64,000 bases of DNA from the NCBI RefSeq assembly GCF_013364235.1, contig NZ_CP054919.1, forward strand, positions 287,276 through 351,275. The letters are read 5' to 3'. Every line of letters begins with the position of its first letter. Positions within the stretch are counted from its first letter, which is position 1. The notes beneath the pieces are model-generated. The model was given only the letters and a program-made list of their open reading frames with translations, did no database searches and was not told where the DNA came from. The DNA is from Kitasatospora sp. NA04385 (GTDB lineage: Bacteria > Actinomycetota > Actinomycetes > Streptomycetales > Streptomycetaceae). Of this stretch, positions 1 to 64,000 are shown piece after piece. Position numbers and translations under genes: made by a program.

Positions 1-2
1 AG

Positions 3-302
3 GCGGTGCGCGACCACCGGGCCGCCGACCGCGCCGTCACCGGCTGGGCCCGTGACCACGCCGCCGAACTGCGCGTCCTGGCCGCCCGGCTCGGCGCGGC
101 CGGGCTCGGCCCGGACGCCCGCCCGGCCCAGGAGGCCCTCACCGCCACCCTCGGTACGGCCGACGCGGCCGACCTGCTCGCTCCGCTCGTCGGCCTGCGC
201 CCCCACCTGGGCAGCGACCAGGCCGAGTTGGCCGCCCGCCTCGACGAGCTCACCGACCGCACCGGCCACCTCCGCGCCGCCAGCAACCGGCGCCGCGCCT
301 GA
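3..302 (+). CDS. C-terminal part of an unidentified protein (5' end outside window)
   Basis: The frame is open from the window edge to a TGA at 300-302, so this is the tail of a longer gene; the GTG at 6 is probably an internal codon. About 98 residues are visible, rich in Ala, Leu and Arg and probably helical. I see no motif I recognise and assign no function. It reads with typical high-GC codon use in the same direction as the cellulase gene, but a roughly 290-bp regulatory gap separates the two, so they are probably not one operon. Confidence 0.6.
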
Positions 303-520
303 GCGCCTTCCGGGTCGGCGGGCCCCGGGCGGCCGGAACGCACGGAGGCAGCCGGAACGCACGGAGGCGGTCGCGACCGGCGCGGACGGCGCCCGCCCCC
401 GACCCGTCGGCGCTGCGGGCCGGCCCCCCCCGAGCCGCGGTCTCCCCGAGCCGCCGTCAACTCGCTTCCGTTTACCGCCTCTTGACGTGCCCACCGCCGG
501 GCTGGCTTCATGGGGACGAG

Positions 521-534
521 TGGGAGCGCTCCCA
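521..534. promoter_or_regulatory. CebR-type operator
   Basis: The perfect 14-bp palindrome TGGGAGCGCTCCCA lies 56 bp upstream of the GH9 start. It is the known binding sequence of CebR, the LacI-family repressor of cellulose and cello-oligosaccharide genes in Streptomyces. The position fits repression of the cellulase promoter, relieved by cello-oligosaccharides. The match is seen directly; CebR control is inferred. Confidence 0.9.
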
Positions 535-589
535 CCCCCAGCGGGCCCCACTCCCTGCACCCCTCCCCCCCACAGGAAGGCTCCCACCC

Positions 590-3136
590 GTGCCTCCGAT
601 CACCCCAGGCCGCGGGCTGCCCCGGCGCGCGGCCGCCGCACTGACCGGGCTGGCGCTGATCGCCGCCGGCGTCACCGCCACCGCGATCGCCCCGGCCGCC
701 GCCGGCGCCGCCACCGTCAGCGTGGCCGCCACCGTCAGCGCGGCCGGCACTGTCAGCGCGGCCGGTACCGGCGCGACGACCGTCGGCACGCCCGCCGACT
801 TCCCCGTCCGGGTCAACCAGCTCGGCTACCTCCCGGACGGCCCCAAGCGGGCCACCGTGGTCAGCTCGGCGACCGCCCCGCTCACCTGGCAGCTGCGCGA
901 CTCCTCCGGCGCGCAGGTCGCGACCGGCACCACCACCGTGCACGGCGCCGACCAGGCGTCCGGCCAGTCCACCCACCTGGTGGACTTCGGCGCGTACACC
1001 GGCACCGGCACCGGCTTCACCCTGACCGTCGGCGGCCTGGCCGGCCACCCGTTCGACATCTCGGCGTCGCTGTACGACGGGCTGCGCTCCGACAGCCTGA
1101 ACTTCTTCTACCAGCAGCGCAGCGGCATCGCGATCGACGCGGCCCTCGCGGGCGGCAGCGCGTACGCCCGACCCGCCGGGCACCTGGGGGTGGCGCCGAA
1201 CAAGGGCGACACCAGCGTGCCGTGCCAGGCCGGGGTGTGCGACTACCGGCTGGACGTCCGCGGCGGCTGGTACGACGCCGGGGACCAGGGCAAGTACGTG
1301 GTCAACGGCGGCATCGCGACCTGGGAGCTGGTCAACTCCTTCGAGCGGGCCCGCCGTTCGGGCGGCGACGCGGCCCTCGGCGACTCCACGCTGCGGGTGC
1401 CCGAGCGCGGCAACGGGGTGCCGGACGTGCTGGACGAGGCCCGCTGGGAGCTGGAGTTCCTGCTGCGGATGCAGGTCCCGGACGGCAGGCCGATGGCCGG
1501 GATGGCCTTCCACAAGATCCACGACGCGCAGTGGACCGGCCTGCCGACCCGTCCCGAACTCGACGACCAGCAGCGCGAGTTGCACAAGCCGTCGACCGCC
1601 GCCACGCTCAACCTGGCCGCCACCGCCGCCCAGTGCGCCCGGGTCTACGCCCCGTACGACGCCGCCTTCGCCGCCCGCTGCCTGGACGCGGCCCGCCGCG
1701 CCTGGACGGCCGCCCGGACCAACCCGGGCGTGCTCGCCCCGGCCACCGACAGCACCGGCGGCGGCGCCTACGAGGACGCCGACGTCTCCGACGAGTTCTA
1801 CTGGGCGGCGGCCGAACTCCTCGCCACCACCGGCGAGTCGCAGTACCGGGACGCGGTCGCCTCCTCGCCGCTGCACACCGCGCCGGTGGACGCCTTCTGG
1901 TGGGGCGGCACCGCGACGCTCGGCCGGATCACCCTGGCCACCGTGCCCGGGGTGGCACTGCCCGCCGACGACCTGGCCCGGCTGCGCGGCCTGCTGACCA
2001 CGGCGGCCGACGGCTACCTGTCCACCATGGGCGGCCAGGGCTACGCGGTGCCGCTCGCCCCCGACGGCTACGTGTGGGGCTCCAACAGCTCGATCGCCAA
2101 CAACGCGATGGTGCTGGCCGTCGCCCACGAGCTGACCGGCGCCGCCCGCTACCGCACCGGCGCACTGGAGGCGATGGACTACCTGCTGGGCCGCAACGCC
2201 CTGGACCGCTCCTACGTGAGCGGCTACGGCGAGCGCGCCGCGGAGAACGAGCACCACCGCTTCTGGGCGCACCAGAACGACGCCGCGCTCCCGCACCCGC
2301 CGGCCGGCTCCTTCGCGGGCGGCCCGAACTCCGGCCTCCAGGACCCGGTCGCCCAGGCCCGGCTGGCGGGCTGCGCGCCGGCGGCCTGCTACGTCGACGA
2401 CATCGGCTCGTACTCGACCAACGAGGTGGCGGTCAACTGGAACGCCTCGCTGGCCTGGCTGGCCTCCTTCGCCGCCGAGCGGCCCGCGGCCCCGGCGACG
2501 CCCGCCGTGCAGGTGGCCCCGGCGGCGGTGACCGTCCCCGAGGGCGGCACGGCGGCGGTCGCGGTGCGGCTCTCGGCCGCGCCCGCCCAGAACGTGACGG
2601 TGACGGTCACCCGCACCTCGGGCGACCCCGACCTGTCGGCGGCGGCCGCCCCGCTGGTCTTCACCCCCGCCGACTGGTCCACCGCGCAGCAGGTCCGGGT
2701 CTCCGCGGCGCAGGACGCGGACCCGGCGGCGGGCAGCGCGCTCTTCACGGTCGGCGGCCCCGGCGTCCGGTCGGCGACCTTCACGGCGACCGAGGCGGAC
2801 GACGACACCGCGGGGCCCGCGGCGTCCTGCGCGGTGGCGTACAAGGTGGACAGCTCCTGGGGCAACGGGTTCACCGCGACGGTGACGGTGAAGAACACCG
2901 GCGCCTCGACCGTCTCCGGCTGGACGCTCGGCTGGAACTTCACCGGCGACCAGCGGATCACCAACGCGTGGAACGCGACGGTCTCCCAGAGCGGCGCCGC
3001 CGTGACCGCGCGGGACGCCGGGTGGAACGGCACCCTGGCGCCCGGCGCGAGCGCGGGCTTCGGCTTCCAGGCGACGTACTCCGGCGGCAACGCGGCACCG
3101 CCCCGGTTCACCGTGAACGGCGCCGACTGCGCCTGA
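590..3136 (+). CDS. Secreted GH9 endoglucanase with C-terminal CBM2
   Basis: Predicted exported cellulase that hydrolyses beta-1,4-glucan by inversion. GTG 590 is chosen because AGGAAGG ends about 10 bp upstream and a Tat/Sec-like signal peptide (RR, then a hydrophobic run to AGA around residue 40) follows at once. Order of domains in 848 aa: N-terminal Ig-like domain (about 70-160, opening [10 protein letters not shown]), GH9 catalytic barrel (about 165-620) with the DAGD motif at 229-232 and the catalytic-acid segment [10 protein letters not shown] containing Glu612, a Calx-beta/Fn3-like linker domain (about 640-735), and a family 2 cellulose-binding module (about 747-848) bounded by Cys747 and a Cys near the end. 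A CebR operator lies upstream. The key residues look intact. Confidence 0.95.
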
Positions 3137-3142
3137 GCACCG

Positions 3143-3178
3143 GCCCGGCCCCGGCGGTGAGTCACGCCGGGGCCGGGC
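3143..3178. terminator. Bidirectional hairpin terminator
   Basis: A perfect 14-bp GC stem (3143-3156 with 3165-3178) and an 8-nt loop lie between the convergent GH9 gene and the Tim44-like gene. There is no T tract, as is common in actinomycetes. It could serve both genes. Confidence 0.65.
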
Positions 3179-3190
3179 CCGGGGCGCGGC

Positions 3191-4522
3191 CTACTCCACG
3201 TCGGCGGCGACCACGGTCCAGGTCCCGGTCGAGGTGTCGTCCAGCCGCAGGTCGAACGCGAAGGTGATCGGCCTGCGCTCGCGGGCGTCGCCGCGGAGCA
3301 CCTGCTCGGTGCGCCGGTCGACCTCGTAGTAGACGCCCTCCGCGTCGACCGCGACCCGGAAGACGATCGGCTCGCGCGAGACCAGCGAGCGCACCGTGAC
3401 CGACCTGACGAGGGCGTCGCGCATGACCGTCCGGTCGACCGTGCGCACGGACGTGAAGTCCAGGCTGCCGTCGTTCATGACCCACTCCTCGAGGAACCGC
3501 TCGACGGCGACCTCCAGGACCGCCCGGTCGAACCGGCCGTCGAGCACGCTCAGGTCGCCGACGGCCGCGTCGGCGTCGGTGCTCCAGGAGATGTTGGTGA
3601 GCGACAGGATGTCGTGCGCGCCCTTGACCGCGGTCCTCCCGGCCACCTCCAGCACCGCCTCGCGGGCGACCTCCTTCTGGTCCCAGCCGTCGGTCTCGAT
3701 GGCGTTGGTCAGGTGGTGCGCGCCCTCGGCCGCCTGCTCCACCGAGGACACGATCCACTCGCCGGCCCGGTCCTTGCGCAGCGTCCAGTACTCGACCGGG
3801 CGGGTCGAGCCGTCCTTGCGCGTGGCGTCCGCGCCGTGGCTGCGGCGCACGTAGTCGTTGAGCGTCGCGGTGATCCGGAAGGTGACGGTGTCGTTGGTCT
3901 CGCCCGCGCGGTTCGCGAGGTCGACCAGCTCGACCGTCGGGCCGGAGAGGATCTCCACCACGTTGACCTCGCCGCGCGACTCGTAGTCGCGCAGCCCGTC
4001 GGCCCACTTGCCGTAGAGCACGGGGGACATGATCCGCTGCAGCGTGGCGTGGTCGTTGCGGGTCCAGGCCTGCTGGGCGGTGGTGTACAGCCAGACCGCC
4101 CGCTGCTCCAGCGCGGTGCGCTCGAAGCTCGGGTCGGTTTCGGCGAGGGCGTCGACCCGGGCCCCGATCCGGACGGCGCGCTCGCGGGCCTGCTCGTCGG
4201 CGCGGTGCGCCGTGCGGTCCGAGACCGTGTTCAGGTCGGCGGACTGCTTCGCCTTCCGGCGCCGCTGCCTGAGCCACAGGACCAGGACGATGACGGCCAC
4301 GATCACCAGCAGCGCGAGGAACCCGCTGCCGCCGGCCCCGACGCCGTAGCCGAAGCCGACCCCGGTCGACCCGTGGAAGCCGCCGCCGCCGTGGCTGCCC
4401 CCACCACCACCGCTGCTGCCGCCGAACCCGTGGCTACCGCCCCCGCCACGGGCCTGCGCGACGGTCGGACTGCTCAGCACGACGGCTCCAGCGACCACGG
4501 TTATCCAGCGACGGGCGCGCAC
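3191..4522 (-). CDS. Tim44-like domain membrane protein
   Basis: 443 aa. An N-terminal signal-like segment (1-24) ends in AQA and is followed by a Gly/Ser/His-rich low-complexity stretch (about 26-66), one strong transmembrane helix (about 69-85, LALLVIVAVIVLVLWL) and a basic stop-transfer. The soluble remainder carries a Tim44/TIM44-like fold segment (WLYTTAQQAWTRNDHATLQ and following, about 125-260), a cystatin-like domain found in bacterial membrane proteins that probably bind lipid or peptide. The role is unknown. It is monocistronic, reads convergently to the cellulase, and shares a terminator hairpin with it. Confidence 0.8.
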   Translation of the reverse strand: MRARRWITVVAGAVVLSSPTVAQARGGGGSHGFGGSSGGGGGSHGGGGFHGSTGVGFGYGVGAGGSGFLALLVIVAVIVLVLWLRQRRRKAKQSADLNTVSDRTAHRADEQARERAVRIGARVDALAETDPSFERTALEQRAVWLYTTAQQAWTRNDHATLQRIMSPVLYGKWADGLRDYESRGEVNVVEILSGPTVELVDLANRAGETNDTVTFRITATLNDYVRRSHGADATRKDGSTRPVEYWTLRKDRAGEWIVSSVEQAAEGAHHLTNAIETDGWDQKEVAREAVLEVAGRTAVKGAHDILSLTNISWSTDADAAVGDLSVLDGRFDRAVLEVAVERFLEEWVMNDGSLDFTSVRTVDRTVMRDALVRSVTVRSLVSREPIVFRVAVDAEGVYYEVDRRTEQVLRGDARERRPITFAFDLRLDDTSTGTWTVVAADVE

Positions 4523-4591
4523 CGGGCTCCCCCTTCAGGAAACAGAACTGTTCCCTGCGAGCCTACAAGCCGGGCCGCCCCGGCCGCGGGG

Positions 4592-5836
4592 TCAGCCCTC
4601 GGACGGGGTCCGGCGCGGGGCCGGGAGCCGGAGCGGCCGGGGGTGCAGGGCGGCCGGGTGGGGGCCGTGGCGGGGGTCGAGCTCGTGCAGGATCTGCTGG
4701 GTCTCGTCCACGATCGAACCGTGCAGGGACCAGACGGCCGGGCCCCGGTCGGTGCGGCGGAGCGTCTCGGCGGCCGCGGCGTGGTGGTCGCGGCCGCGTT
4801 CCAGGGCCGCCGTCAGGTCCTCGGTGTGCCCCGGCTCGCGGACGTGGTCGCGCTGGATGCGGGCGAGCACGTCGAGCGCGTCGCCGACCGCCTCCAGGAC
4901 GTCGCCGAGCGGCCGCACCCGGGCGCGGGCCTCGGCGCGGGCCTGCTCCCCGTCCGGGAACCGGCGCTCGCCGCGGGCCAGGTCGTCGAGGCCGCGGAGC
5001 ACCGATCCGAGCTGGTCGCAGACGTGGCCGAGGCAGGTGAGCCCCTCGCCCAGCGGGCCGAGCGCGACCGCCGGATCGGCGCCCTGCCGCAGCCGCCGGG
5101 GGTTGAGCCGGATGCCCTCCTCGGCCTGGACGGCCACCCGGCGCGCCTGGTCGAGTTCGCGGGCGGCCGCCTCCACCCGGCGCAGCCAGCCGTCGGAGGC
5201 CCGTTCGTCCCAACCCTCGTGCAGGCCGCGGGCGGTGTCGTGGGCGATGTCGGCGAGGCGGTGCGCGACCCGGGCGGTCCGGTGCGCGGCGTGGCCGACG
5301 TACGTGGGGGGCGCGGCGACCAGGTTGACCAGCACCCCGGAGGCGACGCCGACCAGGGTGTCCCCGATCCGGACGGGAGCGTACGGCGCGCCGGTGCTGA
5401 GGACGAGCAGGACGGTGACCGGCACCTCGGTGGCCTGCTCACCCAGGCGCAGCAGCTTCCCCAGGGCCAGGCAGACGGCGACGGCGAGGCCGATGCTGGC
5501 GAAGCCCGCCCCGGCCAGGCGCAGCAGGCCGAGGGCGGCCAGGGCCCCGAGCATGACGCCGCCGATCTGCCGCAGGCCCTGGGCCAGCGTGCGGAACACC
5601 GTGAGCTGGACGGTCAGCAGCGCCGCCAGCGGGGCGAGGACGGGCTGTTCGTCCTCGCCCAGCAGCAGCACCGCGGCCTCCCAGGCCAGTGCGCAGGCCA
5701 CCGCCACCCGGACGGTCTGCGCGACCGACTCGCGGTGCGGGCGGGCCGCGCGCACGGGGTGGCGCAGCGCGTCCCGGGCGGCCCGCCGGCCGTCGGCCGC
5801 CCGGCGGCGCCACGACGCCGGGCCGGGGGCGGTCAC
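4592..5836 (-). CDS. FUSC/aromatic-acid-exporter-like membrane protein
   Basis: 414 aa. GTG 5836 is chosen because it overlaps the mscL stop (GTGA), giving translational coupling. The N-terminal half (about 30-190) has several hydrophobic helices in pairs, as in the FUSC/DUF939 family of putative aromatic-compound exporters. The C-terminal half is a long, charged, mostly helical cytoplasmic region. The family exports small aromatic acids in characterised members; the substrate here is unknown. Pairing with mscL suggests an envelope role, by inference. Confidence 0.75.
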   Translation of the reverse strand: MTAPGPASWRRRAADGRRAARDALRHPVRAARPHRESVAQTVRVAVACALAWEAAVLLLGEDEQPVLAPLAALLTVQLTVFRTLAQGLRQIGGVMLGALAALGLLRLAGAGFASIGLAVAVCLALGKLLRLGEQATEVPVTVLLVLSTGAPYAPVRIGDTLVGVASGVLVNLVAAPPTYVGHAAHRTARVAHRLADIAHDTARGLHEGWDERASDGWLRRVEAAARELDQARRVAVQAEEGIRLNPRRLRQGADPAVALGPLGEGLTCLGHVCDQLGSVLRGLDDLARGERRFPDGEQARAEARARVRPLGDVLEAVGDALDVLARIQRDHVREPGHTEDLTAALERGRDHHAAAAETLRRTDRGPAVWSLHGSIVDETQQILHELDPRHGPHPAALHPRPLRLPAPRRTPSEG

Positions 5837-6252
5837 GGCAGGTCGGGCATCGGGGCGAGCTCGGCGGTGCAGAAGGCGCACCGGATCGCCCGGGCGGGGA
5901 TCGCGGACAGGCACTCGGGGCAGTCCCGCTTGGGCGCCTGGACGTCCTGGTGCGGGGCGAAGCGCTCGTGCAGCTTGTTGAACGGCAGCACGACCACGAA
6001 GTAGAGCACCAGCGCGGTGAGCAGGAGGGTGATCACGGCGTCGATGAAGCCGCCGTACGGGAACTCCACGTGGTGGATGCTGACGGTCCGGCGGCTGAAG
6101 TCGCCCACCGCGCCGGTGGCGAGGCCGACCAGCGGGGTGAGGAAGGCGCGGACCAGGGCGGTGACCACGCCGGAGAACGCCGCTCCGATCACCACGCCCA
6201 CGGCCAGGTCGACGACGTTGCCCCGTAGGACGAAGCCACGGAAACCCTTCAC
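5833..6252 (-). CDS. mscL: Large-conductance mechanosensitive channel MscL
   Basis: 139 aa, normal MscL length. It begins MKGFRGFVLRGNVVDLAVGVVIG, the conserved N-terminal amphipathic helix and pore-lining TM1, then a periplasmic loop and TM2 (about 66-90, FIDAVITLLLTALVLYFVV). The channel opens under membrane tension to release solutes in hypo-osmotic shock. An oddity is the C-terminal tail with two CxxC pairs (CPEC...CAFC), a small zinc-ribbon-like extension found in a subset of actinobacterial MscL proteins. It is first in a two-gene coupled operon with the FUSC-like gene. Confidence 0.95.
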   Translation of the reverse strand: MKGFRGFVLRGNVVDLAVGVVIGAAFSGVVTALVRAFLTPLVGLATGAVGDFSRRTVSIHHVEFPYGGFIDAVITLLLTALVLYFVVVLPFNKLHERFAPHQDVQAPKRDCPECLSAIPARAIRCAFCTAELAPMPDLP

Positions 6253-6450
6253 TGACGCTCATCCTTCCCGTTCGCCTCCGCCCGCCCGCGCGAGCCGGTC
6301 CGGGGCGCGGCGACCGCCTGCGGTCGGCCTCCCGCGCACCCGGCGGCCTTCTGCCCGGTCCGCCCGCCCCCATGCCCGGACGCTGCGCCCGCCCCTTCAC
6401 CGGCCGGGGTCGGCGGGACGGTGTACGGCGGACCGGTCGGGGTCGGCCGC

Positions 6451-6813
6451 TCACTGCGTGGAGAGGTTCCGCCGGACGCAGTCGACGTACTGGTGGAGGC
6501 CGTCGGGGCGGTAGCACTCCTGGGTGTGGTCGGCGTACCAGGCGAGCAGGACGGCGGCCAGGACGGACACCGCGACGGCGGCGAGGGAGAGGGCCAGGCC
6601 GACGAGGGCGCGGCGGCGGCCGGGGGCGGTGCGGCCGGAGGCGCTGCGGCGGGAGGCGTGCAGGGCGACGGCTCCGGTGACCAGGCCGGCGGCGCCGAGC
6701 AGGCCGCCGACGACGGCGGGGGAGGTGAACAGGCCCAGCGCGCCCAGGACCGCGGTCGCCGTCGCCGTCGCCGGGGTGTTGCGTTCTGCCGTGGTGGTTC
6801 CTCGGGTGTCCAT
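6451..6813 (-). CDS. Small DUF4190-like membrane protein
   Basis: 120 aa. ATG 6813 is preceded by GGAAGGAG. Two hydrophobic spans (about 19-50 and 69-92) surround an Arg-rich cytoplasmic turn, and a short C-terminal tail has two Cys (CYRPDG and DCVRRN). The arrangement matches DUF4190-type small actinobacterial membrane proteins of unknown function. It is divergent from the histidine kinase at 6964, with 150 bp between the starts, so regulation by that pair is possible but unproven. Confidence 0.7.
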   Translation of the reverse strand: MDTRGTTTAERNTPATATATAVLGALGLFTSPAVVGGLLGAAGLVTGAVALHASRRSASGRTAPGRRRALVGLALSLAAVAVSVLAAVLLAWYADHTQECYRPDGLHQYVDCVRRNLSTQ

Positions 6814-6963
6814 CCGGGGCTCCTTCCGGGTGCGGCCCGGTCCTTCCGGGCCGCACCGATCCTGGAACGCGGGGCCCGGTGCGCGCCTCCCGGTCCGGAG
6901 GGAACCGGGGCTCCCCCGATCGGGGGAGGGGGCGCGGCGGGCCGGCGGCCATACTTGTCGTCC

Positions 6964-8232
6964 ATGACCTGGGCTATCGGGCCGTTCCTGCGCGGCTCCA
7001 CGTACACGGGCGCGCTGTTCGCGTTCCTCGGCGCGGCGGCCAGCCTGCTGCTGCTGCCGTTCGCGGTGCTGCCCGCGCTGCTGTGGGAGTCCGGGCCGTA
7101 CGGGGCGCGGGCCGCGCTGGTGGCGGCTCTGTGGGCGGGGCTGGTGGCGCTGGTCGGGACGGCCCGGAGCACTCGGCGGGTGCTGGTGGCGGCGGCCCGC
7201 CGGATGCTGGACGTACCGCTGCCCGCACCGGCTGCACCGGTCGGGGCCTCCGAGGCCTCCGGGGCCTCCGGGGCCTCCGGGGCGTTCGTCGCGGACCGGC
7301 GGCGGACCGGGCTGTGGCTGCTGCTGCACGTCGCCGCGGGCTGGGCCGCCGGGCTGACGGCCAATCTGCTGCTGGCGGCGCTGGCCCTGCCGGGGCGCTG
7401 GCTCGGCGGGGAGCTGGAACTGTCGTTCTCCGGCCGGACGGTGCGGTCCGGGGACGGCTGGGCGAGCTGGGCGGCGGCCCTGGGGTGCGTGCTGCTGGCC
7501 GTGCTGGTGTGCGCGGCGGTGTCGAGCGTGCTGCGCCGACTGGCGCCGCGGCTGCTGGGCCCCTCCCCCGCCGAGCGGCTCGCGCTGGCGGTGGCGCGGG
7601 AACGGCGGCTGGCCGAACGCAACCGGCTGGCCACGGAGTTGCACGACTCGATCGGGCACACCCTGACGGCGGCCACCATCCAGGCGGCGGTGGCCGGCGA
7701 GGTGCTCACCGGTGACCCGGTGGCCGCCCGGGCCGCGCTGCGCAGCATCGAGGAGTCGACCCGGGCCGCGCTGGAGGACCTCGACCACGTACTGGGCGTG
7801 CTGCGCGAGGAGGCCGCGGGGACGGCGCCCGCCCGGACGCTGGCCGACCTGCCCGACCTGCTGGAGCGGCTGCGGCACGCGGGCACGGAGGTCGAGGCGG
7901 AGCTGACGGACGACCTGGCGGGCGTGCCGGGGGCGGTGTCGCGGGCGGCCTACCGGATCCTCCAGGAGGGGGCGACCAACGCGCTGCGGCACGGCGCGGA
8001 CGGCCCGGTCCGCGTCACAGCGGTGCTCTCGGCCGCCGGGCTGGAGCTGGCCGTGGCCAACCGGACCGGCCGGGACCGGGGCGGGCGGTCGGCGGGCTTC
8101 CCGAGCTCCGGCCACGGGCTGCCGGGCCTGGCCGAACGGGTGCGCCTGCTGGACGGCGAGTTCCGGGCCGGGCCCGACGGCGCCGACCACTGGGTCCTGG
8201 CGGCCCGCCTCCCCGTCCGGACGTCCGGGTGA
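6964..8232 (+). CDS. NarL-type sensor histidine kinase
   Basis: 422 aa. Four to five membrane helices occupy the N-terminal half, with a GAS-repeat linker (about 93-106) encoded by a 9-bp in-frame tandem repeat. A HisKA_3 dimerisation region follows with the phospho-acceptor His227 in ELHDSIGHTL, then a HATPase_c domain with the N-box (EGATNALRHG) and G-box (GHGLPGLAERV). The enzyme autophosphorylates and passes phosphate to the regulator encoded next, whose GTG start overlaps this gene's TGA (GTGA). The signal is unknown; the sensory part has no large extracellular domain, which suggests intramembrane sensing. Confidence 0.92.
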   Translation: MTWAIGPFLRGSTYTGALFAFLGAAASLLLLPFAVLPALLWESGPYGARAALVAALWAGLVALVGTARSTRRVLVAAARRMLDVPLPAPAAPVGASEASGASGASGAFVADRRRTGLWLLLHVAAGWAAGLTANLLLAALALPGRWLGGELELSFSGRTVRSGDGWASWAAALGCVLLAVLVCAAVSSVLRRLAPRLLGPSPAERLALAVARERRLAERNRLATELHDSIGHTLTAATIQAAVAGEVLTGDPVAARAALRSIEESTRAALEDLDHVLGVLREEAAGTAPARTLADLPDLLERLRHAGTEVEAELTDDLAGVPGAVSRAAYRILQEGATNALRHGADGPVRVTAVLSAAGLELAVANRTGRDRGGRSAGFPSSGHGLPGLAERVRLLDGEFRAGPDGADHWVLAARLPVRTSG

Positions 8233-8936
8233 ACGCCCCGGAGCCGGCCCGGCCCCCCGGGCCGGCGGACGCCCCGGCCGCCGGGGTCGCGCTGCTGATC
8301 GCCGACGACGACGCGGTGACCCGCAGCGGCCTGCGCGTCCTGCTCGCGGCGCAGCCCGGGATCAGCGTGGTCGGCGAGGCCGCCGACGGCCTGGAGGCGG
8401 TCGAACGGGCCCGGCTGCTGCGGCCGGACGTGGTGCTGATGGACGTGCGGATGCCGCGCTGCGACGGCATCGAGGCGACCCGGCGGATCCTCGCGGAAGT
8501 GCCGGACCCGCCCAAGGTCATGGTGATCACCACGTTCGAGAACGACGGCCACGTCACCGCCGCGCTGAGTGCCGGAGCCGCCGGGTTCGTCCTCAAGCGG
8601 CTGCCGGTGCCGCGGATCGCCCGGGCGGTGCGGACCGTCGCGGCGGGCGAGGAGGTCCTGTTCCCGGCCGACCTGCGCCGGATGGTCACCGCCCGCCCGC
8701 TGGACTCCGGGCGGGCCCTGCCGGAGGCCGGTCTGACGCCCCGGGAGGAGGCCGTGCTCCGGCTGATGGCCACCGGGCGCTCCAACCCGGACATCGCCCG
8801 CGCGCTCACCGTCAGCCCGGAGACGGTCAAGACCCACGTCGGGAACGTGCTGACCAAGCTCGGCGCGCAGAACCGCACCCACGCCGTGGTGATCGCCTAC
8901 GAATCGGGCCTGGTCGTCCCGGGCCTGCCCGGCTGA
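8229..8936 (+). CDS. NarL/FixJ-family response regulator
   Basis: 235 aa with a short Pro/Ala-rich N-terminal extension. The receiver domain has the acidic triad start (IADDDAVTRSG), the phospho-acceptor Asp72 in LMDVRMP, and the switch and Lys region toward residue 110-120. The C-terminal LuxR-type helix-turn-helix (about 168-230) contains LTPREEAVLRLMATG and SPETVKTHVGNVLTKLG. It is the cognate partner of the upstream kinase, by operon and 4-bp overlap. Targets are unknown; the divergent small membrane-protein gene is a candidate. Confidence 0.94.
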   Translation: MNAPEPARPPGPADAPAAGVALLIADDDAVTRSGLRVLLAAQPGISVVGEAADGLEAVERARLLRPDVVLMDVRMPRCDGIEATRRILAEVPDPPKVMVITTFENDGHVTAALSAGAAGFVLKRLPVPRIARAVRTVAAGEEVLFPADLRRMVTARPLDSGRALPEAGLTPREEAVLRLMATGRSNPDIARALTVSPETVKTHVGNVLTKLGAQNRTHAVVIAYESGLVVPGLPG

Positions 8937-9080
8937 CGTCCCGTCGGGGGCCTCCGTCCCGGCGGAGCACCCGGCGACGGCCGCACCGGGCGGAGCGGGC
9001 GTGGCGCACCGCTCCGGATGATCGCTAAGCTGCCCCGGCGGGCCGACACTCGGCCACCGGGGCCATCACGGAGGGCGGGC

Positions 9081-9809
9081 TTGTCGGACGACTGGATCAG
9101 GGTGCCGGTCGGCACGGACGCCGCGCGCTGGACCACGAGGAGCAGGTGCCGCCGGGTCCTGCTCGTCGTGCACAACGTGACGGCGGCGACCCGGCTGCTG
9201 GACGTGGTCGGCCTGTTCCGCGACGACCTGCGCGTCCAGCTGCTGGCCACCTGCCCGGGCAGCTCGCCCTTCCGCTCCGGCCTGCCCGAACTCCTCGCCG
9301 CGCTGGGCCTCCCGGTCGTGCCCTGGGAACAGGCCCGCGGCCTCGACCCCGAGCTGGTGGTCTCCGCCAGCTTCGGCGGCCAACTCCACTGCTTCAAGGG
9401 GAAGTTGGCGGTCCTCTCGCACGGTGTCGGCTACAATAAGAAGCTGGCAACGCCGGGAGCCGGGAGCCGGGAGCCGGGAGCCGGGAGCCGGGAGCCGGGA
9501 GCCGGGAGCCGGGAGCCGGGAGCCGGGAGCCGGGAGCCGGGAGCCGGGAGCCGGGAGCCGGGGCGGTTCCGGTGTTCGGGCTGTCGCCGGAGTGGCTGCT
9601 CGACGAGGGCGGGGAGCCGGTCGCCGATGCGCTGGTGCTGTCGCACCCCGATCAGCTCGACCGGCTCGCCGCGGCGTGCCCGGAGGCCGCGCACACGGCG
9701 GTGCTGGGCGGCGACCCGTGCTTCGACCGGATCCTGGCGGCGCTCCCCCGCCGGGACGCGTTCCGCCGGGCGTTCGGGGTGCGGTCCGGCCAGCGGCTGC
9801 TGGTCCTGA
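9081..9809 (+). CDS. 5' part of a glycosyltransferase-like gene, out of frame after a 7-bp repeat
   Basis: This frame encodes the start of a protein continued in another frame at 9572. TTG 9081 is chosen for its GGAGG about 7 bp upstream; an ATG at 9018 is an alternative without a ribosome-binding site. It reads RRVLLVVHNVTAATRLLDVV and ends its plausible part at LAVLSHGVGYNKK before entering the tandem repeat at 9452, where it becomes Pro/Gly/Arg repeats and then shadow sequence up to 9809. As present, the gene makes a truncated product. Losing two or gaining one repeat copy would restore the frame. Confidence 0.6.
   Translation: MSDDWIRVPVGTDAARWTTRSRCRRVLLVVHNVTAATRLLDVVGLFRDDLRVQLLATCPGSSPFRSGLPELLAALGLPVVPWEQARGLDPELVVSASFGGQLHCFKGKLAVLSHGVGYNKKLATPGAGSREPGAGSREPGAGSREPGAGSREPGAGSREPGRFRCSGCRRSGCSTRAGSRSPMRWCCRTPISSTGSPRRARRPRTRRCWAATRASTGSWRRSPAGTRSAGRSGCGPASGCWS
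9452..9562 (+). repeat. 7-bp tandem repeat (GCCGGGA)15 inside a coding region
   Basis: Fifteen perfect copies of GCCGGGA run from 9452 to 9556, plus a six-base partial copy. Because 7 is not a multiple of 3, each change in copy number moves the downstream reading frame. The repeat sits between two parts of one gene that are in different frames. Confidence 0.95.
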
Positions 9810-10852
9810 ACTCGACCTGGAACCCGACCTCGCTGTTCGGTGACGGCGGTCCGGACGACGTGCTGCCACTGCTGCTCTCCCGGCTGCCGGAGCTGCCGCT
9901 GGACGAGTACCGGGTCGCGGTGGTGCTGCACCCCAACGTGTGGCACGGCCACGGCCCGGGGCAGGTCCGGCTGTGGCTGGACGGGGCCCGCCGGGCGGGG
10001 GTGGCGCTGGTCGATCCGGTGGCCCACTGGCGGCAGGCCCTGATCGCCGCGGACGCCGTGGTGGGCGACTTCGGGTCGGTGAGCTACTACGCGGCGGCGA
10101 TCGGCACGCCGGTGGTGCTGGCGGCGACCGGGCCGTCCGTGATCGACGACGGGTCGCAGGTCGCGGCGTTCGTCCGGGCGGCGCCGAAGCTGGACCCGTA
10201 CGCGGCGCTCGGCCCGCAGCTGGAGGGGGTGATCGCCGCCCGTGAAGTGCCGTCCGGCCCCGCCGAGTTGACGTCCTCCGATCCCGGCGGGTCGGCGGGC
10301 CTGCTGCGGTCGCTGTTCTACCGGCTGCTCGGCCTGCCCGAGCCGGCCGGGCCCGCGCTGCTGGACGGACTGCCGCTGCCCGCGCACCAGCCGGTCGTGG
10401 TGACGGCCCCGGTCCGGGTGCTGACCCGGACCGGGGCGGACGGGGCGGTGGAGGTGCGGCGTTTCGCGGCGGCCCGCTACGAGCCCGCGGGGGCGGGCGA
10501 GGCCCACCTGGTGGCACCCGAGGACACCCTGGACCCCGGCGCCCTGGCGCTCGCGGACGTGATCGTCCGGCACGGCGCCGCCGCCGATCCCCGGCTCGGC
10601 CCGCCGCTGCTCTGGGCGGAGCAGACGCTGTCCCGGTACCGCTCGTGCACGCTGGCGGTGCAGGTGACCGGCCCGGCCACCTGCACCGTCCGCCACCGCT
10701 CGGGCGCCGCACTGGAGTTGGCGGGCGCCGACGACGGGATCGACCCGGCTGCGGCGGCCTCCGCGCTGCTGGCCGCCGGGCCGGTGCCGGGGGTGCTGAC
10801 GGTCCGCTCCGGCGGCGCGGTTCACCGGGTGACGGTCACTCCGGCCGGTTGA
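9572..10852 (+). CDS. 3' part of the glycosyltransferase-like gene
   Basis: Open from GTG 9572 to TGA 10852, 426 aa. It opens VFGLSPEWLLDEGGEPVAD and has GT-B-like features of CDP-glycerol glycerophosphotransferase-type proteins: a nucleotide-domain opening (RLLVLNSTWNPTSL), a conserved HPNVWHGHG segment, and AADAVVGDFGSVSYYAAAIGTPV, where family members hold the donor nucleotide. The donor and acceptor are unknown; a surface polymer role is inferred. GTG 9572 could be an internal restart but has no good ribosome-binding site. Its end overlaps the convergent STAND gene by 17 bp. Confidence 0.7.
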   Translation: MFGLSPEWLLDEGGEPVADALVLSHPDQLDRLAAACPEAAHTAVLGGDPCFDRILAALPRRDAFRRAFGVRSGQRLLVLNSTWNPTSLFGDGGPDDVLPLLLSRLPELPLDEYRVAVVLHPNVWHGHGPGQVRLWLDGARRAGVALVDPVAHWRQALIAADAVVGDFGSVSYYAAAIGTPVVLAATGPSVIDDGSQVAAFVRAAPKLDPYAALGPQLEGVIAAREVPSGPAELTSSDPGGSAGLLRSLFYRLLGLPEPAGPALLDGLPLPAHQPVVVTAPVRVLTRTGADGAVEVRRFAAARYEPAGAGEAHLVAPEDTLDPGALALADVIVRHGAAADPRLGPPLLWAEQTLSRYRSCTLAVQVTGPATCTVRHRSGAALELAGADDGIDPAAAASALLAAGPVPGVLTVRSGGAVHRVTVTPAG

Positions 10853-12965
10853 CGCACAGGTCGCGCAGCACCCCGATCGGCACCAGGTGGAAGGTCGCGC
10901 CGCCGCGCTCCAGCAGCACGGCCGCCTCGTCCAGCAGCGGCAGCGCGTCCGGCCCGCGGCCCTGGTCGATCAGGGTCTGTACCAGGTCGGTCAGCGCCCG
11001 GGCGAGGTTGTACGCCTCGCCGGTGCCCCGGAAGAACGCCACCGCCGTCTCGATCGAGGTCGCGGCCTCCGCGAACCGGCCCAGCCCGCGCAGCGCCCGC
11101 CCCCGGTGGCGGCCGAGCAGGGCGCGCGCCCGGGGCAGGTCGCCCTGCCCGCTGTCCGCGTCCCCGATGCCGTCGAGCAGTCCGACGGCCCGTTCGAAGC
11201 ACTCCAGCGCGTCGGCGTAGCGCCACTGGCGCAGCCGCAGCAGGCCGAGCGTCTCGACGGCGGTGGCCTGTCCGCGCAGGTGGCCGTCCCGCTGCTCGGC
11301 GTCGGCGGCGAGCAGCAGGTGCTGCTCGGCCTCGTCGTACTCCTGCAACTCGGCGAGCGCGAAGGAGAGTTGGACGTGCATCCGGGCGGCCGTCCGGGCG
11401 CCGGTGCCCGGGGCGAGCGCGGCCCGGGCACCGGCCCGCAGCGCGGGCAGCAGTTCGTCGTGCCGCCCGGCCTTCAGCTGCAACGCCCACAGCGCCTCGA
11501 CCAGTTGGCAGACCGTCCCGGGGGCGGCGAACTCCTCGGCGGCGGCCACCGCCTCGACCAGGTTGGGCAGTTCGGCGCCGAGCACGGCCAGCGCGGCGGC
11601 CTCGTCGGGGTACCCGTCGGGGCCGATCTCCGCGTACAGCGGCCCGAGGTGCCAGCGCTGCGGGAGCGCCGCGTGGTCGGCGCCGACGGCCAGCCGCAGG
11701 TGGTGCGCGACGGTGCGGTGCACGGCGGTGGCGCAGGCCGCGAGGCCGTCCTCGCGCACCGCCGCGGCCTCGGCGTGCCGGCGGACGGCCGGGCGGTAGC
11801 GGTACCGGCCGTCGAGCGCGGTCTCCAGCAGGGCGGCGGCGGCGAGTTCGTCGAGCGCCTCGGCCGCCTCCGCCTCGGCCAGCCCGGTGGCGGCAGCGGC
11901 GGCCCGGGCGTCGATCGCGGGCCAGGGCCGCAGTGCGCAACGCCGGTACACCAGCGCCGCGTTCGGGGCGAGCCGGGCGTAGCGGTCGGCGGTCGCGGCC
12001 TCCAGCGGATCGGCGCCCGGCCGGTCGGTGAGCGCCCGGGGGGCGAGGTCGCCCAGCACGGGGGCGGCGGCGCGCAGCGCGAACGGGGACCCGGCGCAGC
12101 GCTCCAGGACGCCGGGCAGGGCGGCCTTGGCGGCGGTGACGGCGTGCTTGCCCGCGAGGTCGGTGAGCAGGCGGCGGGCGTCCTTGTCGGCGAGCGGGCC
12201 GACGGCGACGTTCAGCGCGTCGAGGCCGGCCAGCGGGCGGCGGGCGGTGATCAGGGTGAGCACGCCGGGGGCGGCGGTGAGCAGCGGGCGGAGCTGGGCG
12301 GCGGAGTGGGCGTGGTCGAGGACGACCAGCAGGCGGCGGGTGGCGAGCAGCGCGGCGAACAGTTCGGCGCGGTCCTCGACGGTGGCGGGCAGGTGGTCGG
12401 CGGGGACGCCGAGCCGCCGCAGGAAGCGGCGCAGCACGGTCGTCGGGTCCAGCACGCCGCCCGGCCCGGCCGCGCGCAGGTCGGCGTACAGCTGGCCGTC
12501 GGGAAAGCGGTGCGCCTCGCGGGCGCCCCAGTGGATGGCCACCGCGCTGGTGCCGATGCCGTCCGGGCCGTGCAGCAGCACCTGGCGCGGGCTGCCGTCC
12601 GCCTTGCGCCCGGCCTCCTTGTCGAGTTCGGCGAGCGGCCCCTTGCGGTCGGTGAAGTACCGGGTGGAGGCGGGCAGCAGCCGCGGCACCGCGTCCGCCG
12701 GGCCCGGGGCGCCGCCGGCCAGGCCGCTCATCCAGGCGGCCAGCGCCCGGGCCTGCGCCGGGTCGTTGCGCGCCCCCTCGACCAGCAGCCGGGCGACGGC
12801 CTCCCGCTCCTCCGCCCCGGCCGGGGCGGCGACCTGGCGCCCGGTCACCCGCTGCGCGAGGTTCCCGACCGACTCCCACGCCCACTTCCCGGCCTCCCCC
12901 GCCACCGCCGAGCCGACCGCGCCCAGCACCCCCGTGACCGCCGTGACCGACAGCGGATCGATCAT
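10836..12965 (-). CDS. STAND (NB-ARC-like) ATPase with TPR repeats
   Basis: 709 aa from ATG 12965. A short N-terminal helical region is followed by an NB-ARC/AAA-type domain (about 85-300): a P-loop-like segment LLHGPDGIGTSAVAIHWG, a Walker-B-like LLVVLDHAHS and a sensor-like VLTLITARRPL. The C-terminal half is a series of TPR helices (for example ALRAGARAALAPGTGAR and AEQHLLLAADAEQRDG). Such proteins act as signal-switch regulators or defence sensors. The usual P-loop Lys is replaced (GIGTSA instead of GIGKTA), so ATP hydrolysis may be weak or lost. Its 3' end overlaps the facing gene. Confidence 0.85.
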   Translation of the reverse strand: MIDPLSVTAVTGVLGAVGSAVAGEAGKWAWESVGNLAQRVTGRQVAAPAGAEEREAVARLLVEGARNDPAQARALAAWMSGLAGGAPGPADAVPRLLPASTRYFTDRKGPLAELDKEAGRKADGSPRQVLLHGPDGIGTSAVAIHWGAREAHRFPDGQLYADLRAAGPGGVLDPTTVLRRFLRRLGVPADHLPATVEDRAELFAALLATRRLLVVLDHAHSAAQLRPLLTAAPGVLTLITARRPLAGLDALNVAVGPLADKDARRLLTDLAGKHAVTAAKAALPGVLERCAGSPFALRAAAPVLGDLAPRALTDRPGADPLEAATADRYARLAPNAALVYRRCALRPWPAIDARAAAAATGLAEAEAAEALDELAAAALLETALDGRYRYRPAVRRHAEAAAVREDGLAACATAVHRTVAHHLRLAVGADHAALPQRWHLGPLYAEIGPDGYPDEAAALAVLGAELPNLVEAVAAAEEFAAPGTVCQLVEALWALQLKAGRHDELLPALRAGARAALAPGTGARTAARMHVQLSFALAELQEYDEAEQHLLLAADAEQRDGHLRGQATAVETLGLLRLRQWRYADALECFERAVGLLDGIGDADSGQGDLPRARALLGRHRGRALRGLGRFAEAATSIETAVAFFRGTGEAYNLARALTDLVQTLIDQGRGPDALPLLDEAAVLLERGGATFHLVPIGVLRDLCVNRPE

Positions 12966-13190
12966 GCCCCGTACCCCCACAACCGTGCTCGGCCGACATC
13001 GCTGCCGCCTGCGTGCGCCACCTGACGAGCCCAACCGTAGCCTGCACGCCACGCTCCGTCAGCACGCGTCCTTCCGCTTCCTCCCGAAGACCCCGGAACG
13101 CGGGCTCCGCCGGGGTTCCCGCGCGGTCCCCTCCGGCACGGCGGACGTCCGGGGGGCGGCCCGGCCGCGAGCGCCCCCACTGCGCGCTCC

Positions 13191-13270
13191 GGCCCCTTGA
13201 CCGCCCGTCGGGCCCCTTGGCCGCCCGTCGGGCTCCTTGACCGTTCGTCGGGCCCCTTGACCGTTCGTCG
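13191..13270. repeat. Four 20-bp imperfect tandem repeats upstream of the riboswitch
   Basis: Four contiguous 20-bp units (13191, 13211, 13231, 13251) share the core CCTTGACCG-CGTCG with one to three differences. They fill the gap between the STAND gene start and the cobalamin riboswitch. Each unit contains a CTTGAC-like -35 element. The rest of 12966-13300 shows nothing else I can name. Confidence 0.8.
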
Positions 13271-13302
13271 GCGTCGCCGCGATGATGGCCCGTCAGTTCA
13301 GC

Positions 13303-13460
13303 TGTACGCCAGGCGGTGGGGGAAGTCCGGTCGAATTCCGGCGCTGTCCCGCAACGGTAGGCCCATCCGCGCAGGTGGTGGGCGAGCCCGAATGCCCGTC
13401 GCCGGGTCTTCCGATACCTTCCACCCGTCGCGGACTGCGGGTCGGGGCTCCGGTGCCGCG
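13303..13460 (+). promoter_or_regulatory. Cobalamin riboswitch
   Basis: The leader has the conserved parts of the adenosylcobalamin aptamer in order: GGTGGGGGAAGTCCGGT, then GAATTCCGG, the core GCTGTCCCGCAACGGTA, and the B12 box GCGAGCCCGAATGCCCGTC around 13382-13400. A GC-rich hairpin after the B12 box (about 13425-13445) could be the expression platform. It precedes, and should repress in the presence of B12, the two secreted proteins downstream. Confidence 0.93.
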
Positions 13461-13516
13461 CTCGTGCGCGCGGCGCTTCGGGCGTCCGGCCCCGCGGGTC
13501 CGGAGAGGCTGACCCG

Positions 13517-14559
13517 ATGTCACTGCGCGCTCGCGCCGCCGTCCTGCTCGCCACGGCGGCCCTCGCCACCGCCCTGCTGCCCGCGGCCACCGCTGCGGCG
13601 GCGCCACCCGTCACCGTGCGCCCGGACGCGGCGGCCGCGGGCTGGCTGGCCGGTCAACTGGTGGGCGGCGACCACCTGGAGAGCAGTTTCGGCGGGGTCT
13701 CCTACCCCGACCAGGGGCTGACCGTCGACGCGGTGCTGGCGTTCGCCGCGGCCAAGGTCTCCGACGACGCGGCGGCCCGGGCCACCGCCTGGCTCGCCCA
13801 GCCGGCCAACCTGGCCGGGTACGCGGGTGACGGGGTCGGCGAGTCGTACGCCGGGGCCACCGCCAAGCTGGCGTTCGCCGCGCAGGTGCGCGGCGCGGAC
13901 CCGGCCTCGTTCGGCGGGGTCGACCTGGTGGCGCGGCTGCGGGCCCTGCAGCAGCCGTCCGGGCGGTTCTCGGACGTCTCGCAGTGGGGCGACTACAGCA
14001 ACAGCCTGGGCCAGTCGTACGCGCTGCTCGCGCTGGCCCGCACCCCCGGCGGGGCGCCGGCGACGGCGGTCGGCTACCTGGCGGGGGCGCAGTGCGCGGA
14101 CGGCGGGTTCCCGGTCGCCTTCGCGCAGCCGGTCTGCACCTCCGACCCGGACGCGACGGCGCTGGCCGCGCAGGCGCTGGCGGCGACCGGCCGGGCGCCG
14201 CGGCGCGGGCCGGGCTGTCCTGGCTGGTGGCGCACCAGGGCGCGGACGGTTCGCTGGCGGCGGCCGGGGGGAGCGCGGGCAACGCGAACTCCACCGGGCT
14301 GGCCGCGCAGGCGCTGCTGACCGGGGGCCGTCCGGTGGCGGGGTTGCAGGCCCGGGCCTTCGTCCGCTCGCTCCAGGCGGGCTGCGGCGCACCGGCCGCC
14401 GACCGGGGCGCGGTCGCCTACGACGCGACCGGGCTGGACCCGGCCACCGCGCCCCGGGCCACCGCGCAGGCCGTCCTCGGGCTGTCGGGCGCACCGCTGG
14501 CGACCCTGAGCGCGCACGGCGCCCGCCCCGCCGCACCGGCCCCGGCCTGCGCGCACTGA
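13517..14559 (+). pseudogene. Secreted alpha/alpha-barrel protein, transcobalamin-like, with one frameshift
   Basis: ATG 13517 starts a signal peptide ending in TAAAAP. The protein then has repeated terpene-cyclase/prenyltransferase-like helices with QSYALLALAR, CADGGFP and YLAGAQ motifs, the fold of the cobalamin-binding alpha domain of transcobalamin and intrinsic factor. At about 14190-14210, in GCGCCGCGGCGCGGG, coding moves from frame 2 to frame 1 and continues as LSWLVAHQGADGSLAAAGG to a TGA at 14559. One missing base explains it: either a real mutation or a sequencing error. Position directly behind a B12 riboswitch supports a cobalamin-capture role. Intact length would be about 347 aa. 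Confidence 0.8.
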
Positions 14560-14622
14560 CCCCGGACCGCTGCGGCCACTCCCCCACGCACGTTCCCGTT
14601 CCGTCCGCCGAGGAGGCGTCCG

Positions 14623-15090
14623 ATGTTCCGTACCACCGCGTTCCGCCGTCCGCTCGCCCCGCTGGCCGCCGCCGCGGCCCTGACCGCCGCGCTGCTGGGC
14701 GCGTCGACCGCGGCCGCGCCGCCCGCGCACGCGGCGGCGTGCAGCGGGACGACCGGTGTCACCGTCGTGGTGGACTTCACCGCGCTGGGCGGCACGATCC
14801 AGACCGGGTGCGCGCTCGGCGACCCGTCCAGCGGGCTGGCCGCGCTGACCGGCGCCGGGTTCTCCTACGCCTTCCACCCGCGGTTCCCGGGCTTCGTCTG
14901 CCAGATCAACGTGCTGCCGAACCCGTGCAACGGCGCGCCCGCGTCGGCGTACTGGTCGTACTGGCACGCCTCGCACGGCGGGGCGTGGAGCTACAGCAGC
15001 CTGGGCGCGGGCAGCTACGACCCGGCCCCGGGCGAGGTCGAAGGCTGGGCCTTCGGCGCGGGCTCCCAGCCGGGCATCACCGCCCCCTGA
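14623..15090 (+). CDS. Secreted DUF4430-like small protein, putative cobalamin-binding partner
   Basis: 155 aa. ATG 14623 has GAGGAGG 8 bp upstream. A signal peptide ends at AHAAA (residue 38-40), and a compact Cys/aromatic-rich domain follows (TGVTVVVDFTALGG, CQINVLPNPC, WSYWHASHGGAWSYSS). The ending resembles the beta domain (DUF4430) of transcobalamin, whose other half is the alpha barrel encoded just upstream. The pair could be a two-chain extracellular B12-binding protein under the same riboswitch. The substrate is inferred from context only. Confidence 0.75.
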   Translation: MFRTTAFRRPLAPLAAAAALTAALLGASTAAAPPAHAAACSGTTGVTVVVDFTALGGTIQTGCALGDPSSGLAALTGAGFSYAFHPRFPGFVCQINVLPNPCNGAPASAYWSYWHASHGGAWSYSSLGAGSYDPAPGEVEGWAFGAGSQPGITAP

Positions 15091-15209
15091 CCCCGAGGCC
15101 GCTACTGGCGCTGTGACCGGAAACGTCCACCGGATCGGTGGATCGGCATCGGCGTGCCGGACACCGGCTGGACGGCCGCAACATCCAGCCGGTGTCCGAA
15201 GGTTCGGCG

Positions 15210-15600
15210 GCAGAACCGGTCAGAACCAGGAGGCCGTCCGAGGACGGGAGCCGCAGACTGCAACACATCGCACGCCACGGAACGGGCCGCCCGGTGCACT
15301 TCCGGCAGACGACGGCCCCATCCGCGACGTCGTCCACCGCTTCGACCAGACGGGCACGGCCGCCCCCGCGGGAGGCCGTCCCCACCACCTCAGCCCCGAC
15401 AACGAGGGCTTCGCCGCACAGACGGCCACCACCCGGCTGGACCGCGAGACCCTGCGCACCCTGCCGGCCCGCCGCAGGACCACCTTCCAGAGCACTAGGA
15501 CCCGGAAGAACTCCAACGACCCGACCTCGACCGCATCGAACATGTCCTGGAACACCTCCCTGACCGGGTGTTCGCCTTCACCGACCGCACCGGGCCACCC
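15210..15600 (+). pseudogene. Degraded IS630-family transposase fragment
   Basis: Reading across frames gives pieces of an IS630 transposase in order: an HTH linker (IRDVVHRFDQTG, then LSPDNEGFAAQTATTRLDRETL), FQSTRTRKNSNDP, and in another frame DLDRIEHVLEHLPDRVFAF, the stretch leading to the first catalytic Asp. Several indels and loss of everything after this point make it non-functional. It stops where a CRISPR-repeat remnant begins at 15601. No terminal inverted repeats were found. Confidence 0.75.
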
Positions 15601-15688
15601 TGCACTCCACGCGGGCGCGGGGGAGCAAGCCTAGGCTTGATCCCACCCGAGGGGCAGCGCGGGACCATCCCCGCTCGCTCGGGAGGAC
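15601..15688 (-). CRISPR. Two-repeat CRISPR remnant
   Basis: Two degenerate 28-29-bp repeats (15601-15629 and 15661-15688) in minus orientation flank a 31-bp spacer. The second matches the array repeat over GGGACCATCCCCG and ends with GGGAGGAC, the other repeat family's start, so it is a hybrid. No leader is visible. Confidence 0.65.
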
Positions 15689-16052
15689 GTGAACAGCATG
15701 ACCAGCGGCAGCGAGGCGTCTTGCTGTCGCCGTACTCCTCCGCGTGCTCCATGAAGTACAGAGTTGCGTGCACCGGTGTTGTGGGGCTGCGAAGGGGCTC
15801 GGTCGGAGGTGGGGCCGGGCTGACTGGCTGCACTCGTGGCCCTCGACGATGCCTGGACGCTGGTTGGTCCGTGGCCGCCCCCGAGCAGACCAGGGAGGCT
15901 GCCGTTCTCCGGTGCTGGCGGCCTCGGAATCGGCCCCACCGTGCCGCACTCTAACCGTGGGTGCCGAGTACCTGCTTTCCTTTCGATCCGCCCCATTGCG
16001 GTGACCACGCGCAGTGGCCTGCGGCGTCATACCCGGGCGATAGCGTGCTGCC
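15689..16052. other. Intergenic stretch with no supported gene
   Basis: About 360 bp between the CRISPR remnant and the next gene. Several open frames occur on both strands but none has a start with a ribosome-binding site or a recognisable domain. I see nothing I can name. Confidence 0.5.
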
Positions 16053-16526
16053 ATGTCTAGCGTCTATGAGCTCTCGATCGTCCTGAACCTGCGCGAGGAC
16101 CTGTCCGACCAGGAGGAAGCCGAACTTCGGTGGCACCTTGGGCTGGGCCCGCAGCCCGAGGCCCTCCGCATCGTGCCCAGGTTCCCGGTCGTGGTCGAGG
16201 ACGGCAGCGACGGGCTCATCGTCGAGGACGACCCCAGGCCGCTTCTGGGCCGGCACGACGCGGCAGTCCACGTGGGCGGGGCGCTCGTCTCGGCGCTGGT
16301 CAGGCCTGAGCATTCGTGGAACGGGCCGTGGGCTCTGACCGTCCGGCAGGAGATCCATCCCGACGACTTCGACCTCACTGGTGAACTGCTCACCTGGTTG
16401 GCCGCCAAAGCCGATGACCGGCACCGCCCGTCCACGGGAACGGTCCGCGTGGGCTGGACCAGGTTCTACGAGTCGGACCGGTTGGAGCCTCTGGAGGTTC
16501 GAGGCGGCGTGGTCGCGTGGCCGTAG
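16053..16526 (+). CDS. Hypothetical protein, 157 aa
   Basis: A compact acidic protein beginning MSSVYELSIVLNLREDLSDQEEAELRWHLG, with a mixed alpha/beta pattern and a C-terminal beta-rich part ending GGVVAWP. There is no signal peptide or membrane helix. Codon use is typical of the genome. I do not recognise the family. It stands alone between the unassigned gap and a transposase remnant, with no clear ribosome-binding site before ATG 16053. Confidence 0.7.
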   Translation: MSSVYELSIVLNLREDLSDQEEAELRWHLGLGPQPEALRIVPRFPVVVEDGSDGLIVEDDPRPLLGRHDAAVHVGGALVSALVRPEHSWNGPWALTVRQEIHPDDFDLTGELLTWLAAKADDRHRPSTGTVRVGWTRFYESDRLEPLEVRGGVVAWP

Positions 16527-16666
16527 AGCCGTGGCCCGGATACGTGAAGGCGTCCCTCGGCCGGGTGACTGCGGCTTGGACAGTGGTCGTGGAAGAGTGG
16601 ACAGACAGCTGGCCAGCCCGGCCGGACGGCTCCGGGCCAGGGTCACTGAGATGGCCGCGAGAACGG

Positions 16667-17254
16667 TCAGTCCCGCTGGGCTTCGCGTGAGGCCGGTTGG
16701 CTGGACCTGCGGGACTGGCATCGGGTGATGCACCTGGTCATCAGGGTGGTCGCGGCCCAGATGATCAGCGACTCGGAGTGCTGGATCAGGCGTTCGCAGT
16801 CCCTGGCGTGCCGGCGGGCGTGCATCACCCAGGCGATCGACCTCTCGACGACCCAGCGGCGGGGCAGGACGACGAACCCCCACGCGTCCTTCGGCCGGCT
16901 GACGATCTTGACCGTGAGGTTCAGGTACTTCTCTGCCCGGGCCACGAGTTGTCCGGCGTAGGCGGAGTCGGCCCAGACGATGGTGATCTCGGGGTGCATC
17001 GGCCGGAGCCGGAAGAGGACTTCCTTGGCGGCGTCGCGGTCGGTGATGTCGGCCGGGGTGACCATGACGAAGAAGGGCAGGCCCTTGGTGTCCACGACAC
17101 ACCGGATCGCGTCCACGATCTCCCGTCGCGGGTGCCTCTCCGGCCGCCCGCCGGCCGGGTTCTCACAGGTTGGCTTCGGCAGTGGCGGTTCGATGAAGGC
17201 CCACTCGTCGTCCCGGGTGTCCGACGGGTGGCAACGACGGCGCGCCACGTTCAC
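16667..17254 (-). pseudogene. IS5-family transposase with an internal in-frame deletion
   Basis: 195 aa where about 270 are expected. The N-terminus (RRRCHPSDTRDDEWAFIEP, DUF4096-type) runs to IVDAIRCVVDT and then jumps directly to KGLPFFVMVTPADITDRDAA, the region of the catalytic core. Family members normally have about 75 residues in between, containing the first catalytic Asp. Both sides of the missing segment normally carry a VVDT-coding sequence, so recombination between short repeats explains the loss. The remaining DDE parts (WADSAYAG, RRWVVERS) are present. It cannot be active. Confidence 0.85.
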
Positions 17255-17327
17255 CTCCTCCCTGCGGGAATGGGCAGGGATCTGGGCCCGGGGCCGCCCG
17301 GACGGCCGGACGGCCGGACCCAGACGG

Positions 17328-17757
17328 TCAGGCCTCGATGTAGTCGGTGATCACGTCGAGCGTGGACTCGACGGAGTTGAGCTGGGTGTTCAAGTGCCGG
17401 ATCCATCGGCCCTTGGGCTGGAGGGCGGCGTGCGGGGCGACGACGCCGGTGATGAAGCGACGGATCTTCGGTGAGCTTCTCGCGAATCACCGCGACCTCG
17501 TAGCCCTGCGACTCGGTGGGGCCGGAGCAGAACTTGCAGCCGTCCGCCCTGGTCCAGATCGGGGGCGGCCAGGAACGTTCGGCGATGATGTCCTGCAGGC
17601 AGGCCATGCCCGCCCTCACCTGGCTCGCTCCCAGTTCGCTACACCCGGCCAGTTGGTCGAACCTCAGACCGGCCGCCCTCGCTTCGAAGAACACGAACCG
17701 GACGGCTTCGGTGTGCCGCTCGGCGGCGGGCGACCTGTGCCGGGACGCGCCGGGCAT
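17328..17757 (-). pseudogene. RacP-like protein, frameshifted
   Basis: From ATG 17757 the frame gives AAERHTEAVRFVFFEARAAGLRFDQL, then GASQVRAGMACLQDI and WTRADGCKFC, matching the actinobacterial RacP family (winged-helix-like). After REKLTE near 17473 the correct continuation IRRFITGVVAPHAA...VITDYIEA lies in another frame and ends at TGA 17328-17330, so one or two bases are missing. It starts 4 bp after the stop of the upstream DUF6192 remnant, as in intact streptomycete pairs. Confidence 0.7.
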
Positions 17758-17761
17758 CCCG

Positions 17762-18335
17762 CTACTCGCTCTGCAGGAGTCGGGCCGGCTGACCGTCGAC
17801 GTCGGCCTTGCCGGTGTCGACCGCGGTCTCGATCCAGCCGAGGGTGGCCCGGCAGGCGGCGATCCGCGTGGATGACTGCCTGCTCGTCCGCACTCAGCTG
17901 CCGGTCACGCAGGCCCGGGACGACCCGTCCGGCCGCCGCGACGAACGCGTGGCAGGCCGTGACCAGGTCCAGGAACTCCGCCGACCGGTCGATGCGGCAG
18001 ATCGCCGGCGCGACGGAACTGGTCTGCTCGAAGTGCTCGCGGGCCTGCCAGCCGCGCTCGACCCGGGCATGGTTGACCTGGCGGCGGGCGGTACCGTCCG
18101 ACATCGCACGGAACGCGACGTCCGGGCGCCGCAGCAAGCCGGTCGTCACCTCAACGGCGACCCGGTCGTCCCGGGTCAACTCCTCGACCACCGTCCGAAC
18201 CTTGTCCGCCGCAGCGACCCGAGCGACCACTGCCGGGCGCCGCAGGAACTCCGGGGCGACCGCCACGGCAACCTGGTCGTCACGGGTCAGCTCGGCCGCC
18301 ACCCTCTTCCGCAGCCGACGACGCACCCGCCACCG
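17762..18335 (-). pseudogene. DUF6192-family protein remnant
   Basis: The minus strand encodes repeats of the DUF6192 pattern (AELTRDDQVAVAVAPEFLRRP, then EELTRDDRVAVEVTTGLLRRP) and its conserved core (ICRIDRSAEFLDLVTACHAFV, GRVVPGLRDRQLSADEQAVIH). The true C-terminus (ATLGWIETAVDTGKADVDGQ...LLQSE) is in a different frame, ending with TAG 17762-17764. The N-terminal half of the family is missing. It pairs with the RacP remnant directly downstream; both are broken. Confidence 0.65.
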
Positions 18336-18601
18336 CCTGGAACGACGCCTCGATGAGCAGAACTCCGCATGGGCCCGCACGCCCGATCTCAACCGCTCGC
18401 GACACGCCCCGCACTTCCGCTCGCCGACCCGCCCAGCTTCCTCGGACACGACGTCAGCGTTGCGAGTCCACCACCACGTCAACCGCCCCTCCGCCGCCCG
18501 AACCGACGACAGTAGGCTCACCGACAACAGCCGGTCACCGCATCAACTTCGGCACACAGTCACCTGTACGAGGTGGTGCACGTTGACTCGTACGCCAACA
18601 C

Positions 18602-18681
18602 CTGCCCCCGCGAGCGGGGATGGTCCCATCTCCTGGAAGTGGACGATGCGCACCACCCCCTGCTCCCCGCGCCCGCGGGGC
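18602..18681 (+). CRISPR. Two-repeat CRISPR remnant
   Basis: A repeat-like stretch ending GGGGATGGTCCC (18602-18627), a 32-bp spacer (18628-18659), then CTGCTCCCCGCGCCCGCGGGG (18660-18680) whose last third has diverged. The 32-bp spacing is that of the main arrays. Confidence 0.75.
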
Positions 18682-18724
18682 CGACCTTCCGGCGCTGATC
18701 AGAAGAGGAAGCGGAGTTCGGCGT

Positions 18725-19336
18725 TCACGGGATGTCCCATGCGGGGGTGTTCATGAAGATCCCGGAGTAGGGGATCTCCGCGGTTCTCAGCGGTCGGCTG
18801 AACCACGACCGTTCGACGGTCACGCCCATCACCCGCTCGGCCAGGAGGAACAGCTTCGGCCCCCAGAACTCGGTGGGGTCCTCGACATCGATCAAGCCGG
18901 TGCACCAGACGGGATTCCAACGGGCGTCGCCTTCCCTCAGCGGCGTGACAGGTCCGTAGGGTTCCTCGTGGACGACAAGGTCGCCGTCGACCGCGTAGTG
19001 CGCGGAGTCGTCGCCATTGATGTCGAGCAGGAACCCGAAACACCTGCCCCCGCGAGACAGGTCACGCAGAACACCGGGCACCGCTCCGGTCGAGCCGACG
19101 ACCTCCAGAGCGAAGACCACCCCGCCCACGGTGCCGACCCCCACATGACCACGGTGGTCTTGATGGCTCGGTTGAAGATCGTAGATCTCGTCAGTCACCA
19201 GAAGGCGCGTGTTCCCGGGGTCGCCTCCGAACCGCCGGATCACCTCGTCTTCGGCAACACCCTCGACGAGTGTGAAGACCGAGTAGAACCCTTCCTCTTC
19301 GTCGATCCAGTCGAACCGGTCGTCCTGAATGTCCAT
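18725..19336 (-). CDS. DUF6461-like hypothetical protein
   Basis: 203 aa. It begins MDIQDDRFDWIDEEEGFYSVFTLVEGVAEDEVIRRFGGDP, which resembles the DUF6461 opening (catalytic-looking LTLVRG...DEALRRLGG). A middle segment (FALEVVGSTGAVPGVLRDLSRGGRCFGFLLDINGDDSAHYAVDGDLV) fits too. The function of the family is unknown. It is a single gene with no signal peptide, close to a CRISPR remnant downstream. Confidence 0.6.
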   Translation of the reverse strand: MDIQDDRFDWIDEEEGFYSVFTLVEGVAEDEVIRRFGGDPGNTRLLVTDEIYDLQPSHQDHRGHVGVGTVGGVVFALEVVGSTGAVPGVLRDLSRGGRCFGFLLDINGDDSAHYAVDGDLVVHEEPYGPVTPLREGDARWNPVWCTGLIDVEDPTEFWGPKLFLLAERVMGVTVERSWFSRPLRTAEIPYSGIFMNTPAWDIP

Positions 19337-19485
19337 CGCGCATGCATACCAGGCGTTTCCGACATCGAGGCGGGCCCCGGCCGAGGCTTGTCAGGGAGGC
19401 TGTCCGGGCCCGCAGCCACAAGCTATCGGCACCCTGGCCCAGCCTCCTGCGGGCATTCCGCCCAGGTTCGGCAGGTGACTCGATC

Positions 19486-19614
19486 AGTGGCTCCCAAACT
19501 CGCCGAAGCGGTTCCCGAACTCACCGGAGAACGCTCGCCACGAACGAGTACACCGTCGCCACGAACGGTCCAGATCCGGCTCCCGTTCACACCGAAGCCA
19601 TGGCTCTCATATGA
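19486..19614. repeat. Dispersed repeat, probable ISL3-element end
   Basis: This stretch, starting ATCAGTGGCTCCC, is similar (roughly four of five bases by eye, with gaps) to 29571-29689. It lies upstream of an ISL3 transposase remnant on the same strand, so it is probably the non-coding end of that element. The rest of 19337-19733 holds no gene that I can support. Confidence 0.55.
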
Positions 19615-19733
19615 GGTTCTGGCTCAGCTTGTGTGATCGGTGACGGTCCGTTGAGGAACACCGGCTCTCGTCGGACTCGTAGATCGACTGAAAGTCGTCG
19701 GCCCGGCTTCCGGATGGCTGACAGTCGGCGGTC

Positions 19734-20440
19734 GTGACGCAATCGTGCTCCCTGTTCAGGGAGTTGCTGTTCCCGTCGGTGTCGGAGATGGCGGTCGTCC
19801 AGGGGGAGGCCGCCGGTTCCGTGGTGCAGGTGGAGGCGTGGTCGGCCGCCGGCGAGGCCGACTGTCCGGGGTGCGGGGTCCGGTCGAGTCGTGCGGCTCC
19901 TACCCGCGGTTCCTGGCCGATCTACCGAGCGCGGAACGGCGGGTGGTGCTCGCGCTCCGGGTGCGCTGGCTCTCCTGTCCGGTGTCCGGACCGGTCGTGC
20001 CTGCGGCGAACGTTCGTCGAGCAGATCGAAGGCCTGACGCGCCGTCACACACAGAGCGCCGAACGACTGCGCTCCTCGCTCGCCGCGACCGGGCCGGCGC
20101 CTATGCGGAGGCCGCCGACACCGCCGCCCCCCACCGCCCTCGACACGGCAGGTCGCCGGCTGGCTGCCCCCTCACCCCGCCGGGCTCACCCCCCGACGAG
20201 GAGGTCCAGCGCAAGACGCTCCTCGCTCGCTGCCCCGAACTCGACACCACCTCCGGCCTGGTCACCTCCTTCGCCATCAGCCTGAGCAGCGACTACGACG
20301 CCGTCCACGCGGAGCTGGCCACCCACTGGAACTCCGGCCCCGCCAAAGGAACCGTCAACCCGATCGAGATGTTCAACCGACAAATGTTCGGACGCGCCAG
20401 CTTCGCGCTTCTTCGCAAGAGGGTGCTCATGGCTCCGTGA
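19734..20440 (+). pseudogene. ISL3-family transposase remnant
   Basis: The N-terminal zinc-finger part is readable across frames (LLFPSVSEMAVVQ, DCPGCGVRS, RRTFVEQIEGLTRRH). The C-terminal part follows in another frame: LATHWNSGPAKGTVNPIEMFNRQMFGRASFALLRKRVLMAP, written here in pieces, the normal end of ISL3 transposases (SGPVEGHVNRIKMLKRQMYGR). The whole catalytic middle is missing, so it is a deletion derivative with frameshifts. Confidence 0.8.
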
Positions 20441-20504
20441 TATCGCCGTCGGTAGGCAGTGCCATACTGCCTCCGACACAGATCAGCACTACCAGGAGTC
20501 GATG

Positions 20505-20908
20505 ATGGGAACGTGGGGAACCGGACCATTCGACAGTGATCTCGCCGGTGATTTCGTTGATCGACTCAGCGGGCTCCCAGCGCAAGAGCTCGCCGCAGTA
20601 CTGGGAGGCGCGCTCAGGCGGGTCGTCAGTGCCGGCGACCATGTCGATGGTGGAGACGGACAAGAAGCCGTGGCCGCTGCCGCACTGATTGCCGCCCAAC
20701 TTCCTGGCAGCGGGATCCTCATCGACCTGGAGGACGGGCCGGAGGAGCCGTTGCCTCCGGCCCGTCCTCGTTGCGCTCACCGGCACGCATTGCACTTCAG
20801 CGGATCCTCGGCGGTGGCTCCGAACTTGCACAAGGTTGGACGGACAGCAGCGATGCCAGCGAATGGCGCCGTGAAGTGCAGATGATCCTTGACGCGTTCA
20901 ACCGATGA
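20505..20908 (+). pseudogene. DUF4259-family protein, frameshifted
   Basis: Start ATG 20505 (AGGAG 6 bp upstream) gives MGTWGTGPFDSDLAGDFVD, the family signature. After LPGSGILIDLEDGPEEPL the frame is lost between about 20750 and 20780; the proper ending (IALQRILGGGSELAQGW, then EWRREVQMILDAFNR) is in frame 2 to TGA 20906-20908. Intact length would be about 134 aa. The family is of unknown function. A single-base indel in this GC-rich run would account for it. Confidence 0.75.
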
Positions 20909-21517
20909 CGGTCACTCATCGTCATTTGCGCCACGGAAGTTGAGCCAGAACCGTTTTTTGGCCCGGGGTAACGGGGTGAGTTGGCCCCACCCGGCGGTCG
21001 AAGCGGCAAGTGCGCAGAGGACGACAGTCGTCACCGGTTGCAGGGTCGGTCGGACCGCGGAGCTACTCTCCGGCCGATCGGCGGCAGTGAGCGGCGCCGA
21101 CTTCCGGCGCGGGACCGTCCTGCGGGGCAAGAAACCGGATGAAGACCGCTGGCGATCTCTTGCCCCAGCTCGAGGCTCCTGTCCGGCAGGACGAAGGGCA
21201 TCTGATCGAGGCGGCCCCCACGGTTCCCCACGTGGTGTTGCTCCCCGAGGCGGTGCTCTGGTCTGGGGGAACACGATCGAAGGCGACCGGCTCTTCCTCG
21301 CCCCCCTCGGGGAGGGACCTGGACTGTCTCCGCGCTCCGCCGCAGCTGGGCGGACCGGCACACCACCGACCTCGGCTTCAGCGACTGGTTCCGGGCACGG
21401 GGGTCTGCTCCAGAGGGACAAGACGGTCGCGGCCTTCTCTCCGTGATGGTGCTCTCTGAATCTGGCGCTGGCCGGAATTCTGTGAAGACCCCTGGGCCCA
21501 TGTGATCTACTCGCGGC
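20909..21517. other. Degenerate stretch, no intact gene
   Basis: About 610 bp. Fragments in shifting plus-strand frames (GNTIEGDRLFLAP, then TVSALRRSWADRHTTDLGFSDWF around 21260-21420) look like a decayed SMI1/KNR4-type immunity-like protein, but this is weak. Long minus-strand open frames here have no supporting features. Confidence 0.35.
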
Positions 21518-21958
21518 GTGGGCAGCTCGAACATGGACTACCGCGGCTCTGGGTTCTGGGTCCATGACTACCAGGCCGAAGTGTGGCTGTACCTCTTGGC
21601 ACAGGAGGCCAAGGCGGTCGCTGACGCTCCGGCATGGCTGGCCCACGCCCGTGACGACTGGGAGGCGCAGGCCACGGCCGGCTTCATGGGATGCGTCTCG
21701 TCGTGCTTGGACGAGCGCCTTGGAACGGACCCCGATCGCGTCGCGCTCGCGCTTCGTCTCTCGGAGCGTGCCGTCCAACGACTGCTCGCATGGGCTCCGG
21801 CCATCCCGAAGGATCTCGCGAACTCCTTCGGCACGGGCGGCAATCACGAGGCGTTCGACGTGGACCTGCCCACCAACCCGTTGCTGGCCTGTGGTCGTGC
21901 CTTCATCAGCCTTCTTCGCGGTGAAGTCCCGCCCGGATACGACCGGTGGGCGTGCTGA
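21518..21958 (+). CDS. Hypothetical protein, 146 aa
   Basis: GTG 21518, or ATG 21533 (MDYRGSGFWVHDYQAEVWLYLL). An acidic, Trp-rich helical protein with FMGCVSSCLDERLG and AIPKDLANSFGTGG motifs; no signal peptide. Similar small proteins occur in accessory regions of streptomycetes near SMI1/DUF4265-type genes, which would fit a polymorphic-toxin immunity role, but that is inference. It appears intact. Confidence 0.65.
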   Translation: MGSSNMDYRGSGFWVHDYQAEVWLYLLAQEAKAVADAPAWLAHARDDWEAQATAGFMGCVSSCLDERLGTDPDRVALALRLSERAVQRLLAWAPAIPKDLANSFGTGGNHEAFDVDLPTNPLLACGRAFISLLRGEVPPGYDRWAC

Positions 21959-22151
21959 TCCTGCCCGGGTGCAGGATCACGCCTACTTGAGGATGCGTCT
22001 GCCTTTCGTGGAACTCCAGCCAGAACCCTGCATCTCCCCACCCTGCGCTCAGTACTTGGGACAGACCTGCTCTCTCGGGTTCCCCACCTCCCACCTTTCG
22101 GATCATGGATGGCCGGGGGCACTGGCGGAGGCTTGTGGGACGATCACCCGC

Positions 22152-22622
22152 ATGACGTCCGAACCTCAGCTCCCAGCCGGCGCCCGTACTCACATACGAC
22201 TTCTGGCGGGTCACGCCGGGTCCGGGCGTCCCGTGTTCGAAGTGCTGCCGGCTCGGTCGGTGCGGTCGGACGTGTTCGAGCTGGCGGGAAGCCCGGGCAT
22301 GGTGCTTGGTTGTGCGGCCGGCGACATGCTGCGGGTTGCCGATGATGGTCAGTTCGAGGTTGTTGAACAGGGTGATAACTGGTGCATCCAGACAGCTGGT
22401 CTTGGGCATTTCAGCCCCGAGTCATTTGCGGCGCTCAGAGAATCAACCGTACTTCTCTCGGGCATGGCTGAGGCACCGGCAGACCTGCGCTTCATCGTCG
22501 TCACTGTCAGCCGGAGGATCGGGCTGCCCGCGATCGAGCGGGTGATGGATACGTGGGCCGCGGGCATCGATGGGGTTGAGTGGTGGTTCGGCAACGGAGA
22601 TCACTCAGCCTCCGCTGACTGA
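22152..22622 (+). CDS. DUF4265 domain-containing protein
   Basis: 156 aa from ATG 22152. It contains VFEVLPARSVRSDVFELAGSPGMVLGCAAGD and LRVADDGQFEVVEQGDNWC, the conserved first half of DUF4265, and ADLRFIVVTVSRRIGLPAIERVMD further on. DUF4265 proteins are small and of unknown function. It is apparently intact and monocistronic. The longer open frame upstream of 22152 is a shadow of the preceding gene. Confidence 0.75.
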   Translation: MTSEPQLPAGARTHIRLLAGHAGSGRPVFEVLPARSVRSDVFELAGSPGMVLGCAAGDMLRVADDGQFEVVEQGDNWCIQTAGLGHFSPESFAALRESTVLLSGMAEAPADLRFIVVTVSRRIGLPAIERVMDTWAAGIDGVEWWFGNGDHSASAD

Positions 22623-22779
22623 GCGGTCAGCGGCCGGACAGCCACAGCCTTCTTCCTCCCTTTCGCTCTGGCGTTGGCCAAACCCGCTCACTGGGCGTTT
22701 CACCCGTAGTCGGGATGGTTAATCCCAATTTTCGGGGAGCCCAGGCGGCGGGTATTCGGTGGCGCTTGGGGCCCTGGTA

Positions 22780-23888
22780 TTGACCCGAAACGCTAAATTT
22801 CCGGCACCTCGGTGATGTAGCGGACGTGCGGGCCTTGGAAGTAGCCGCGGACGATGTGCGGCTGCTTCTGTCGGCGGCGGAAGAAGCGTCGAACCTCGTC
22901 GGCGAGCTGGTCGGCGTTGCGGGCCCGGGAGGCCGGCAGTAGGGTCCGCTTCAGGTCGGCGTTGACCAGTTCGTCCGGGTTGGTCTCGGGCGCGTAGGCA
23001 GGCAGCAGGTGCAGGGTGATGCGTCAGGGGTGGCCGGCGAGCCAGGCCCTGAGCTTCTTGCTGCGGTGGACGGAGTGCCGGTCGACGACGAGGCGGACCA
23101 GGCGGTCGAACTGCCTGCTCAGGCGGTCGAGGAAGTCGCAGAACACCTCGGCCGTGAACGATCCCCGGTAGACCGTGAACCACATCCGGCCTCACGGACT
23201 GATCGCCGACATCGCGTTGACCGAGAAGCATTGCCCGTGCGCCGCATGGCCGGCGTCTCGCCGCGCGGGGCCCAGGTCCGGCCCGACACCTGATCGGAGC
23301 GGACACCGGTCTGGTCAGCGAACAGTGCTTCGACACCTTCCTCCTGGGCCTTCGCGCGGATCGTGGGCCAGGTCTCCTCGCGCCAGGCGCGGACCGCCTG
23401 CGGGTCCTGCTCGATCGCGCGCTTGTCCGGGCGCTGGAACGACAGGCCCCAGCGCTTGAGGTACTTGCCCACGCCCCGCTCGGTCAGCCGCACCCGGTAG
23501 AGCAGGGCGATGAGGTCGCAGACGATCGGGCAGGTCCACAACTGCCCGCCCAGGCCCAGGCCTTCGGAATGGTGGTCGATCAGGGCCTGCCGGACGCACT
23601 GCCGACAGTCGGGATCGAGCAGCTGGTGCTCGCCCACCCGCCGGCCGCGGGCCCTGGACACCAGAGCCTCCCGGCCGCCGACCTGCCAGGCGGCCCACCA
23701 ACTGTCCACCGACTCCACGGTCACGCCCAAGAGTTCGGCCACCTCGTGCCGCTCACGGCCCGCCCGAAGCGCCGCAACCGCCCGCATCCGCAGAGCTTCC
23801 TGAGGCTTCGGCGACAGCCACCGAGCGTCCCCCACCAGATCCGTCACGCCCGGATCAACGAGCGCCGAACCTTACCGTTTCGGGTTAA
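22780..23888. mobile_element. IS630-family insertion sequence with terminal repeats
   Basis: The ends are 17-bp inverted repeats, TTGACCCGAAACGCTAA at 22780-22796 and its near-complement at 23872-23888 (two mismatches), flanked on both sides by TA (22778-22779 and 23889-23890). TA duplication is the IS630 target rule. Length is 1109 bp. The right TA supplies the first base of the ATG of the gene at 23890. Confidence 0.92.
22793..23847 (-). pseudogene. IS630 transposase, frameshift and stop
   Basis: Start at 23847 (TDLVGDARWLSPKPQEALRMRAV). The HTH (EVAELLGVTVESVDSWWAAW) and first Asp region (VEALFADQTGVRSDQ) are intact. At about 23230 the frame breaks; the continuation (NAMSAISPRGRMWFTVYRG, LVRLVVDRHSVHRSKKL, LHLLPAYAPETNPDELVNADLK with the last catalytic residues) lies in another frame and contains a TGA near 23028. 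It ends inside the left terminal repeat (22793-22795). The element is probably no longer autonomous. Confidence 0.88.
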
Positions 23889-23889
23889 T

Positions 23890-24477
23890 ATGTCGGATCT
23901 TGAACGTGCCGCGGCGAAACATGCGCGACTGCAGGCGGATCGTGCTCGCGTGGAAGCGTCAGAGCGGGACAAAGCGCGGGAGGAGGCGGCCCGTAACGCG
24001 CAGCGAGTGCGCGGCGCGGTCCGCGAGTTCCTCGACCTCGCCACCCGCCGCCGCGTGCCTCTCTTCCAGTTCTACTGGCACACCTGGCATGGAAAGGCGT
24101 TGTTGTCCCGCTATACGCGGACGGGGTTGCAGTGCGTGGTCGCGTTTCCTTGGAACGAACACAATCGTGAGTTCGCCTCTTTCAGGGGCGGCTGGGCGAT
24201 CGCTACCGACGGCTCGTTCTTCGATCCGGTGAGCGTGGCGGGGGTTTGGGAGTCCGCGCAGGAACGAGGGATCCGTGACCAGCGGGCGGCGTACGCGGAA
24301 CCGGAGACCGAGGGCTATGCCTATGGGCAGCTGAAAGGCGTCCATGGCGCGAATTCCGCCGACTCCTACATGAGGCGCCTCATCGGCGCGGCGTCCGCCT
24401 TGATGGCGCCCGTGGAACTGGGCAGCGGAATGAGGACAGGCATCCAGCCCGACGGATGGATCGGCTACTGCGAGTGA
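23890..24477 (+). CDS. Hypothetical protein whose start codon abuts IS630
   Basis: 195 aa from ATG 23890, MSDLERAAAKHARLQADRARVEASERDKAREEA (in part): a charged helical, coiled-coil-like N-terminus (1-45) followed by a globular domain (LFQFYWHTWHGKALLSRY, GGWAIATDGSFFDPVS, LIGAASALMAPVELGSG). I do not recognise the family. The IS630 target TA overlaps the start codon, so the original promoter and ribosome-binding site have been displaced by IS sequence. It may be silent or driven from the IS. Confidence 0.6.
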   Translation: MSDLERAAAKHARLQADRARVEASERDKAREEAARNAQRVRGAVREFLDLATRRRVPLFQFYWHTWHGKALLSRYTRTGLQCVVAFPWNEHNREFASFRGGWAIATDGSFFDPVSVAGVWESAQERGIRDQRAAYAEPETEGYAYGQLKGVHGANSADSYMRRLIGAASALMAPVELGSGMRTGIQPDGWIGYCE

Positions 24478-24534
24478 GATTCGGTCAGGAACGCAGAGGG
24501 GCCGGGGAACAGCGGTAACTACGGAGAGCTGCCG

Positions 24535-24999
24535 GTGCTACTGCCCGGCACGCTCTACTTCGCCCTGGAATTGACGGTGTGGACCGGCGAGATGGGCTTC
24601 TACGACCCGGTGGTCGACGGCGAGATGCCCTCCCCGGCCTACCTCGTCACCATCGGGCAGTTCGCCGACATCGCCGCCCGGGAGATGCACCGCGAAACCG
24701 GCACCGACCTCGACCTCACCTGTGCCCTCGGCCCCGGCCGCTACGAGACCCTGGTGTGCCCCGACGCGATCGACAACATCCCGGTGCTCACCTTCACCGT
24801 GCCCTGGACACTCACCGACGCCGAGCTCAACGCACCCAGCGCGGCCTACCTCGCCAACTTCGCCACCAACCTGGCCGAGGCCCACGGCTGAAGCCCGGAA
24901 CGCTACGCCGACTACCTCGCCGCCCGGCCCGGCGCCGCCGCCCGCTGGAGTCCCGCCGCGGTGCTGGACGCTCTGCGCCCCGCGCTGGCCGATTGGTGA
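24535..24999 (+). pseudogene. Hypothetical protein with an internal stop
   Basis: GTG 24535 follows GGAGAG. The first part (118 aa: LYFALELTVWTGEMGFYDP, PAYLVTIGQFADIAAREM, LTFTVPWTLTD) ends at TGA 24889-24891, but the same frame continues with equally coding-like sequence (SPERYADYLAARPGAAARW, VLDALRPALADW) to a second TGA at 24997. This suggests a nonsense mutation in a roughly 154-codon gene. The family is unknown. Confidence 0.6.
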
Positions 25000-25232
25000 G
25001 CGGCGCGGCGGGATTGACGCGCTGGCGGTGCAGTGCCCCTATGCCGGGCCGCGCCCAGGACGATGTGCGGCGACCGCGGCCAGGTCCATCCGATCCAGGC
25101 CGGAGCGACCTGCGCCGCAGCAGATCACCGCCCCAAAGGCCAGGTTTCAAGGCTACCGTGCCGTCAAGGCCGGAGCGCCGCCGTAACGCCACTGTCGGCC
25201 CAGCACAGGAGGTCCGCCAAGCATGTGAGCAA

Positions 25233-25322
25233 CTGCTCCCCGCGCGAGCGGGGGTCTGCCGGTCCGCTGGAGGCCGTAGCAGGGGTGGTGGCCGTCGTCC
25301 CCGCGCGAGCGAGGGTCAGCCG
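25233..25322 (+). CRISPR. Two-repeat CRISPR remnant (hybrid repeat)
   Basis: Repeats 25233-25261 and 25294-25322 with a 32-bp spacer. The first begins CTGCTCCCC (family B) and ends GGGGGTCTGCCG (family A); the second is nearly pure family A (GTCGTCCCCGCGCGAGC...TCAGCCG). No leader is visible. Confidence 0.85.
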
Positions 25323-25476
25323 CGCTCTGGCCGCCCGCATGGCACCTATCAGATAGTAGCGCGCGCAAGGCTGGCGGCTCCGCCGCGTCCGGTGCCTTCG
25401 GCGAGGAAGCTCGCGGGGCGACTCTCAGTCCCCCGGCAAGACGCGGCCCCCGCTGACCGCTGCTCAGCGGGCGCTG

Positions 25477-26039
25477 GTGCGCCAGGCGTTGGGCCTGCTC
25501 CCGGACGGGCTGCGGGTTGCCTCGGAGGTGCTCCGGCCGCCAAGGAAGCTGCAGGACGCGGTCCTCAAGGCGCTGGCGGTCGGTGAGCCGTGGGAGCGTA
25601 CCTCGGAGCAGCTGGTGGAGTTCCGGGTGCTGCCGAGGTGGGACCGGTACTGGGCGGCCTTGCTGTTCGCCCGAGGTCTGGCGGGGCCGGTCGGGCCGCT
25701 GGTGGCGGCGCTGAAGCGGGACCAGCTGTGCAACGACCCGCGGTGCGACGAGCACGTTGAGGTCGACTCCGGCCACGGGTGCCGGGTGTGTGCGTCGCTG
25801 CGGCAGGACGCCCAGGCGCAGCGACGTATCAGGGTGCCCGCCTGGGAGGCCGGGGCGGAGCCCACGGCCGTTTCCCTACGCTGGCCGCCGGGGCGGCGGT
25901 GCTGCCCGAGCAGCGCGGTGACGACGGGGAGCGGATCCCGGCGCCGTCCTGGGCACGTGGGGTCGGCGACGGGGACGCCCCGAACGAGGAGTGCCGGCGG
26001 CAGCGGGAGGCGATGAGGCTGCGCCGGGCCGGGGCGTGA
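25477..26039 (+). CDS. Hypothetical protein, probably frameshifted
   Basis: From GTG 25477 the frame gives RQALGLLPDGLRVASEVLR, EPWERTSEQLVEFRVLPRW and DQLCNDPRCDEHVEVDSGH with a Cys cluster (CNDPRC...CRVC) suggesting a zinc-binding site. After about 25840 coding character moves to another frame (GAAVLPEQRGDDGERIPAPSW) that ends at TGA 26039; the original frame ends at 26016. I read it as one gene with an indel near 25840-25880. The family is not recognised. Confidence 0.45.
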
Positions 26040-26109
26040 AGCGGCGCCCCGGCGGTGGCCAGGCTGCTGCCGGGGCGCGGGTGCGGTGAGGTCTGGGTAC
26101 GCTCGGGCC

Positions 26110-26739
26110 ATGGCAGGAGATACTGGCATTTCGGATATTTCGGCCTGGTTTGCGGGATTGTTCGACCAGGTGCCACCCGAGCGGCGGCCGGAGCTGATGC
26201 AGCTGGCCGCGGGCACGGTGGCGGGGGTGCTCGCGGCTGAGTCCAAGCAATTCGGCGTGATGGCCGTTGAAGGGCCACCCGCGGAGGGGCCCGCCGAGTT
26301 CGACACCCGGGCCGAGGCGCTGATGCGCGACGTGGCTGTCCCCAGCGGTGCTGCCCTCGCTGGTGTCCACATCGAGGGGACGGCAACGTCCATGGGCACG
26401 GGGCCGTACGTGGAAACGGTGAAGGCGGAGGGCCGGAAGGTCGAGCCGTCGGCTCTGGCCACCGAGCCTCTGTTCCCGGAAGCGGCGGAGACCGCGGGTG
26501 CGGTCGGGGTGGTGGGGCTGAGCGTGGTGCTGCCGCCAGCGGTTGCCGAGAACCTGCTCGAGTGGGTGGGCCCGGAGCTCGCCGTCGAGTACGTGGCGGC
26601 CGTGGTCAACCAGCATGTGCAGCGGGAGCGGCTGGCCGAGCTGATCGAGCAGCTCGAGCAGGATGCTGGGCCGGTGCCTCCGGATGTCGTCGCCCAGGCC
26701 AACGCGGAGGTGGAGAAGCAGTGGCCCGTGGAAGAGTGA
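26110..26739 (+). CDS. Putative antitoxin partner of PIN protein
   Basis: 209 aa from ATG 26110 (MAGDTGISDISAWFAGLFDQVPPERRPELM, in part). It is acidic, with a helical N-terminal region, and ends QVERERLAELIEQLEQDAG-like helices (real text QRERLAELIEQLEQ) before VEKQWPVEE. No DNA-binding motif is obvious. It overlaps the PIN-domain gene by 19 bp, so coupling is strong, and its position first in a two-gene unit is that of an antitoxin or partner. The assignment rests on context, not on a recognised domain. Confidence 0.6.
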   Translation: MAGDTGISDISAWFAGLFDQVPPERRPELMQLAAGTVAGVLAAESKQFGVMAVEGPPAEGPAEFDTRAEALMRDVAVPSGAALAGVHIEGTATSMGTGPYVETVKAEGRKVEPSALATEPLFPEAAETAGAVGVVGLSVVLPPAVAENLLEWVGPELAVEYVAAVVNQHVQRERLAELIEQLEQDAGPVPPDVVAQANAEVEKQWPVEE

Positions 26740-27170
26740 TCCCTCAGCCGGCTGGGTTCGCGGTGCTGGACTGCCAGGGGCTGAACTGCATGGCCAATCC
26801 GGCCAAGAACGTGAAGGTGACGCAGGCGCTAAAGAAAGCGCTGGCGGAGAACTTCGAAGTGGTACTCGCGTCGGTGACATTGACGGAGGCGTTGCAGGGC
26901 GGTTCAGTGCGGTGCACAAACGTTCACCGGTACCTGAAGACGCTGGGGGCGGAGGCGGTCATCTCGGTTGACGCCGGGCTGGCCAAAGAAGCTGCGCAGG
27001 TGCTGGACAAGGCCCGGCCGAGGAAGGACTGCACCATCGACTCGTTGGTCGTGGCGGTGGCGGCCAAGCGGCAAGGCCGGGTCGCGATCGTCACCAGCGA
27101 CCCGCGTGACATCGCGCGGCTGATGGGCGCCACGTCCTTGGCGGGCCGGAGCAGTGTTGTGCAGGTGTGA
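26721..27170 (+). CDS. PIN-domain protein, probable ribonuclease toxin
   Basis: 149 aa from GTG 26721 (GGAG six bases upstream); GTG 26736 with a GTGA overlap is the alternative. It reads FAVLDCQGLNCMAN (first acidic residue of a PIN active site), VVLASVTLTEALQGG, DAGLAKEAAQVLDKA, KDCTIDSLVVAVAAK (further acidic residues) and VTSDPRDIARLMG (the C-terminal SDPxD motif). PIN proteins cut RNA with Mg2+; VapC-type toxins are typical. Length and order fit a VapBC-like module. Confidence 0.82.
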   Translation: MARGRVIPQPAGFAVLDCQGLNCMANPAKNVKVTQALKKALAENFEVVLASVTLTEALQGGSVRCTNVHRYLKTLGAEAVISVDAGLAKEAAQVLDKARPRKDCTIDSLVVAVAAKRQGRVAIVTSDPRDIARLMGATSLAGRSSVVQV

Positions 27171-27287
27171 GTTCGCCTCGCCCTTACGCCCGTGTCGACG
27201 GCAGGGCCGGGGATATGGCGCTGCCTGGGCCGGTGGCTGGCAAGGGCGGTGCAGCTCTACGCTGTCCGGTCTCAAGGGAGGGGCCGC

Positions 27288-27616
27288 ATGGCGGCAGGGA
27301 AGCCGAGGACGGGTCGGGGCTACGTGGTCGCGTTCAGCGCGGCGATCGTGATGTGGATCGTGAGTGCGAACAGCGACGACGGGCCGTCGGCCGAGCTGCC
27401 GACGGCGCGGGGGGTGGAGCGGTCGGTGTCGCGCGGCGAGGTGTCGCCGTGGCCGTTCACGGTCGACAGCGGGGTGCTGCGGTACCAGCCTGCATCCGGG
27501 GCGGTGACTTTCCAGCCCCGGGGAAAAAGGGTGATCGGTGCGCGCTGAACGGCGCGGCGAAGACGATCGGCTACCCGAACGTGGTGACGCCGGGCCTGAC
27601 CGCGTACGGGCCGTAG
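27288..27616 (+). pseudogene. DUF2511-like small protein, frameshifted
   Basis: ATG 27288 has AAGGGAGGGG upstream. A transmembrane or signal segment (YVVAFSAAIVMWIVSAN) is followed by VSRGEVSPWPFTVDSGVLRYQ and AVTFQP, the core of DUF2511. Then, at the GGGGAAAAAGGG run (27521-27532), the frame changes; the family ending (CALNGAAKTIGYPNVV) is in frame 2 and ends at TAG 27614-27616. A single-base change in a homopolymer could be biological slippage or a sequencing error. Confidence 0.6.
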
Positions 27617-27639
27617 CCGGGCCGGGTGGTCGACTCTCA

Positions 27640-27919
27640 GGGGCCGTGTCGGCCATGATGAGGCCCTGGAACTTCTCGCGGCGCACGACCACGGCCCCGT
27701 CAGTGCCCGGGTAGTAGGTTGCCGGTCCAGCTCGCACCGGGCTTCATCGAGCGCGTCGATGGCCTTCTTCAGCAGCCGGGCCGCGGCGGCGTCCGGCCCG
27801 GTACGGGCGTAGGCGTTCTCCAGCCGGACGCGGCGCTCGAGGAACTCGTTGCGGACCCCGGTGAGAACCGCGCCGAAGTCTTCGTACTCGGCCGCGGTCA
27901 GGGGCGTCTTCATGGGCAT
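27640..27919 (-). pseudogene. Small hypothetical protein, probably frameshifted
   Basis: From ATG 27919 (or 27913) the frame gives PLTAAEYEDFGAVLTGVRN, FLERRVRLENAYARTG and AARLLKKAIDALDEARCELD, a convincing helical protein. Past 27744 coding-like sequence moves to another frame (YYPGTDGAVVVRREKFQGL, IMADTAPES). The total would be about 90 residues. Unknown family; similar small ORFs occur in streptomycete accessory regions. Confidence 0.45.
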
Positions 27920-28099
27920 GGCCCTGATCGTCGCGGACCGGGCGCAGGCGTGGTGGGCGAAGCCGCTGCGGGTCACCCGGACGACCCTCGGGAGAACCCG
28001 CGCCCCGGCACCGTGTCACCCCAACCCAAGCTCTACGACCAGCCGTTGTGCCCGTCGCGCCATGAAGCAGCGCGCCACGCCGTTCGCCGCCACGCAGCG

Positions 28100-28248
28100 G
28101 TCCTCCCCGCGCGAGCGGGGGTCAGCCGGCCGGCTTACGGCCAGCACCGCGGGGCGGAGCGTCGTCCCCGCACGAGCGGGGATCCGCCGTCGCGGAGAGG
28201 GCTCGTCGGCGTACTGAGCGGATCTTCCCGCACGCGGGGGTCAGCCGC
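28100..28248 (+). CRISPR. Three-repeat CRISPR mini-array, family A
   Basis: Repeats at 28100-28128, 28161-28189 and 28221-28248, separated by 32- and 31-bp spacers. The first is a clean family A repeat (GTCCTCCCCGCGCGAGC...GTCAGCCG); the second ends GATCCGCCG and the third has lost bases. No leader is visible. Confidence 0.88.
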
Positions 28249-28350
28249 CGTGGTTGGCGCCGCGCTTCGTGACGACGGTCTGCTTGGTTATGTCGCATAC
28301 CCTGGCGGGCGCGTGGATGGTGTGTGGGCGGTGTTGTTGAGCTGTGGCCG

Positions 28351-28710
28351 TCACGCCCCAGGTGCCCACTCGCGCCGGTAGTCGGGGTGGTGGGCGTAGG
28401 GCAGTGCGAGGAGTCGCAGTACCCATTCCGTGATGGCGGGGGGCGGTGTGTGGCGGGCTCCGGTGTCGTCGACGAGCCAGCGCTCGCCGGTGTGCTCGTC
28501 CTCGTGGAGGGGGCCCATCCAGCGGAGGCTGCACGAGCCGCTGAAGGTGTGCTCGGCGCGGCAGGCTAGCGGGCAGTTCGCGTTGGAGGCGTTCAGCAAC
28601 TCCCGCTTCGCCAGCACCTCGGCCAGGACCCGTGCCGGGCTCCATCCGCCCGGGTCGCGCTCGTCCTCGTCCAGGCGTTCGCGCAGGAACGCCAGCAGGG
28701 CGGCGGTCAC
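28351..28710 (-). CDS. DUF6221-family protein
   Basis: 119 aa. It begins MTAALLAFLRERLDEDERDP and contains SPARVLAEVLAKRELLNA and the conserved end LRLLALPYAHHPDYRREWAPG, the DUF6221 signature seen in many streptomycete accessory genes. A Cys-rich middle (CPLACRAEHTFSGSC) could bind metal. The function is unknown. The start overlaps the stop of the upstream small gene by 4 bp, so the two are one operon. Confidence 0.85.
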   Translation of the reverse strand: MTAALLAFLRERLDEDERDPGGWSPARVLAEVLAKRELLNASNANCPLACRAEHTFSGSCSLRWMGPLHEDEHTGERWLVDDTGARHTPPPAITEWVLRLLALPYAHHPDYRREWAPGA

Positions 28711-28898
28711 TCGAACGCCTCCGGATACATGTTGTCGAGTTCACCGTCGAGCTGTACCAGGTCGTCGTGCATGCCGAACAGCATGACGCCCTGCACTTCG
28801 CGCATCGCGTCAACCGGGGTGGCCTGCGTGGCAGCCAGGTTGTGCACTGCATCGGTCAGCCTTGCGACTTCCTTGCTGAACTCGGACGGCTCGTTCAC
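28707..28898 (-). CDS. Small hypothetical protein, 63 aa
   Basis: GTG 28898 to TGA 28707; FSKEVARLTDAVHNLAATQATPVDAMREVQGVMLFGMHDDLVQ is given here only in part. A short amphipathic, helical acidic protein. It is coupled by a 4-bp overlap to the DUF6221 gene downstream, which supports its reality. Unknown function. Confidence 0.65.
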   Translation of the reverse strand: MNEPSEFSKEVARLTDAVHNLAATQATPVDAMREVQGVMLFGMHDDLVQLDGELDNMYPEAFE

Positions 28899-28966
28899 GG
28901 GGTCATCCTCTCGCAGCGGCCCGGCCTACAGCGCGGTAAGCGCGAACGCGGCGAGGAGCAGGCTGA

Positions 28967-28995
28967 GTCCTCTCCGCGCGAGCGGGGGTCAGCCG
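28967..28995 (+). CRISPR. Solitary CRISPR repeat, family A
   Basis: 29 bp, GTCCTCTCCGCGCGAGC...GGTCAGCCG, one difference from the clean repeat at 28100. No second repeat lies 61 bp either side. It sits just upstream of the two-gene DUF6221 unit. Confidence 0.8.
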
Positions 28996-29154
28996 AGCAG
29001 GCAGACTGGCACTGATTTCTCCGAGGTTGGCGAGAGCCACGTCTTCGCCCGGTTCGGGAGCCACCTGGGCTCCGGTGAGATTGGGAGCCATGCGCCTGGC
29101 GCGCCGCGTTCAGCACATCCGCGGCCATGGGCCGTTCGGCCGTCGTACCGGCTT

Positions 29155-29376
29155 TCAGCCGGCCTGCCGCCGGCAGGTGAGGTAGAGCGGCAGGAGGACG
29201 ACCCACAGGCACAAGCAGCCGAGCGCCCAGGTGGCGGGTTTGCTCAGCTCGATCGCTCCCGCCGAGAAGTAGACGGGAGATCCGCGCCTGGCACGGGCCG
29301 ACGCGTCCTGGTAGACCCAGCCCACGCTCCCGAGCAGGACGCTGAGGGGAATCAGCGTGGTGGCGTACGACCCCAT
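29155..29376 (-). CDS. Small two-helix membrane protein
   Basis: 73 aa from ATG 29376, MGSYATTLIPLSVLLGSVG in part: one hydrophobic helix (about 5-19), a charged loop with QDASARARRG, and a second helix (about 48-66, ALGCLCLWVVLLPLYL) before CRRQAG. A longer version from GTG 29469 adds a His-rich leader that looks non-coding. Unknown function. It lies between a solitary CRISPR repeat and the 29.7-kb mini-array. Confidence 0.6.
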   Translation of the reverse strand: MGSYATTLIPLSVLLGSVGWVYQDASARARRGSPVYFSAGAIELSKPATWALGCLCLWVVLLPLYLTCRRQAG

Positions 29377-29570
29377 TGTCCCTGCCCATGTTCGGTGATG
29401 ATGCGGGCCACGGCAGCCACGTCGTCCGGCGTGATGGTGGGGGCGGACTCGGTGGCCGATGATGAGCACGAGGGCCGTGTCTGTCGAGAGTGCCTATACG
29501 TGACCGAAGCGTCAAGGAGCCTTTACGCCTCTGCCGCCCGTCGCGCCCGCGCCACCCGCAGGAGCACTCC

Positions 29571-29689
29571 ATCAGTGGCTCCCGAAGTCACCGGAGATCC
29601 GGCCTGCGGGCGAGTACATCGTTGCCACGGACGGACCAGCAATGGCTCGCGAACCCGGCGGAGCACTGGCTCTCGTACGACCCGATGAA
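29571..29689. repeat. Second copy of the ISL3-end-like repeat
   Basis: Similar to 19486-19614 (both start ATCAGTGGCTCCC). It runs straight into the first CRISPR repeat at 29690, so the array was joined to, or cut by, an IS end. No transposase is attached. Confidence 0.55.
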
Positions 29690-29960
29690 CTCCTCCCCGC
29701 TCGAGCGGGGGTCAGCCGACGGTCCGGTGAATGGTCTTGGAGGAGACCCCACCGTCCCCGCGGGAGTGGGAGTCAGTCGCGGCGACATAGAACGGCAGGG
29801 CAGGGCCTGCAGTCCTCCCCGCGCGCGGGGATGGTCCCCACTTCGCGATCCCGAAGAAAAACTGCGCGATCTGCTCCCTGCCCACGCAGGGATGGCCCCA
29901 GCACGAATCACCCGACGCGGGAGGTGACGGCCTGCTCCCCGCGCCCGCAGGGACGGCCTC
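29690..29960 (+). CRISPR. Five-repeat CRISPR array mixing both repeat families
   Basis: Repeats at 29690, 29751, 29812, 29871 and 29932 are separated by 32-bp spacers. The first two are family A (ending TCAGCCG/TCAGTCG), the third is hybrid (starts GTCCTCC, ends GGGGATGGTCCC, two bases short), and the last two are family B (start CTGCTCCC). This is a direct junction of two repeat types in one array. No leader lies next to it. Confidence 0.93.
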
Positions 29961-29967
29961 TGCAGGT

Positions 29968-30537
29968 TCAGGTGGTGTAGCGGATCAGGTTCGTTGTGGT
30001 GAGGTCGAAGTCGAAGGGAGGCGGGATCGGGACGGTGTCACCGAACCTTCCGGTCCACTGCTGACGGTACGACCCGTTTGACGGCTCGGAGAACAGGACG
30101 ACCGTGCCCTCGCGCGGATCGACCATCAAGTAGAGGGGGATGCCCATCAGGGGGTAGTCGCGGACTTTGCCGACCAGGTCGTTCTCGGGGTTCGACACGG
30201 AGACGATCTCAACGGCGATCTCGGCGAGTTCCGCCGGCACCTCGTTCCCGCCGAGCTCCACTACTGACACCGGGATGTACGTCAGGTCCGGGTTGCGGAG
30301 CTTGCCGACGTTCGGCGAAACCAGATCCGTGTTCTCGCTGGGCATCAGCCCCACCGGCCGGTGAGCGTCGAATTGCTCCCGCACGATGAGCAGGTTCCGC
30401 TGATGGATCACCGACGGCCCGGCCATCATGATGATCTCATCACCCGATACCTCGACCTTCCACCCAGCGGGAGGCGTCAGGCTCTGCGCGAACTCCAACA
30501 ACTGCGCGTGGCGTTCAGGAACACGAAACTCGGCCAT
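29968..30537 (-). CDS. Uma2-family endonuclease-like protein
   Basis: 189 aa from ATG 30537. The PD-(D/E)xK-type fold of Uma2 proteins is visible: HQRNLLIVREQFDAHRP, NVGKLRNPDLTYIP (the PD), ELAEIAVEIVSVSNPENDLVGKVRDY (the E and K, given here in part) and IPLYLMVDPREGTVVLF. Uma2 proteins are putative nucleases widespread in actinobacteria and cyanobacteria; biological roles are mostly unknown. It lies 8 bp beyond the end of a CRISPR array, reading toward it, with a CRISPR leader upstream. Confidence 0.85.
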   Translation of the reverse strand: MAEFRVPERHAQLLEFAQSLTPPAGWKVEVSGDEIIMMAGPSVIHQRNLLIVREQFDAHRPVGLMPSENTDLVSPNVGKLRNPDLTYIPVSVVELGGNEVPAELAEIAVEIVSVSNPENDLVGKVRDYPLMGIPLYLMVDPREGTVVLFSEPSNGSYRQQWTGRFGDTVPIPPPFDFDLTTTNLIRYTT

Positions 30538-30675
30538 ACCGCCATCCTCCCACCCCAAACCCAGGCCACCACCCCATGCCCCACAACCCACCAACACACC
30601 CCTCAACCTGCTCGCACCCGCAGGAGTCTGTTCGGCCTCGCCGGCCCGGCCACGATGAACTCCTTCTCCCGTCGT

Positions 30676-30775
30676 ACCTCCATGGCACGATGCACCCACA
30701 CACCGCTCCTTGACACCCCAACAGCCACACACAGCAAAGAAACTGGAAAACCGTCACAACACCACAGGTCACGAA
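30676..30775 (+). promoter_or_regulatory. CRISPR leader copy A
   Basis: Contains CGCTCCTTGACACC followed by CACAACACCACAGGTCACGAA just before a repeat. CTTGACACC, with nearby sequence, is shared with leaders at 49.6, 52.2 and 59.8 kb. TTGACA is a plausible -35 element. Confidence 0.75.
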
Positions 30776-30804
30776 GTCCTCCCTGCGCGAGCGGAGGTCA
30801 GCCG
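30776..30804 (+). CRISPR. Single leader-attached repeat, family A
   Basis: 29 bp starting GTCCTCCCTGCGCGAGC and ending GTCAGCCG, directly after leader A. No second repeat follows. It is a reduced array with a leader but no spacers. Confidence 0.8.
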
Positions 30805-31079
30805 GGTAGGAGTCGAGGCAGGGCGGCGGAAAGCGCAGGGAGTCGTGGAGAGGGTTCATGCCCTTCCAACCCCCGCCCGGCGACCCGGGCCACGGCCCGC
30901 CGGGAACCCGCGTCGGCTCCGCACGCCCGCACGCTCCCAAGGGCTCCGGGCCGGGAGGGCGGCGCGGTCCCGGTCCCCGCCGCGGCGGCGGGGGCGGGTC
31001 CGGCCGGGGGCCGTCACCAGCCGCGCCTACGATGCGGATCATGGCCGGTGATACTTCCGCGCGGCCGAAGAAGAGCTGC

Positions 31080-31214
31080 GACCGGGCGTGCGTCGATACC
31101 TGGCTCACCGACTGGAACGACAACCCACACCCGTTCATCTGGACCAAGACCGCCGACGAAATCCTCGACAAGGTCGCCGCCTACCACCAGCGAATCCCCG
31201 GCTCAGGTCACTAG
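31080..31214 (+). pseudogene. IS630-family transposase C-terminal fragment
   Basis: DTWLTDWNDNPHPFIWTKTADEILDKVAAYH (in part) is the characteristic C-terminus of one IS630 group (WIADWNENPKPFVWTKTADEIL). The rest of the gene is missing upstream, where 30805-31079 shows no recognisable coding. It belongs to a different IS630 group from the remnant at 15.2 kb. Confidence 0.85.
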
Positions 31215-31365
31215 ACCGTCCAGCGTGGTGCCCATTCAGAGGATCTGGACGGTCCGGGCCAGCGCCGCCGCCGTCGAGTCGGCAGCGATCAGCAGCTTGC
31301 GGCCGAGCAGGTCGCCGAGCACGCCGAAGGCGAACTCGGCGGAAGGGGGACCACGGCCGCGGAGA

Positions 31366-31423
31366 TCCTCGATGCCGGGAGACCCCAGCCGTATTCACGG
31401 CTGGGGTCTCCCGGCATCGAGGA
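31366..31423. terminator. Strong perfect hairpin terminator
   Basis: 26-bp perfect stem with a 6-nt TATTCA loop, immediately past the 3' end of the ABC-transporter operon. It is almost certainly its terminator; the same hairpin works from the plus strand. Such a long perfect stem is unusual. Confidence 0.85.
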
Positions 31424-31444
31424 GCGCCCATGACCTCCGCCGGC

Positions 31445-34279
31445 TCAGTCCGCTGCGGCCAGGTCGGCGGCGCTGATCCGGGACAGCCCCCGGATCGGTA
31501 CCGCCAGGGCTGCCACCACCAGGGCAGTCGCCGCGAGCGTGGCCAGCAGCGCAGCGCCGGTGACCGTGAACAGGTGTCCATGCAGCACGCCCCGCCCGAG
31601 GGCCAGCACCCCGGCCAGACCGGCCACCGCGCCCGACAGGCCGCCCAGCAGGGCCAGGCCGATTCCCTCGTAGAGGGTCAGCTTCGCCAGTTCCCGATTG
31701 GTCCAGCCGGTCGCTCGCAGCACCGCGAGATCGGCCGCGCGTTCGCGCTGCGAGATGACGAGGACGTCGACGGCGCCGGCGGCTCCCAGCACCAGGGACA
31801 GGGCGACGCTGAGGTAGTCCGCCCCGCGTGCCTGAGCCACCACGGCGCTGCCGAGCAACGACCCGGCGACCTCGCCCCGAAAGGCCAGCGTCAGGGCGAG
31901 CAGCACCGTGAAGGCGGCTACTCCCAGCGCCAGCCCCGCCGCACCCAGCAGCGTGCGGCCCCGCACCCGCAGCAGGTTGAGCGCGGCCAGTCCGGCCACC
32001 GAACGCACCGGACGCGCGCGGCGGGCCGCCGTCACCGGGGGCCGGACGGCTTCCATCGGTCCCAGCCGGGTGGCAAGCCAGGCGGGGATCAGGCCCGCCG
32101 CCGTGGCAAGCAGAAGCGCCACCGGGAGTACGAGGAGCGACTTGGCGCCGGCGTCGGGCTGTCCCAGCGCCCCGCCCAGCACGTATGCAAGCACCGCGCC
32201 CGCGGCCCCGGCGGCCAGCCCGATCACCACCAGTTCACCGAGGACCAGGCGGAGCACCTCGCCGCCGCTCCAACCGAGGCAGCGCAGCGTGCCGATCTCG
32301 GTGCGGCGCGAGCGCACCGAGGCCAGCGCTGCCTGGCCGAGGAAGAGTGCGCACACGACGAGGACCAGTACGAAGAGCACCGCGCTCTTGGTGTCCACAG
32401 CCCTGAGGATGCGCAGGGCCACGCCCTTGGCGACCCAACGCTCGGTCACCTGTGCGGAGTCGGCCAGCACCACCGTCCGCAGGGCGGGTGAGCTGCCGAC
32501 GGTGACGTCGACCTGGAGCAGGGGGTAGGTGGCACGGATCTTCCCGGCCACCGCGTTCACCCGCGCCCGGGAGGCGGTGTCCACGCCGGTCACTCCGGCC
32601 ACCCGGATCCTGATCGCGCTGAGCGGCGCCTTGTCCTGGAGGCTGGGGACCCGACGGCTCTCGGTGAGTGCGGTGATGGAGTCCATCGTCGTCAGCATGG
32701 TGGGCGGCGGACTGATGTAGCCGCCTAGGTTACGGTCGGGTAGCAGCGGCTTGTCGTAGAGCTTCGCCCGGGTCGCGCTGTCCGCGCCGGTGACCTGGGG
32801 CGGCTGGTAGGTCTCCAGCGGAGTCTCGGACAGGGGCGAGAAGCCGGGAAGTTGACCGGTGTCGTAGCGGCCGACCAGCCGGACGAAGGGATTGGGAAGG
32901 CGGCCGGAGTCCACACCGTCGCAAGTACCCAGTCCGATGCAGTCCGTGGAGGTGTGGCTGGTCACCTCCCGGTACTGGACGCCCTGGTGGTTCTCCTCTG
33001 GAACGTTGCCGAACGGCTGCTTGTTCGAGTTGGTGATCCACAGGCCGGGTTTCTGCGGCGGTTGCGGCTGCGCGGCCAGATCGCCGTTGGGGGTCGGGCG
33101 GTATGTGACCGGACCGACCGTCCAGTAGACACCGGTGTCGAACGAATCCACGTTCAGTGCCCTGCGGTAGCCCTGGCTCAGGTCGACCCGGGTCGTGCCC
33201 ACCGGGGTGCCGCGCAGGCTCTGGACGAAACTGTGCGCCGCCGGGTTGCCCAGCTTGGAGGGCAGTTCGGCAGGGTCGCCGACGTCGAGCCGCTCCACGG
33301 TGGCGTCGAGTGTGCCGGTGGTCAGCGGGTTGTCGCTGAGCAGCGCCGGGATGTAGATGTCGCGCTGTCCGTGGATGCTCTCGGCGCCCGACACCTCCCG
33401 TGGCTTGTCCTGCTCGCTGAGCATCCGGCCCGAGGCGATGGTGCTGCCCAGGCCGACCAGCCGGTCCTCCGCCACCGGGTCGATGGCGGAGAGCAGAACG
33501 GGATAACTGACCGGGATGTCGATGGTGGCCTTGTCCCGGCCGGACTGGCAGTTCATCCGTGAACTCAGGTCCGGATCGAACGGTGACCTGTCACTGAGGT
33601 CCTCGGCGATGATGTTCGGCTTCAATGGCAGGTTCAGGCCGAACTGCTGCCCTCCGGTCTTGTCCTGGTTGAAGTAGAAGCAGACGTCGTACTTGCCGTT
33701 GATCCGGTAGCCCTCGGTGTTCTTGTCCGCGTCGCCCGCTTCCAGGGTGTCGGACTCGAAGAGGCCGTCCGACTCCGATCCCGACGTCAGGGGGGAGCGG
33801 GTGAGGTAGACGTACTCGTCCGAGGTGCGGTAACTGCCCAGTCCGGAGGTGAGGGTGGGGCTGATGCGCAGGATCTGCCGGGACGCGTGGCCGTCCAGGA
33901 AGCGGGACACGTCCACGGTGACGGTGCTCGCCACCATGAGGTAGCCGATGTTGGCGACCGGCGCGGCCACGTCGACGCCGGCCATGCCGCGGACGCGGTT
34001 GTACTGCTCCGTGGTGATGCCGCCGAACGTGCCGGACAGGAAGTTGGGCGCGACCAGTGCGCTCCGCCGCTCCACATCCGTCTGCGAGTCGGGCGGGCGG
34101 ACCAGGATGTCGTAGGCGGACCGCGCGTTGTCCCGTACGGTGCCCACGGTCGCGGCCTGGCTCGTGCTCACCGTCGCGGTCAGCAGGGTGAAGCTGGTCG
34201 CCGCCACCAGGATTCCGGCGGCCAGGGCCAGCGCGCGCCCGCGCCGCCGCCGGAGCTGATCGAGGATCACCGTGATCAC
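31445..34279 (-). CDS. FtsX-like ABC transporter permease
   Basis: 944 aa. It has an N-terminal transmembrane helix (about 13-35), a large extracytoplasmic domain (about 45-620, MacB-type), then a three-helix FtsX block (about 635-760), another helix and a second FtsX block near the C-terminus (GRTLLGAAGLALGVAAFTVL, in part; later DVLVISQRERAADLAVLRATGW). FtsX/MacB permeases work with a partner ATPase to drive mechanotransmission-type export or signalling across the membrane, usually of peptides or lipids. Start GTG/ATG 34279 overlaps the ATPase stop by 4 bp. Confidence 0.93.
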   Translation of the reverse strand: MITVILDQLRRRRGRALALAAGILVAATSFTLLTATVSTSQAATVGTVRDNARSAYDILVRPPDSQTDVERRSALVAPNFLSGTFGGITTEQYNRVRGMAGVDVAAPVANIGYLMVASTVTVDVSRFLDGHASRQILRISPTLTSGLGSYRTSDEYVYLTRSPLTSGSESDGLFESDTLEAGDADKNTEGYRINGKYDVCFYFNQDKTGGQQFGLNLPLKPNIIAEDLSDRSPFDPDLSSRMNCQSGRDKATIDIPVSYPVLLSAIDPVAEDRLVGLGSTIASGRMLSEQDKPREVSGAESIHGQRDIYIPALLSDNPLTTGTLDATVERLDVGDPAELPSKLGNPAAHSFVQSLRGTPVGTTRVDLSQGYRRALNVDSFDTGVYWTVGPVTYRPTPNGDLAAQPQPPQKPGLWITNSNKQPFGNVPEENHQGVQYREVTSHTSTDCIGLGTCDGVDSGRLPNPFVRLVGRYDTGQLPGFSPLSETPLETYQPPQVTGADSATRAKLYDKPLLPDRNLGGYISPPPTMLTTMDSITALTESRRVPSLQDKAPLSAIRIRVAGVTGVDTASRARVNAVAGKIRATYPLLQVDVTVGSSPALRTVVLADSAQVTERWVAKGVALRILRAVDTKSAVLFVLVLVVCALFLGQAALASVRSRRTEIGTLRCLGWSGGEVLRLVLGELVVIGLAAGAAGAVLAYVLGGALGQPDAGAKSLLVLPVALLLATAAGLIPAWLATRLGPMEAVRPPVTAARRARPVRSVAGLAALNLLRVRGRTLLGAAGLALGVAAFTVLLALTLAFRGEVAGSLLGSAVVAQARGADYLSVALSLVLGAAGAVDVLVISQRERAADLAVLRATGWTNRELAKLTLYEGIGLALLGGLSGAVAGLAGVLALGRGVLHGHLFTVTGAALLATLAATALVVAALAVPIRGLSRISAADLAAAD

Positions 34280-34980
34280 GGGCGCAGGCCCCCCAGCCGC
34301 TGCAGCACGTCGCAGGACGGCGTGATCCGCTGGTCCGAGACGATTTTGCCGTCCTGCAGGCGCACCACCCGGTCGCCGTTGGCGGCGACCTCCGCGTCGT
34401 GCGTGGCGATCAGCATCGTCATCCCGTACCGCTCGCGCAGCGACATCAGCAGGTCGATGACCTCCCGTCCGATGACGCTGTCCAGGTTGCCCGTGGGCTC
34501 GTCCGCCAGAAGCAGACCCGGTCGGTTGATCAACGCGCGTGCGACGGCGACCCGTTGCTGCTGACCGCCCGACAACTGCGAAGGCAGGGCGTCGGCCCGC
34601 TGGTCGAGGCCGACGGCTTCGAGCAGTTCCATACCGCGTGCACGCCGGTCGAAGTCCACTCTGCGCGGCAGGACGGGGGCGAGTACGTTGTCCAGTGCGG
34701 TCAGCGCGGGCAGCAGGTGGAAGCGCTGGAAGACGAAGCCGATGCGCCGCCGGTGACGGTCCAGGTCCCGGCGCGCGAGTTCCGCACCGTCGATCTCGAC
34801 GTGTCCCTCGTCGGGCTGGTCCATGCCACCTATGACATGCAGGACGGTGGATTTACCGGCGCCGGACGGCCCGGTCAACATCACCACCTCGCCGGCCGCG
34901 ACCTCCAAGTCCACCCCGTCCAGAGCGGTCAGCCCGGGATACCGACGACTCACCCCGCGTAAAGCCACCCTCACAGCCAT
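34276..34980 (-). CDS. ABC transporter ATP-binding protein (MacB/LolD type)
   Basis: 234 aa from ATG 34980. Walker A GPSGAGKST, Q-loop GFVFQRFHLLPALT, signature LSGGQQQRVAVARAL, Walker B LLLADEPTGNLDS and H-loop ATHDAEVA are all present. It is the cytoplasmic motor of the FtsX permease encoded next. The operon is read away from the PadR gene, with an operator-like palindrome between them. Confidence 0.96.
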   Translation of the reverse strand: MAVRVALRGVSRRYPGLTALDGVDLEVAAGEVVMLTGPSGAGKSTVLHVIGGMDQPDEGHVEIDGAELARRDLDRHRRRIGFVFQRFHLLPALTALDNVLAPVLPRRVDFDRRARGMELLEAVGLDQRADALPSQLSGGQQQRVAVARALINRPGLLLADEPTGNLDSVIGREVIDLLMSLRERYGMTMLIATHDAEVAANGDRVVRLQDGKIVSDQRITPSCDVLQRLGGLRP

Positions 34981-35026
34981 GGATGCCGCCTCGCCCTCGT
35001 CCCTCGCGGCGCGCACGTCGCCGCCC

Positions 35027-35064
35027 TGCATTGTGCCAATGCAACGATATATTGTCACAATGCA
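35027..35064. promoter_or_regulatory. Operator-like inverted repeat between PadR gene and ABC operon
   Basis: TGCATTGTG (35027-35035) and its complement CACAATGCA (35056-35064), with a 20-bp centre, lie 13 bp before the PadR start. It is the likely PadR binding site and covers both divergent promoters. The AT-rich centre differs from its surroundings. Confidence 0.75.
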
Positions 35065-35076
35065 GAAGGGACGTAC

Positions 35077-35709
35077 ATGCCGCTCCATCACGCCGTGCTC
35101 TCGCTACTGACCCGGCGACCGAGTCACGGGTACGAACTCAAGGCCCGTTTCGAGGAGGCCATCGGCCCGCAGTGGGGTGGCCTGAACATCGGTCACCTCT
35201 ACCAGATCCTCGAACGGCTGGTCCGCGACGGCTATGTCTCACGCTCGCAGGTCACGCAGACCGACCGGCCCGACAAGAACCTCTACACGCTCACCGAGGC
35301 GGGCGAGGCCGAGCTGCGCTCGTGGGCGACCAGCGCCTGGGTGCGCGTCGGCGGCTTCCGCGACGAACTGTTCCTGAAGCTCCTCGGCGCGTCGACCCTG
35401 GGCCCGCAGGCCCTGGCCGAATTGATCGAGTCGCAGCGGCAGACGTACCTGTCCGAACTCGCGGGCCTGGCGCGGCAGCGCCGCTCCCACGCCAACGAGC
35501 CACTGGTCGCCGTCTTGATCGACGCCGCCATCGCGCACACCAAGGCCGACCTCGGCCTGCTGGACAGCGCCGCACAGCATCTAGGCCCGCTCGCCACGGC
35601 ACGGAGCGCGCGGGCATCGGAGGGCGCACCTTCACCGGTGCGGGGTGACGCCGACGAGGACGGGGGCCACGGCGGGACGAGAGAGGCCCGGACCGAGTCC
35701 GCCTTCTAG
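35077..35709 (+). CDS. PadR-family transcriptional regulator
   Basis: 210 aa. The winged-helix N-terminus MPLHHAVLSLLTRRPSHGYEL, in part, and GGLNIGHLYQILERLVRDGYV, in part, are typical; a helical effector and dimer part with RDELFLKLLGAS follows, and a charged tail. It probably represses the divergent ABC exporter until a drug or peptide binds. Its TAG (35707-35709) lies in the CTAG target of the IS5 element, so the native C-terminus may have been cut by a few residues. Confidence 0.93.
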   Translation: MPLHHAVLSLLTRRPSHGYELKARFEEAIGPQWGGLNIGHLYQILERLVRDGYVSRSQVTQTDRPDKNLYTLTEAGEAELRSWATSAWVRVGGFRDELFLKLLGASTLGPQALAELIESQRQTYLSELAGLARQRRSHANEPLVAVLIDAAIAHTKADLGLLDSAAQHLGPLATARSARASEGAPSPVRGDADEDGGHGGTREARTESAF

Positions 35710-35754
35710 GCCGTGTACCGAAAGTGGATCTTGGACTGTGGATGATCATGGTTC

Positions 35755-36630
35755 ATGGGTCGCGGAGATCTCACAGACGAGCAGTGGGCGGTGCTGGAGC
35801 AGTTGTTGCCGAAGGGCGCCAGGGCGGGGCGACCGCCGCTCTGGGCTCGGCGGCAGTTGATCGACGGCATACGGTTCCGTGTCCGGACCGGCGTTCCGTG
35901 GCGGGACATCCCCGCCGAGTACGGACCGTGGAGCCAGGTCTACGACCTCTTCCGTCGGTGGCAACGAAACGGGACCTGGCAGCGGATCATCACCCGGCTC
36001 CAGTCCCTGGCCGACGCGAAGGGGGCGATCACATGGGATCTGAGCGTCGACTCCACGGTCTGCCGCGCGCATCAGCATGCGGCTGGAGCCCGCAAGCACG
36101 GCGACCTGCAGAAGGAACCGCCGGGCGGTGTCTTCATCGAGCCCGGTGACCACGGGCTGGGGAGGTCGCGCGGCGGGTTCACCACCAAACTCCACCTGAC
36201 AGTGGAGCAGGGTAAGAAGCCCATGTCGATCGTGGTGACCGCTGGGCAGTGCGGGGACTCGCCGCAGTTCGAAGCTGTTCTGGAGAGGGTCCGCGTGCCC
36301 CGTGTCGGACCGGGTCGGCCAGGGGTCCGCCCCGATCGTGTGCGGGCGGACCGGGCCTACGCCTCCCGCAAGAACCGCGCCTACCTGCGCCGCCGCGGGA
36401 TCCGCTGCACCATCCCCGACAAAGCCGATCAGGCGCGCAACCGTCAAAAGCTCGGCTCCCGCGGCGATCGACCGCCGAAGTTCGACAAGGCTGACTACCG
36501 TGAGCGTCATGCGGTCGAGTACGGGATCAACCGCCTCAAAAGGCACCGGGCCGTCGCAACGCGATATGACAAGCTCGCGGTTCGCTACGAGGCGACGATC
36601 CTCATCGCCGCCATCAACGAATGGCTGTGA
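35755..36630 (+). CDS. IS5-family transposase
   Basis: 291 aa and apparently intact. It begins MGRGDLTDEQWAVLEQLLP and has DDE residues in SVDSTVCRAHQHAAG (D), ADRAYASRKNRAYLRRRG (D) and YRERHAVEYGINRLKRHRAVATRYDK (E, given in part). It follows the left terminal repeat directly. Its right end is displaced by the inserted segment but the outer ends are retained, so movement of the whole 2.9-kb unit is conceivable. Confidence 0.94.
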   Translation: MGRGDLTDEQWAVLEQLLPKGARAGRPPLWARRQLIDGIRFRVRTGVPWRDIPAEYGPWSQVYDLFRRWQRNGTWQRIITRLQSLADAKGAITWDLSVDSTVCRAHQHAAGARKHGDLQKEPPGGVFIEPGDHGLGRSRGGFTTKLHLTVEQGKKPMSIVVTAGQCGDSPQFEAVLERVRVPRVGPGRPGVRPDRVRADRAYASRKNRAYLRRRGIRCTIPDKADQARNRQKLGSRGDRPPKFDKADYRERHAVEYGINRLKRHRAVATRYDKLAVRYEATILIAAINEWL

Positions 36631-37138
36631 CCAGGCTCTTCAAAACTCATAGGGGCCGCCCCGGAAGTACATACTTCTGCGCGCTCGTGGGCGGTCACCG
36701 CGCCCGTGCGCGGCATCGGAGCGGTCGGCAGGTGCCGTCCGTTTCGCCAGCGCGCAGCGTCTCCAGGCCGGCCAGCACCTCCGACCGATTGTCCGACCTT
36801 TTCATCCACGCCGGCAGCCGAGCGAACATCGCCATCGTCGGCCGCGCTACGCCGCGCTCTCGCAAGTACGCACCGGCATAGGCGGACAGCTCATCGACGT
36901 GATCCTCGTTGTAGGCCCACAGGATCTGACCCACGCAACGGGTCTGAAGCCACAGCGGCAGCCGGAAGAACGGATCCTCACTACCACCCAGCACCGCGCC
37001 AACCAGCCCAGCCCCCTGCACCTCGGGTTTCCAGTCGGCGACGGCACCGCATCCTCCACAAGCCAGACGACGCGGCTGGAACACGGGCTTGATCCGCTTT
37101 GACGGACACTCCTGATCAGGGGCCTCGGCCCCGGAGGG

Positions 37139-37455
37139 ATGATGTCCATCATGGAGAGCATGGGGAAGAAGCCGAGGCCCAGGCGCTCGTTCACGCCGGA
37201 GTTCAAGGCGGAGATCGTCGACCCGTGTCGGCGCGGTGACCGGTCGGTGGGGCAGGTCGCGGAGGACTTCGGCCTGACCGGGACCGCGGTGCGCGACTGG
37301 GTGCGCCGGGCCGAGGTCAACGCCGGCGAACGCGAGGGCCTGACCGGCGACGAGCGTGAGGAACTGGCCCGACTGCGGCGGGAGAACCGCAGGCTGCGCG
37401 GGGACGTCGAGATCCTCAAGCGGCCACGGCTTTCTTCGCGCAGGAGACCCGGTGA
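37139..37455 (+). CDS. IS3 transposase orfA, frameshifted near its end
   Basis: The HTH (RRSFTPEFKAEIVDPCRRGDR, in part) and leucine-zipper part (EELARLRRENRRLRGDVEIL) are intact. After ILKR one base is missing near 37426; the usual ending (TAFFAQETR) is in another frame and ends with TGA 37453-37455, overlapping the orfB GTG. The original frame instead reads on to 37516. Confidence 0.8.
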
Positions 37456-38324
37456 CGGTCCACCCGTTCATCGAGGCGGAGAAGCAGGCAGGCCACAACG
37501 TCAAACGAGCGTGTGAACTGCTCCAGGTCTCCCGAGCCGCCTTCTACGCCCGCCGCAACGGCGGACCAGGTCCCCGCGCGGTCCGCGACACCGAGCTGAC
37601 CGAGAAGATCACCGGGATCCACGCGGACTCCCGGGGAGGCTGCGGAGCCCCGCGCGTCCACGCCCAGCTCCAACAGGCCGGTGACCGGTGCGAACGGCGC
37701 CGGGTCGCCCGCCTGATGCGCCAGGCCGGCCTCCATGGTCGGCACCGCCGTCGGCGCCACCGCACCACCACCCCGGACCCGAACGCCGTCATGCGACCGG
37801 ACCTGGTCCTGCGCGACTTCCGGCCCGACCCGACCGGTCTCGACTCGCGCTGGTGCGGCGACATCACGTACATCGCGACCGAGGAGGGCTGGCTCTACCT
37901 GGCCACCGTCATCGACATCGCCTCCCGTCGCGTCGTCGGCTGGGCCACCGCCGACCACCTGCGCACCGAACTGGTCGCCGACGCCCTACGGGCAGCCTGC
38001 CGAACCCGCCGTCCATCGGGCCGGGCCATCTTCCACACCGATCGCGGCTGTCAGTACACCAGTCGTGAATTCGCCGCGCTGGCAATGGACTTCGGAGTCC
38101 GTCTGCCGGCCGGCCGCACCGGGCAGTGCTGGGACAACGCGCTCGCTGAGTCCTTCTTCGCCACCCTGAAGCGGGAACTGATCAGTGACCGACTGTGGCC
38201 GGGCCGGACGGCCGCCCGCTCCGCGATCTTCGAGTGGATCGAAGGCCGGTACAACATACGCAGGCTGCACAGCAGCCTCGGCTACCGCAGTCCCGCCGAC
38301 TACGAGAACGTCCCGGTGGCCTGA
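37452..38324 (+). CDS. IS3 transposase orfB (integrase core)
   Basis: 290 aa from GTG 37452. An HTH_21 segment (SRAAFYARRN) precedes the rve DDE core: RWCGDITYIATEEGWLY (D), AIFHTDRGCQYTS (D) and WDNALAESFFATLKREL (E). All three catalytic residues are present. The GTGA overlap with orfA is the normal arrangement for this group. Confidence 0.93.
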   Translation: MTVHPFIEAEKQAGHNVKRACELLQVSRAAFYARRNGGPGPRAVRDTELTEKITGIHADSRGGCGAPRVHAQLQQAGDRCERRRVARLMRQAGLHGRHRRRRHRTTTPDPNAVMRPDLVLRDFRPDPTGLDSRWCGDITYIATEEGWLYLATVIDIASRRVVGWATADHLRTELVADALRAACRTRRPSGRAIFHTDRGCQYTSREFAALAMDFGVRLPAGRTGQCWDNALAESFFATLKRELISDRLWPGRTAARSAIFEWIEGRYNIRRLHSSLGYRSPADYENVPVA

Positions 38325-38624
38325 CCACCACAACGAGGGTGTCCGTCAAAGCAGAGCAAGCTCAACAGGAGCTCGCTGAAGTATCTGGGATCAGCAAGGC
38401 CTGGCCGAGGGATCACGAAGGCGCGGCCCCCACATCGCGGACAGACCACAAGCATCCGACCCGCGAACCGAGCCAACCCACCCCCTGGGTCATAGTGACG
38501 AGAGAGATCAGTACACGGCTCGGAATCCATGACGGACACCATCGCAGATTCGCGATACAAACAGCGACTTGGTTCTCGACGAGCATGACCTACGGCTCGC
38601 CACCAGCCACTTTCGATACACGGC

Positions 38625-38888
38625 CTAGGCCCGTCCACCCTCACAGGGCTCGTCAGATCGCCCGGACGAGGGGCAGGTCCGCCTCACTGGAGGCGTGACG
38701 TCCATGGGGCCGGGCTCGCACTGGCCCAGCTCGCGCAGCTGCTCTTCGCCCACCCCGGCGGCCACGGCCTCGGCAAGGGCCGCATCCAGCTGACGGCGGG
38801 TACCGGCGTGCTCAGCGACGGCCTGCTCGACGCGCTTCAGAGAACTCGCCGCCCTGGGCTTGAGGCTCGTGATCACCTTGAGATTCAT
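38625..38888 (-). CDS. Hypothetical protein truncated by IS5
   Basis: From ATG 38888: MNLKVITSLKPRAASSLKRV, then AGTRRQLDAALAEAVAAGVGEEQLRELGQ. This resembles the helical part of a small HTH protein found in actinomycete accessory DNA. The stop at 38625-38627 lies in the CTAG next to the IS5 terminal repeat, so the native C-terminus was replaced when the IS inserted. Unknown function. Confidence 0.55.
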   Translation of the reverse strand: MNLKVITSLKPRAASSLKRVEQAVAEHAGTRRQLDAALAEAVAAGVGEEQLRELGQCEPGPMDVTPPVRRTCPSSGRSDEPCEGGRA

Positions 38889-39086
38889 GCGACTCGCGTG
38901 CCCCAATCACCCGAAGGCATGCGCGCCAACGACAAGCAACAAAGGCTGGGAGGCTGGTGGGACATGCCCGAGGACGACCCTGGCGGCGTCCTCAGGCAGG
39001 GGCCGTGCCGTCACTGGTCGTCCCCTGGCCAGCGTCCGACGAAGGGGAGCAGCGATGATCGTTGTCGTCGCAGGCGTCACGACCGG

Positions 39087-39907
39087 GGGACCGTCCCCGC
39101 GAGCGCGGGGAGCAGCGGGCGGGCAGGTGCTGGTCGACGGGCCGGTCGGGACCATCCTCGCGGGCGCGGGGAGCAGAGGATCAAACTCAAGGTGCTGGTC
39201 GGCAGCCGGGGCCATCCCCGCGGGCGCGGGGAGCAGGCCGACAGCACGCTGCTGATCCCGCAGGTGATGGGACCATCCCCGCGGGCGCGGGGAGCAGCCC
39301 GGCAACCGGCAGGGAGAGTCAGGTGAACTGGGACCATCCCCGCGGGCGCGGGGAGCAGGTCGCGGGAACCCGAGAGGAACGCTAGCGCAAGGGACCATCC
39401 CCGCGGGCGCGGGGAGCAGTCAACCCCTCCCCCGGGTGGTTCGGTACAGGCGGGACCATCCCCGCGGGCGCGGGGAGCAGGCTCCAGGTCACCCCGAAGT
39501 CGTGGGAGGACGGGGACCATCCCCGCGGGCGCGGGGAGCAGCAGTAGGTGAGGAACTGGGTGCCGGTGAGGGTGGGACCATCCCCGCGGGCGCGGGGAGC
39601 AGTCGTTTCGCGCCATCGAGGGCAAGCGAACGACGGGACCATCCCCGCGGGCGCGGGGAGCAGGACAGCGACCTGCGGACCGGACTCTGGGTGAGGGGAC
39701 CATCCCCGCGGGCGCGGGGAGCAGGACACCCGTCCAAGGGTGTCGCGACCTGCGCAGGGACCATCCCCGCGGGCGCGGGGAGCAGTCGGCCGCGGTGTGG
39801 GTGAGCGCCTCGGCCAAGGGACCATCCCCGCGGGCGCGGGGAGCAGTGGGTCGGTACGACGACTCGATCACCGTCAACGGGACCATCCCCGCGGGCGCGG
39901 GGAGCAG
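39087..39907 (-). CRISPR. Main type I-E CRISPR array, 14 repeats
   Basis: Fourteen 29-bp repeats, at 39087, 39148, 39208, 39269, 39330 and then every 61 bp to 39879. Spacers are 32 bp except one of 31. On the transcribed minus strand the repeat starts CTGCTCCCCGCGCCC and ends GGGGATGGTCCC. The three repeats at the low-coordinate end are degenerate, as expected for the oldest end. The leader is at the high-coordinate side, next to cas2. Confidence 0.98.
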
Positions 39908-40008
39908 TCTTGATGACCTGTGGGTTTACCTGGCGATGTGGCGTGAAACTGCAAACTTCGCTGATTCCGGCATAACGGACATGCAATCCAGGCTCTTCCA
40001 GCAGTCGT
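39908..40008 (-). promoter_or_regulatory. CRISPR leader of the main array
   Basis: 101 bp between the cas2 stop and the first repeat. On the minus strand it ends CCACAGGTCATCAAGA just before CTGCTCCCC, matching the ends of the leaders at 49.9 and 60.0 kb (CAGGTCAACAAG). GAAGTTTGCAG and ATGTCC also recur in those. Confidence 0.85.
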
Positions 40009-40359
40009 TCAGCGTCTTCCGAAACGGCGCAGTTTGGACGCGGTGCTCCAGCCCGGCTTTGCGGGACCGGGTGCCGGTGTTGCGGTGGTGTTCGGTCGGT
40101 GGATGAGGGTGAGGCCTTCGTGGTCGACGGGTTTCCAGGCGTGGTCGTGGGTGTGGAAGGTGAAACCCTGCTCCGTGTTCGAGGTGTGGATCAGGAGGGC
40201 CCGGCCCTGGCCCGCGTGCTGCCGGACTTCGGCCCAGAGGACGTCCCGTACGCGTGCGGTCGGAGAGCCGATGAACACTCCGGCGGAGATCTCCAGGAGC
40301 CAGCGGGTGAGCAGGCCGCGTAGTCCGACAGGGCAGTTGGTGAGGACGATGACGGTCAC
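40009..40359 (-). CDS. cas2: CRISPR-associated endoribonuclease Cas2 (type I-E)
   Basis: 116 aa. MTVIVLTNCPVGLRGLLTRW and EISAGVFIGSPTARVRDVLW, the type I-E Cas2 opening, are clear, and GFTFHTHDHAWKPVDHEGL follows. It forms the adaptation complex with Cas1 that integrates new spacers at the leader. The start overlaps cas1 by 4 bp. It is last in the operon, directly before the array. Confidence 0.97.
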   Translation of the reverse strand: MTVIVLTNCPVGLRGLLTRWLLEISAGVFIGSPTARVRDVLWAEVRQHAGQGRALLIHTSNTEQGFTFHTHDHAWKPVDHEGLTLIHRPNTTATPAPGPAKPGWSTASKLRRFGRR

Positions 40360-41291
40360 CAGTTGCCCTCCCCGTAGTTGACTCCGGCGGCGACGTGTTG
40401 CCCGTGGTCGGCCTGGAGGGTGACCGTGTCCTCGTCATCGGTGGCTGTTTCGACGGCGAGCAGGTTGCGGATGTCGGTGACGATCCGTTCCTGCAGGCGC
40501 AGTTCGCGGATGCGGTCGCGCAGGGCGCGGCGGGTGCGGGCGCCGATGTCCTCGGGGGAGGCGGCTGCGACGTCGAAGGCGACGGGGATGCCGACGTCGG
40601 TCTTGTAGAGGTCGGCGATGTCGAGGACGAAGGAGAGTTCGTGGCCGGAGTGTACGAACCCGAGGGCGGGTGAGCAGCCGAGTGCGGCGATGACGGCGTG
40701 CGAGACGCCGTACATGGCTTGGGCGGCCGCGGTGATGGCCTGGTTGGCGGGATCTCCGGAGGTGAAGTCGCCGGGAGTGTAGTGGCGTCCTCTCCAGCGG
40801 ATGCCGGTTCTGGCGGCTTCGGCGCGGTAGCAGTCCTTCATGCGGTCGCCTTCACGGCCGAGGAGTTGCCGTCGGGTGAGGCCCGCCGGGTCTTCGCCGG
40901 GGAAGCGCAGGCGGTACATGGCCCGGGCGGTGTCCAGGCGGGTGCGCTGGTTCGCCCAGCGAAGGGCCTGGGCTTCGGCGAGGGCGGAGGAGCGGGACAG
41001 GGAGCGGCCTGCCGCGTAGTGGCGGACGCCGTGTTCGCCGGTCCAGACGACGGCTGCGCCGGTTTCGCCGAGGACGCTCATCGCCTGGTGGGTGATGCGG
41101 GTGCCGGGGCCCAGGAGCAGGGTGCCGATGGTGGCGGAGGGGATGTGGGTGGTGCCGTCGGCGGTTTCGACGGTGAGGGCGTTGGCGTCGCGGTGGATGG
41201 TGCAGCGTTCGAGGTAGAGGAAGGAGATGCGGTCGGCGGCGCGGGCGAGTTCGCGCGGGCTGCTGGCCGGTCGGCGGCTGACGGTGCTCAC
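40356..41291 (-). CDS. cas1: CRISPR-associated integrase Cas1 (type I-E)
   Basis: 311 aa. The N-terminal beta domain has ISFLYLERCTIHRDANAL; the helical catalytic domain has GREGDRMKDCYRAEA and GFVHSGHELSFVLDIADLYK, carrying the His and Asp metal ligands. Cas1 inserts protospacers. It is 4 bp from the cas6 stop and overlaps cas2. Intact length for I-E. Confidence 0.97.
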   Translation of the reverse strand: MSTVSRRPASSPRELARAADRISFLYLERCTIHRDANALTVETADGTTHIPSATIGTLLLGPGTRITHQAMSVLGETGAAVVWTGEHGVRHYAAGRSLSRSSALAEAQALRWANQRTRLDTARAMYRLRFPGEDPAGLTRRQLLGREGDRMKDCYRAEAARTGIRWRGRHYTPGDFTSGDPANQAITAAAQAMYGVSHAVIAALGCSPALGFVHSGHELSFVLDIADLYKTDVGIPVAFDVAAASPEDIGARTRRALRDRIRELRLQERIVTDIRNLLAVETATDDEDTVTLQADHGQHVAAGVNYGEGNW

Positions 41292-41295
41292 GGGG

Positions 41296-42000
41296 TCAGC
41301 CGATCGGGGCGAGGGTCATCAGGCCGCAGCCGTAGGCCTTGGCTTTGCCGAGGCCGCCGGTCAGTACGGCGCGCAGGGCGTCGGGGTCGGTGACTTCGAG
41401 GCGGCCGTCGAAGGTGACGGCGGTGAGGGTGACGCGTCCGGTGGCGCCGTGCTTGGAGAAGGCGAGGCTGCGCTGGCCGTGGACGGCGAGTTGGTGTTCG
41501 TCGCCGTGTTCGGTGTGCCGGCGCTCGGCGGGTTTGGCCAGGATGCGGAAGCCGCCCGCGTCCTGGCGCTGGAGCAGCCACTGCATCTGGTGCCGGGCGG
41601 TGAGGTGGGCGGTGCGCTTGGTGGGCTCGCCGTCCTTGGTGCGAACGTGGTGGACGGGGTTGGCGGTGAGGCGGAAGTTCCAGGCGGTGCCCTTGTCGAG
41701 GCGTTCGAGGAACGGGGCGTAGGCGTAGGTCTGCCAGCCGGCCGTGCCGGTGGCGGCTGCGGCGGGCCAGCCGGCCTGTTCCACGAGGTGGGTGAGGTCG
41801 GGGCGGGACGGGCCGACGACGTACAACTGCACTTCGGCGGCGGCGTTGTGGTCGGTGCGCCACAGGACGCGCGGGCCGGGGGCGGTGGGGAGGATCTCGG
41901 GGAAGGCGGACATGACGGCGGCGTGCAGGTGCTGGGGGGAGGACAGCAGTCGGCGGGCTCCCGCGCGCGCGGTGTTGAAGCGGAAGCGGGTCAGGTACAT
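41296..42000 (-). CDS. cas6e: Cas6e pre-crRNA endoribonuclease
   Basis: 234 aa. It begins MYLTRFRFNTARAGARRLLS with an N-terminal His (PQHLHAAVMSAFP) in the position of the catalytic His of Cas6e, and ends with the Gly-rich loop GGLGKAKAYGCGLMTLAP. It cuts the repeat hairpin to make crRNA and stays in Cascade. Its ATG overlaps the cas5 stop by one base. Confidence 0.96.
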   Translation of the reverse strand: MYLTRFRFNTARAGARRLLSSPQHLHAAVMSAFPEILPTAPGPRVLWRTDHNAAAEVQLYVVGPSRPDLTHLVEQAGWPAAAATGTAGWQTYAYAPFLERLDKGTAWNFRLTANPVHHVRTKDGEPTKRTAHLTARHQMQWLLQRQDAGGFRILAKPAERRHTEHGDEHQLAVHGQRSLAFSKHGATGRVTLTAVTFDGRLEVTDPDALRAVLTGGLGKAKAYGCGLMTLAPIG

Positions 42001-42755
42001 CAGGCGCTTTCCAGGTGTGTCGTCGGGTCGTGGGCGGGCACGGCAGCGGTGGACCGTGGCCTGGCACGGGGGTTGGGCACGGTGACGGTGGTGGTGCGGA
42101 CGGTGCGCAGGCCGTGGCGGCGGTGGCGGACGTCGAAGCTGAGCGGCTGGTCGCGCAGCACGTCGCCCTGGACGGACGCGGCGGGGTTGCTACCTGGCGG
42201 GATCTCGGCGAGGACGGTCAGGTCGACGCTCGTGCGGTCGCGGTGGCGCTGCTGGTGCCAGGCGGAGGCACGCCAGGGCAGTCGGGCCAGGACGGCTTCG
42301 AGGTCGCCGTCGTGGTGGACGCTCCGGTCGTCGTGCAGGTCCAGCGTGCGGGAGGGCGGGCAGGAGCGGCGCCCCAGGTAGGGCAGGTAGACGGGGGCCC
42401 GGACGGCCGTGTAGAGGCGTTCGATGAGCGGGGCCGGGCCTTCGACGGCCGCGACGAAGACGGCATCGGCCAGGTAGAAGCGCTCGGAGAGCGGCATCGA
42501 CTCGCCGGTGTCGAAGTGCTGGGCGCTCTGGTAGTCGCGCAGCCGGGCACCGGGCTGGTCGATGCGGACGCCGAAGCGCAGGGCGGCGAGTTCGGCGAGC
42601 CCCGCATCGTCGCCGCGTTCGAGGCCGAGCGCGGCGGCGAGCAGTCCGATCACGCCGCTCTTGGTGGGGGCGTTCTCGGTGGTGCGCCGGGCGAAGCGCG
42701 AGGTGGCCCCCCACGACTGCAGGGGGCCGGCCAGTTGCAGGGCCAGCACGCTCAT
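42000..42755 (-). CDS. cas5e: Cas5e Cascade subunit
   Basis: 251 aa. VLALQLAGPLQSWGATSRF and RRTTENAPTKSGVIGLLAAAL, the standard Cas5e opening, then FYLADAVFVAAVEG and a PYLGRRSCPPS loop. It binds the crRNA 5' handle and is needed to build Cascade. Overlaps cas7 by 4 bp (ATGA). Confidence 0.97.
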   Translation of the reverse strand: MSVLALQLAGPLQSWGATSRFARRTTENAPTKSGVIGLLAAALGLERGDDAGLAELAALRFGVRIDQPGARLRDYQSAQHFDTGESMPLSERFYLADAVFVAAVEGPAPLIERLYTAVRAPVYLPYLGRRSCPPSRTLDLHDDRSVHHDGDLEAVLARLPWRASAWHQQRHRDRTSVDLTVLAEIPPGSNPAASVQGDVLRDQPLSFDVRHRRHGLRTVRTTTVTVPNPRARPRSTAAVPAHDPTTHLESA

Positions 42756-43948
42756 CCGCGCTGCTCCAGGCGGGCGGCGACGGCGGCGCCGACGGTGGTG
42801 ACCAGGCCGGAGAGCCGCGGGGTCTCCTGGCCGAGGGAGGAGAGCTTGGCGGTGGCGGGGCCCACCCGCAGGACCCAGGTCTGGGCGTCGTCGTCGCCGT
42901 AGGCCCGTTCGATCTCGGGGACGTAGTCGGCGAGGCGGGCGCAGGCGGGCTCCAGGTGACCGCCGTCGGCGTCGGGGGCGACGGGCTTCTCGAAGGCGCC
43001 GACGAAGCTGACGGGACGTGAGGTCCGCAGGGTGACGAGGACGGCGTCGGGGAGGGTGTGGTTGCCGAAGGTGTTGATCTTGCCGGTGGGCAGGGAGGAG
43101 ACGAAGCCCTCCAGGAACGCCTCGACGGCGCGGCGCACCGGGGTGGCGGGCGCCTCGTCCTGGTCGAGGCCCCGGCCGAGGTTGCGCTCCAGTAGGTCGA
43201 CGTCGAGGGCGGCGTAGCGGTAGAGGGTGGCGGAGTTGAAGTCGACGGTGCCGATCATGCCCGCGCCCGGTTCGGCGTCGGTGTTGCGGTCGTCGACGGC
43301 GGTGAAGTAGTCGGACTCGGTCTCGCTGCGGTGCACGCCGATGGCGTGGGCGACCTGGGCGGCGGCGTCGACGTTGATGTCGGTGGAGTCGGCGACCATC
43401 CGTCCGAACAGGGCGATGTCGACGGAGTGCCGGCCGTCGGCGATCTTCTTCGCGCGGGCCTTGGCGTCCTTGTCCTTGAAGAACGCCTTGATGTCGGCGG
43501 CGCCTTCGACGGCCAGGGCCGCGAGGTGGTCGAGCTGGCGGGCGCTGAGGAACATCAGGTAGGAGGACTCGGGCGCCGGGTCGTCGCCGCCGTTCTTCTT
43601 CGCCTGCTCGACCTTGCGCTTGGGCGGCTCGATCTTCGAACCGGTCGCGGTCTGCAGCACCTCCGCCGCCAGCGCCAGCGCCTGGGCCTCACCCGTGCCG
43701 GGGGCGAGCTCGGTGATGCGCTCGGCGAGGAGTTCGGCGACCCGCTTGGTGCGCACGCCGAGCTCGGCCGGGTCGAGGATGGTGTCGAAGTAGCGGCGGG
43801 TGGCGCGCTTCCAGGACTGGCTGGAGACCCGGGCGCGGGTGGCGCCGCCGTACACCGCGGTCTTGGGCGCGCCCGTGTCGTCCCGGTTCAGGTTGCTCGG
43901 CGGGACGCTCTGCAGGGCGTGCACGTCGAGGATGATGCGGCTGCTCAC
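42752..43948 (-). CDS. cas7e: Cas7e Cascade backbone subunit
   Basis: 398 aa from GTG 43948 (GTGA overlap with cse2). IILDVHALQSVPPSNLNRDD and RARVSSQSWKRATRRYF are the conserved Cas7e N-terminus, with VDIALFGRMVADSTDINVD in the middle and GKINTFGNHTLPDAVL near the end. Six copies form the crRNA-binding backbone. Confidence 0.97.
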   Translation of the reverse strand: MSSRIILDVHALQSVPPSNLNRDDTGAPKTAVYGGATRARVSSQSWKRATRRYFDTILDPAELGVRTKRVAELLAERITELAPGTGEAQALALAAEVLQTATGSKIEPPKRKVEQAKKNGGDDPAPESSYLMFLSARQLDHLAALAVEGAADIKAFFKDKDAKARAKKIADGRHSVDIALFGRMVADSTDINVDAAAQVAHAIGVHRSETESDYFTAVDDRNTDAEPGAGMIGTVDFNSATLYRYAALDVDLLERNLGRGLDQDEAPATPVRRAVEAFLEGFVSSLPTGKINTFGNHTLPDAVLVTLRTSRPVSFVGAFEKPVAPDADGGHLEPACARLADYVPEIERAYGDDDAQTWVLRVGPATAKLSSLGQETPRLSGLVTTVGAAVAARLEQRG

Positions 43949-44610
43949 TGGGCGCTGTCCTTGTTCTCGTCGGTGTCGGCGGTGCTGTCGGTATCGGAGG
44001 CTGTACCGCTGGCGGGCTTGGCGCGGTGGGCGTGCAGGGAGCGGCCCCAGGAGCGCCGGATGCTGTCCGGCCCCCACGGCTGCTGCTGCCACTGGTAGAG
44101 CTGCTCGGCGAGCAGGGCGTAGTCGAGAGCGAAGTCTCCGCGGCGCAGCAGCAGCACGATCTCGCGCAGGCGGGTGGCCAGGACGGGCATCGTGGCCGCG
44201 GATCCGGCCCGCACGAAGCGCTTGCGGGTCGGCTCGTCCATGTCGCCGCCGGGCATCAGGCGGCGTACGGCGGTGCCGAGTTCGTCACCGCCGGGCCGGT
44301 GCATGCGGGTGCCGCGGGACTGCTGGTGCAAGGCGTACAGGGTCGCGGCCGTGTACAGGGCGGTGTGTGCGGCGTCCTGGTGCAATGCCGGGTCGGCGTG
44401 GAGGGTGTCGCTGTCGAGCAGGCCCCACAGGTCGGGGATGGTGGAGGTGTCCTTGCCGGCGCCGCGGCGCAGCCGGGCGAGGGCGGCGACGGCGTCGGGG
44501 CGGTCGTCCAGGTAGCCCTTCTGCAGGCGGCCGATCTCGCTGCCGGCGAGGGTACCGACCGGGCCGAGCACGCGGCGGCGCTGTACGGTGGCTGGTGGGG
44601 CGGTGGTCAT
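43945..44610 (-). CDS. cse2: Cse2 Cascade small subunit
   Basis: 221 aa with a helical Cse2 core (LARLRRGAGKDTSTIPDLWG, ALYTAATLYALHQQS) and the family ending around FALDYALLAEQLYQWQQ. It stabilises the displaced strand. Overlaps cse1 by 4 bp and cas7 by 4 bp. An acidic repeat tail (TDSTADTDENKD) extends past the domain. Confidence 0.94.
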   Translation of the reverse strand: MTTAPPATVQRRRVLGPVGTLAGSEIGRLQKGYLDDRPDAVAALARLRRGAGKDTSTIPDLWGLLDSDTLHADPALHQDAAHTALYTAATLYALHQQSRGTRMHRPGGDELGTAVRRLMPGGDMDEPTRKRFVRAGSAATMPVLATRLREIVLLLRRGDFALDYALLAEQLYQWQQQPWGPDSIRRSWGRSLHAHRAKPASGTASDTDSTADTDENKDSAQ

Positions 44611-46364
44611 GCGGTCGCCCTTTCGCTGTCGGGGGCGGTGTCAGGGTCTGCGGGTACCGGGGCGTCGGAGGTACCGGGGGCGAGGGGTGCCGGAGGGCGG
44701 TCTGTGGGATCGGGCTGCGGGGTGGTGGGGTGGGCCAGCGGCAGGGCGCGCTTGAGGCGGCTGCGGAACCACAGGTCGGCGGAGTCGGTGCTCAGCCAGG
44801 CCTCGCCCTGTTTGGTGACCACTGTCCGTCCCGCCCACGCGGTGTCTCCGGCTTGGGCGATGAGGCCGTCGGCGAGGGTGGAGACGATCCGGCGGGCCTG
44901 CTGCTGCCAGTCGGTGCGCAGCGCGGCCGGGTCGTCGCCGTCGCGGATGGCCGCCAGCCAGAGCCGGTAGGGGCCGTCGAGGGCTCCGAATCCGGCGTCC
45001 CGTGCGCTCGCTTTGGGGGTCTCGGACTCGCTGCCTGCCGCCCGTGCGAGATCGGAGGCCAGGTCGCCCAGGGCCCGGACGGCGAGATCCGCGTCGGTGG
45101 CCGCGATCTTCGCGGTCTCGCCCAGACGGGAGTCCCGTTCGCTCAGCACGACCAGCGCGAACGCCACCGCGTCGCCGGCGATCTCGTCGATGACCGACTG
45201 CTGGGTGCCGTACACGGCGCCGAAGGTCCGCAGCCGCATCCGGCGCCCCTTGGGCAGGATCTCGTCCGCTTCCAGCCGGGCCAGCCAGTGCACCAGCCCC
45301 GGCCTCAGTTCCGGCGCAGGGTCTGCGGCCGCGCCCTGGGACGGGGCAGCGGAGGCGATCAGCGAGCCCAGACCGCGCCAGGCCGATCGGGCCGGGTCCA
45401 CTTCCCTGGGCAGGTACACCGGCGACTGGCCGAGTTTCTTCTCCTGCGCAGGGCTGCGCCGCCAGCCGGTCATGGGCTCGGTGCCGAACTTGTTCCGAGG
45501 GACGAGGGGGTCGCCGTAGGTGAGGACGACGCCGTGCACACCGTCGTGGTCGGCGTGCAGCCGGATGCGGCGGGACTGCCAGGTGTACAGGTCGCGCGGG
45601 CCGGTGGGACGCAAGGCCAGGTCGTCGGCCGCGCCGGGGCCGGCGGGCGGTCGGCGCCAGGCGGGCAGGTCGCCGTGGACGGTGCTCCAGTGGTCGGCCG
45701 CGATCAGGTTCAGCAGCAACGTCTCGCGCAGGTCCGTGCCTTCGGCGAGCACCGCCCCGAGGTTGCCGGCCCAGGCCGGGCCCTGGGGGTAGGCCTTGCC
45801 CGCTTTGGCCCGCGGGTCGCCCTCCACGCCGGTCTTGATGCCCGAGGTGTCGTAGGCCTGGGCGTGCACGACCCAGCGGGCGGCCTCGGCGAACGTGATG
45901 CGCTCGACGCCGGGGAAGCGCGCGGTGAAGAACGGGTTGCCGTTGGGCACGTCCGCCACGATCCGGTTCAGCGGGAAGACCTCGTCCTTGCCGGTCCGAA
46001 GCTGCGCGCACTGGAAGAACGGCGTGCGCGGGTGGAGGAGGTCGAAGCGGTCCCGGTATTCCTCCAGGTAGGGCAGCACCGGGTGCAGCGCCTGCGGGTC
46101 CTCCCACAGGTCGGCCCATTCCTCGGTGTCGCCCGGGCCGTCCAGGGCATCGTGGGCGATGGCCAGCAGCAGGCGGGTGAGGGCGAATTCCTGGGTGGGG
46201 AGTTCGCAGGCCAGTCGCCTGATTCTTTGCGCCTGCTCGAATACCTCGCGCAGTGACAATTCGCTCTCGCGGCCGCCGGCCAGCAGGACCGGGATCCACG
46301 CCTGCCCTGTCAGGTCGAACACTGCTGTTCCATCCAGGACTTGGGTGCGCTCATGCGTCGGCAC
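44607..46364 (-). CDS. cse1: Cse1 (Cas8e) Cascade large subunit
   Basis: 585 aa from GTG 46364, which overlaps the cas3 stop by 14 bp. FDLTGQAWIPVLLAGGRESEL, in part, is the family N-terminus; HPRTPFFQCAQLRTG and AADHWSTVHGDLPAWRRPP are conserved further on. It recognises the PAM and recruits Cas3. Normal length. Confidence 0.95.
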   Translation of the reverse strand: MPTHERTQVLDGTAVFDLTGQAWIPVLLAGGRESELSLREVFEQAQRIRRLACELPTQEFALTRLLLAIAHDALDGPGDTEEWADLWEDPQALHPVLPYLEEYRDRFDLLHPRTPFFQCAQLRTGKDEVFPLNRIVADVPNGNPFFTARFPGVERITFAEAARWVVHAQAYDTSGIKTGVEGDPRAKAGKAYPQGPAWAGNLGAVLAEGTDLRETLLLNLIAADHWSTVHGDLPAWRRPPAGPGAADDLALRPTGPRDLYTWQSRRIRLHADHDGVHGVVLTYGDPLVPRNKFGTEPMTGWRRSPAQEKKLGQSPVYLPREVDPARSAWRGLGSLIASAAPSQGAAADPAPELRPGLVHWLARLEADEILPKGRRMRLRTFGAVYGTQQSVIDEIAGDAVAFALVVLSERDSRLGETAKIAATDADLAVRALGDLASDLARAAGSESETPKASARDAGFGALDGPYRLWLAAIRDGDDPAALRTDWQQQARRIVSTLADGLIAQAGDTAWAGRTVVTKQGEAWLSTDSADLWFRSRLKRALPLAHPTTPQPDPTDRPPAPLAPGTSDAPVPADPDTAPDSERATA

Positions 46365-49224
46365 TCGACACCTCGAGTCCGTTCTCACGGGTGTACATGA
46401 GTCGGAACCCTGCCAGAAGGGTCGGACAACCGGGCCTGATCGGAAGGATCAACTGGCCTGCCAACCAAGGGTTTTCCTTAACCTGCCAACTTTCGAAGTA
46501 GAAACGCTCAAGTTCGGCAATTACCCGGTCAATAATGTACGGCTTTGCCAAGCGCGCCAGCAGGCGCAGCCCGCAGGCCGCCGCCGCTTTCGCCGCCTTC
46601 GGCGACGGCACCGAACCGGTCGGCAGCGGCAGACCTCCCCTCCCCTCGCCCGCCCAGCTCACCGTCGCCAGCGAGCCGTCCTCCAACTCTTCGACGACGA
46701 CCACCTCGATGCTCTCCGGGCTGTCACGCACCTGGGCCAGCCCGGCACGCGTGTCGTCCGCATCACCCGTTCCCCCGGCCAGCCAGCCCATCAGCGACCG
46801 GCCGTCCTTGCCCACCTCCCTGATCCGGAACACATCCGCCGCCCGCGCCTTCTTCACCTGCAGCTGCTCGTGGACCAGCCGCGCCTCCTCCAGCACCGAC
46901 GCCCACTGCACGGGCCCCACCGGCCCGTCCCCGTACGCCGCCTGCACCAAGGCGCTGATGTCACCGGGCAGGGACAGGCTCCGTCCCTCCTCCAGGTAGG
47001 GGTGCAGCACGGCGAGCGCGCGCAGCAGCGCGTGCCGCCCGTACACCGCCTCCGATCCGCGCACCGGCGCGGGTACCGCGGCGGACCAGTCGACGCCCGT
47101 CAGCAGGCACCTCGCCTCCCGCAGCCGCGCGGGTCGGCCCGGGCGCCGGTGGCGGTGCAGCCGCCCCACCCGCTGCAGCAGCAGGTCCACTGGCGCCACG
47201 TCGCTCACCAGCAGGTCGAAGTCCACGTCCAGCGACTGCTCCGCCACCTGGCTGGCCACCACGATGTGCCGCCCGGGTCGCCGCGAGCCGTCCGGGCCGA
47301 ACAACTCCAGCAGCGCGCTGTCGTTCTCGGCCCGGTCGGTGTCGATGAACCTGGCGTGCGCGACGCTCACCGCTCCGTTCCCGAACCTCTCCCGCAGCAC
47401 CATGGCCGCCTCCAGCACCCGGTCGACGGTGTTGCGCACCACCAGCGCGCACCCACCTCCTTCCAGCTCGGCCTCCAGCCGGTCCGCCAGCACCTCCAGG
47501 TCGTCATCCAGCCGCTCCAACCGCACCTCGCCCCCGCGGCCGGACGCCGCCGGCCGCCCCAGCAGCGGATCGTGCCCGGCGCACACCGCCGTCAGCAGCG
47601 GATACTCCCGCGCCTGCCCCACAGCAGCGAACCGCCCGTCATCTCCCTCGCCGACGCCCGCGTACGCCTGCGCCAGCTCCCGGCGGCGCGCGGCCGGAAG
47701 CGTCGCCGACAGCACCACCACCGGCACCCCGTACGCACCCAGCCAGCCCAGCACCCGGTCCAGGTAGGCGTTCATGTACGTGTCGTACGCGTGCGCCTCG
47801 TCGATCACCACGACCTTCCCCGCCACCGCCAGATGACGCAGCACCAGGTGGCGGGCCTTCAGACCGGCGAACAGCAACTGGTCGACCGTCCCCACCACGA
47901 ACGACGACAGCAGGCCCTTCTTCCGTCCGGCCAGCCACTGGTGCGCCACCAGCTCCGCCGGCCCCGCCCCCTCCTCACCCACCTTCGGCACCCGCTCCGC
48001 ACCGTCCACGTCCACCGCCGCCACCCGCTGCCGCGAGCGGGCCCGCAACTCGGCGGCATCCCGGTTCAGCGCCGCCTTCGAATGCGCCAGCAGCACCGAC
48101 AGCCGCTCGCCGCCCTCGACCGGCAACCGGTCCAGCCAGCCCAGCAGCCGCGGGAACATGGCGTTGCTCGTCGCCATCGTCGGCAGCGCGAAGAACACCC
48201 CGCCCGCACCGGCCCGCGCCGCCAACACCTCCGCCGCCGCCAGCGCCGCCTCCGTCTTCCCCTCCCCCATCGGCGCCTCCACGATCAGCAGCCCCGGCTC
48301 GGGCATAGCCCGCGCCATCTCCACCGCCGCCGCCTGCACCGGCCGCACCACCGCCCCCGGCAGCAGCTCGAACCGCGACGCGAACAACACCTGGGCGTCT
48401 TCCTGTGGCACCCGCGGCCGCCACGGCCCCGGCAGGTCCAACCCCCGCCACGCCGCCGCCACCCGGCGCCCGCCGTCGAACCCGGCCTCCAGCGGAAAGT
48501 ACGGGAACAGATCAGGGTTGCTCGCGATCCAGTCCGCCATGATCACCAACCCGGACAGCACCACCTGCACCGTCTGCGGCAACCTCACCCCACGCCAGTG
48601 CCCCAGCCTCCCCTGCGCCCCGAACTCCGCCGCACACGCGTCCAGCAACTCCCCCTGGACCCTCCGCCACACCTCTTCGCTCCCGCCCGGCGTCCGCAAC
48701 AGCTCCGCACGCCCGTCCAACTCCAGGAGCGCCACCTGCTCCGGCGGAACGCCGTGGTGGCCGCCCACCACCACGGCGAACTGCCCCGTCACCCTCCCCG
48801 GCCACGCGTGCCGCTCCTTCAACCACTCCTGCAGCAGCAACTGCCCCGCCAGACCGTGCGGCGCCAGCCGCCGATCCGCACCCAGCCCCGCCCGGTACGG
48901 CATCTCCAACCCCGCATCACGCATCCGGTCGGCCAGAGCGTCCACCTGGCATGCGAACGCCGGCGTCACCTTCCCGACGTCGTGCACCCCCGCCAGCCAC
49001 ACCGCCAACCGCCGCCCGTCCACCTCCCCCTCCGGCAGTACCCCGCCCACCAGCGCCCGCACCCGATCCGGCACCCAGAAGTCCCACAACAGCCCCGCCA
49101 CCGCCGCACTGTCCTGCATGTGGCACCACAACGGCAGCCACCCCTCACCGTCCTTGTCGTGCTTCGCCCACACACTCCGGGCCCCCGCCGACAACCGCGA
49201 CCGCAGATCGAACCCGCCGCCCAC
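46351..49224 (-). CDS. cas3: Cas3 helicase-nuclease
   Basis: 957 aa from GTG 49224 (GAGAGG upstream). HD nuclease residues H35 (WCHMQDSAA) and H81-D82 (GVHDVGKVTP) precede the helicase motifs: Walker A APMGEGKT (K323), DEAH box at about 475-478 (VVIDEAHAYDTY), VLSATLPA, ASQVAEQSLDVDFD and QRVGRLHRHRR. It degrades DNA bound by Cascade. First gene of the operon, facing away from the array at 49.9 kb. Confidence 0.97.
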   Translation of the reverse strand: MGGGFDLRSRLSAGARSVWAKHDKDGEGWLPLWCHMQDSAAVAGLLWDFWVPDRVRALVGGVLPEGEVDGRRLAVWLAGVHDVGKVTPAFACQVDALADRMRDAGLEMPYRAGLGADRRLAPHGLAGQLLLQEWLKERHAWPGRVTGQFAVVVGGHHGVPPEQVALLELDGRAELLRTPGGSEEVWRRVQGELLDACAAEFGAQGRLGHWRGVRLPQTVQVVLSGLVIMADWIASNPDLFPYFPLEAGFDGGRRVAAAWRGLDLPGPWRPRVPQEDAQVLFASRFELLPGAVVRPVQAAAVEMARAMPEPGLLIVEAPMGEGKTEAALAAAEVLAARAGAGGVFFALPTMATSNAMFPRLLGWLDRLPVEGGERLSVLLAHSKAALNRDAAELRARSRQRVAAVDVDGAERVPKVGEEGAGPAELVAHQWLAGRKKGLLSSFVVGTVDQLLFAGLKARHLVLRHLAVAGKVVVIDEAHAYDTYMNAYLDRVLGWLGAYGVPVVVLSATLPAARRRELAQAYAGVGEGDDGRFAAVGQAREYPLLTAVCAGHDPLLGRPAASGRGGEVRLERLDDDLEVLADRLEAELEGGGCALVVRNTVDRVLEAAMVLRERFGNGAVSVAHARFIDTDRAENDSALLELFGPDGSRRPGRHIVVASQVAEQSLDVDFDLLVSDVAPVDLLLQRVGRLHRHRRPGRPARLREARCLLTGVDWSAAVPAPVRGSEAVYGRHALLRALAVLHPYLEEGRSLSLPGDISALVQAAYGDGPVGPVQWASVLEEARLVHEQLQVKKARAADVFRIREVGKDGRSLMGWLAGGTGDADDTRAGLAQVRDSPESIEVVVVEELEDGSLATVSWAGEGRGGLPLPTGSVPSPKAAKAAAACGLRLLARLAKPYIIDRVIAELERFYFESWQVKENPWLAGQLILPIRPGCPTLLAGFRLMYTRENGLEVSSADA

Positions 49225-49884
49225 CCGCCCACCTCTCTCCGCACCGCACGACCCCGGCAAGCACCCGGAGATGACGGACGATCATATGGACCACCGACGG
49301 CCATGCCCCCTCCCATGACGAAATCCCGACACCCCACGCACAGATGCCGACACACCACCCCGCACAGGGCCCGACCAGGGAAACTCTCCCCCTCCAAAGC
49401 CCCGCACCGGGCGATCCCACCCCAGACCGCCAGGTATGGCAACACCCGGAAGAAGCCGCCCGACCACACCGCCGCTGCCCCCCCCCGGGGGGGGGGGGGC
49501 GGAACCCCTCGGACAGCACGGCCCCCGACACCCGACACCGATGGCCGAGACCCCCGCCCGGTGTCATACCGCCGTGGGACCATCCAGCCCCGCTCAACCG
49601 CCCCTTGACACCTCCACAGCAACAAACCCACCCAAAGGGCCGCGAAGACAGCCTCAACCACTCCCCGCACACATCGAGCCGATCCCTGCACCCCGACGAC
49701 AGGCACAGCGACACTGCGACAACATCGGCTCGCCACGAAACCCGACGGCCGCACCACAGAACTGCACCCGCGCCCTGAAAACCCCCACTCGACCATAGAA
49801 AAGGAAGCTATGCCACTTATGTCCAAATCTTCGAAAGTTGCAGACTTCCGCTCCCCCGGCACATAGCACCGCAGGTCAACAAGG
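49225..49884 (+). promoter_or_regulatory. Divergent cas3 promoter region and CRISPR leader B
   Basis: 660 bp without a gene. Near cas3 it should hold the operon promoter. From about 49560 it is a leader: CCGTGGGACCATCC, CCCTTGACACCTCCACAGCA, then CGAAAGTTGCAGACTTCC and CACCGCAGGTCAACAAGG right before the first repeat. The last 90 bp match leader D closely. Long open frames here are shadows. Confidence 0.8.
49478..49499. repeat. C9G13 homopolymer pair
   Basis: Nine C followed by thirteen G, between cas3 and array B. It is a self-complementary GC run likely to slip and to block polymerases. A length difference between strains or reads would be expected. Confidence 0.85.
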
Positions 49885-50463
49885 CTGCTCCCCGCCCCCG
49901 CGGGGATGGCCCCGCGCCCTCGCCGAATACCAGCGCCGCACAGGCCTGCTCCCCGCCCGCGCGGGGATGGCCCCGCCCTCTTGCAGGCCCTCGACGCGAC
50001 GAAGGACTGCTCCCCGCCCGCGCGGGGATGGCCCCAGCACCGTCCAGTTCAACGGGGTGCCCACGCTCTGCTCCCCGCCCGCGCGGGGATGGCCCCAACA
50101 CCGCGCCCACCGCCACCCCAACCAGGCCCTGCTCCCCGCCCGCGTGGGGATGGTCCCGGCCGCGACGGCGACAACCGGTCGCTCACCAACTGCTCCCCGC
50201 CCGCGCGGGGATGGTCCCGCGCCGTTGGGGTCGTAGCCGTGCTCCATCAGCTGCTCCCCGCCCGCGCGGGGATGGCCCCGCCGTGTCGGGGGGTGCGTCG
50301 TCTGGGGCGACCTGCTCCCCGCGCCTGCGGGGATGGCCCCTGCCAGAACGTGAGAGCGCCTGGCGGTTCTACCTGCTCCCCGCGCCTGCGGGGGTCTGCC
50401 GCTGGAGGCCCGCCTACGAAGCCCTGCTGAACCGGTCCTCCCCGCGACCGCGGGGTTGGTCCC
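49885..50463 (+). CRISPR. CRISPR array B, 10 repeats
   Basis: Repeats at 49885, 49946, 50007, 50068, 50129, 50190, 50251, 50312, 50373 and 50435 (29 bp). Spacers are 32 bp, the last 33. Most start CTGCTCCCCGCCCGCGC and end GGGGATGGCCCC. The ninth ends GGGTCTGCCG and the tenth begins GTCCTCC, so the distal end shifts toward family A. A leader lies on the left. Confidence 0.97.
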
Positions 50464-50592
50464 ACGTCCGGACCGAGCGCGTCAGCAGTCAACTGGCTCA
50501 CCCTGTTTTCGGGGGCGGCCCAGTGCCCAGGCGCCGCAGGCCCATACTGCGGTATTCCGCGCGTAAGTGCGCACTACTGATAGATTCGACGC

Positions 50593-50847
50593 ATGGATAC
50601 CTATCCGATCACTGAGGCCCGCAACAAGCTCGGGGCCCTGGCGCGGCAGGTCAGCGCCGAACAGAAGCACATCGCCCTCTCGGACCGGGGCCAGACCATG
50701 GCCGTCCTGATCAGCCCGGCCGAGCTGGAGGAGCTGGAGTACTACCGGGCCACCGCCGAGTACCTGGCGCGCAAGGCCCGCGGCGAGACCGGGACGGCCG
50801 TTCCCCATGATGAGGCCCGCCGCCGGGTCCTCGGAGAGGCCTCGTGA
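50593..50847 (+). CDS. YefM/Phd-type antitoxin
   Basis: 84 aa. MDTYPITEARNKLGALARQV and IALSDRGQTMAVLISPAELE form the PhdYeFM DNA-binding domain; the C-terminal helix (YYRATAEYLARKARG) should wrap the toxin. It autoregulates and neutralises the RelE-like partner, whose GTG overlaps its stop. The pair lies in the gap between CRISPR arrays. Confidence 0.93.
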   Translation: MDTYPITEARNKLGALARQVSAEQKHIALSDRGQTMAVLISPAELEELEYYRATAEYLARKARGETGTAVPHDEARRRVLGEAS

Positions 50848-51092
50848 CCTACCGCATCGTCTGGGAGCCCGAGGCCCTGGCCGTAGCGCAGAAGTACGCC
50901 GTCGGCGACCGGGCGGGGATCGAGCAGGTCTTCCAGGCCGTCGACCTGCTCGCCGACAACCCCAGGCCCGCGGGCGCCTTCACGGTCGGGATCAGCGGGA
51001 TCTACCGGGTCCAGGTGGGCTTCTACCGCGTCCAGTACGAGGTCCACGACCAGACGGTCACCGTGACCGTGTTCCACCTCGGCCGGGCCTGA
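50844..51092 (+). CDS. RelE/ParE-family toxin
   Basis: 82 aa, TYRIVWEPEALAVAQKYAVG, then GISGIYRVQVGFYRVQYEV and VTVTVFHLGRA: the RelE fold. RelE toxins cleave mRNA at the ribosome. It is coupled to the antitoxin by a 4-bp GTGA overlap. The first degenerate repeat of the next array begins 8 bp after its stop. Confidence 0.93.
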   Translation: MTYRIVWEPEALAVAQKYAVGDRAGIEQVFQAVDLLADNPRPAGAFTVGISGIYRVQVGFYRVQYEVHDQTVTVTVFHLGRA

Positions 51093-51099
51093 CCACTCG

Positions 51100-51372
51100 A
51101 CAACACCGGGGCCCGCGGGGATGACCCCTACATCACGGACCGCTACGGCTCGAAGTGGCCCTGCTCCCCACCCACGCGGGGATGGCCCCTCCCGATCCAA
51201 GTCCGTCGTCGGCCTGGAGGGCTGCTCCCCACGCCTGCGGGGATGGCCCCCTCTGGCGCGCCGACAAGGTTCTGGTCAGCAGCTGCTCCCCGCGCCCGCG
51301 GGGATGCCCCCCTCACCCGCTGGTCCCTGCTCGCCGTCGGCTCCTGCTCCCCGCTTCTGCGGGGCGGCTCTC
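51100..51372 (+). CRISPR. CRISPR array C, 5 repeats
   Basis: A degenerate first repeat (51100-51128) and repeats at 51161, 51222, 51283 and 51344; spacers are 32 bp. The repeat ends vary (GGATGGCCCC, GGATGCCCCC, GGCGGCTCTC). No leader is present: relE directly precedes it. It is probably the continuation of array B, separated by the toxin-antitoxin pair. Confidence 0.92.
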
Positions 51373-51404
51373 GATTCCGGTTTACCGGAGGCGTGGATGT
51401 GTGG

Positions 51405-51665
51405 TCAGAGGGCTGGTGGTGGTGTGATCTGGCAGAGGACCACGAGTTCGAGGCGTGGGACTACGTAGTAGGCGAGGAGGCCGCCTGCGACGTCGAGGTA
51501 GTGCATCGGCTCGCCGCTGCCCTGGTAGGTGGTCCCGTCCAGGTAGAGCGCTTCGGCAGCACGGACGAGCTCGGCCGCCCTCTGCTCGACAGCGGCGAGG
51601 AAGTCGGCCGGCGCTCCGGCGGTGACGTGCTGCTTGCTGGGCAGGTACTCCCAGCTCCAGGTCAT
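51405..51665 (-). CDS. Small protein paired with DUF6247 (RelE-like candidate)
   Basis: 86 aa from ATG 51665: MTWSWEYLPSKQHVTAGAPA, AAVEQRAAELVRAAEALYLD and a beta-rich end GGLLAYYVVPRLELVVLCQI. The size and alternation fit a RelE-like toxin, but conserved catalytic residues are not clear. It overlaps the DUF6247 stop by 4 bp. Confidence 0.72.
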   Translation of the reverse strand: MTWSWEYLPSKQHVTAGAPADFLAAVEQRAAELVRAAEALYLDGTTYQGSGEPMHYLDVAGGLLAYYVVPRLELVVLCQITPPPAL

Positions 51666-52012
51666 CCGTTCACCGCCGCGTAGGCGGAGCGGTAGACCTC
51701 GGCGACGACGGTGGCGTGCTCCCTGCACTCCTGGACGGTGCCGGCGTGGTTGGCGAGGTAGTTCGCCCGGTGGTAGGCCCGCGCGGTTGCCGGGTGCCGT
51801 TCGATCTCCACCACGGCGGCCCAGTGCGCGACGAAGGCACGGATCGGCTGGACGCTGCCGCTGGTGATGGCCTCGGCCATGGCCTTCGTCTGCCCGTCGA
51901 CCATCTCAGGGAGGCGGTCCGCGGCAACAACGGCCAGGGCGGCTTTGAGCGCGGCCGGGTTCTGCTCGGGCCGGGGGATAAGCTCGACTCCGTCATGCAC
52001 CGGCTGACTCAT
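51662..52012 (-). CDS. DUF6247-family protein (antitoxin candidate)
   Basis: 116 aa, SQPVHDGVELIPRPEQNPAA, then LPEMVDGQTKAMAEAITSGS and VAHWAAVVEIERHPATARAY, the DUF6247 pattern. Members are found ahead of small RelE-like proteins, suggesting a toxin-antitoxin pair. Coupled by overlap to the downstream gene. It sits between arrays C and D. Confidence 0.8.
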   Translation of the reverse strand: MSQPVHDGVELIPRPEQNPAALKAALAVVAADRLPEMVDGQTKAMAEAITSGSVQPIRAFVAHWAAVVEIERHPATARAYHRANYLANHAGTVQECREHATVVAEVYRSAYAAVNG

Positions 52013-52164
52013 AGCGGCACTCCCTCTCTTCTCTGCTGCGAGGCTACTCGCTCCGCGAGACGCACTTCACTCACCCGCAGAAGTCAGCCGTCCTCTGCCC
52101 CCCACATCCGCATCCGCAGGAACAACCCTTGGGCACAACACCGGCAAGGGCCACCCACCGGGCA

Positions 52165-52250
52165 ACCCCATGCGGTGTCGGAGGGCCGTGGGAGCATGCG
52201 CCCGCACCACCACGCTCCTTGACACCTCCACAACACTGTCCACAAAGCTC
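52165..52250 (+). promoter_or_regulatory. CRISPR leader copy C
   Basis: GGTGTCGGAGGGCCGTGGGA, GCATGCGCC and CACGCTCCTTGACACCTCC match leader D at 59.8 kb, followed by CACAACACTGTCCACAAAG before the repeat. It is shorter than leaders B and D. Confidence 0.78.
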
Positions 52251-52399
52251 CTGCTCCCCACACCCGCGGGGATGGCCCCCCGGCTCCTGCTGACCGTCCT
52301 CGGCATCACCTGCTCCCCGCGCCCGCGGGGATGGCCCCACCGCTGGCTCGTCGGCGGCAGAATCCGAACCCTGCTTCCCGCGTCTGCGGGGATGGTCCC
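52251..52399 (+). CRISPR. CRISPR array D, 3 repeats
   Basis: Repeats at 52251, 52310 and 52371 with spacers of 30 and 32 bp. All begin CTGCT(C/T)CCC and end GGGGATGG(C/T)CCC. A leader lies immediately upstream, so this could still acquire spacers. Confidence 0.93.
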
Positions 52400-52483
52400 T
52401 TGCTGTTCCGGTACAAGTGAACGTGCAGGGCTGCCTGCAGAACCCGTTCCCGTGACTCCTGGCCGTAGGGCATGATCGGGGGC

Positions 52484-52801
52484 ATGGCGGAAGCAAATCT
52501 GGATCAGCTGGCACAGTTGTGGGGCGAGTTCAGGGGCATGCCCTTCCCTCCGGGCTTCTACCTGCGAGAGCCCGAGGGTGAGTGCGTGGTGATGATGGAC
52601 TCAACGCTCGCCGGCTGTATCGCGTCGGCCTTGGACGGCCCCCTGGATGCCCGGCACCGGGACATCCTGCAGGGACGCACTGCGAAACTTGGAACGATCC
52701 TTCCGTCCATTGCTGATGACGAATACGCCACGAAGTACTTCACGCACTTGCACGGGACCGCCGTGCTGGCCGCTGAGGTCAATAGGGCTCGAAGCGAGTA
52801 G
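52484..52801 (+). CDS. Hypothetical protein, 105 aa
   Basis: ATG 52484 (or ATG 52472). MAEANLDQLAQLWGEFRGMP, VVMMDSTLAGCIASALDGPL and TILPSIADDEYATKYFTHLH are well-formed helical segments. Unknown family; such single-domain proteins recur in streptomycete accessory regions. It is the first gene after array D. Confidence 0.68.
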   Translation: MAEANLDQLAQLWGEFRGMPFPPGFYLREPEGECVVMMDSTLAGCIASALDGPLDARHRDILQGRTAKLGTILPSIADDEYATKYFTHLHGTAVLAAEVNRARSE

Positions 52802-52838
52802 TGCCGGTCAGACCGGTCAGGCGACACCGGCTTCGCCG

Positions 52839-53250
52839 TCAAGTGAGGTGGTTCTTGAACCTGTAGCTGGGGACGCTGATCGGGAGGACGTCGCAGTGGT
52901 GGAGGAGCCGGTCGAGGATGGCGGTGGCGAGGACTTCGTCGCCGAAGACCTGTCCGAATTCTCTGAAGCTCTTGTTCGAGGCCAGGATGATCGAGACCTT
53001 CTCGTACCTTTTCGAGCACGAGGATGCGCGACCGCAGATAGGTGTGCAGTTTGCGGCTCAGGCGTCCGATGGAGTCGGCGGCCTTGAGCTGGCGGACCAT
53101 GTCGTCCAGCGAGGTGAAGTAGATCGTGAAGCCGGCCCGGCAGGCAGCCACTGCCAGGGCGATAGCGATGCGGGTCTTTCCGACGCCGGGCGGGCCGAGC
53201 AGTGCGACGTTGGTCTTGGTCTCGGCGAAGTTCCTCGTACCGTTCCGCGA
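52839..53250 (-). pseudogene. IS21 IstB-like ATPase remnant
   Basis: TNVALLGPPGVGKTRIAIAL (Walker A), YFTSLDDMVRQLKAADSIGR and TYLRSRILVLE are IstB; after that an internal deletion and frame change lead to SIILASNKSFREFGQVFGDE, AILDRLLHHCDVLPI and the normal end to TGA 52839-52841. The Walker B and sensor block is missing. No IstA part is left. Confidence 0.88.
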
Positions 53251-53392
53251 AGACATCGATCGCCTCGCGGAGCGTGCAGCCGGTCGCCCTCTGGATCAAC
53301 ATGATCGCCTGGACGACTCGATGGTCAAGGATGTCGCGGTCCACGCTCTCCGGCAGCTCGTTCACGGACCGACCGCACCAACGGCCGTTCAA
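53230..53392 (-). pseudogene. N-terminal fragment of a small hypothetical gene
   Basis: VNELPESVDRDILDHRVVQA and IQRATGCTLREAIDVFAERY run into the IstB remnant, where the frame is lost. It looks like the first half of a small helical protein fused to, or cut by, the IS21 relic. The intact form is not present. Confidence 0.5.
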
Positions 53393-53505
53393 CCGCGCCG
53401 GTCAAGATCACCTGACGGAGGACAACGCTTTGACCTTTGCCAGGTGACCTTGACCGGCCCGGTTGGGCTGTTCCACCGGGGCATCGGGGGATCTTGCCGT
53501 CCGTC

Positions 53506-54882
53506 CTACCGCCCCTGCTGGGGAGGAACCGAGTTACGGCGGGTCTCTTCTATGAGCATGTTGATGTAGTAGGCGAGAGTTGGGCCATCTCGCGGGTCGT
53601 CAGCCTCGAAGGAGACGCGCCGCAGCAGTGGGACGCTGTGGAGCGTGATGCCTTCGCGGGCCAGGACGAAGACGGCTGCGAGGAAGGCGGCGCGAGCGTT
53701 GCCGTCGTCGAAGGGATGGAAGAAGCAGACGTCGAGGTAGGCGCGGGCGGCGCGGGCGGTGATGGGCAGTGGATCGTCGAGGCCGGGGGAGCTTTCGGCT
53801 AGACAGGAGTCCATCCGGGCGCGGGTGTCCGGGCCGATGCCGTAGCGCTCCCGGCCTTCCTTGGCGAATGCCGGCCTGCTGCGGAAGGGTGGCGGCTGGT
53901 TGGTGCCCAGGACGTGCTGCTGCCATCCGCGGAGGAGTTCGAAGTCGAGTGCGGCGCCGCGGGCCGCGTCGGTCCGCGCCAGGTCGAGTGCGGCGAGCAT
54001 GCCTTGGGCACGGGCGGGGTCCAGGGCGTGGTCGAAGGTCCGGATGTCGTCGGCCGCACCGTCCCGTGCTGCAGTCACCGGTCCGCTGTCGCTGACGGGG
54101 CACTTCTGCCAGGGGGCGGTCGCGCGTATCGTGAGCCAGCTCTGCAGGTGGTCCCGCGCGGGAGGGGGGTCGGACCACTCGCCGTGATCCGGCCGCAGCG
54201 ACAACGAGAGCCGCTCCGCGACCTCCTCGACCAGCAGCACGTCAGGGCCGGTCCAGCTCTTGAACCGTCCGCCGATCGCCTGGTCCACCATGGTCCGTGC
54301 GACCGAGGGTTCGACTCCCCAGTGCGTGAGGAACCAGGTGAGTACCTGGCGGCAGTGCCCGTGCCAACCGCTGCCACAGCCCGTGCGGTCGGTCACCTGC
54401 AGGATCAGGTGGTGTGCGGCGCGCTCCCAAAGGATTCGCTGCTCGCCGACCGAGGAGAGGTCCAGCGGGTACGCGTCGAAGCGTCCGGCGAGGCTCTCCA
54501 GCCACGCACGCCACTCGGACAGCGCGGAGGCGACCCGGGCCAGCGTCTCTTGCGGCATGGTGATCGAGTCCCTGGGACAGCACCAGCTCCCCACCGGCCC
54601 GCCGCCCACATCGCCTTCGTCGTGCGCCCAACGCCAGCCCACGCTCCAGCGGCCGTAGTGCTCGACGAGGGCGTGGGACATCGCGTCGGCCCACGCGCGA
54701 CCCTCATCGAGCCTCCGGCTAGTCATTGCCCGGTCGGCCGAGGAAAGATCGACACGGTGGGGAACATGCGAGGCCGGCCCGAGAGAGTGCACCACCTGGT
54801 GCACCGCGGCAGCGTCGAAGGGGTATCGGGAAGGGTCCACGTCATCCCAGCTCAGATCGCTGGGGGTCAGCGTACGGATCAC
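53506..54882 (-). CDS. Fic-domain protein
   Basis: 458 aa from GTG 54882 (RTLTPSDLSWDDVDPSRYPF); an in-frame ATG 54963 would add 27 less conserved residues. The C-terminal Fic motif is HPFDDGNARAAFL, with the His and the anion-binding GN kept but the canonical second Gly (GNGR) as Ala. Fic enzymes usually transfer AMP or another nucleotide part to protein hydroxyls. The large N-terminal part (about 1-280) is helical and not recognised. No antitoxin is visible. Confidence 0.78.
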   Translation of the reverse strand: MIRTLTPSDLSWDDVDPSRYPFDAAAVHQVVHSLGPASHVPHRVDLSSADRAMTSRRLDEGRAWADAMSHALVEHYGRWSVGWRWAHDEGDVGGGPVGSWCCPRDSITMPQETLARVASALSEWRAWLESLAGRFDAYPLDLSSVGEQRILWERAAHHLILQVTDRTGCGSGWHGHCRQVLTWFLTHWGVEPSVARTMVDQAIGGRFKSWTGPDVLLVEEVAERLSLSLRPDHGEWSDPPPARDHLQSWLTIRATAPWQKCPVSDSGPVTAARDGAADDIRTFDHALDPARAQGMLAALDLARTDAARGAALDFELLRGWQQHVLGTNQPPPFRSRPAFAKEGRERYGIGPDTRARMDSCLAESSPGLDDPLPITARAARAYLDVCFFHPFDDGNARAAFLAAVFVLAREGITLHSVPLLRRVSFEADDPRDGPTLAYYINMLIEETRRNSVPPQQGR

Positions 54883-55225
54883 CGCCCAAGCCTGCCGACC
54901 GCTGACCAGCCCCTCAACAGGTTTTCCGCGAACCCGGCCCCCACCCCCGGCAAGACCGGCCATGCGCGTATCGGCAACAGCTGCCGAACACACCCAGTCA
55001 AGATCGAGTAGCAGAGACCCCCATGAGGTTTGACCGCTCGTTTAGGGTCTGCAAAAGAACGGCTCTGTCTCATATCCGGTGGTGACGTTGTGTAACGGTC
55101 GAGGCTGTCGTGGCCTCGGATCGCCCGCCGTCGCCATCGTGGCTGGTCGGCGGGCCCATCGCCGCTCGCCATACGGAGGGTTTGTACGGTCATCGGTGTA
55201 ACTCCCGATCAAGGAAGAACACCTG

Positions 55226-55858
55226 ATGGGCCAAGGCGGCGGCAACCACAAGAAGCACCCTGCGATGGCTGGCCGCGCCCGCTTGCCCGTGAACGGTTAC
55301 GGCTTCCACGTCGCGGTCATCGACGTGCCCGGTCACGGCGACCGGCCGCGCACGGAGCACGACGAGGCGGAGATCACCGCGCTGTTCACGGCCCGAACGG
55401 CCGGCGAACCGGAAGGCCCGATCGTCATCCGCTACAACGACCACCTGGCGAAGCTCGCCGTGCCCGAGTACCGGGCGCTCCTGGACGCCCTCCGGGAGCG
55501 CCCGGAGATCGGCGCCGACGGCCCGACCGATTTCTGGGGCATCAACATGAGCACCGCGATCGGCGTGCCGTTCGTGGCGGCCGAACCGAGAATCACGGCT
55601 GAGGTCTTCGGCCAGCACTGGCCAGACCGGCTGGCCGGTTACGCACAGCAGATCACCATTCCCGTCGAATTCGACCTGCAGTGGGACGACGGGCGCATCT
55701 CGCGCGAGGAGGGTCTCGCGCTGTTCGACGCCTTCGCCTCGGCGGAGAAGCCCCTGCACGTGGGCTCGGGCAAGCACAAGGAGCTGCCCCGCTTCGAGGC
55801 CGATAGTGCGGTCCGGTCCTTCACCCGGCACCTCGGCACTGCGGCCCCGACGGCCTGA
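55226..55858 (+). CDS. Alpha/beta-hydrolase-like protein, probably truncated and inactive
   Basis: 210 aa. VIDVPGHGDRP, DFWGINMSTAIGVPFVAAEP and VEFDLQWDDGRISREEGLAL, then DAFASAEKPLHVGSG, follow the dienelactone-hydrolase-like family. The nucleophile elbow, normally GLSMG, reads GINMS here, so the catalytic Ser is Asn. The usual first strands are also missing before VNGYGFHVAVID. The start ATG 55226 has GGAAG upstream. Could be a relic or a binding protein. Confidence 0.72.
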   Translation: MGQGGGNHKKHPAMAGRARLPVNGYGFHVAVIDVPGHGDRPRTEHDEAEITALFTARTAGEPEGPIVIRYNDHLAKLAVPEYRALLDALRERPEIGADGPTDFWGINMSTAIGVPFVAAEPRITAEVFGQHWPDRLAGYAQQITIPVEFDLQWDDGRISREEGLALFDAFASAEKPLHVGSGKHKELPRFEADSAVRSFTRHLGTAAPTA

Positions 55859-55865
55859 CGCGAAT

Positions 55866-55895
55866 GGTTGTGGTGTCCGGCCGGACACCACAACC
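55866..55895. terminator. 30-bp perfect palindrome, probable terminator
   Basis: GGTTGTGGTGTCCGG followed at once by its exact complement; it begins 7 bp after the hydrolase stop. It can fold as a 13-bp stem with a 4-nt loop. A dyad operator is the alternative, since the next gene starts 200 bp on. Confidence 0.7.
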
Positions 55896-56095
55896 GGTCA
55901 GATCGAAGCTGACCGCCATGATCACGACGCCGTCCCGGCCGAGTCGCGACACTCGTCGACCGGCACCGCGCGCCCCCTCCCCCTGCGCAAGGTGACGCGG
56001 GTCACATGGGCCCCATGTCACGAACGGAACGGGAGCTTGCGTCTGGTGGTCGTCCGCACGGCGGGAACGACCGACATGAAAGAGACAGCAGAGCG

Positions 56096-57289
56096 ATGAA
56101 CGCTGCAGCAGCACGACGGCACGAAGTCCTGGTCCTGGGCGCCGGCTATGCCGGGCTCTCCGCCGCGATCCAGCTGGCAGCCCGCACCGGGAAGCGTGGG
56201 CACCTGCGGGTGACGCTGGTCAACCCGTACGACACCTTCACCGAGCGGCTCCGGCTGCACATGACCGCCACCGGTCAGGAGACGGCCGAGATGGACATCC
56301 CGGCGCTGCTGGACGGCACCGGAGCCGAGTTCGTCCGAGGCTGGGTCACCGCGGTGGACGCCGCGGCGAAGACCGTCCGGATCGACGACGACCGCATCCT
56401 GCGGTACGACACCCTGGTCTACGGCCTGGGCAGCGTCGCGGACACGATCACGGTCCCCGGCGTGGACGAGCATGCCTACACCCTCAACAGCGCGCAGGAC
56501 GCCGCCCTCCTCGCCGACCGGCTGGCCCGGCTCGGCGGCGGGACCGTCGTGGTCGGCGGCAGCGGCCTCACCGGCATCGAGGCTGCCGCGGAGATCGCCG
56601 AGCAGTACCCACAGCTCCAGGTGGTGCTGCTGGGCCGCGGGGAGCCGGGTGCGAGCATGCACCCGAAGGCCAAGGCCCACCTGGACGCGGCGCTGGCCCG
56701 GCTCGGCGTGCAGGTGCGCAGCGGCGTCGAGGTGGCCAAGGTGCTGGCGGACAGCGTCGAGCTCGCGGACGGCACCGGCGTCGAGGCGGCCGTAGTGCTG
56801 TGGACCAGCGGCACCCGCGTCTCGCCGCTGGCCGCCGCCGCTGGCCTGACCGTCGACGAGCGCGGCCGGGTGGTCACCGACGGCGCCCTGCGCTCGCTCT
56901 CGCACCCGGATGTCTACGCGGTGGGCGATGCGGCGGCGATCCGGCAGGGCTACGGCGTGATGCACGGGACCTGCCAGGGCGGCATGCCGACCGGCGTGCA
57001 CGCGGCCCTCGCCATCTTGCGGGTGCTGGCCGGCAAGGAGCCCAAGCCCTTTCGCTTCGGTTACTACCACACCCCTGTCAGCCTGGGTCGGAACGACGGC
57101 GTCGTACAGTTCACCCATCCGGACGACAGCCCGCGCCGGATCGTGCTGACCGGCAAGCGGGCCGCGAAGTACAAGGAGACGGTCACCGCCGCACCGTGGC
57201 CGACCTTCGCCCGCATGAAGAAGATGCCCGCCTCGGGCGCCCTCTGGCCGCACGGCGGCCGCTACACCCGGATCCGGAGCGCCAAGTGA
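56096..57289 (+). CDS. NAD(P)/FAD-dependent oxidoreductase (NDH-2-like)
   Basis: 397 aa. EVLVLGAGYAGLSAAIQLAA is the FAD Rossmann motif; GGTVVVGGSGLTGIEAAAEI is the NAD(P) motif; HPDVYAVGDAAAI binds FAD near the end. It fits the type II NADH dehydrogenase/pyridine nucleotide-disulfide oxidoreductase group. It is coupled to the ECF41 sigma gene by a GTGA overlap. In ECF41 loci such oxidoreductases are known partners. Confidence 0.9.
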   Translation: MNAAAARRHEVLVLGAGYAGLSAAIQLAARTGKRGHLRVTLVNPYDTFTERLRLHMTATGQETAEMDIPALLDGTGAEFVRGWVTAVDAAAKTVRIDDDRILRYDTLVYGLGSVADTITVPGVDEHAYTLNSAQDAALLADRLARLGGGTVVVGGSGLTGIEAAAEIAEQYPQLQVVLLGRGEPGASMHPKAKAHLDAALARLGVQVRSGVEVAKVLADSVELADGTGVEAAVVLWTSGTRVSPLAAAAGLTVDERGRVVTDGALRSLSHPDVYAVGDAAAIRQGYGVMHGTCQGGMPTGVHAALAILRVLAGKEPKPFRFGYYHTPVSLGRNDGVVQFTHPDDSPRRIVLTGKRAAKYKETVTAAPWPTFARMKKMPASGALWPHGGRYTRIRSAK

Positions 57290-58203
57290 CCCAGCCGCAG
57301 CAGGCCGACCCCGAGCAACTCGCCTTCCAGCAGTACCGCACCCTGCTCTTCTCCGTCGCCTACCGCCTCCTCGGCTCCGCAGCCGACGCCGAGGACGTGG
57401 TCCAGGACGCCTGGCTCAAGTGGTCGGCGGCCGACCGATCCCAGGTCGCCGACCCCAAGGCCTACCTGACCCGGATCATCTCCAACCTGGCGGTGGAGCG
57501 GCTCCGCTCCACCCGCCACCAGCGCGAGACCTACGTCGGGCCGTGGCTGCCCGAACCGATCCTCACCGGCCCGGACACCGCCGACAACGTCGCCGCGGCG
57601 GACTCGGTCTCCATGGCCCTGCTCGTCGTCCTGGAGACGCTGAGCCCCCTGGAGCGCGCGGTCTTCGTGCTGAAGGAGGTCTTCGCCTTCAGCTACGCGG
57701 AGATCGCGCAGGCGGTGGAACGCTCCGAGACGGCAGTGCGGCAGGCCGCGCACCGCGCCCGCGAACACGTCCGGGCCCGCCGGCCCCGTTTCCCCGCGGA
57801 CCGCGCCCGCCAGCGCGACGTCACCGAGCGGTTCTTCGCCGCTGCGACCGGCGGCGACATCAACACCCTCATGGAACTGCTCTCCCCGGACGTGACGCTG
57901 TGGACCGACGGCGGCGGCAAGGTCCGCCAGGCCCTCAAGCCGGTCGTAGGCCTTCAAACCGTGGCCGGTTGGTTCGCCGCACTCGGCACCGCGACCTACC
58001 AGGGCGTCACACCCGATCAGATGCGGGCGGAACTCACCTCGATCAACGGCGGCCCGGGTGTGGTCTTCCGCGGCCCGAACCGCGTGGTCGCCACGATGAC
58101 CTTCGACTTCGACCCGGAGGGACGCATCTCGGCCATCCACAACGTGGCCAACCCCGACAAGCTCCAGGCCATCGCCGACGGCACCCGCCGCGAACTCACC
58201 TGA
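57286..58203 (+). CDS. ECF41-type RNA polymerase sigma factor with SnoaL-like domain
   Basis: 305 aa from GTG 57286. Sigma region 2 (LLGSAADAEDVVQDAWLKW) and region 4 (LETLSPLERAVFVLKEVFAF, then YAEIAQAVERSETAVRQAAH) are intact; WLPEP in the linker and the SnoaL-like C-terminus with DGGGKVRQALKPV and VANPDKL are the ECF41 marks. The C-terminal domain controls activity, in place of a separate anti-sigma. The partner oxidoreductase lies directly upstream. Confidence 0.94.
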   Translation: MTQPQQADPEQLAFQQYRTLLFSVAYRLLGSAADAEDVVQDAWLKWSAADRSQVADPKAYLTRIISNLAVERLRSTRHQRETYVGPWLPEPILTGPDTADNVAAADSVSMALLVVLETLSPLERAVFVLKEVFAFSYAEIAQAVERSETAVRQAAHRAREHVRARRPRFPADRARQRDVTERFFAAATGGDINTLMELLSPDVTLWTDGGGKVRQALKPVVGLQTVAGWFAALGTATYQGVTPDQMRAELTSINGGPGVVFRGPNRVVATMTFDFDPEGRISAIHNVANPDKLQAIADGTRRELT

Positions 58204-58215
58204 ACCAGAACACCG

Positions 58216-58611
58216 GGACCATCCGCGCCCGCGAGGATGGTCCCAGGGCCGGGCAGGACGGGGCCAGCAGTCGGTGCTGCTCCCCGCGCCCGCGGGGATG
58301 GTCCCCGAACACCGGGCAGCTTGGCGAACTGGTTCTGCTGCTCCCCGCGCCCGCGGGGATGGTCCCCCACGTCACCGAGGGCGGCCGGGTCGAATTCGCC
58401 TGCTCCCCGCGCCCGCGGGGATGGTCCCTGCGTCATCCGGCGCCGCACCTTCGAGGCCCACTGCTCCCCGCCCGCGCTGGGATGGTCCCTCGGCGGGATG
58501 GCCGCCGTAGTGCTCCACGACCTGCTCCCCGCGCCCGCAGGGATGACCCCTAGGCTCGCTGGCCCCGGCTGCCGCTGCCAGCCCGTTCCCCCACCGCGCG
58601 GGGGTGGTCCG
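58216..58611 (+). CRISPR. CRISPR array E, 7 repeats
   Basis: Repeats at 58216 (degenerate), 58277, 58338, 58400, 58461, 58522 and 58583 (degenerate). Spacers are 32-33 bp. The middle repeats are CTGCTCCCC...GGGGATGGTCCC. No leader: the sigma gene ends 12 bp before. An IS5 element begins just after. Confidence 0.93.
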
Positions 58612-58632
58612 GCCGCCGCACGGGCGGCCTAG

Positions 58633-59727
58633 GGCGCGTATTTGGTCGTGATCAAGCGGTGGCTCTGGTGAGGTCCTTGATCCAGATCATGGCGCCGCGA
58701 AACTGGAGGCCGGCGAGGTAACTCTCGGGCTTCTTGTCGAACCGGGTGGCGATGCCCCGCCAGGCCTTCAGCTTGTTGATCAGGCGCTCGACGGTGTTCC
58801 GCTCTCTGTAGAGCTCGGCGTCATGGCTGACGGGACGACCGCCTCCGCTGCCCTTCTTCTTCCGGTTGGCGGCCTGGTCCCTCTTCTCCGGGATGACCGC
58901 TTTGATGTGGCGTTTGCACAGGTAGGAGCGATTGTCGCGGGACGAGTAGGCCATGTCTCCGGCGACCGCGTCGGGTCGGGTGCGGGGGCGGCCGACCGGC
59001 CCGCGAACCCGCATCTTCTTCAGCACGGGGATGAACTGCGGGCTGTCGGCGGCTTGCCCCTCGGTCAGAACGAGCACCAGCGGGCGGCACTTACGCTCGC
59101 CGACGACGTGGACCTTGCTGGTCTGACCGCCCCTGGACCGCCCGAGCAGGGCAGCCTTCAGCCGGAGCTTTCGCCTGCGCCGGACACGCCGCCGCTCGTC
59201 CTGCTCCGGGTCGTCTGTGGCGCCCTGCCCGTCTTGTCCCTCCGAGCTGCCCCCTTTTGGCGGGCCTTCTCCGCTTCCTCGGCGGCCTTCTCCAGATCGG
59301 CGAGCGTGTCGGGGTCCAGGTGTATCCCAGCGGCGTCATGGTGGGCCCGGACGGTGGTGGAGTCAACGCTGACCAGCGACAGGTCCACCTCACCCCGCTT
59401 GGCGGCCTCCGCGATCGCGCCTTCCAGCAGGGCCTCGAAGACGCCGGCGTCCCGCCATTGCCGGAACCGGTTGTGGACGGTCGACCAGGCGCCGAACTCC
59501 CTCGGCGTCTCACGCCACTGGCTGCCGGTCTTGAAGTGCCAGATCACGCCCTCGAACTGCCGGCGCAGTTGTTCGGGGTACGGGCCGTACTCGCCGATCG
59601 GGAGGTACGGCTCGATGAACTCCCACTCTGCATCTGATAGTTGCACTCGCGTCACGGAACACGGTCTACCGGATCAGACCGCACCGCGAAGACAACTTCC
59701 CAGAATGATCACAACCAAATACGCGCC
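58633..59727. mobile_element. IS5-family (IS427-like) insertion sequence
   Basis: Ends are inverted repeats GGCGCGTATTTGGT (58633-58646) and ACCAAATACGCGCC (59714-59727), extending with few mismatches; both sides carry CTAG (58629-58632, 59728-59731), the target duplication. It separates array E from leader D. Confidence 0.92.
58652..59655 (-). CDS. IS427-type transposase in two overlapping frames
   Basis: The first frame (59655-59158) has TRVQLSDAEWEFIEPYLPIG and VSVDSTTVRAHHDAAG (first D). The second (to 58652) has RGGQTSKVHVVGERKCRPLV, GDMAYSSRDNRSYL (second D) and YRERNTVERLINKLKAWRGI (E). In this IS group the two are joined by programmed frameshifting, so a split frame does not mean it is dead. 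All three acidic residues are present. Confidence 0.88.
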
Positions 59728-59762
59728 CTAGGGACAGTGCCTTGTTGCCCCTGTCCGTACGG

Positions 59763-60040
59763 GGCTAGCGGCCGTGGTGTCGGAGAACCGTGGGAGCATG
59801 CGCCTACACCGCCGCGCTCCTTGACACCTCCACAGCACCACCCCCAACGACCAGCCACCGCTACGGCACGCGCCGGCCTCCCAGCACACAACCAGGCGAC
59901 CGCAGAGCCCCACCCCGTCCACGCGCTGAAGCACTACCAGCCTGCCCCAGGAAAGAAAGTGACCTAATGTCACCAATGCCCGAATCCCTGAAGCTTGCGG
60001 ATTCCCGGCCACCAGCACATAACACCGCAGGTCAACAAGA
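59763..60040 (+). promoter_or_regulatory. CRISPR leader D
   Basis: GGTGTCGGAGAACCGTGGGA, GCATGCGCC, CGCTCCTTGACACCTCCACA, then GAAGCTTGCGGATTCCCGGC and ACACCGCAGGTCAACAAGA before the first repeat. Parts are shared with leaders A, B and C and with the main leader. No gene in this 280-bp stretch. Confidence 0.85.
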
Positions 60041-60495
60041 CTGCTCCCCGCGCCCGCGGGGATGGTCCCGGGGCCACCAGCGGGACGAATCCGCAGGTCC
60101 GCTGCTCCCCGCGCCCGCGGGGATGGTCCGCAGGTGGGGAGCGTCAGGCAGAAGACTACATCCTGCTCCCCGCGCCCGCGGGGATGGTCCCGCGTGGGAC
60201 GGCTACCTCCGGGGCGCGGCGATCTGCTCCCCGCGCCCGCGGGGATGGTCCCAGCTCGCGCACGGCCTCGGCCACCTCCTCGTTCTGCTCCCCGCGCCCG
60301 CGGGGATGGCCCCCGTTACGACTCACGCGCTCGCGCGCGTGTGGGCTGCTCCCCGCGCCCGCGGGGATGGTCCCACGTCCCGCTACGTCTGCAAGCTGGC
60401 CGGCTGCTGCTCCCCGCGCCCGCGGGGATGGTCCTGGGTCGGTGGTGTTCATGCCGCCAGTTCCTGTTGCTCCCCGCGCGAGCAGGGTTCTGCCC
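60041..60495 (+). CRISPR. CRISPR array F, 8 repeats
   Basis: Repeats at 60041, 60102, 60163, 60224, 60285, 60346 and 60407 (61-bp period), and a degenerate eighth at 60467. The clean form is CTGCTCCCCGCGCCC...GGGGATGGTCCC, identical to the main array repeat. The eighth reads GCGCGAGCAGGGTTCTGCC, closer to family A. Confidence 0.97.
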
Positions 60496-60509
60496 ATATC
60501 CTGCGGGCT

Positions 60510-60896
60510 GTGACGGCGGTATACGTGTTGGATGGCACCCGGGTCAGGACGCTCGAAGACTTCTGGCGGCTCATGGGCGAAGCGATCAACGGCCCTGGAG
60601 GCTACTTCGGCAGGAACCTCGATGCCTTCGCTGACTGCCTCAGCGGTGGCTTCGGGCAGCCTGACGACGATGACTACACGGTCGAGTGGCGGGACCATGA
60701 GGCCTCTCGTGAGCATCTCGGATACCCGGAGACGGCTCGCCAGCTGGAACTTCGTCTCTCACGATGCCACCCCACGAATCGCCCTGCTGTCAGTGCGGAC
60801 CTGGCTGCGGCACGTGATCAGCGCGGGCCGACTGTCTTCGACTGGCTGGTCCAGATCTTCGAGGATCGTGCTCCCGACGTCTTGCGGCTTCAGTAG
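60510..60896 (+). CDS. Barstar-family protein
   Basis: 128 aa from GTG 60510. VTAVYVLDGTRVRTLEDFWR and GPGGYFGRNLDAFADCLSGG are the barstar core, with the GYFGxNLDAL-type loop and acidic surface (DDDDYTVEW). Barstar inhibits barnase-type ribonucleases; no barnase is seen next to it. It lies between two CRISPR segments, 15 bp after a degenerate repeat. Confidence 0.93.
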   Translation: MTAVYVLDGTRVRTLEDFWRLMGEAINGPGGYFGRNLDAFADCLSGGFGQPDDDDYTVEWRDHEASREHLGYPETARQLELRLSRCHPTNRPAVSADLAAARDQRGPTVFDWLVQIFEDRAPDVLRLQ

Positions 60897-60944
60897 GTCC
60901 ACCAGGACCACCTGCTTTCTCACCGCTTCGGCAGACGGGTGGAG

Positions 60945-61095
60945 GTCCTCCCTGTGCGAGCGGGGGTCAGCTGTCCAGGGCGACCCCCGGAACCGGCTCG
61001 TGAGCGTCCTCCCCGCGCCCGCGGGGATGGCCCCTGGACAACGGCGGTCGCCTCGGAGCCGAGGTTCGGCTCCCCGCATCCGCGGAGATGGTGGT
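60945..61095 (+). CRISPR. Three-repeat CRISPR segment with a hybrid repeat
   Basis: Repeats at 60945 (family A-like), 61006 and 61067; spacers are 32 bp. The middle one begins GTCCTCCCC (family A) and ends GGGGATGGCCCC (family B). The last has several changes. No leader; the barstar gene precedes it. Confidence 0.92.
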
Positions 61096-61160
61096 TATAT
61101 CCCATGGGAGTGGATGGCGCTCCAGTCGAAATGGCGCCAGGATCGGCTGGCGATGTTGCG

Positions 61161-62552
61161 TCAGGCCGCCATGCCGAGTTCGGTGCGGGTGCGGTTGAGG
61201 AACTCCCGTACGGCCGTTTCCCGGCGCCACGGTGCAAGGGCCGCATTGAACTCGCGGACATAGTCCAGGGCGCGGGTCGACTGAACGCGGGCAAGGACGT
61301 CCACTGCCTGGTTGCCGAGCTTGAGCCCGTGGTCCAGGTCGCGGTCCTGGAGGTGGGCGGTCCCGACGATCGCCAGCCGCATGCCCACCGAGCGGGTGAA
61401 CATCCCGGGCTGCATGGCCGCGGCCTGGGCGTTCCAGGCCAGGGCGGCCTTGGGGTTCTTCAGGTCGCGGAAGATCTCGGCGGCGTCGGCGGAGAGCCGG
61501 GCGTGGTGATAGAAGTCGATCCAGGCGGGTTCCCCAACGCCGTCGCGGGCCTGGTCGAGCAGGCTCTCGGAGGCGGCCAGGGCGGCCGAGGCGGCCCTGG
61601 CGTTGTTGTCGCGGGCGTGGGCCCGGGCCTCGATCAGCTTGGTGAAGGCCAGCACCCGCGGGGCGGCCTCACTCTTGGCGCGTTGGAAGGCGCCCTGGGT
61701 CATGTCGATGGCCTCGCTGGGGAAGCCCCTCAGGAGGGTCTGCATCGCCATCGTGGTGAGGACGTAGCAGCCGAGCTCGACGTCGCCGCCGGCCCGCGCG
61801 AGGCGGAGGGCCTGGATGAAGTGCCGCTGGGCGGCGTCGTGCTGGCCGACGTCGAAGGCGGTCCAGCCGGCCAGGCGGGAGAGTTCGGCGGTCACCGAGA
61901 ACAGCTCGCGTCCCACGTTGTCGCCGAACGAGCCGTTCAGCAGCGGCACGGCCCGCTCTTGCAGGCAGGCGGTGACGGAGTTGGCCTTCCAGTTCCCGCC
62001 GCCGTACTTCGAGTCCCACCGCCGGGCGTCGGCGGCGGCCTCCCGCAGTTCGGCGAGGTCGGCGGCGCCGACCCGGCCGCGGCCGCGATGGGCGGCATCG
62101 TCGTCGGCGGGGGTGACCAGCCAGCGGGTGACCGGGGTGGCGAACGCGGAGACGGCGAAGCCCGTTCGGGTGAGGAAGTCGCGGCGGTCCACAGTGCTCC
62201 AGAACGAAGTGGCGACGCGCACGGCGTCGGCGGGATCTCGCGGGAAATCCAACCCCACTGCAGCGTCGGGTGTCTGCGCATCCGCCATACCGATCTCCGC
62301 CAACTGCACGGGCCGGCCCAGTCGTTCGCCGATCGCTCGGGCCAGCAGCCTGGGCACCGGCCAGTCGGGGACCATGCCCCGGCGGCACCAGTTCGCGACC
62401 GAGGTGTGCGTGTAGTTGGTGGTCAGCCCGGCCTCAACGGCGAGCTGGTTCACCCGGTGGGCCAGCGATTTGTGGCTGGCCCCGTCGCACTTGTCGATCA
62501 TCCGGGCCAGCGCGTCGTTCGGCGGCTTGGCCCGGCGGGTGGTCGACGCCAC
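61161..62552 (-). CDS. HTH-type regulator with TPR-like helical domain
   Basis: 463 aa from GTG 62552 (GAGGGGG upstream). An XRE-like N-terminus (SLAHRVNQLAVEAGLTT, TSVANWCRRGMVPDWPVPRL) is followed by a twin-Arg-containing linker (RRDFLTRTGFAVSAFATPVT) and a long TPR-like helical part (about 165-463: LQERAVPLLNGSFGDNVG, HDAAQRHFIQALRLARAGG). This layout is common in streptomycetes and regulates neighbours in response to unknown ligands. It is divergent from the asnB-like gene. Confidence 0.88.
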   Translation of the reverse strand: MASTTRRAKPPNDALARMIDKCDGASHKSLAHRVNQLAVEAGLTTNYTHTSVANWCRRGMVPDWPVPRLLARAIGERLGRPVQLAEIGMADAQTPDAAVGLDFPRDPADAVRVATSFWSTVDRRDFLTRTGFAVSAFATPVTRWLVTPADDDAAHRGRGRVGAADLAELREAAADARRWDSKYGGGNWKANSVTACLQERAVPLLNGSFGDNVGRELFSVTAELSRLAGWTAFDVGQHDAAQRHFIQALRLARAGGDVELGCYVLTTMAMQTLLRGFPSEAIDMTQGAFQRAKSEAAPRVLAFTKLIEARAHARDNNARAASAALAASESLLDQARDGVGEPAWIDFYHHARLSADAAEIFRDLKNPKAALAWNAQAAAMQPGMFTRSVGMRLAIVGTAHLQDRDLDHGLKLGNQAVDVLARVQSTRALDYVREFNAALAPWRRETAVREFLNRTRTELGMAA

Positions 62553-62822
62553 AGCGTCCCCCTCATCCGTCCGCGCGGCTCTGCACGGAAGTCGTACGTG
62601 ACTGGGCACGAGAAGTCGTACGTCCGGCAGGCGACGCCGGATCACCGAGGGTATTGCCTTGGCTGCTCGCGGTGAACCGCTTTCGCGCGTTGTGCGCCCC
62701 CTTGCGAGCCCTGCCCCGGCCCGGCCGGACGCGGTTGTCTGATGCCCCGGGCCTCCGCCGGGCCGGACCACAGACCGTCCGGCGGGGGCCTCCACCGATT
62801 CACGCTCGGGGGTGACAACCAG

Positions 62823-64000
62823 ATGTGCGGAATCGCAGGACTGGCCGGCGCTGACGCCGCCCGCCACCAGACGACCGTCGCCGCGATGGGGATCGCTCAG
62901 AGGCACCGCGGCCCCGACGGCACCCGGCACCTGATCTCGGCCGACGGCCGGGCGGTGCTGTCCATGAACACCCTGCTGATCGTCGACCCTGCCGCCCGGT
63001 CCGGCCCCTACGAGGACCCGGCCAGCGGCGTCGTCCTGACCTTCAACGGCGAGATCTACAACTACCGGCAGGTCGCCGCTGCCTGGGGCATCCCGCTGGA
63101 GCCCGGCGAGAGCGACGCCCACCTGGTGTTGCGGGCCTGGGCCAAGATGGGGCCGGCCTGCCTGGCCGCCTTGGACGGCATGTTCGCGCTGGCCGTCTAT
63201 GACCCGCGCGAGGGCCGGCTGTTCCTCGCGCGGGACCGGCTCGGCGAGAAGCCGCTCTACTGGCGCCTGGACGGCGGGCGGCTCGCGTTCGCCTCCGAGG
63301 TCACCACGCTGACCGGCTACGGCACCGCCCCGCTGGTCGTCCGCCCGGAGATGCTGAGCATCGAAACGCCGGCCGGCGTCGACACCCCGTTCCAGGGCAT
63401 CCAACTCCTCGCGCCGGCCACCTTGCTGGCCTTCGACGTCGCCACCGGTTCCCTGGCCCAGCAGACCTGGTGGGCGCTGGAGGGGCTTGAGCCCTGGCAG
63501 GGCGACTACCGCACCGCGCTCGCCCGTATCTCCACCCTGCTGGCCGACCGCGTCCCGCTGCGGTCACCCGGCTCCGACTTCGCGCTCCTGCTGTCGGACG
63601 GGCTCGACTCCTCCGTGCTGGCCTACTTGATGCACCCGCAGGTCTGCATCACGGTCCGCTACCCCGGCCAAGACCGCCTGGACGAGTCCGCGACCGCGGC
63701 CGTCGTCGCCCGCGACATCGGTGCCGAACTGATGGTGATCGAGCCGACCGCCCAGGACTTCGCCCGCGCACTGCCGGAGATCATGCACGCGCTGGACTAC
63801 CCGATGGGCAACGCGCCCACGTTCTCCGCGCACATGGCCTACCGGGCGATCGCCGAGCGGGGCATCCGGGTCGTGGTGGGCGGGCTGGGGCCGGACGAGT
63901 TCCTGATGGGCTACGTCCGCCACGTGCTGGTCCTGTTCGGACCGCAGGCGGTGCTGGGCGCCGGGCTGGAGTCCTACCGGCCGCTGGCCTCCAAGCTCCT
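62823..64000 (+). CDS. asnB: Asparagine synthase-like amidotransferase (3' end outside window)
   Basis: From ATG 62823: MCGIAGLAG with the catalytic Cys2, QRHRGPDGTRH, TFNGEIYNYRQV and SDAHLVLRAW (glutaminase domain); then the synthetase domain with the PP-loop LLSDGLDSSVLA, where the usual SGGxDS is SDGLDSS, and VVVGGLGPDEFLMGY. 393 residues are visible and the frame runs off the end. It makes Asn or, in secondary metabolism, another amide. The unusual PP-loop could mean altered activity. The gap 62553-62822 should hold both divergent promoters. Confidence 0.92.
   Translation, partial: MCGIAGLAGADAARHQTTVAAMGIAQRHRGPDGTRHLISADGRAVLSMNTLLIVDPAARSGPYEDPASGVVLTFNGEIYNYRQVAAAWGIPLEPGESDAHLVLRAWAKMGPACLAALDGMFALAVYDPREGRLFLARDRLGEKPLYWRLDGGRLAFASEVTTLTGYGTAPLVVRPEMLSIETPAGVDTPFQGIQLLAPATLLAFDVATGSLAQQTWWALEGLEPWQGDYRTALARISTLLADRVPLRSPGSDFALLLSDGLDSSVLAYLMHPQVCITVRYPGQDRLDESATAAVVARDIGAELMVIEPTAQDFARALPEIMHALDYPMGNAPTFSAHMAYRAIAERGIRVVVGGLGPDEFLMGYVRHVLVLFGPQAVLGAGLESYRPLASKL

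Follow-up and report, generated by a model that had tools for sequence, protein, structure and literature searches.

A cobalamin riboswitch and a putative two-chain, transcobalamin-like corrinoid trap in Kitasatospora sp. NA04385

Introduction

Animal transcobalamin, intrinsic factor and haptocorrin are secreted, corrinoid-capturing proteins that combine an alpha/alpha toroid with a beta-grasp domain carrying a hairpin after its helix. Bacteroides possesses a lipoprotein named BtuG, which has a beta-propeller fold. Surface lipoproteins of this type, from an organism and an envelope unlike those considered here, also capture B12 outside the membrane (PMC6143338). ECF-CbrT of Lactobacillus is a tested B12 importer, and the accessible sections of its description mention neither a toroid nor a beta-grasp partner (PMC5997447).

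A bacterial counterpart of the animal carriers was proposed by Burroughs et al. in 2007 (PMC1796856). According to the available portion of that paper, proteins composed of toroids and SLBB domains are predicted B12 scavengers acting with CbiO/CbiQ. They are characterized by a secreted beta-grasp domain, toroids on either side of it, wall anchors and CbiQ/CbiO operons; they occur in low-GC Gram-positive bacteria and planctomycetes, to a lesser extent in euryarchaea, and their hosts are usually devoid of key B12 enzymes. The word "riboswitch" appears 0 times in the main text of this source. Other relevant reports, each available in part, describe SCO2321 as a hypothetical protein with a signal sequence (PMC9237094), note short DUF4430 proteins in fish (PMC4350170), and treat B12 transport and riboswitch regulons, the proteins of the type studied here going unmentioned in the accessible pages of the latter (PMC2667541, PMC3766115). 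A search by title and beginning of abstract, with most subscription papers outside its range, returned no prior report on actinobacterial pairs of such proteins.

Here we describe a locus of Kitasatospora sp. NA04385 in which a cobalamin riboswitch is followed by two genes, A and B, whose products are predicted to adopt the toroid and the beta-grasp fold, respectively. As in the animal carriers, both folds are represented and secretion is predicted, as is the corrinoid capture known for the animal proteins; unlike them, the system is bacterial, divided between two genes and predicted to be riboswitch-controlled. The organism belongs to the Actinomycetota and its genome contains CbiC, which sets it apart from the SLBB clade as presented in the accessible text of PMC1796856, and so does the presence of split soluble chains together with anchored paralogs. 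The idea of toroid plus beta-grasp proteins in B12 uptake has been known since 2007; what is new is a split, riboswitch-controlled, actinobacterial form, comprising soluble and anchored sets and unrecognised by Pfam.

Results

Organization of the locus

The DNA analysed (the window) is a stretch of 64,000 nucleotides, C1:287276-351275 of an 8.4 Mb single-contig genome. The riboswitch (13297-13417), gene A (13517-14559) and gene B (14623-15090) follow one another in this order:

13297-13417, + strand: cobalamin riboswitch aptamer RF00174 (Rfam 38.4 bits against a gathering cut-off of 31.5, E 3.4e-6)
13320-13358, + strand: conserved core of the riboswitch (pattern scan)
13517-14214, + strand: gene A, first part; start of a putative secreted alpha/alpha toroid with a signal-peptide-like N terminus
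14176-14559, + strand: gene A, second part, in a different reading frame (from translations and orthologs)
14623-15090, + strand: gene B; putative secreted beta-grasp protein of 155 aa, like the transcobalamin beta domain

The presence of a B12 riboswitch ahead of two genes had been proposed in an earlier analysis limited to the letters of the DNA (the sequence-only reading), and the RF00174 match, the sole one above gathering in the whole window, bears this out. The leader from the riboswitch to the start codon folds no more stably than its shuffled versions (z 0.67), and we therefore make no claim on the action of the riboswitch upon A. When the window was searched by tblastn with ECF queries, neither CbiQ nor an S component was detected; the sole match, at 34330-34968, was to a general ABC ATPase. 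No tRNA was predicted in the window by ARAGORN. A separate observation concerns positions 9424-9600, where a short tandem repeat coding for REPGAGS units seemingly interrupts a gene, whose frame is back at 9572-10852 (judged by eye).

Gene B encodes a predicted beta-grasp protein related in fold to B12 carriers

Crude hydropathy analysis of the B protein indicated a hydrophobic, signal-peptide-like N-terminal stretch and no C-terminal anchor; the GC3 of the gene equals 0.97. When B of the window was aligned with 55 homologs, the invariant residues included the motif YWSYWH. The AlphaFold model (pLDDT 81.8, pTM 0.72) is poor for residues 1-40 and exceeds 90 in most later blocks. Its elements (E45-51, E59-65, H71-77, E82-85, E88-95, E111-117 and E138-144) follow a beta-grasp-like strand order with a hairpin after the helix, a feature given in the accessible text of Burroughs et al. 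as a mark of the transcobalamin-like clade (PMC1796856).

The first seven PDB matches returned by Foldseek for this model were transcobalamin, at E values of 0.04-0.4, none of the PDB matches reaching E <= 0.001. A second comparison, which re-ranked Foldseek's own candidates with a tool whose own note states that models without a clear match typically give Z of 7 to 8, placed the beta domains of B12 carriers first (Z 9.0-9.8 overall): transcobalamin (Z 9.8, rmsd 3.1, 94 aligned residues), intrinsic factor (Z 9.7, rmsd 3.0, 98 aligned) and haptocorrin (Z 9.5, rmsd 3.2, 93 aligned). A Ruminococcus gnavus protein (3u7z) also scored Z 9.5, and the next row after these only 6.5. The comparison with transcobalamin suggested in the sequence-only reading thus has the animal B12 carriers as first-ranked structures for the B model; B is 15-22% identical to them over the aligned fold.

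The same reading had called B a secreted DUF4430-like protein, which holds for the fold and the signal-like N terminus but not for Pfam. No Pfam match at E <= 1 was obtained in window B, and none of relevance in the 56 aligned B proteins; PF14478 (DUF4430) matched nothing in the own genome and 0 of the 56 B proteins at E <= 0.1. A comparison of B with a profile of 12 DUF4430 proteins by hhalign was weak (probability 29.5%, E 5.7e-4), against 0.1% and E 0.69 in a single control in which A was aligned with the same profile. In a PDB sequence search with the B profile two matches were retrieved (best E 0.34) and rejected as unrelated. The NCBIfam family SCO2322_fam matches window B at E 4.7e-7.

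Gene A belongs to the alpha/alpha-barrel fold class

A signal-peptide-like hydrophobic stretch is also present at the N terminus of A (crude hydropathy). The fold of A, which is frame-shifted in the window, was predicted from the intact ortholog L009, whose model (pLDDT 92.2, pTM 0.87) is a mostly helical alpha/alpha barrel. Its best PDB matches were drimenyl diphosphate synthase and squalene-hopene cyclases (Z 24-25), followed by sugar-active enzymes (Z 21-23), with Z of 20.9-25.4 across the best 50 entries, composed of terpene cyclases and sugar enzymes. Both the terpene cyclases and these sugar enzymes are of the alpha/alpha-barrel type. The structure prediction called for by the sequence-only reading has, for the toroid part, yielded the expected barrel, with terpene cyclases as its nearest solved folds. 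Because the L009 model and its structural matches are of the alpha/alpha-barrel type, the predicted fold class of A agrees with that of the transcobalamin toroid, which does not imply specific kinship beyond the fold class. None of the animal B12 carriers appears among the best 50 structural entries, a lower rank being possible.

A PDB sequence search with the A profile retrieved squalene-hopene cyclases (E 1.6e-16) and complement-type proteins. The prenyltransferase toroid family PF00432 matched 31 of 41 A sequences at E <= 0.1, and PF01122, the animal cobalamin-binding family, 2 of the 41 at the same threshold (best E 0.042); for P0002, PF01122 gave E 0.17 and 11.2 bits (cut-off 25). The motif DxDD is the catalytic motif of class II terpene cyclases. 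It is absent from 67 of 70 A proteins and present in 3, and the first half of window A contains DPDA as its sole DxDD-like motif. SCO2321_fam matches the first part of window A at E 1.9e-21. The matches of A and B to these two NCBIfam families, whose only names are locus tags, fall far short of the curated cut-offs (300 for SCO2321_fam and 85 for SCO2322_fam).

The reading frame of A is interrupted

The description of A as a secreted alpha/alpha-barrel gene stands as regards the toroid-type match and the signal-like N terminus, but not as regards a single open frame, which changes near 14,200. The ATG frame extends over 13517-14320, of which relatives are matched only up to about 14,200; the match ends at "...QALAATGR" and unrelated residues follow. 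The change lies near 14,190-14,220, the gene being a net one base short versus its orthologs. By tblastn, the first part is 72-77% and the second part 63-66% identical to the same eight nearest complete relatives. Among the best 80 of 221 loci, the two halves share one frame in all 56 relatives that have both of them upstream of the main B.

The second half of A has kept its coding composition, as have the first half and all of B. The pN/pS of window A against eight orthologs amounts to 0.42 in the first half and 0.59 in the second, compared with 0.31 and 0.45 among the orthologs themselves (28 pairs each), i.e. it exceeds the ortholog level by a similar factor in both halves. Because coding composition is kept and the pN/pS rise is similar in both halves, the frame change is, judged from the sequence, a recent event or a sequence error. 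The window copy of A may be broken.

Related loci in other actinobacteria

The related loci considered are the best 80 of 221 confirmed, all actinobacterial going by taxon names. A pattern scan for the riboswitch core (two mismatches allowed) yielded 132 occurrences in the 1,364,286 bases of these best 80 loci, and none in one shuffled copy of each locus, used as a control. Of the 71 testable loci among the best 80, 62 have the motif no more than 600 nt upstream of their first gene, where uniform placement would give about 2. The nine counted as misses include L011, L018, L023 and L068, in which the motif is upstream of an A gene or fused frame that the script had not joined. Rfam scanning of 7 loci confirmed a cobalamin-class riboswitch in 6 of them (five RF00174, one AdoCbl-II) and gave nothing above gathering in L077. 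The AdoCbl-II riboswitch (RF01689) was found in Lentzea cavernae (L013, 8646-8717), ahead of the pair, instead of RF00174.

A is located directly 5' of B, with a median gap of 26 nt, in 49 of the 74 loci (again among the best 80 of 221) with a complete B; a crude prediction of anchors makes 29 of these 49 pairs soluble in both members and assigns an anchor to one or both members of the other 20. The sequence-only reading had advised a search for a nearby ECF transporter in other genomes, and such genes are indeed frequent. In the best 80 of 221 loci a CbiQ-like gene occurs in 72, a CbiO-like gene in 68 and an S-component-like gene in 64; all three are present, anywhere in the fetched stretch, in 64 of the 80. 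The operon trait of the SLBB clade is therefore shared by most of these loci, while in the own genome it is found about 80 kb away, outside the window. The 16 loci of the best 80 with at least one of the three genes missing are mostly short or end near the genes. ECF genes were absent from L012 and L022 despite 10 kb on both sides, and from the 10 kb downstream in L004 and L040. In Micromonospora (L026, annotated by Pfam and NCBIfam), the riboswitch is followed by two consecutive A-B sets and then by CbiQ (PF02361), a double CbiO and an S component (PF12822). Because it recurs in many actinobacteria, the arrangement of riboswitch, A and B is, as judged from these sequences, more than a chance association.

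A different arrangement was observed in six Salinispora loci (L042, L045, L048, L051, L053 and L060). In these, a soluble B has a riboswitch motif to itself and is not preceded by any A. Farther along come another such motif, an A whose end resembles an anchor, and one more B. A soluble B not preceded by a soluble A is a point against a strict A/B pair.

In 9 of the best 80 of 221 loci (L002, L003, L006, L008, L010, L059, L068, L069 and L072), A-like and B-like domains are encoded in one open frame. Such frames support a joint function of A and B; the independent fusion events are fewer than nine, because five of these loci are from close Kitasatospora-type relatives. On a wider scale, 296 Actinomycetota genomes were sampled, of which 42 matched the B profile at E <= 1e-5, in some cases over the C-terminal 45 residues only; PF14478 had matches in 26 of 149.

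A second system in the same genome

With 150 of 788 candidates scored, at least 9 RF00174 matches in the own genome exceed the gathering cut-off. One of them, at C1:380659, opens a second system about 80 kb downstream of the window pair (C1:380659-388460; L090 14659-18784 plus L091 988-3460), in which it is followed by a B-A-A frame, a second B-like gene, CbiQ, a double CbiO and an ECF S component. Two genes in the window and a single-chain B-A-A frame elsewhere are thus found in the same genome. The B-A-A frame, which encodes 982 aa when read from its first ATG, has an LAFTG wall-sorting-like end and a hydrophobic C terminus, and the second B-like protein also has a hydrophobic C terminus (all by eye). 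The S component matches PF12822 and has no sequence resemblance to solved S components, which distinguishes it from ECF-CbrT.

Downstream of a divergent riboswitch at C1:380349 is a chain of at most 537 aa (L090 12744-14447, - strand) that looks secreted and whose first ATG overlaps the riboswitch. A toroid-type match comes first in this chain and a further domain second (judged by eye), which perhaps corresponds to the domain order of the animal proteins. No Pfam match was obtained for the second domain, and a PDB sequence search with this toroid protein gave nothing.

In L002, L003, L006, L008 and L010 the soluble pair forms one continuous block with the divergent chain and the B-A-A gene. 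The window is homologous to these five relatives up to about 15,094, just past B, and homology is restored about 76 kb further on, at about 12,740 of L090 (C1:378738). A DDE_Tnp_1 transposase gene lies downstream of B (16670-17254). Comparison of the two sides of the split revealed no clear flanking repeat, the matches being of just 14-22 bases with E 0.055 or worse. A close B (at least 75% identity) is present in 10 of 37 genomes of the same genus, including the own genome, in which 79 kb separate window B from the second B-like gene; in the other nine, the second B-like gene is within 4 kb in six, the two are on different contigs in two, and there is no second match in one.

The genome also encodes CbiC (E 3.6e-73) and has a riboswitch before metE; corrinoid is therefore probably both made and scavenged.

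Discussion

We consider it likely that A and B form a soluble two-chain corrinoid trap of the transcobalamin type, controlled by the riboswitch and feeding an ECF importer. The predicted carrier-like fold of B, the barrel of A, the ECF genes and the natural single frames all speak for the extracellular B12-capture system that the sequence-only reading had put forward. When cellular cobalamin is low, the riboswitch would permit the production of A and B, going by the family to which it belongs, and the two proteins would leave the cell as separate chains. The toroid of A and the beta-grasp domain of B would then close around a corrinoid, as suggested by their folds and by the natural A-B and B-A frames. 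From the loaded pair the ligand would move on to wall-anchored A/B paralogs and finally to the ECF transporter, whose genes are close by in most relatives and lie about 80 kb off in the own genome. The first and last of these steps are inferred from known family behaviour, the middle ones from folds and fusions. The coexistence of a soluble carrier and anchored copies suggests a relay, in which a diffusible two-chain corrinoid carrier, comparable to a haemophore, would be handed to wall-anchored paralogs with the same two folds that feed the ECF transporter, carrier and receptor being copies of each other. We regard such a relay as rather doubtful, and it is just as conceivable that the soluble chains are retained in the cell wall.

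The most serious rival concerns the window copy itself, which might be a dying remnant, parted from its ECF operon and deprived of the A frame, with only B or nothing at work. We rate this somewhat below an even chance, and it is compatible with the corrinoid-trap reading of the family. The frame change in A points in this direction, as do the distance of 79 kb to the second B-like gene (versus at most 4 kb in six of nine other same-genus genomes with a close B) and the end of homology to the five relatives after B, with a transposase gene downstream. On the other hand, coding composition is preserved in the whole of B as well as in the two halves of A, the pN/pS rise is similar in both halves (0.42 versus 0.31; 0.59 versus 0.45), the riboswitch is intact, and a one-base sequence error explains the frame change as well.

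The nature of the ligand leaves room for an improbable variant, in which the pair delivers cobinamide, another cobamide or a corrinoid breakdown product, rather than complete cobalamin, to the same ECF transporter. The riboswitch reports the end product and not the imported ligand, CbiC is present in the genome, so that precursor salvage would make sense, and CbrT, according to the accessible part of its description, also imports cobinamide (PMC5997447). Very little credence can be given to the import of cobalt by the ECF system, with A and B binding a cobalt chelate. CbiQ and CbiO are indeed names from the cobalt-transport family, and cobalt transporters, too, occur under cobalamin riboswitches (PMC3766115, in its available portion), but PF12822, the family matched by the S component, is of the general ECF S kind, the scanned operon proteins of L026 and the own genome include none that matches CbiM, a large two-domain trap seems unneeded for a cobalt ion, and B resembles corrinoid-binding domains. 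Equally remote from the evidence is the view that A is a terpene-cyclase-like or glycosidase-like enzyme, B an unrelated secreted protein, and the riboswitch a regulator of another B12-dependent process. It has on its side the best solved matches of A, i.e. squalene-hopene cyclases and drimenyl diphosphate synthase, then sugar enzymes; however, DxDD is absent from 67 of the 70 A proteins, the N terminus of A is signal-like, and, in the best 80 of 221 loci, A and a B-like domain are encoded by a single open frame in 9 and CbiQ, CbiO and S are nearby in 64. We judge this view highly improbable.

Pfam is blind to B, and an actinobacterial branch of the transcobalamin type is therefore visible in the searched libraries only under locus tags and toroid-type matches. 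If the reading of A and B as a two-chain corrinoid trap is right, these genes would be candidates for a role in B12 uptake in Kitasatospora, Micromonospora, Lentzea, Salinispora and others, and the folds of the animal carriers would also exist as two free chains. Natural split, fused and anchored forms would then be at hand for testing the cooperation of the two domains and the origin of the animal protein.
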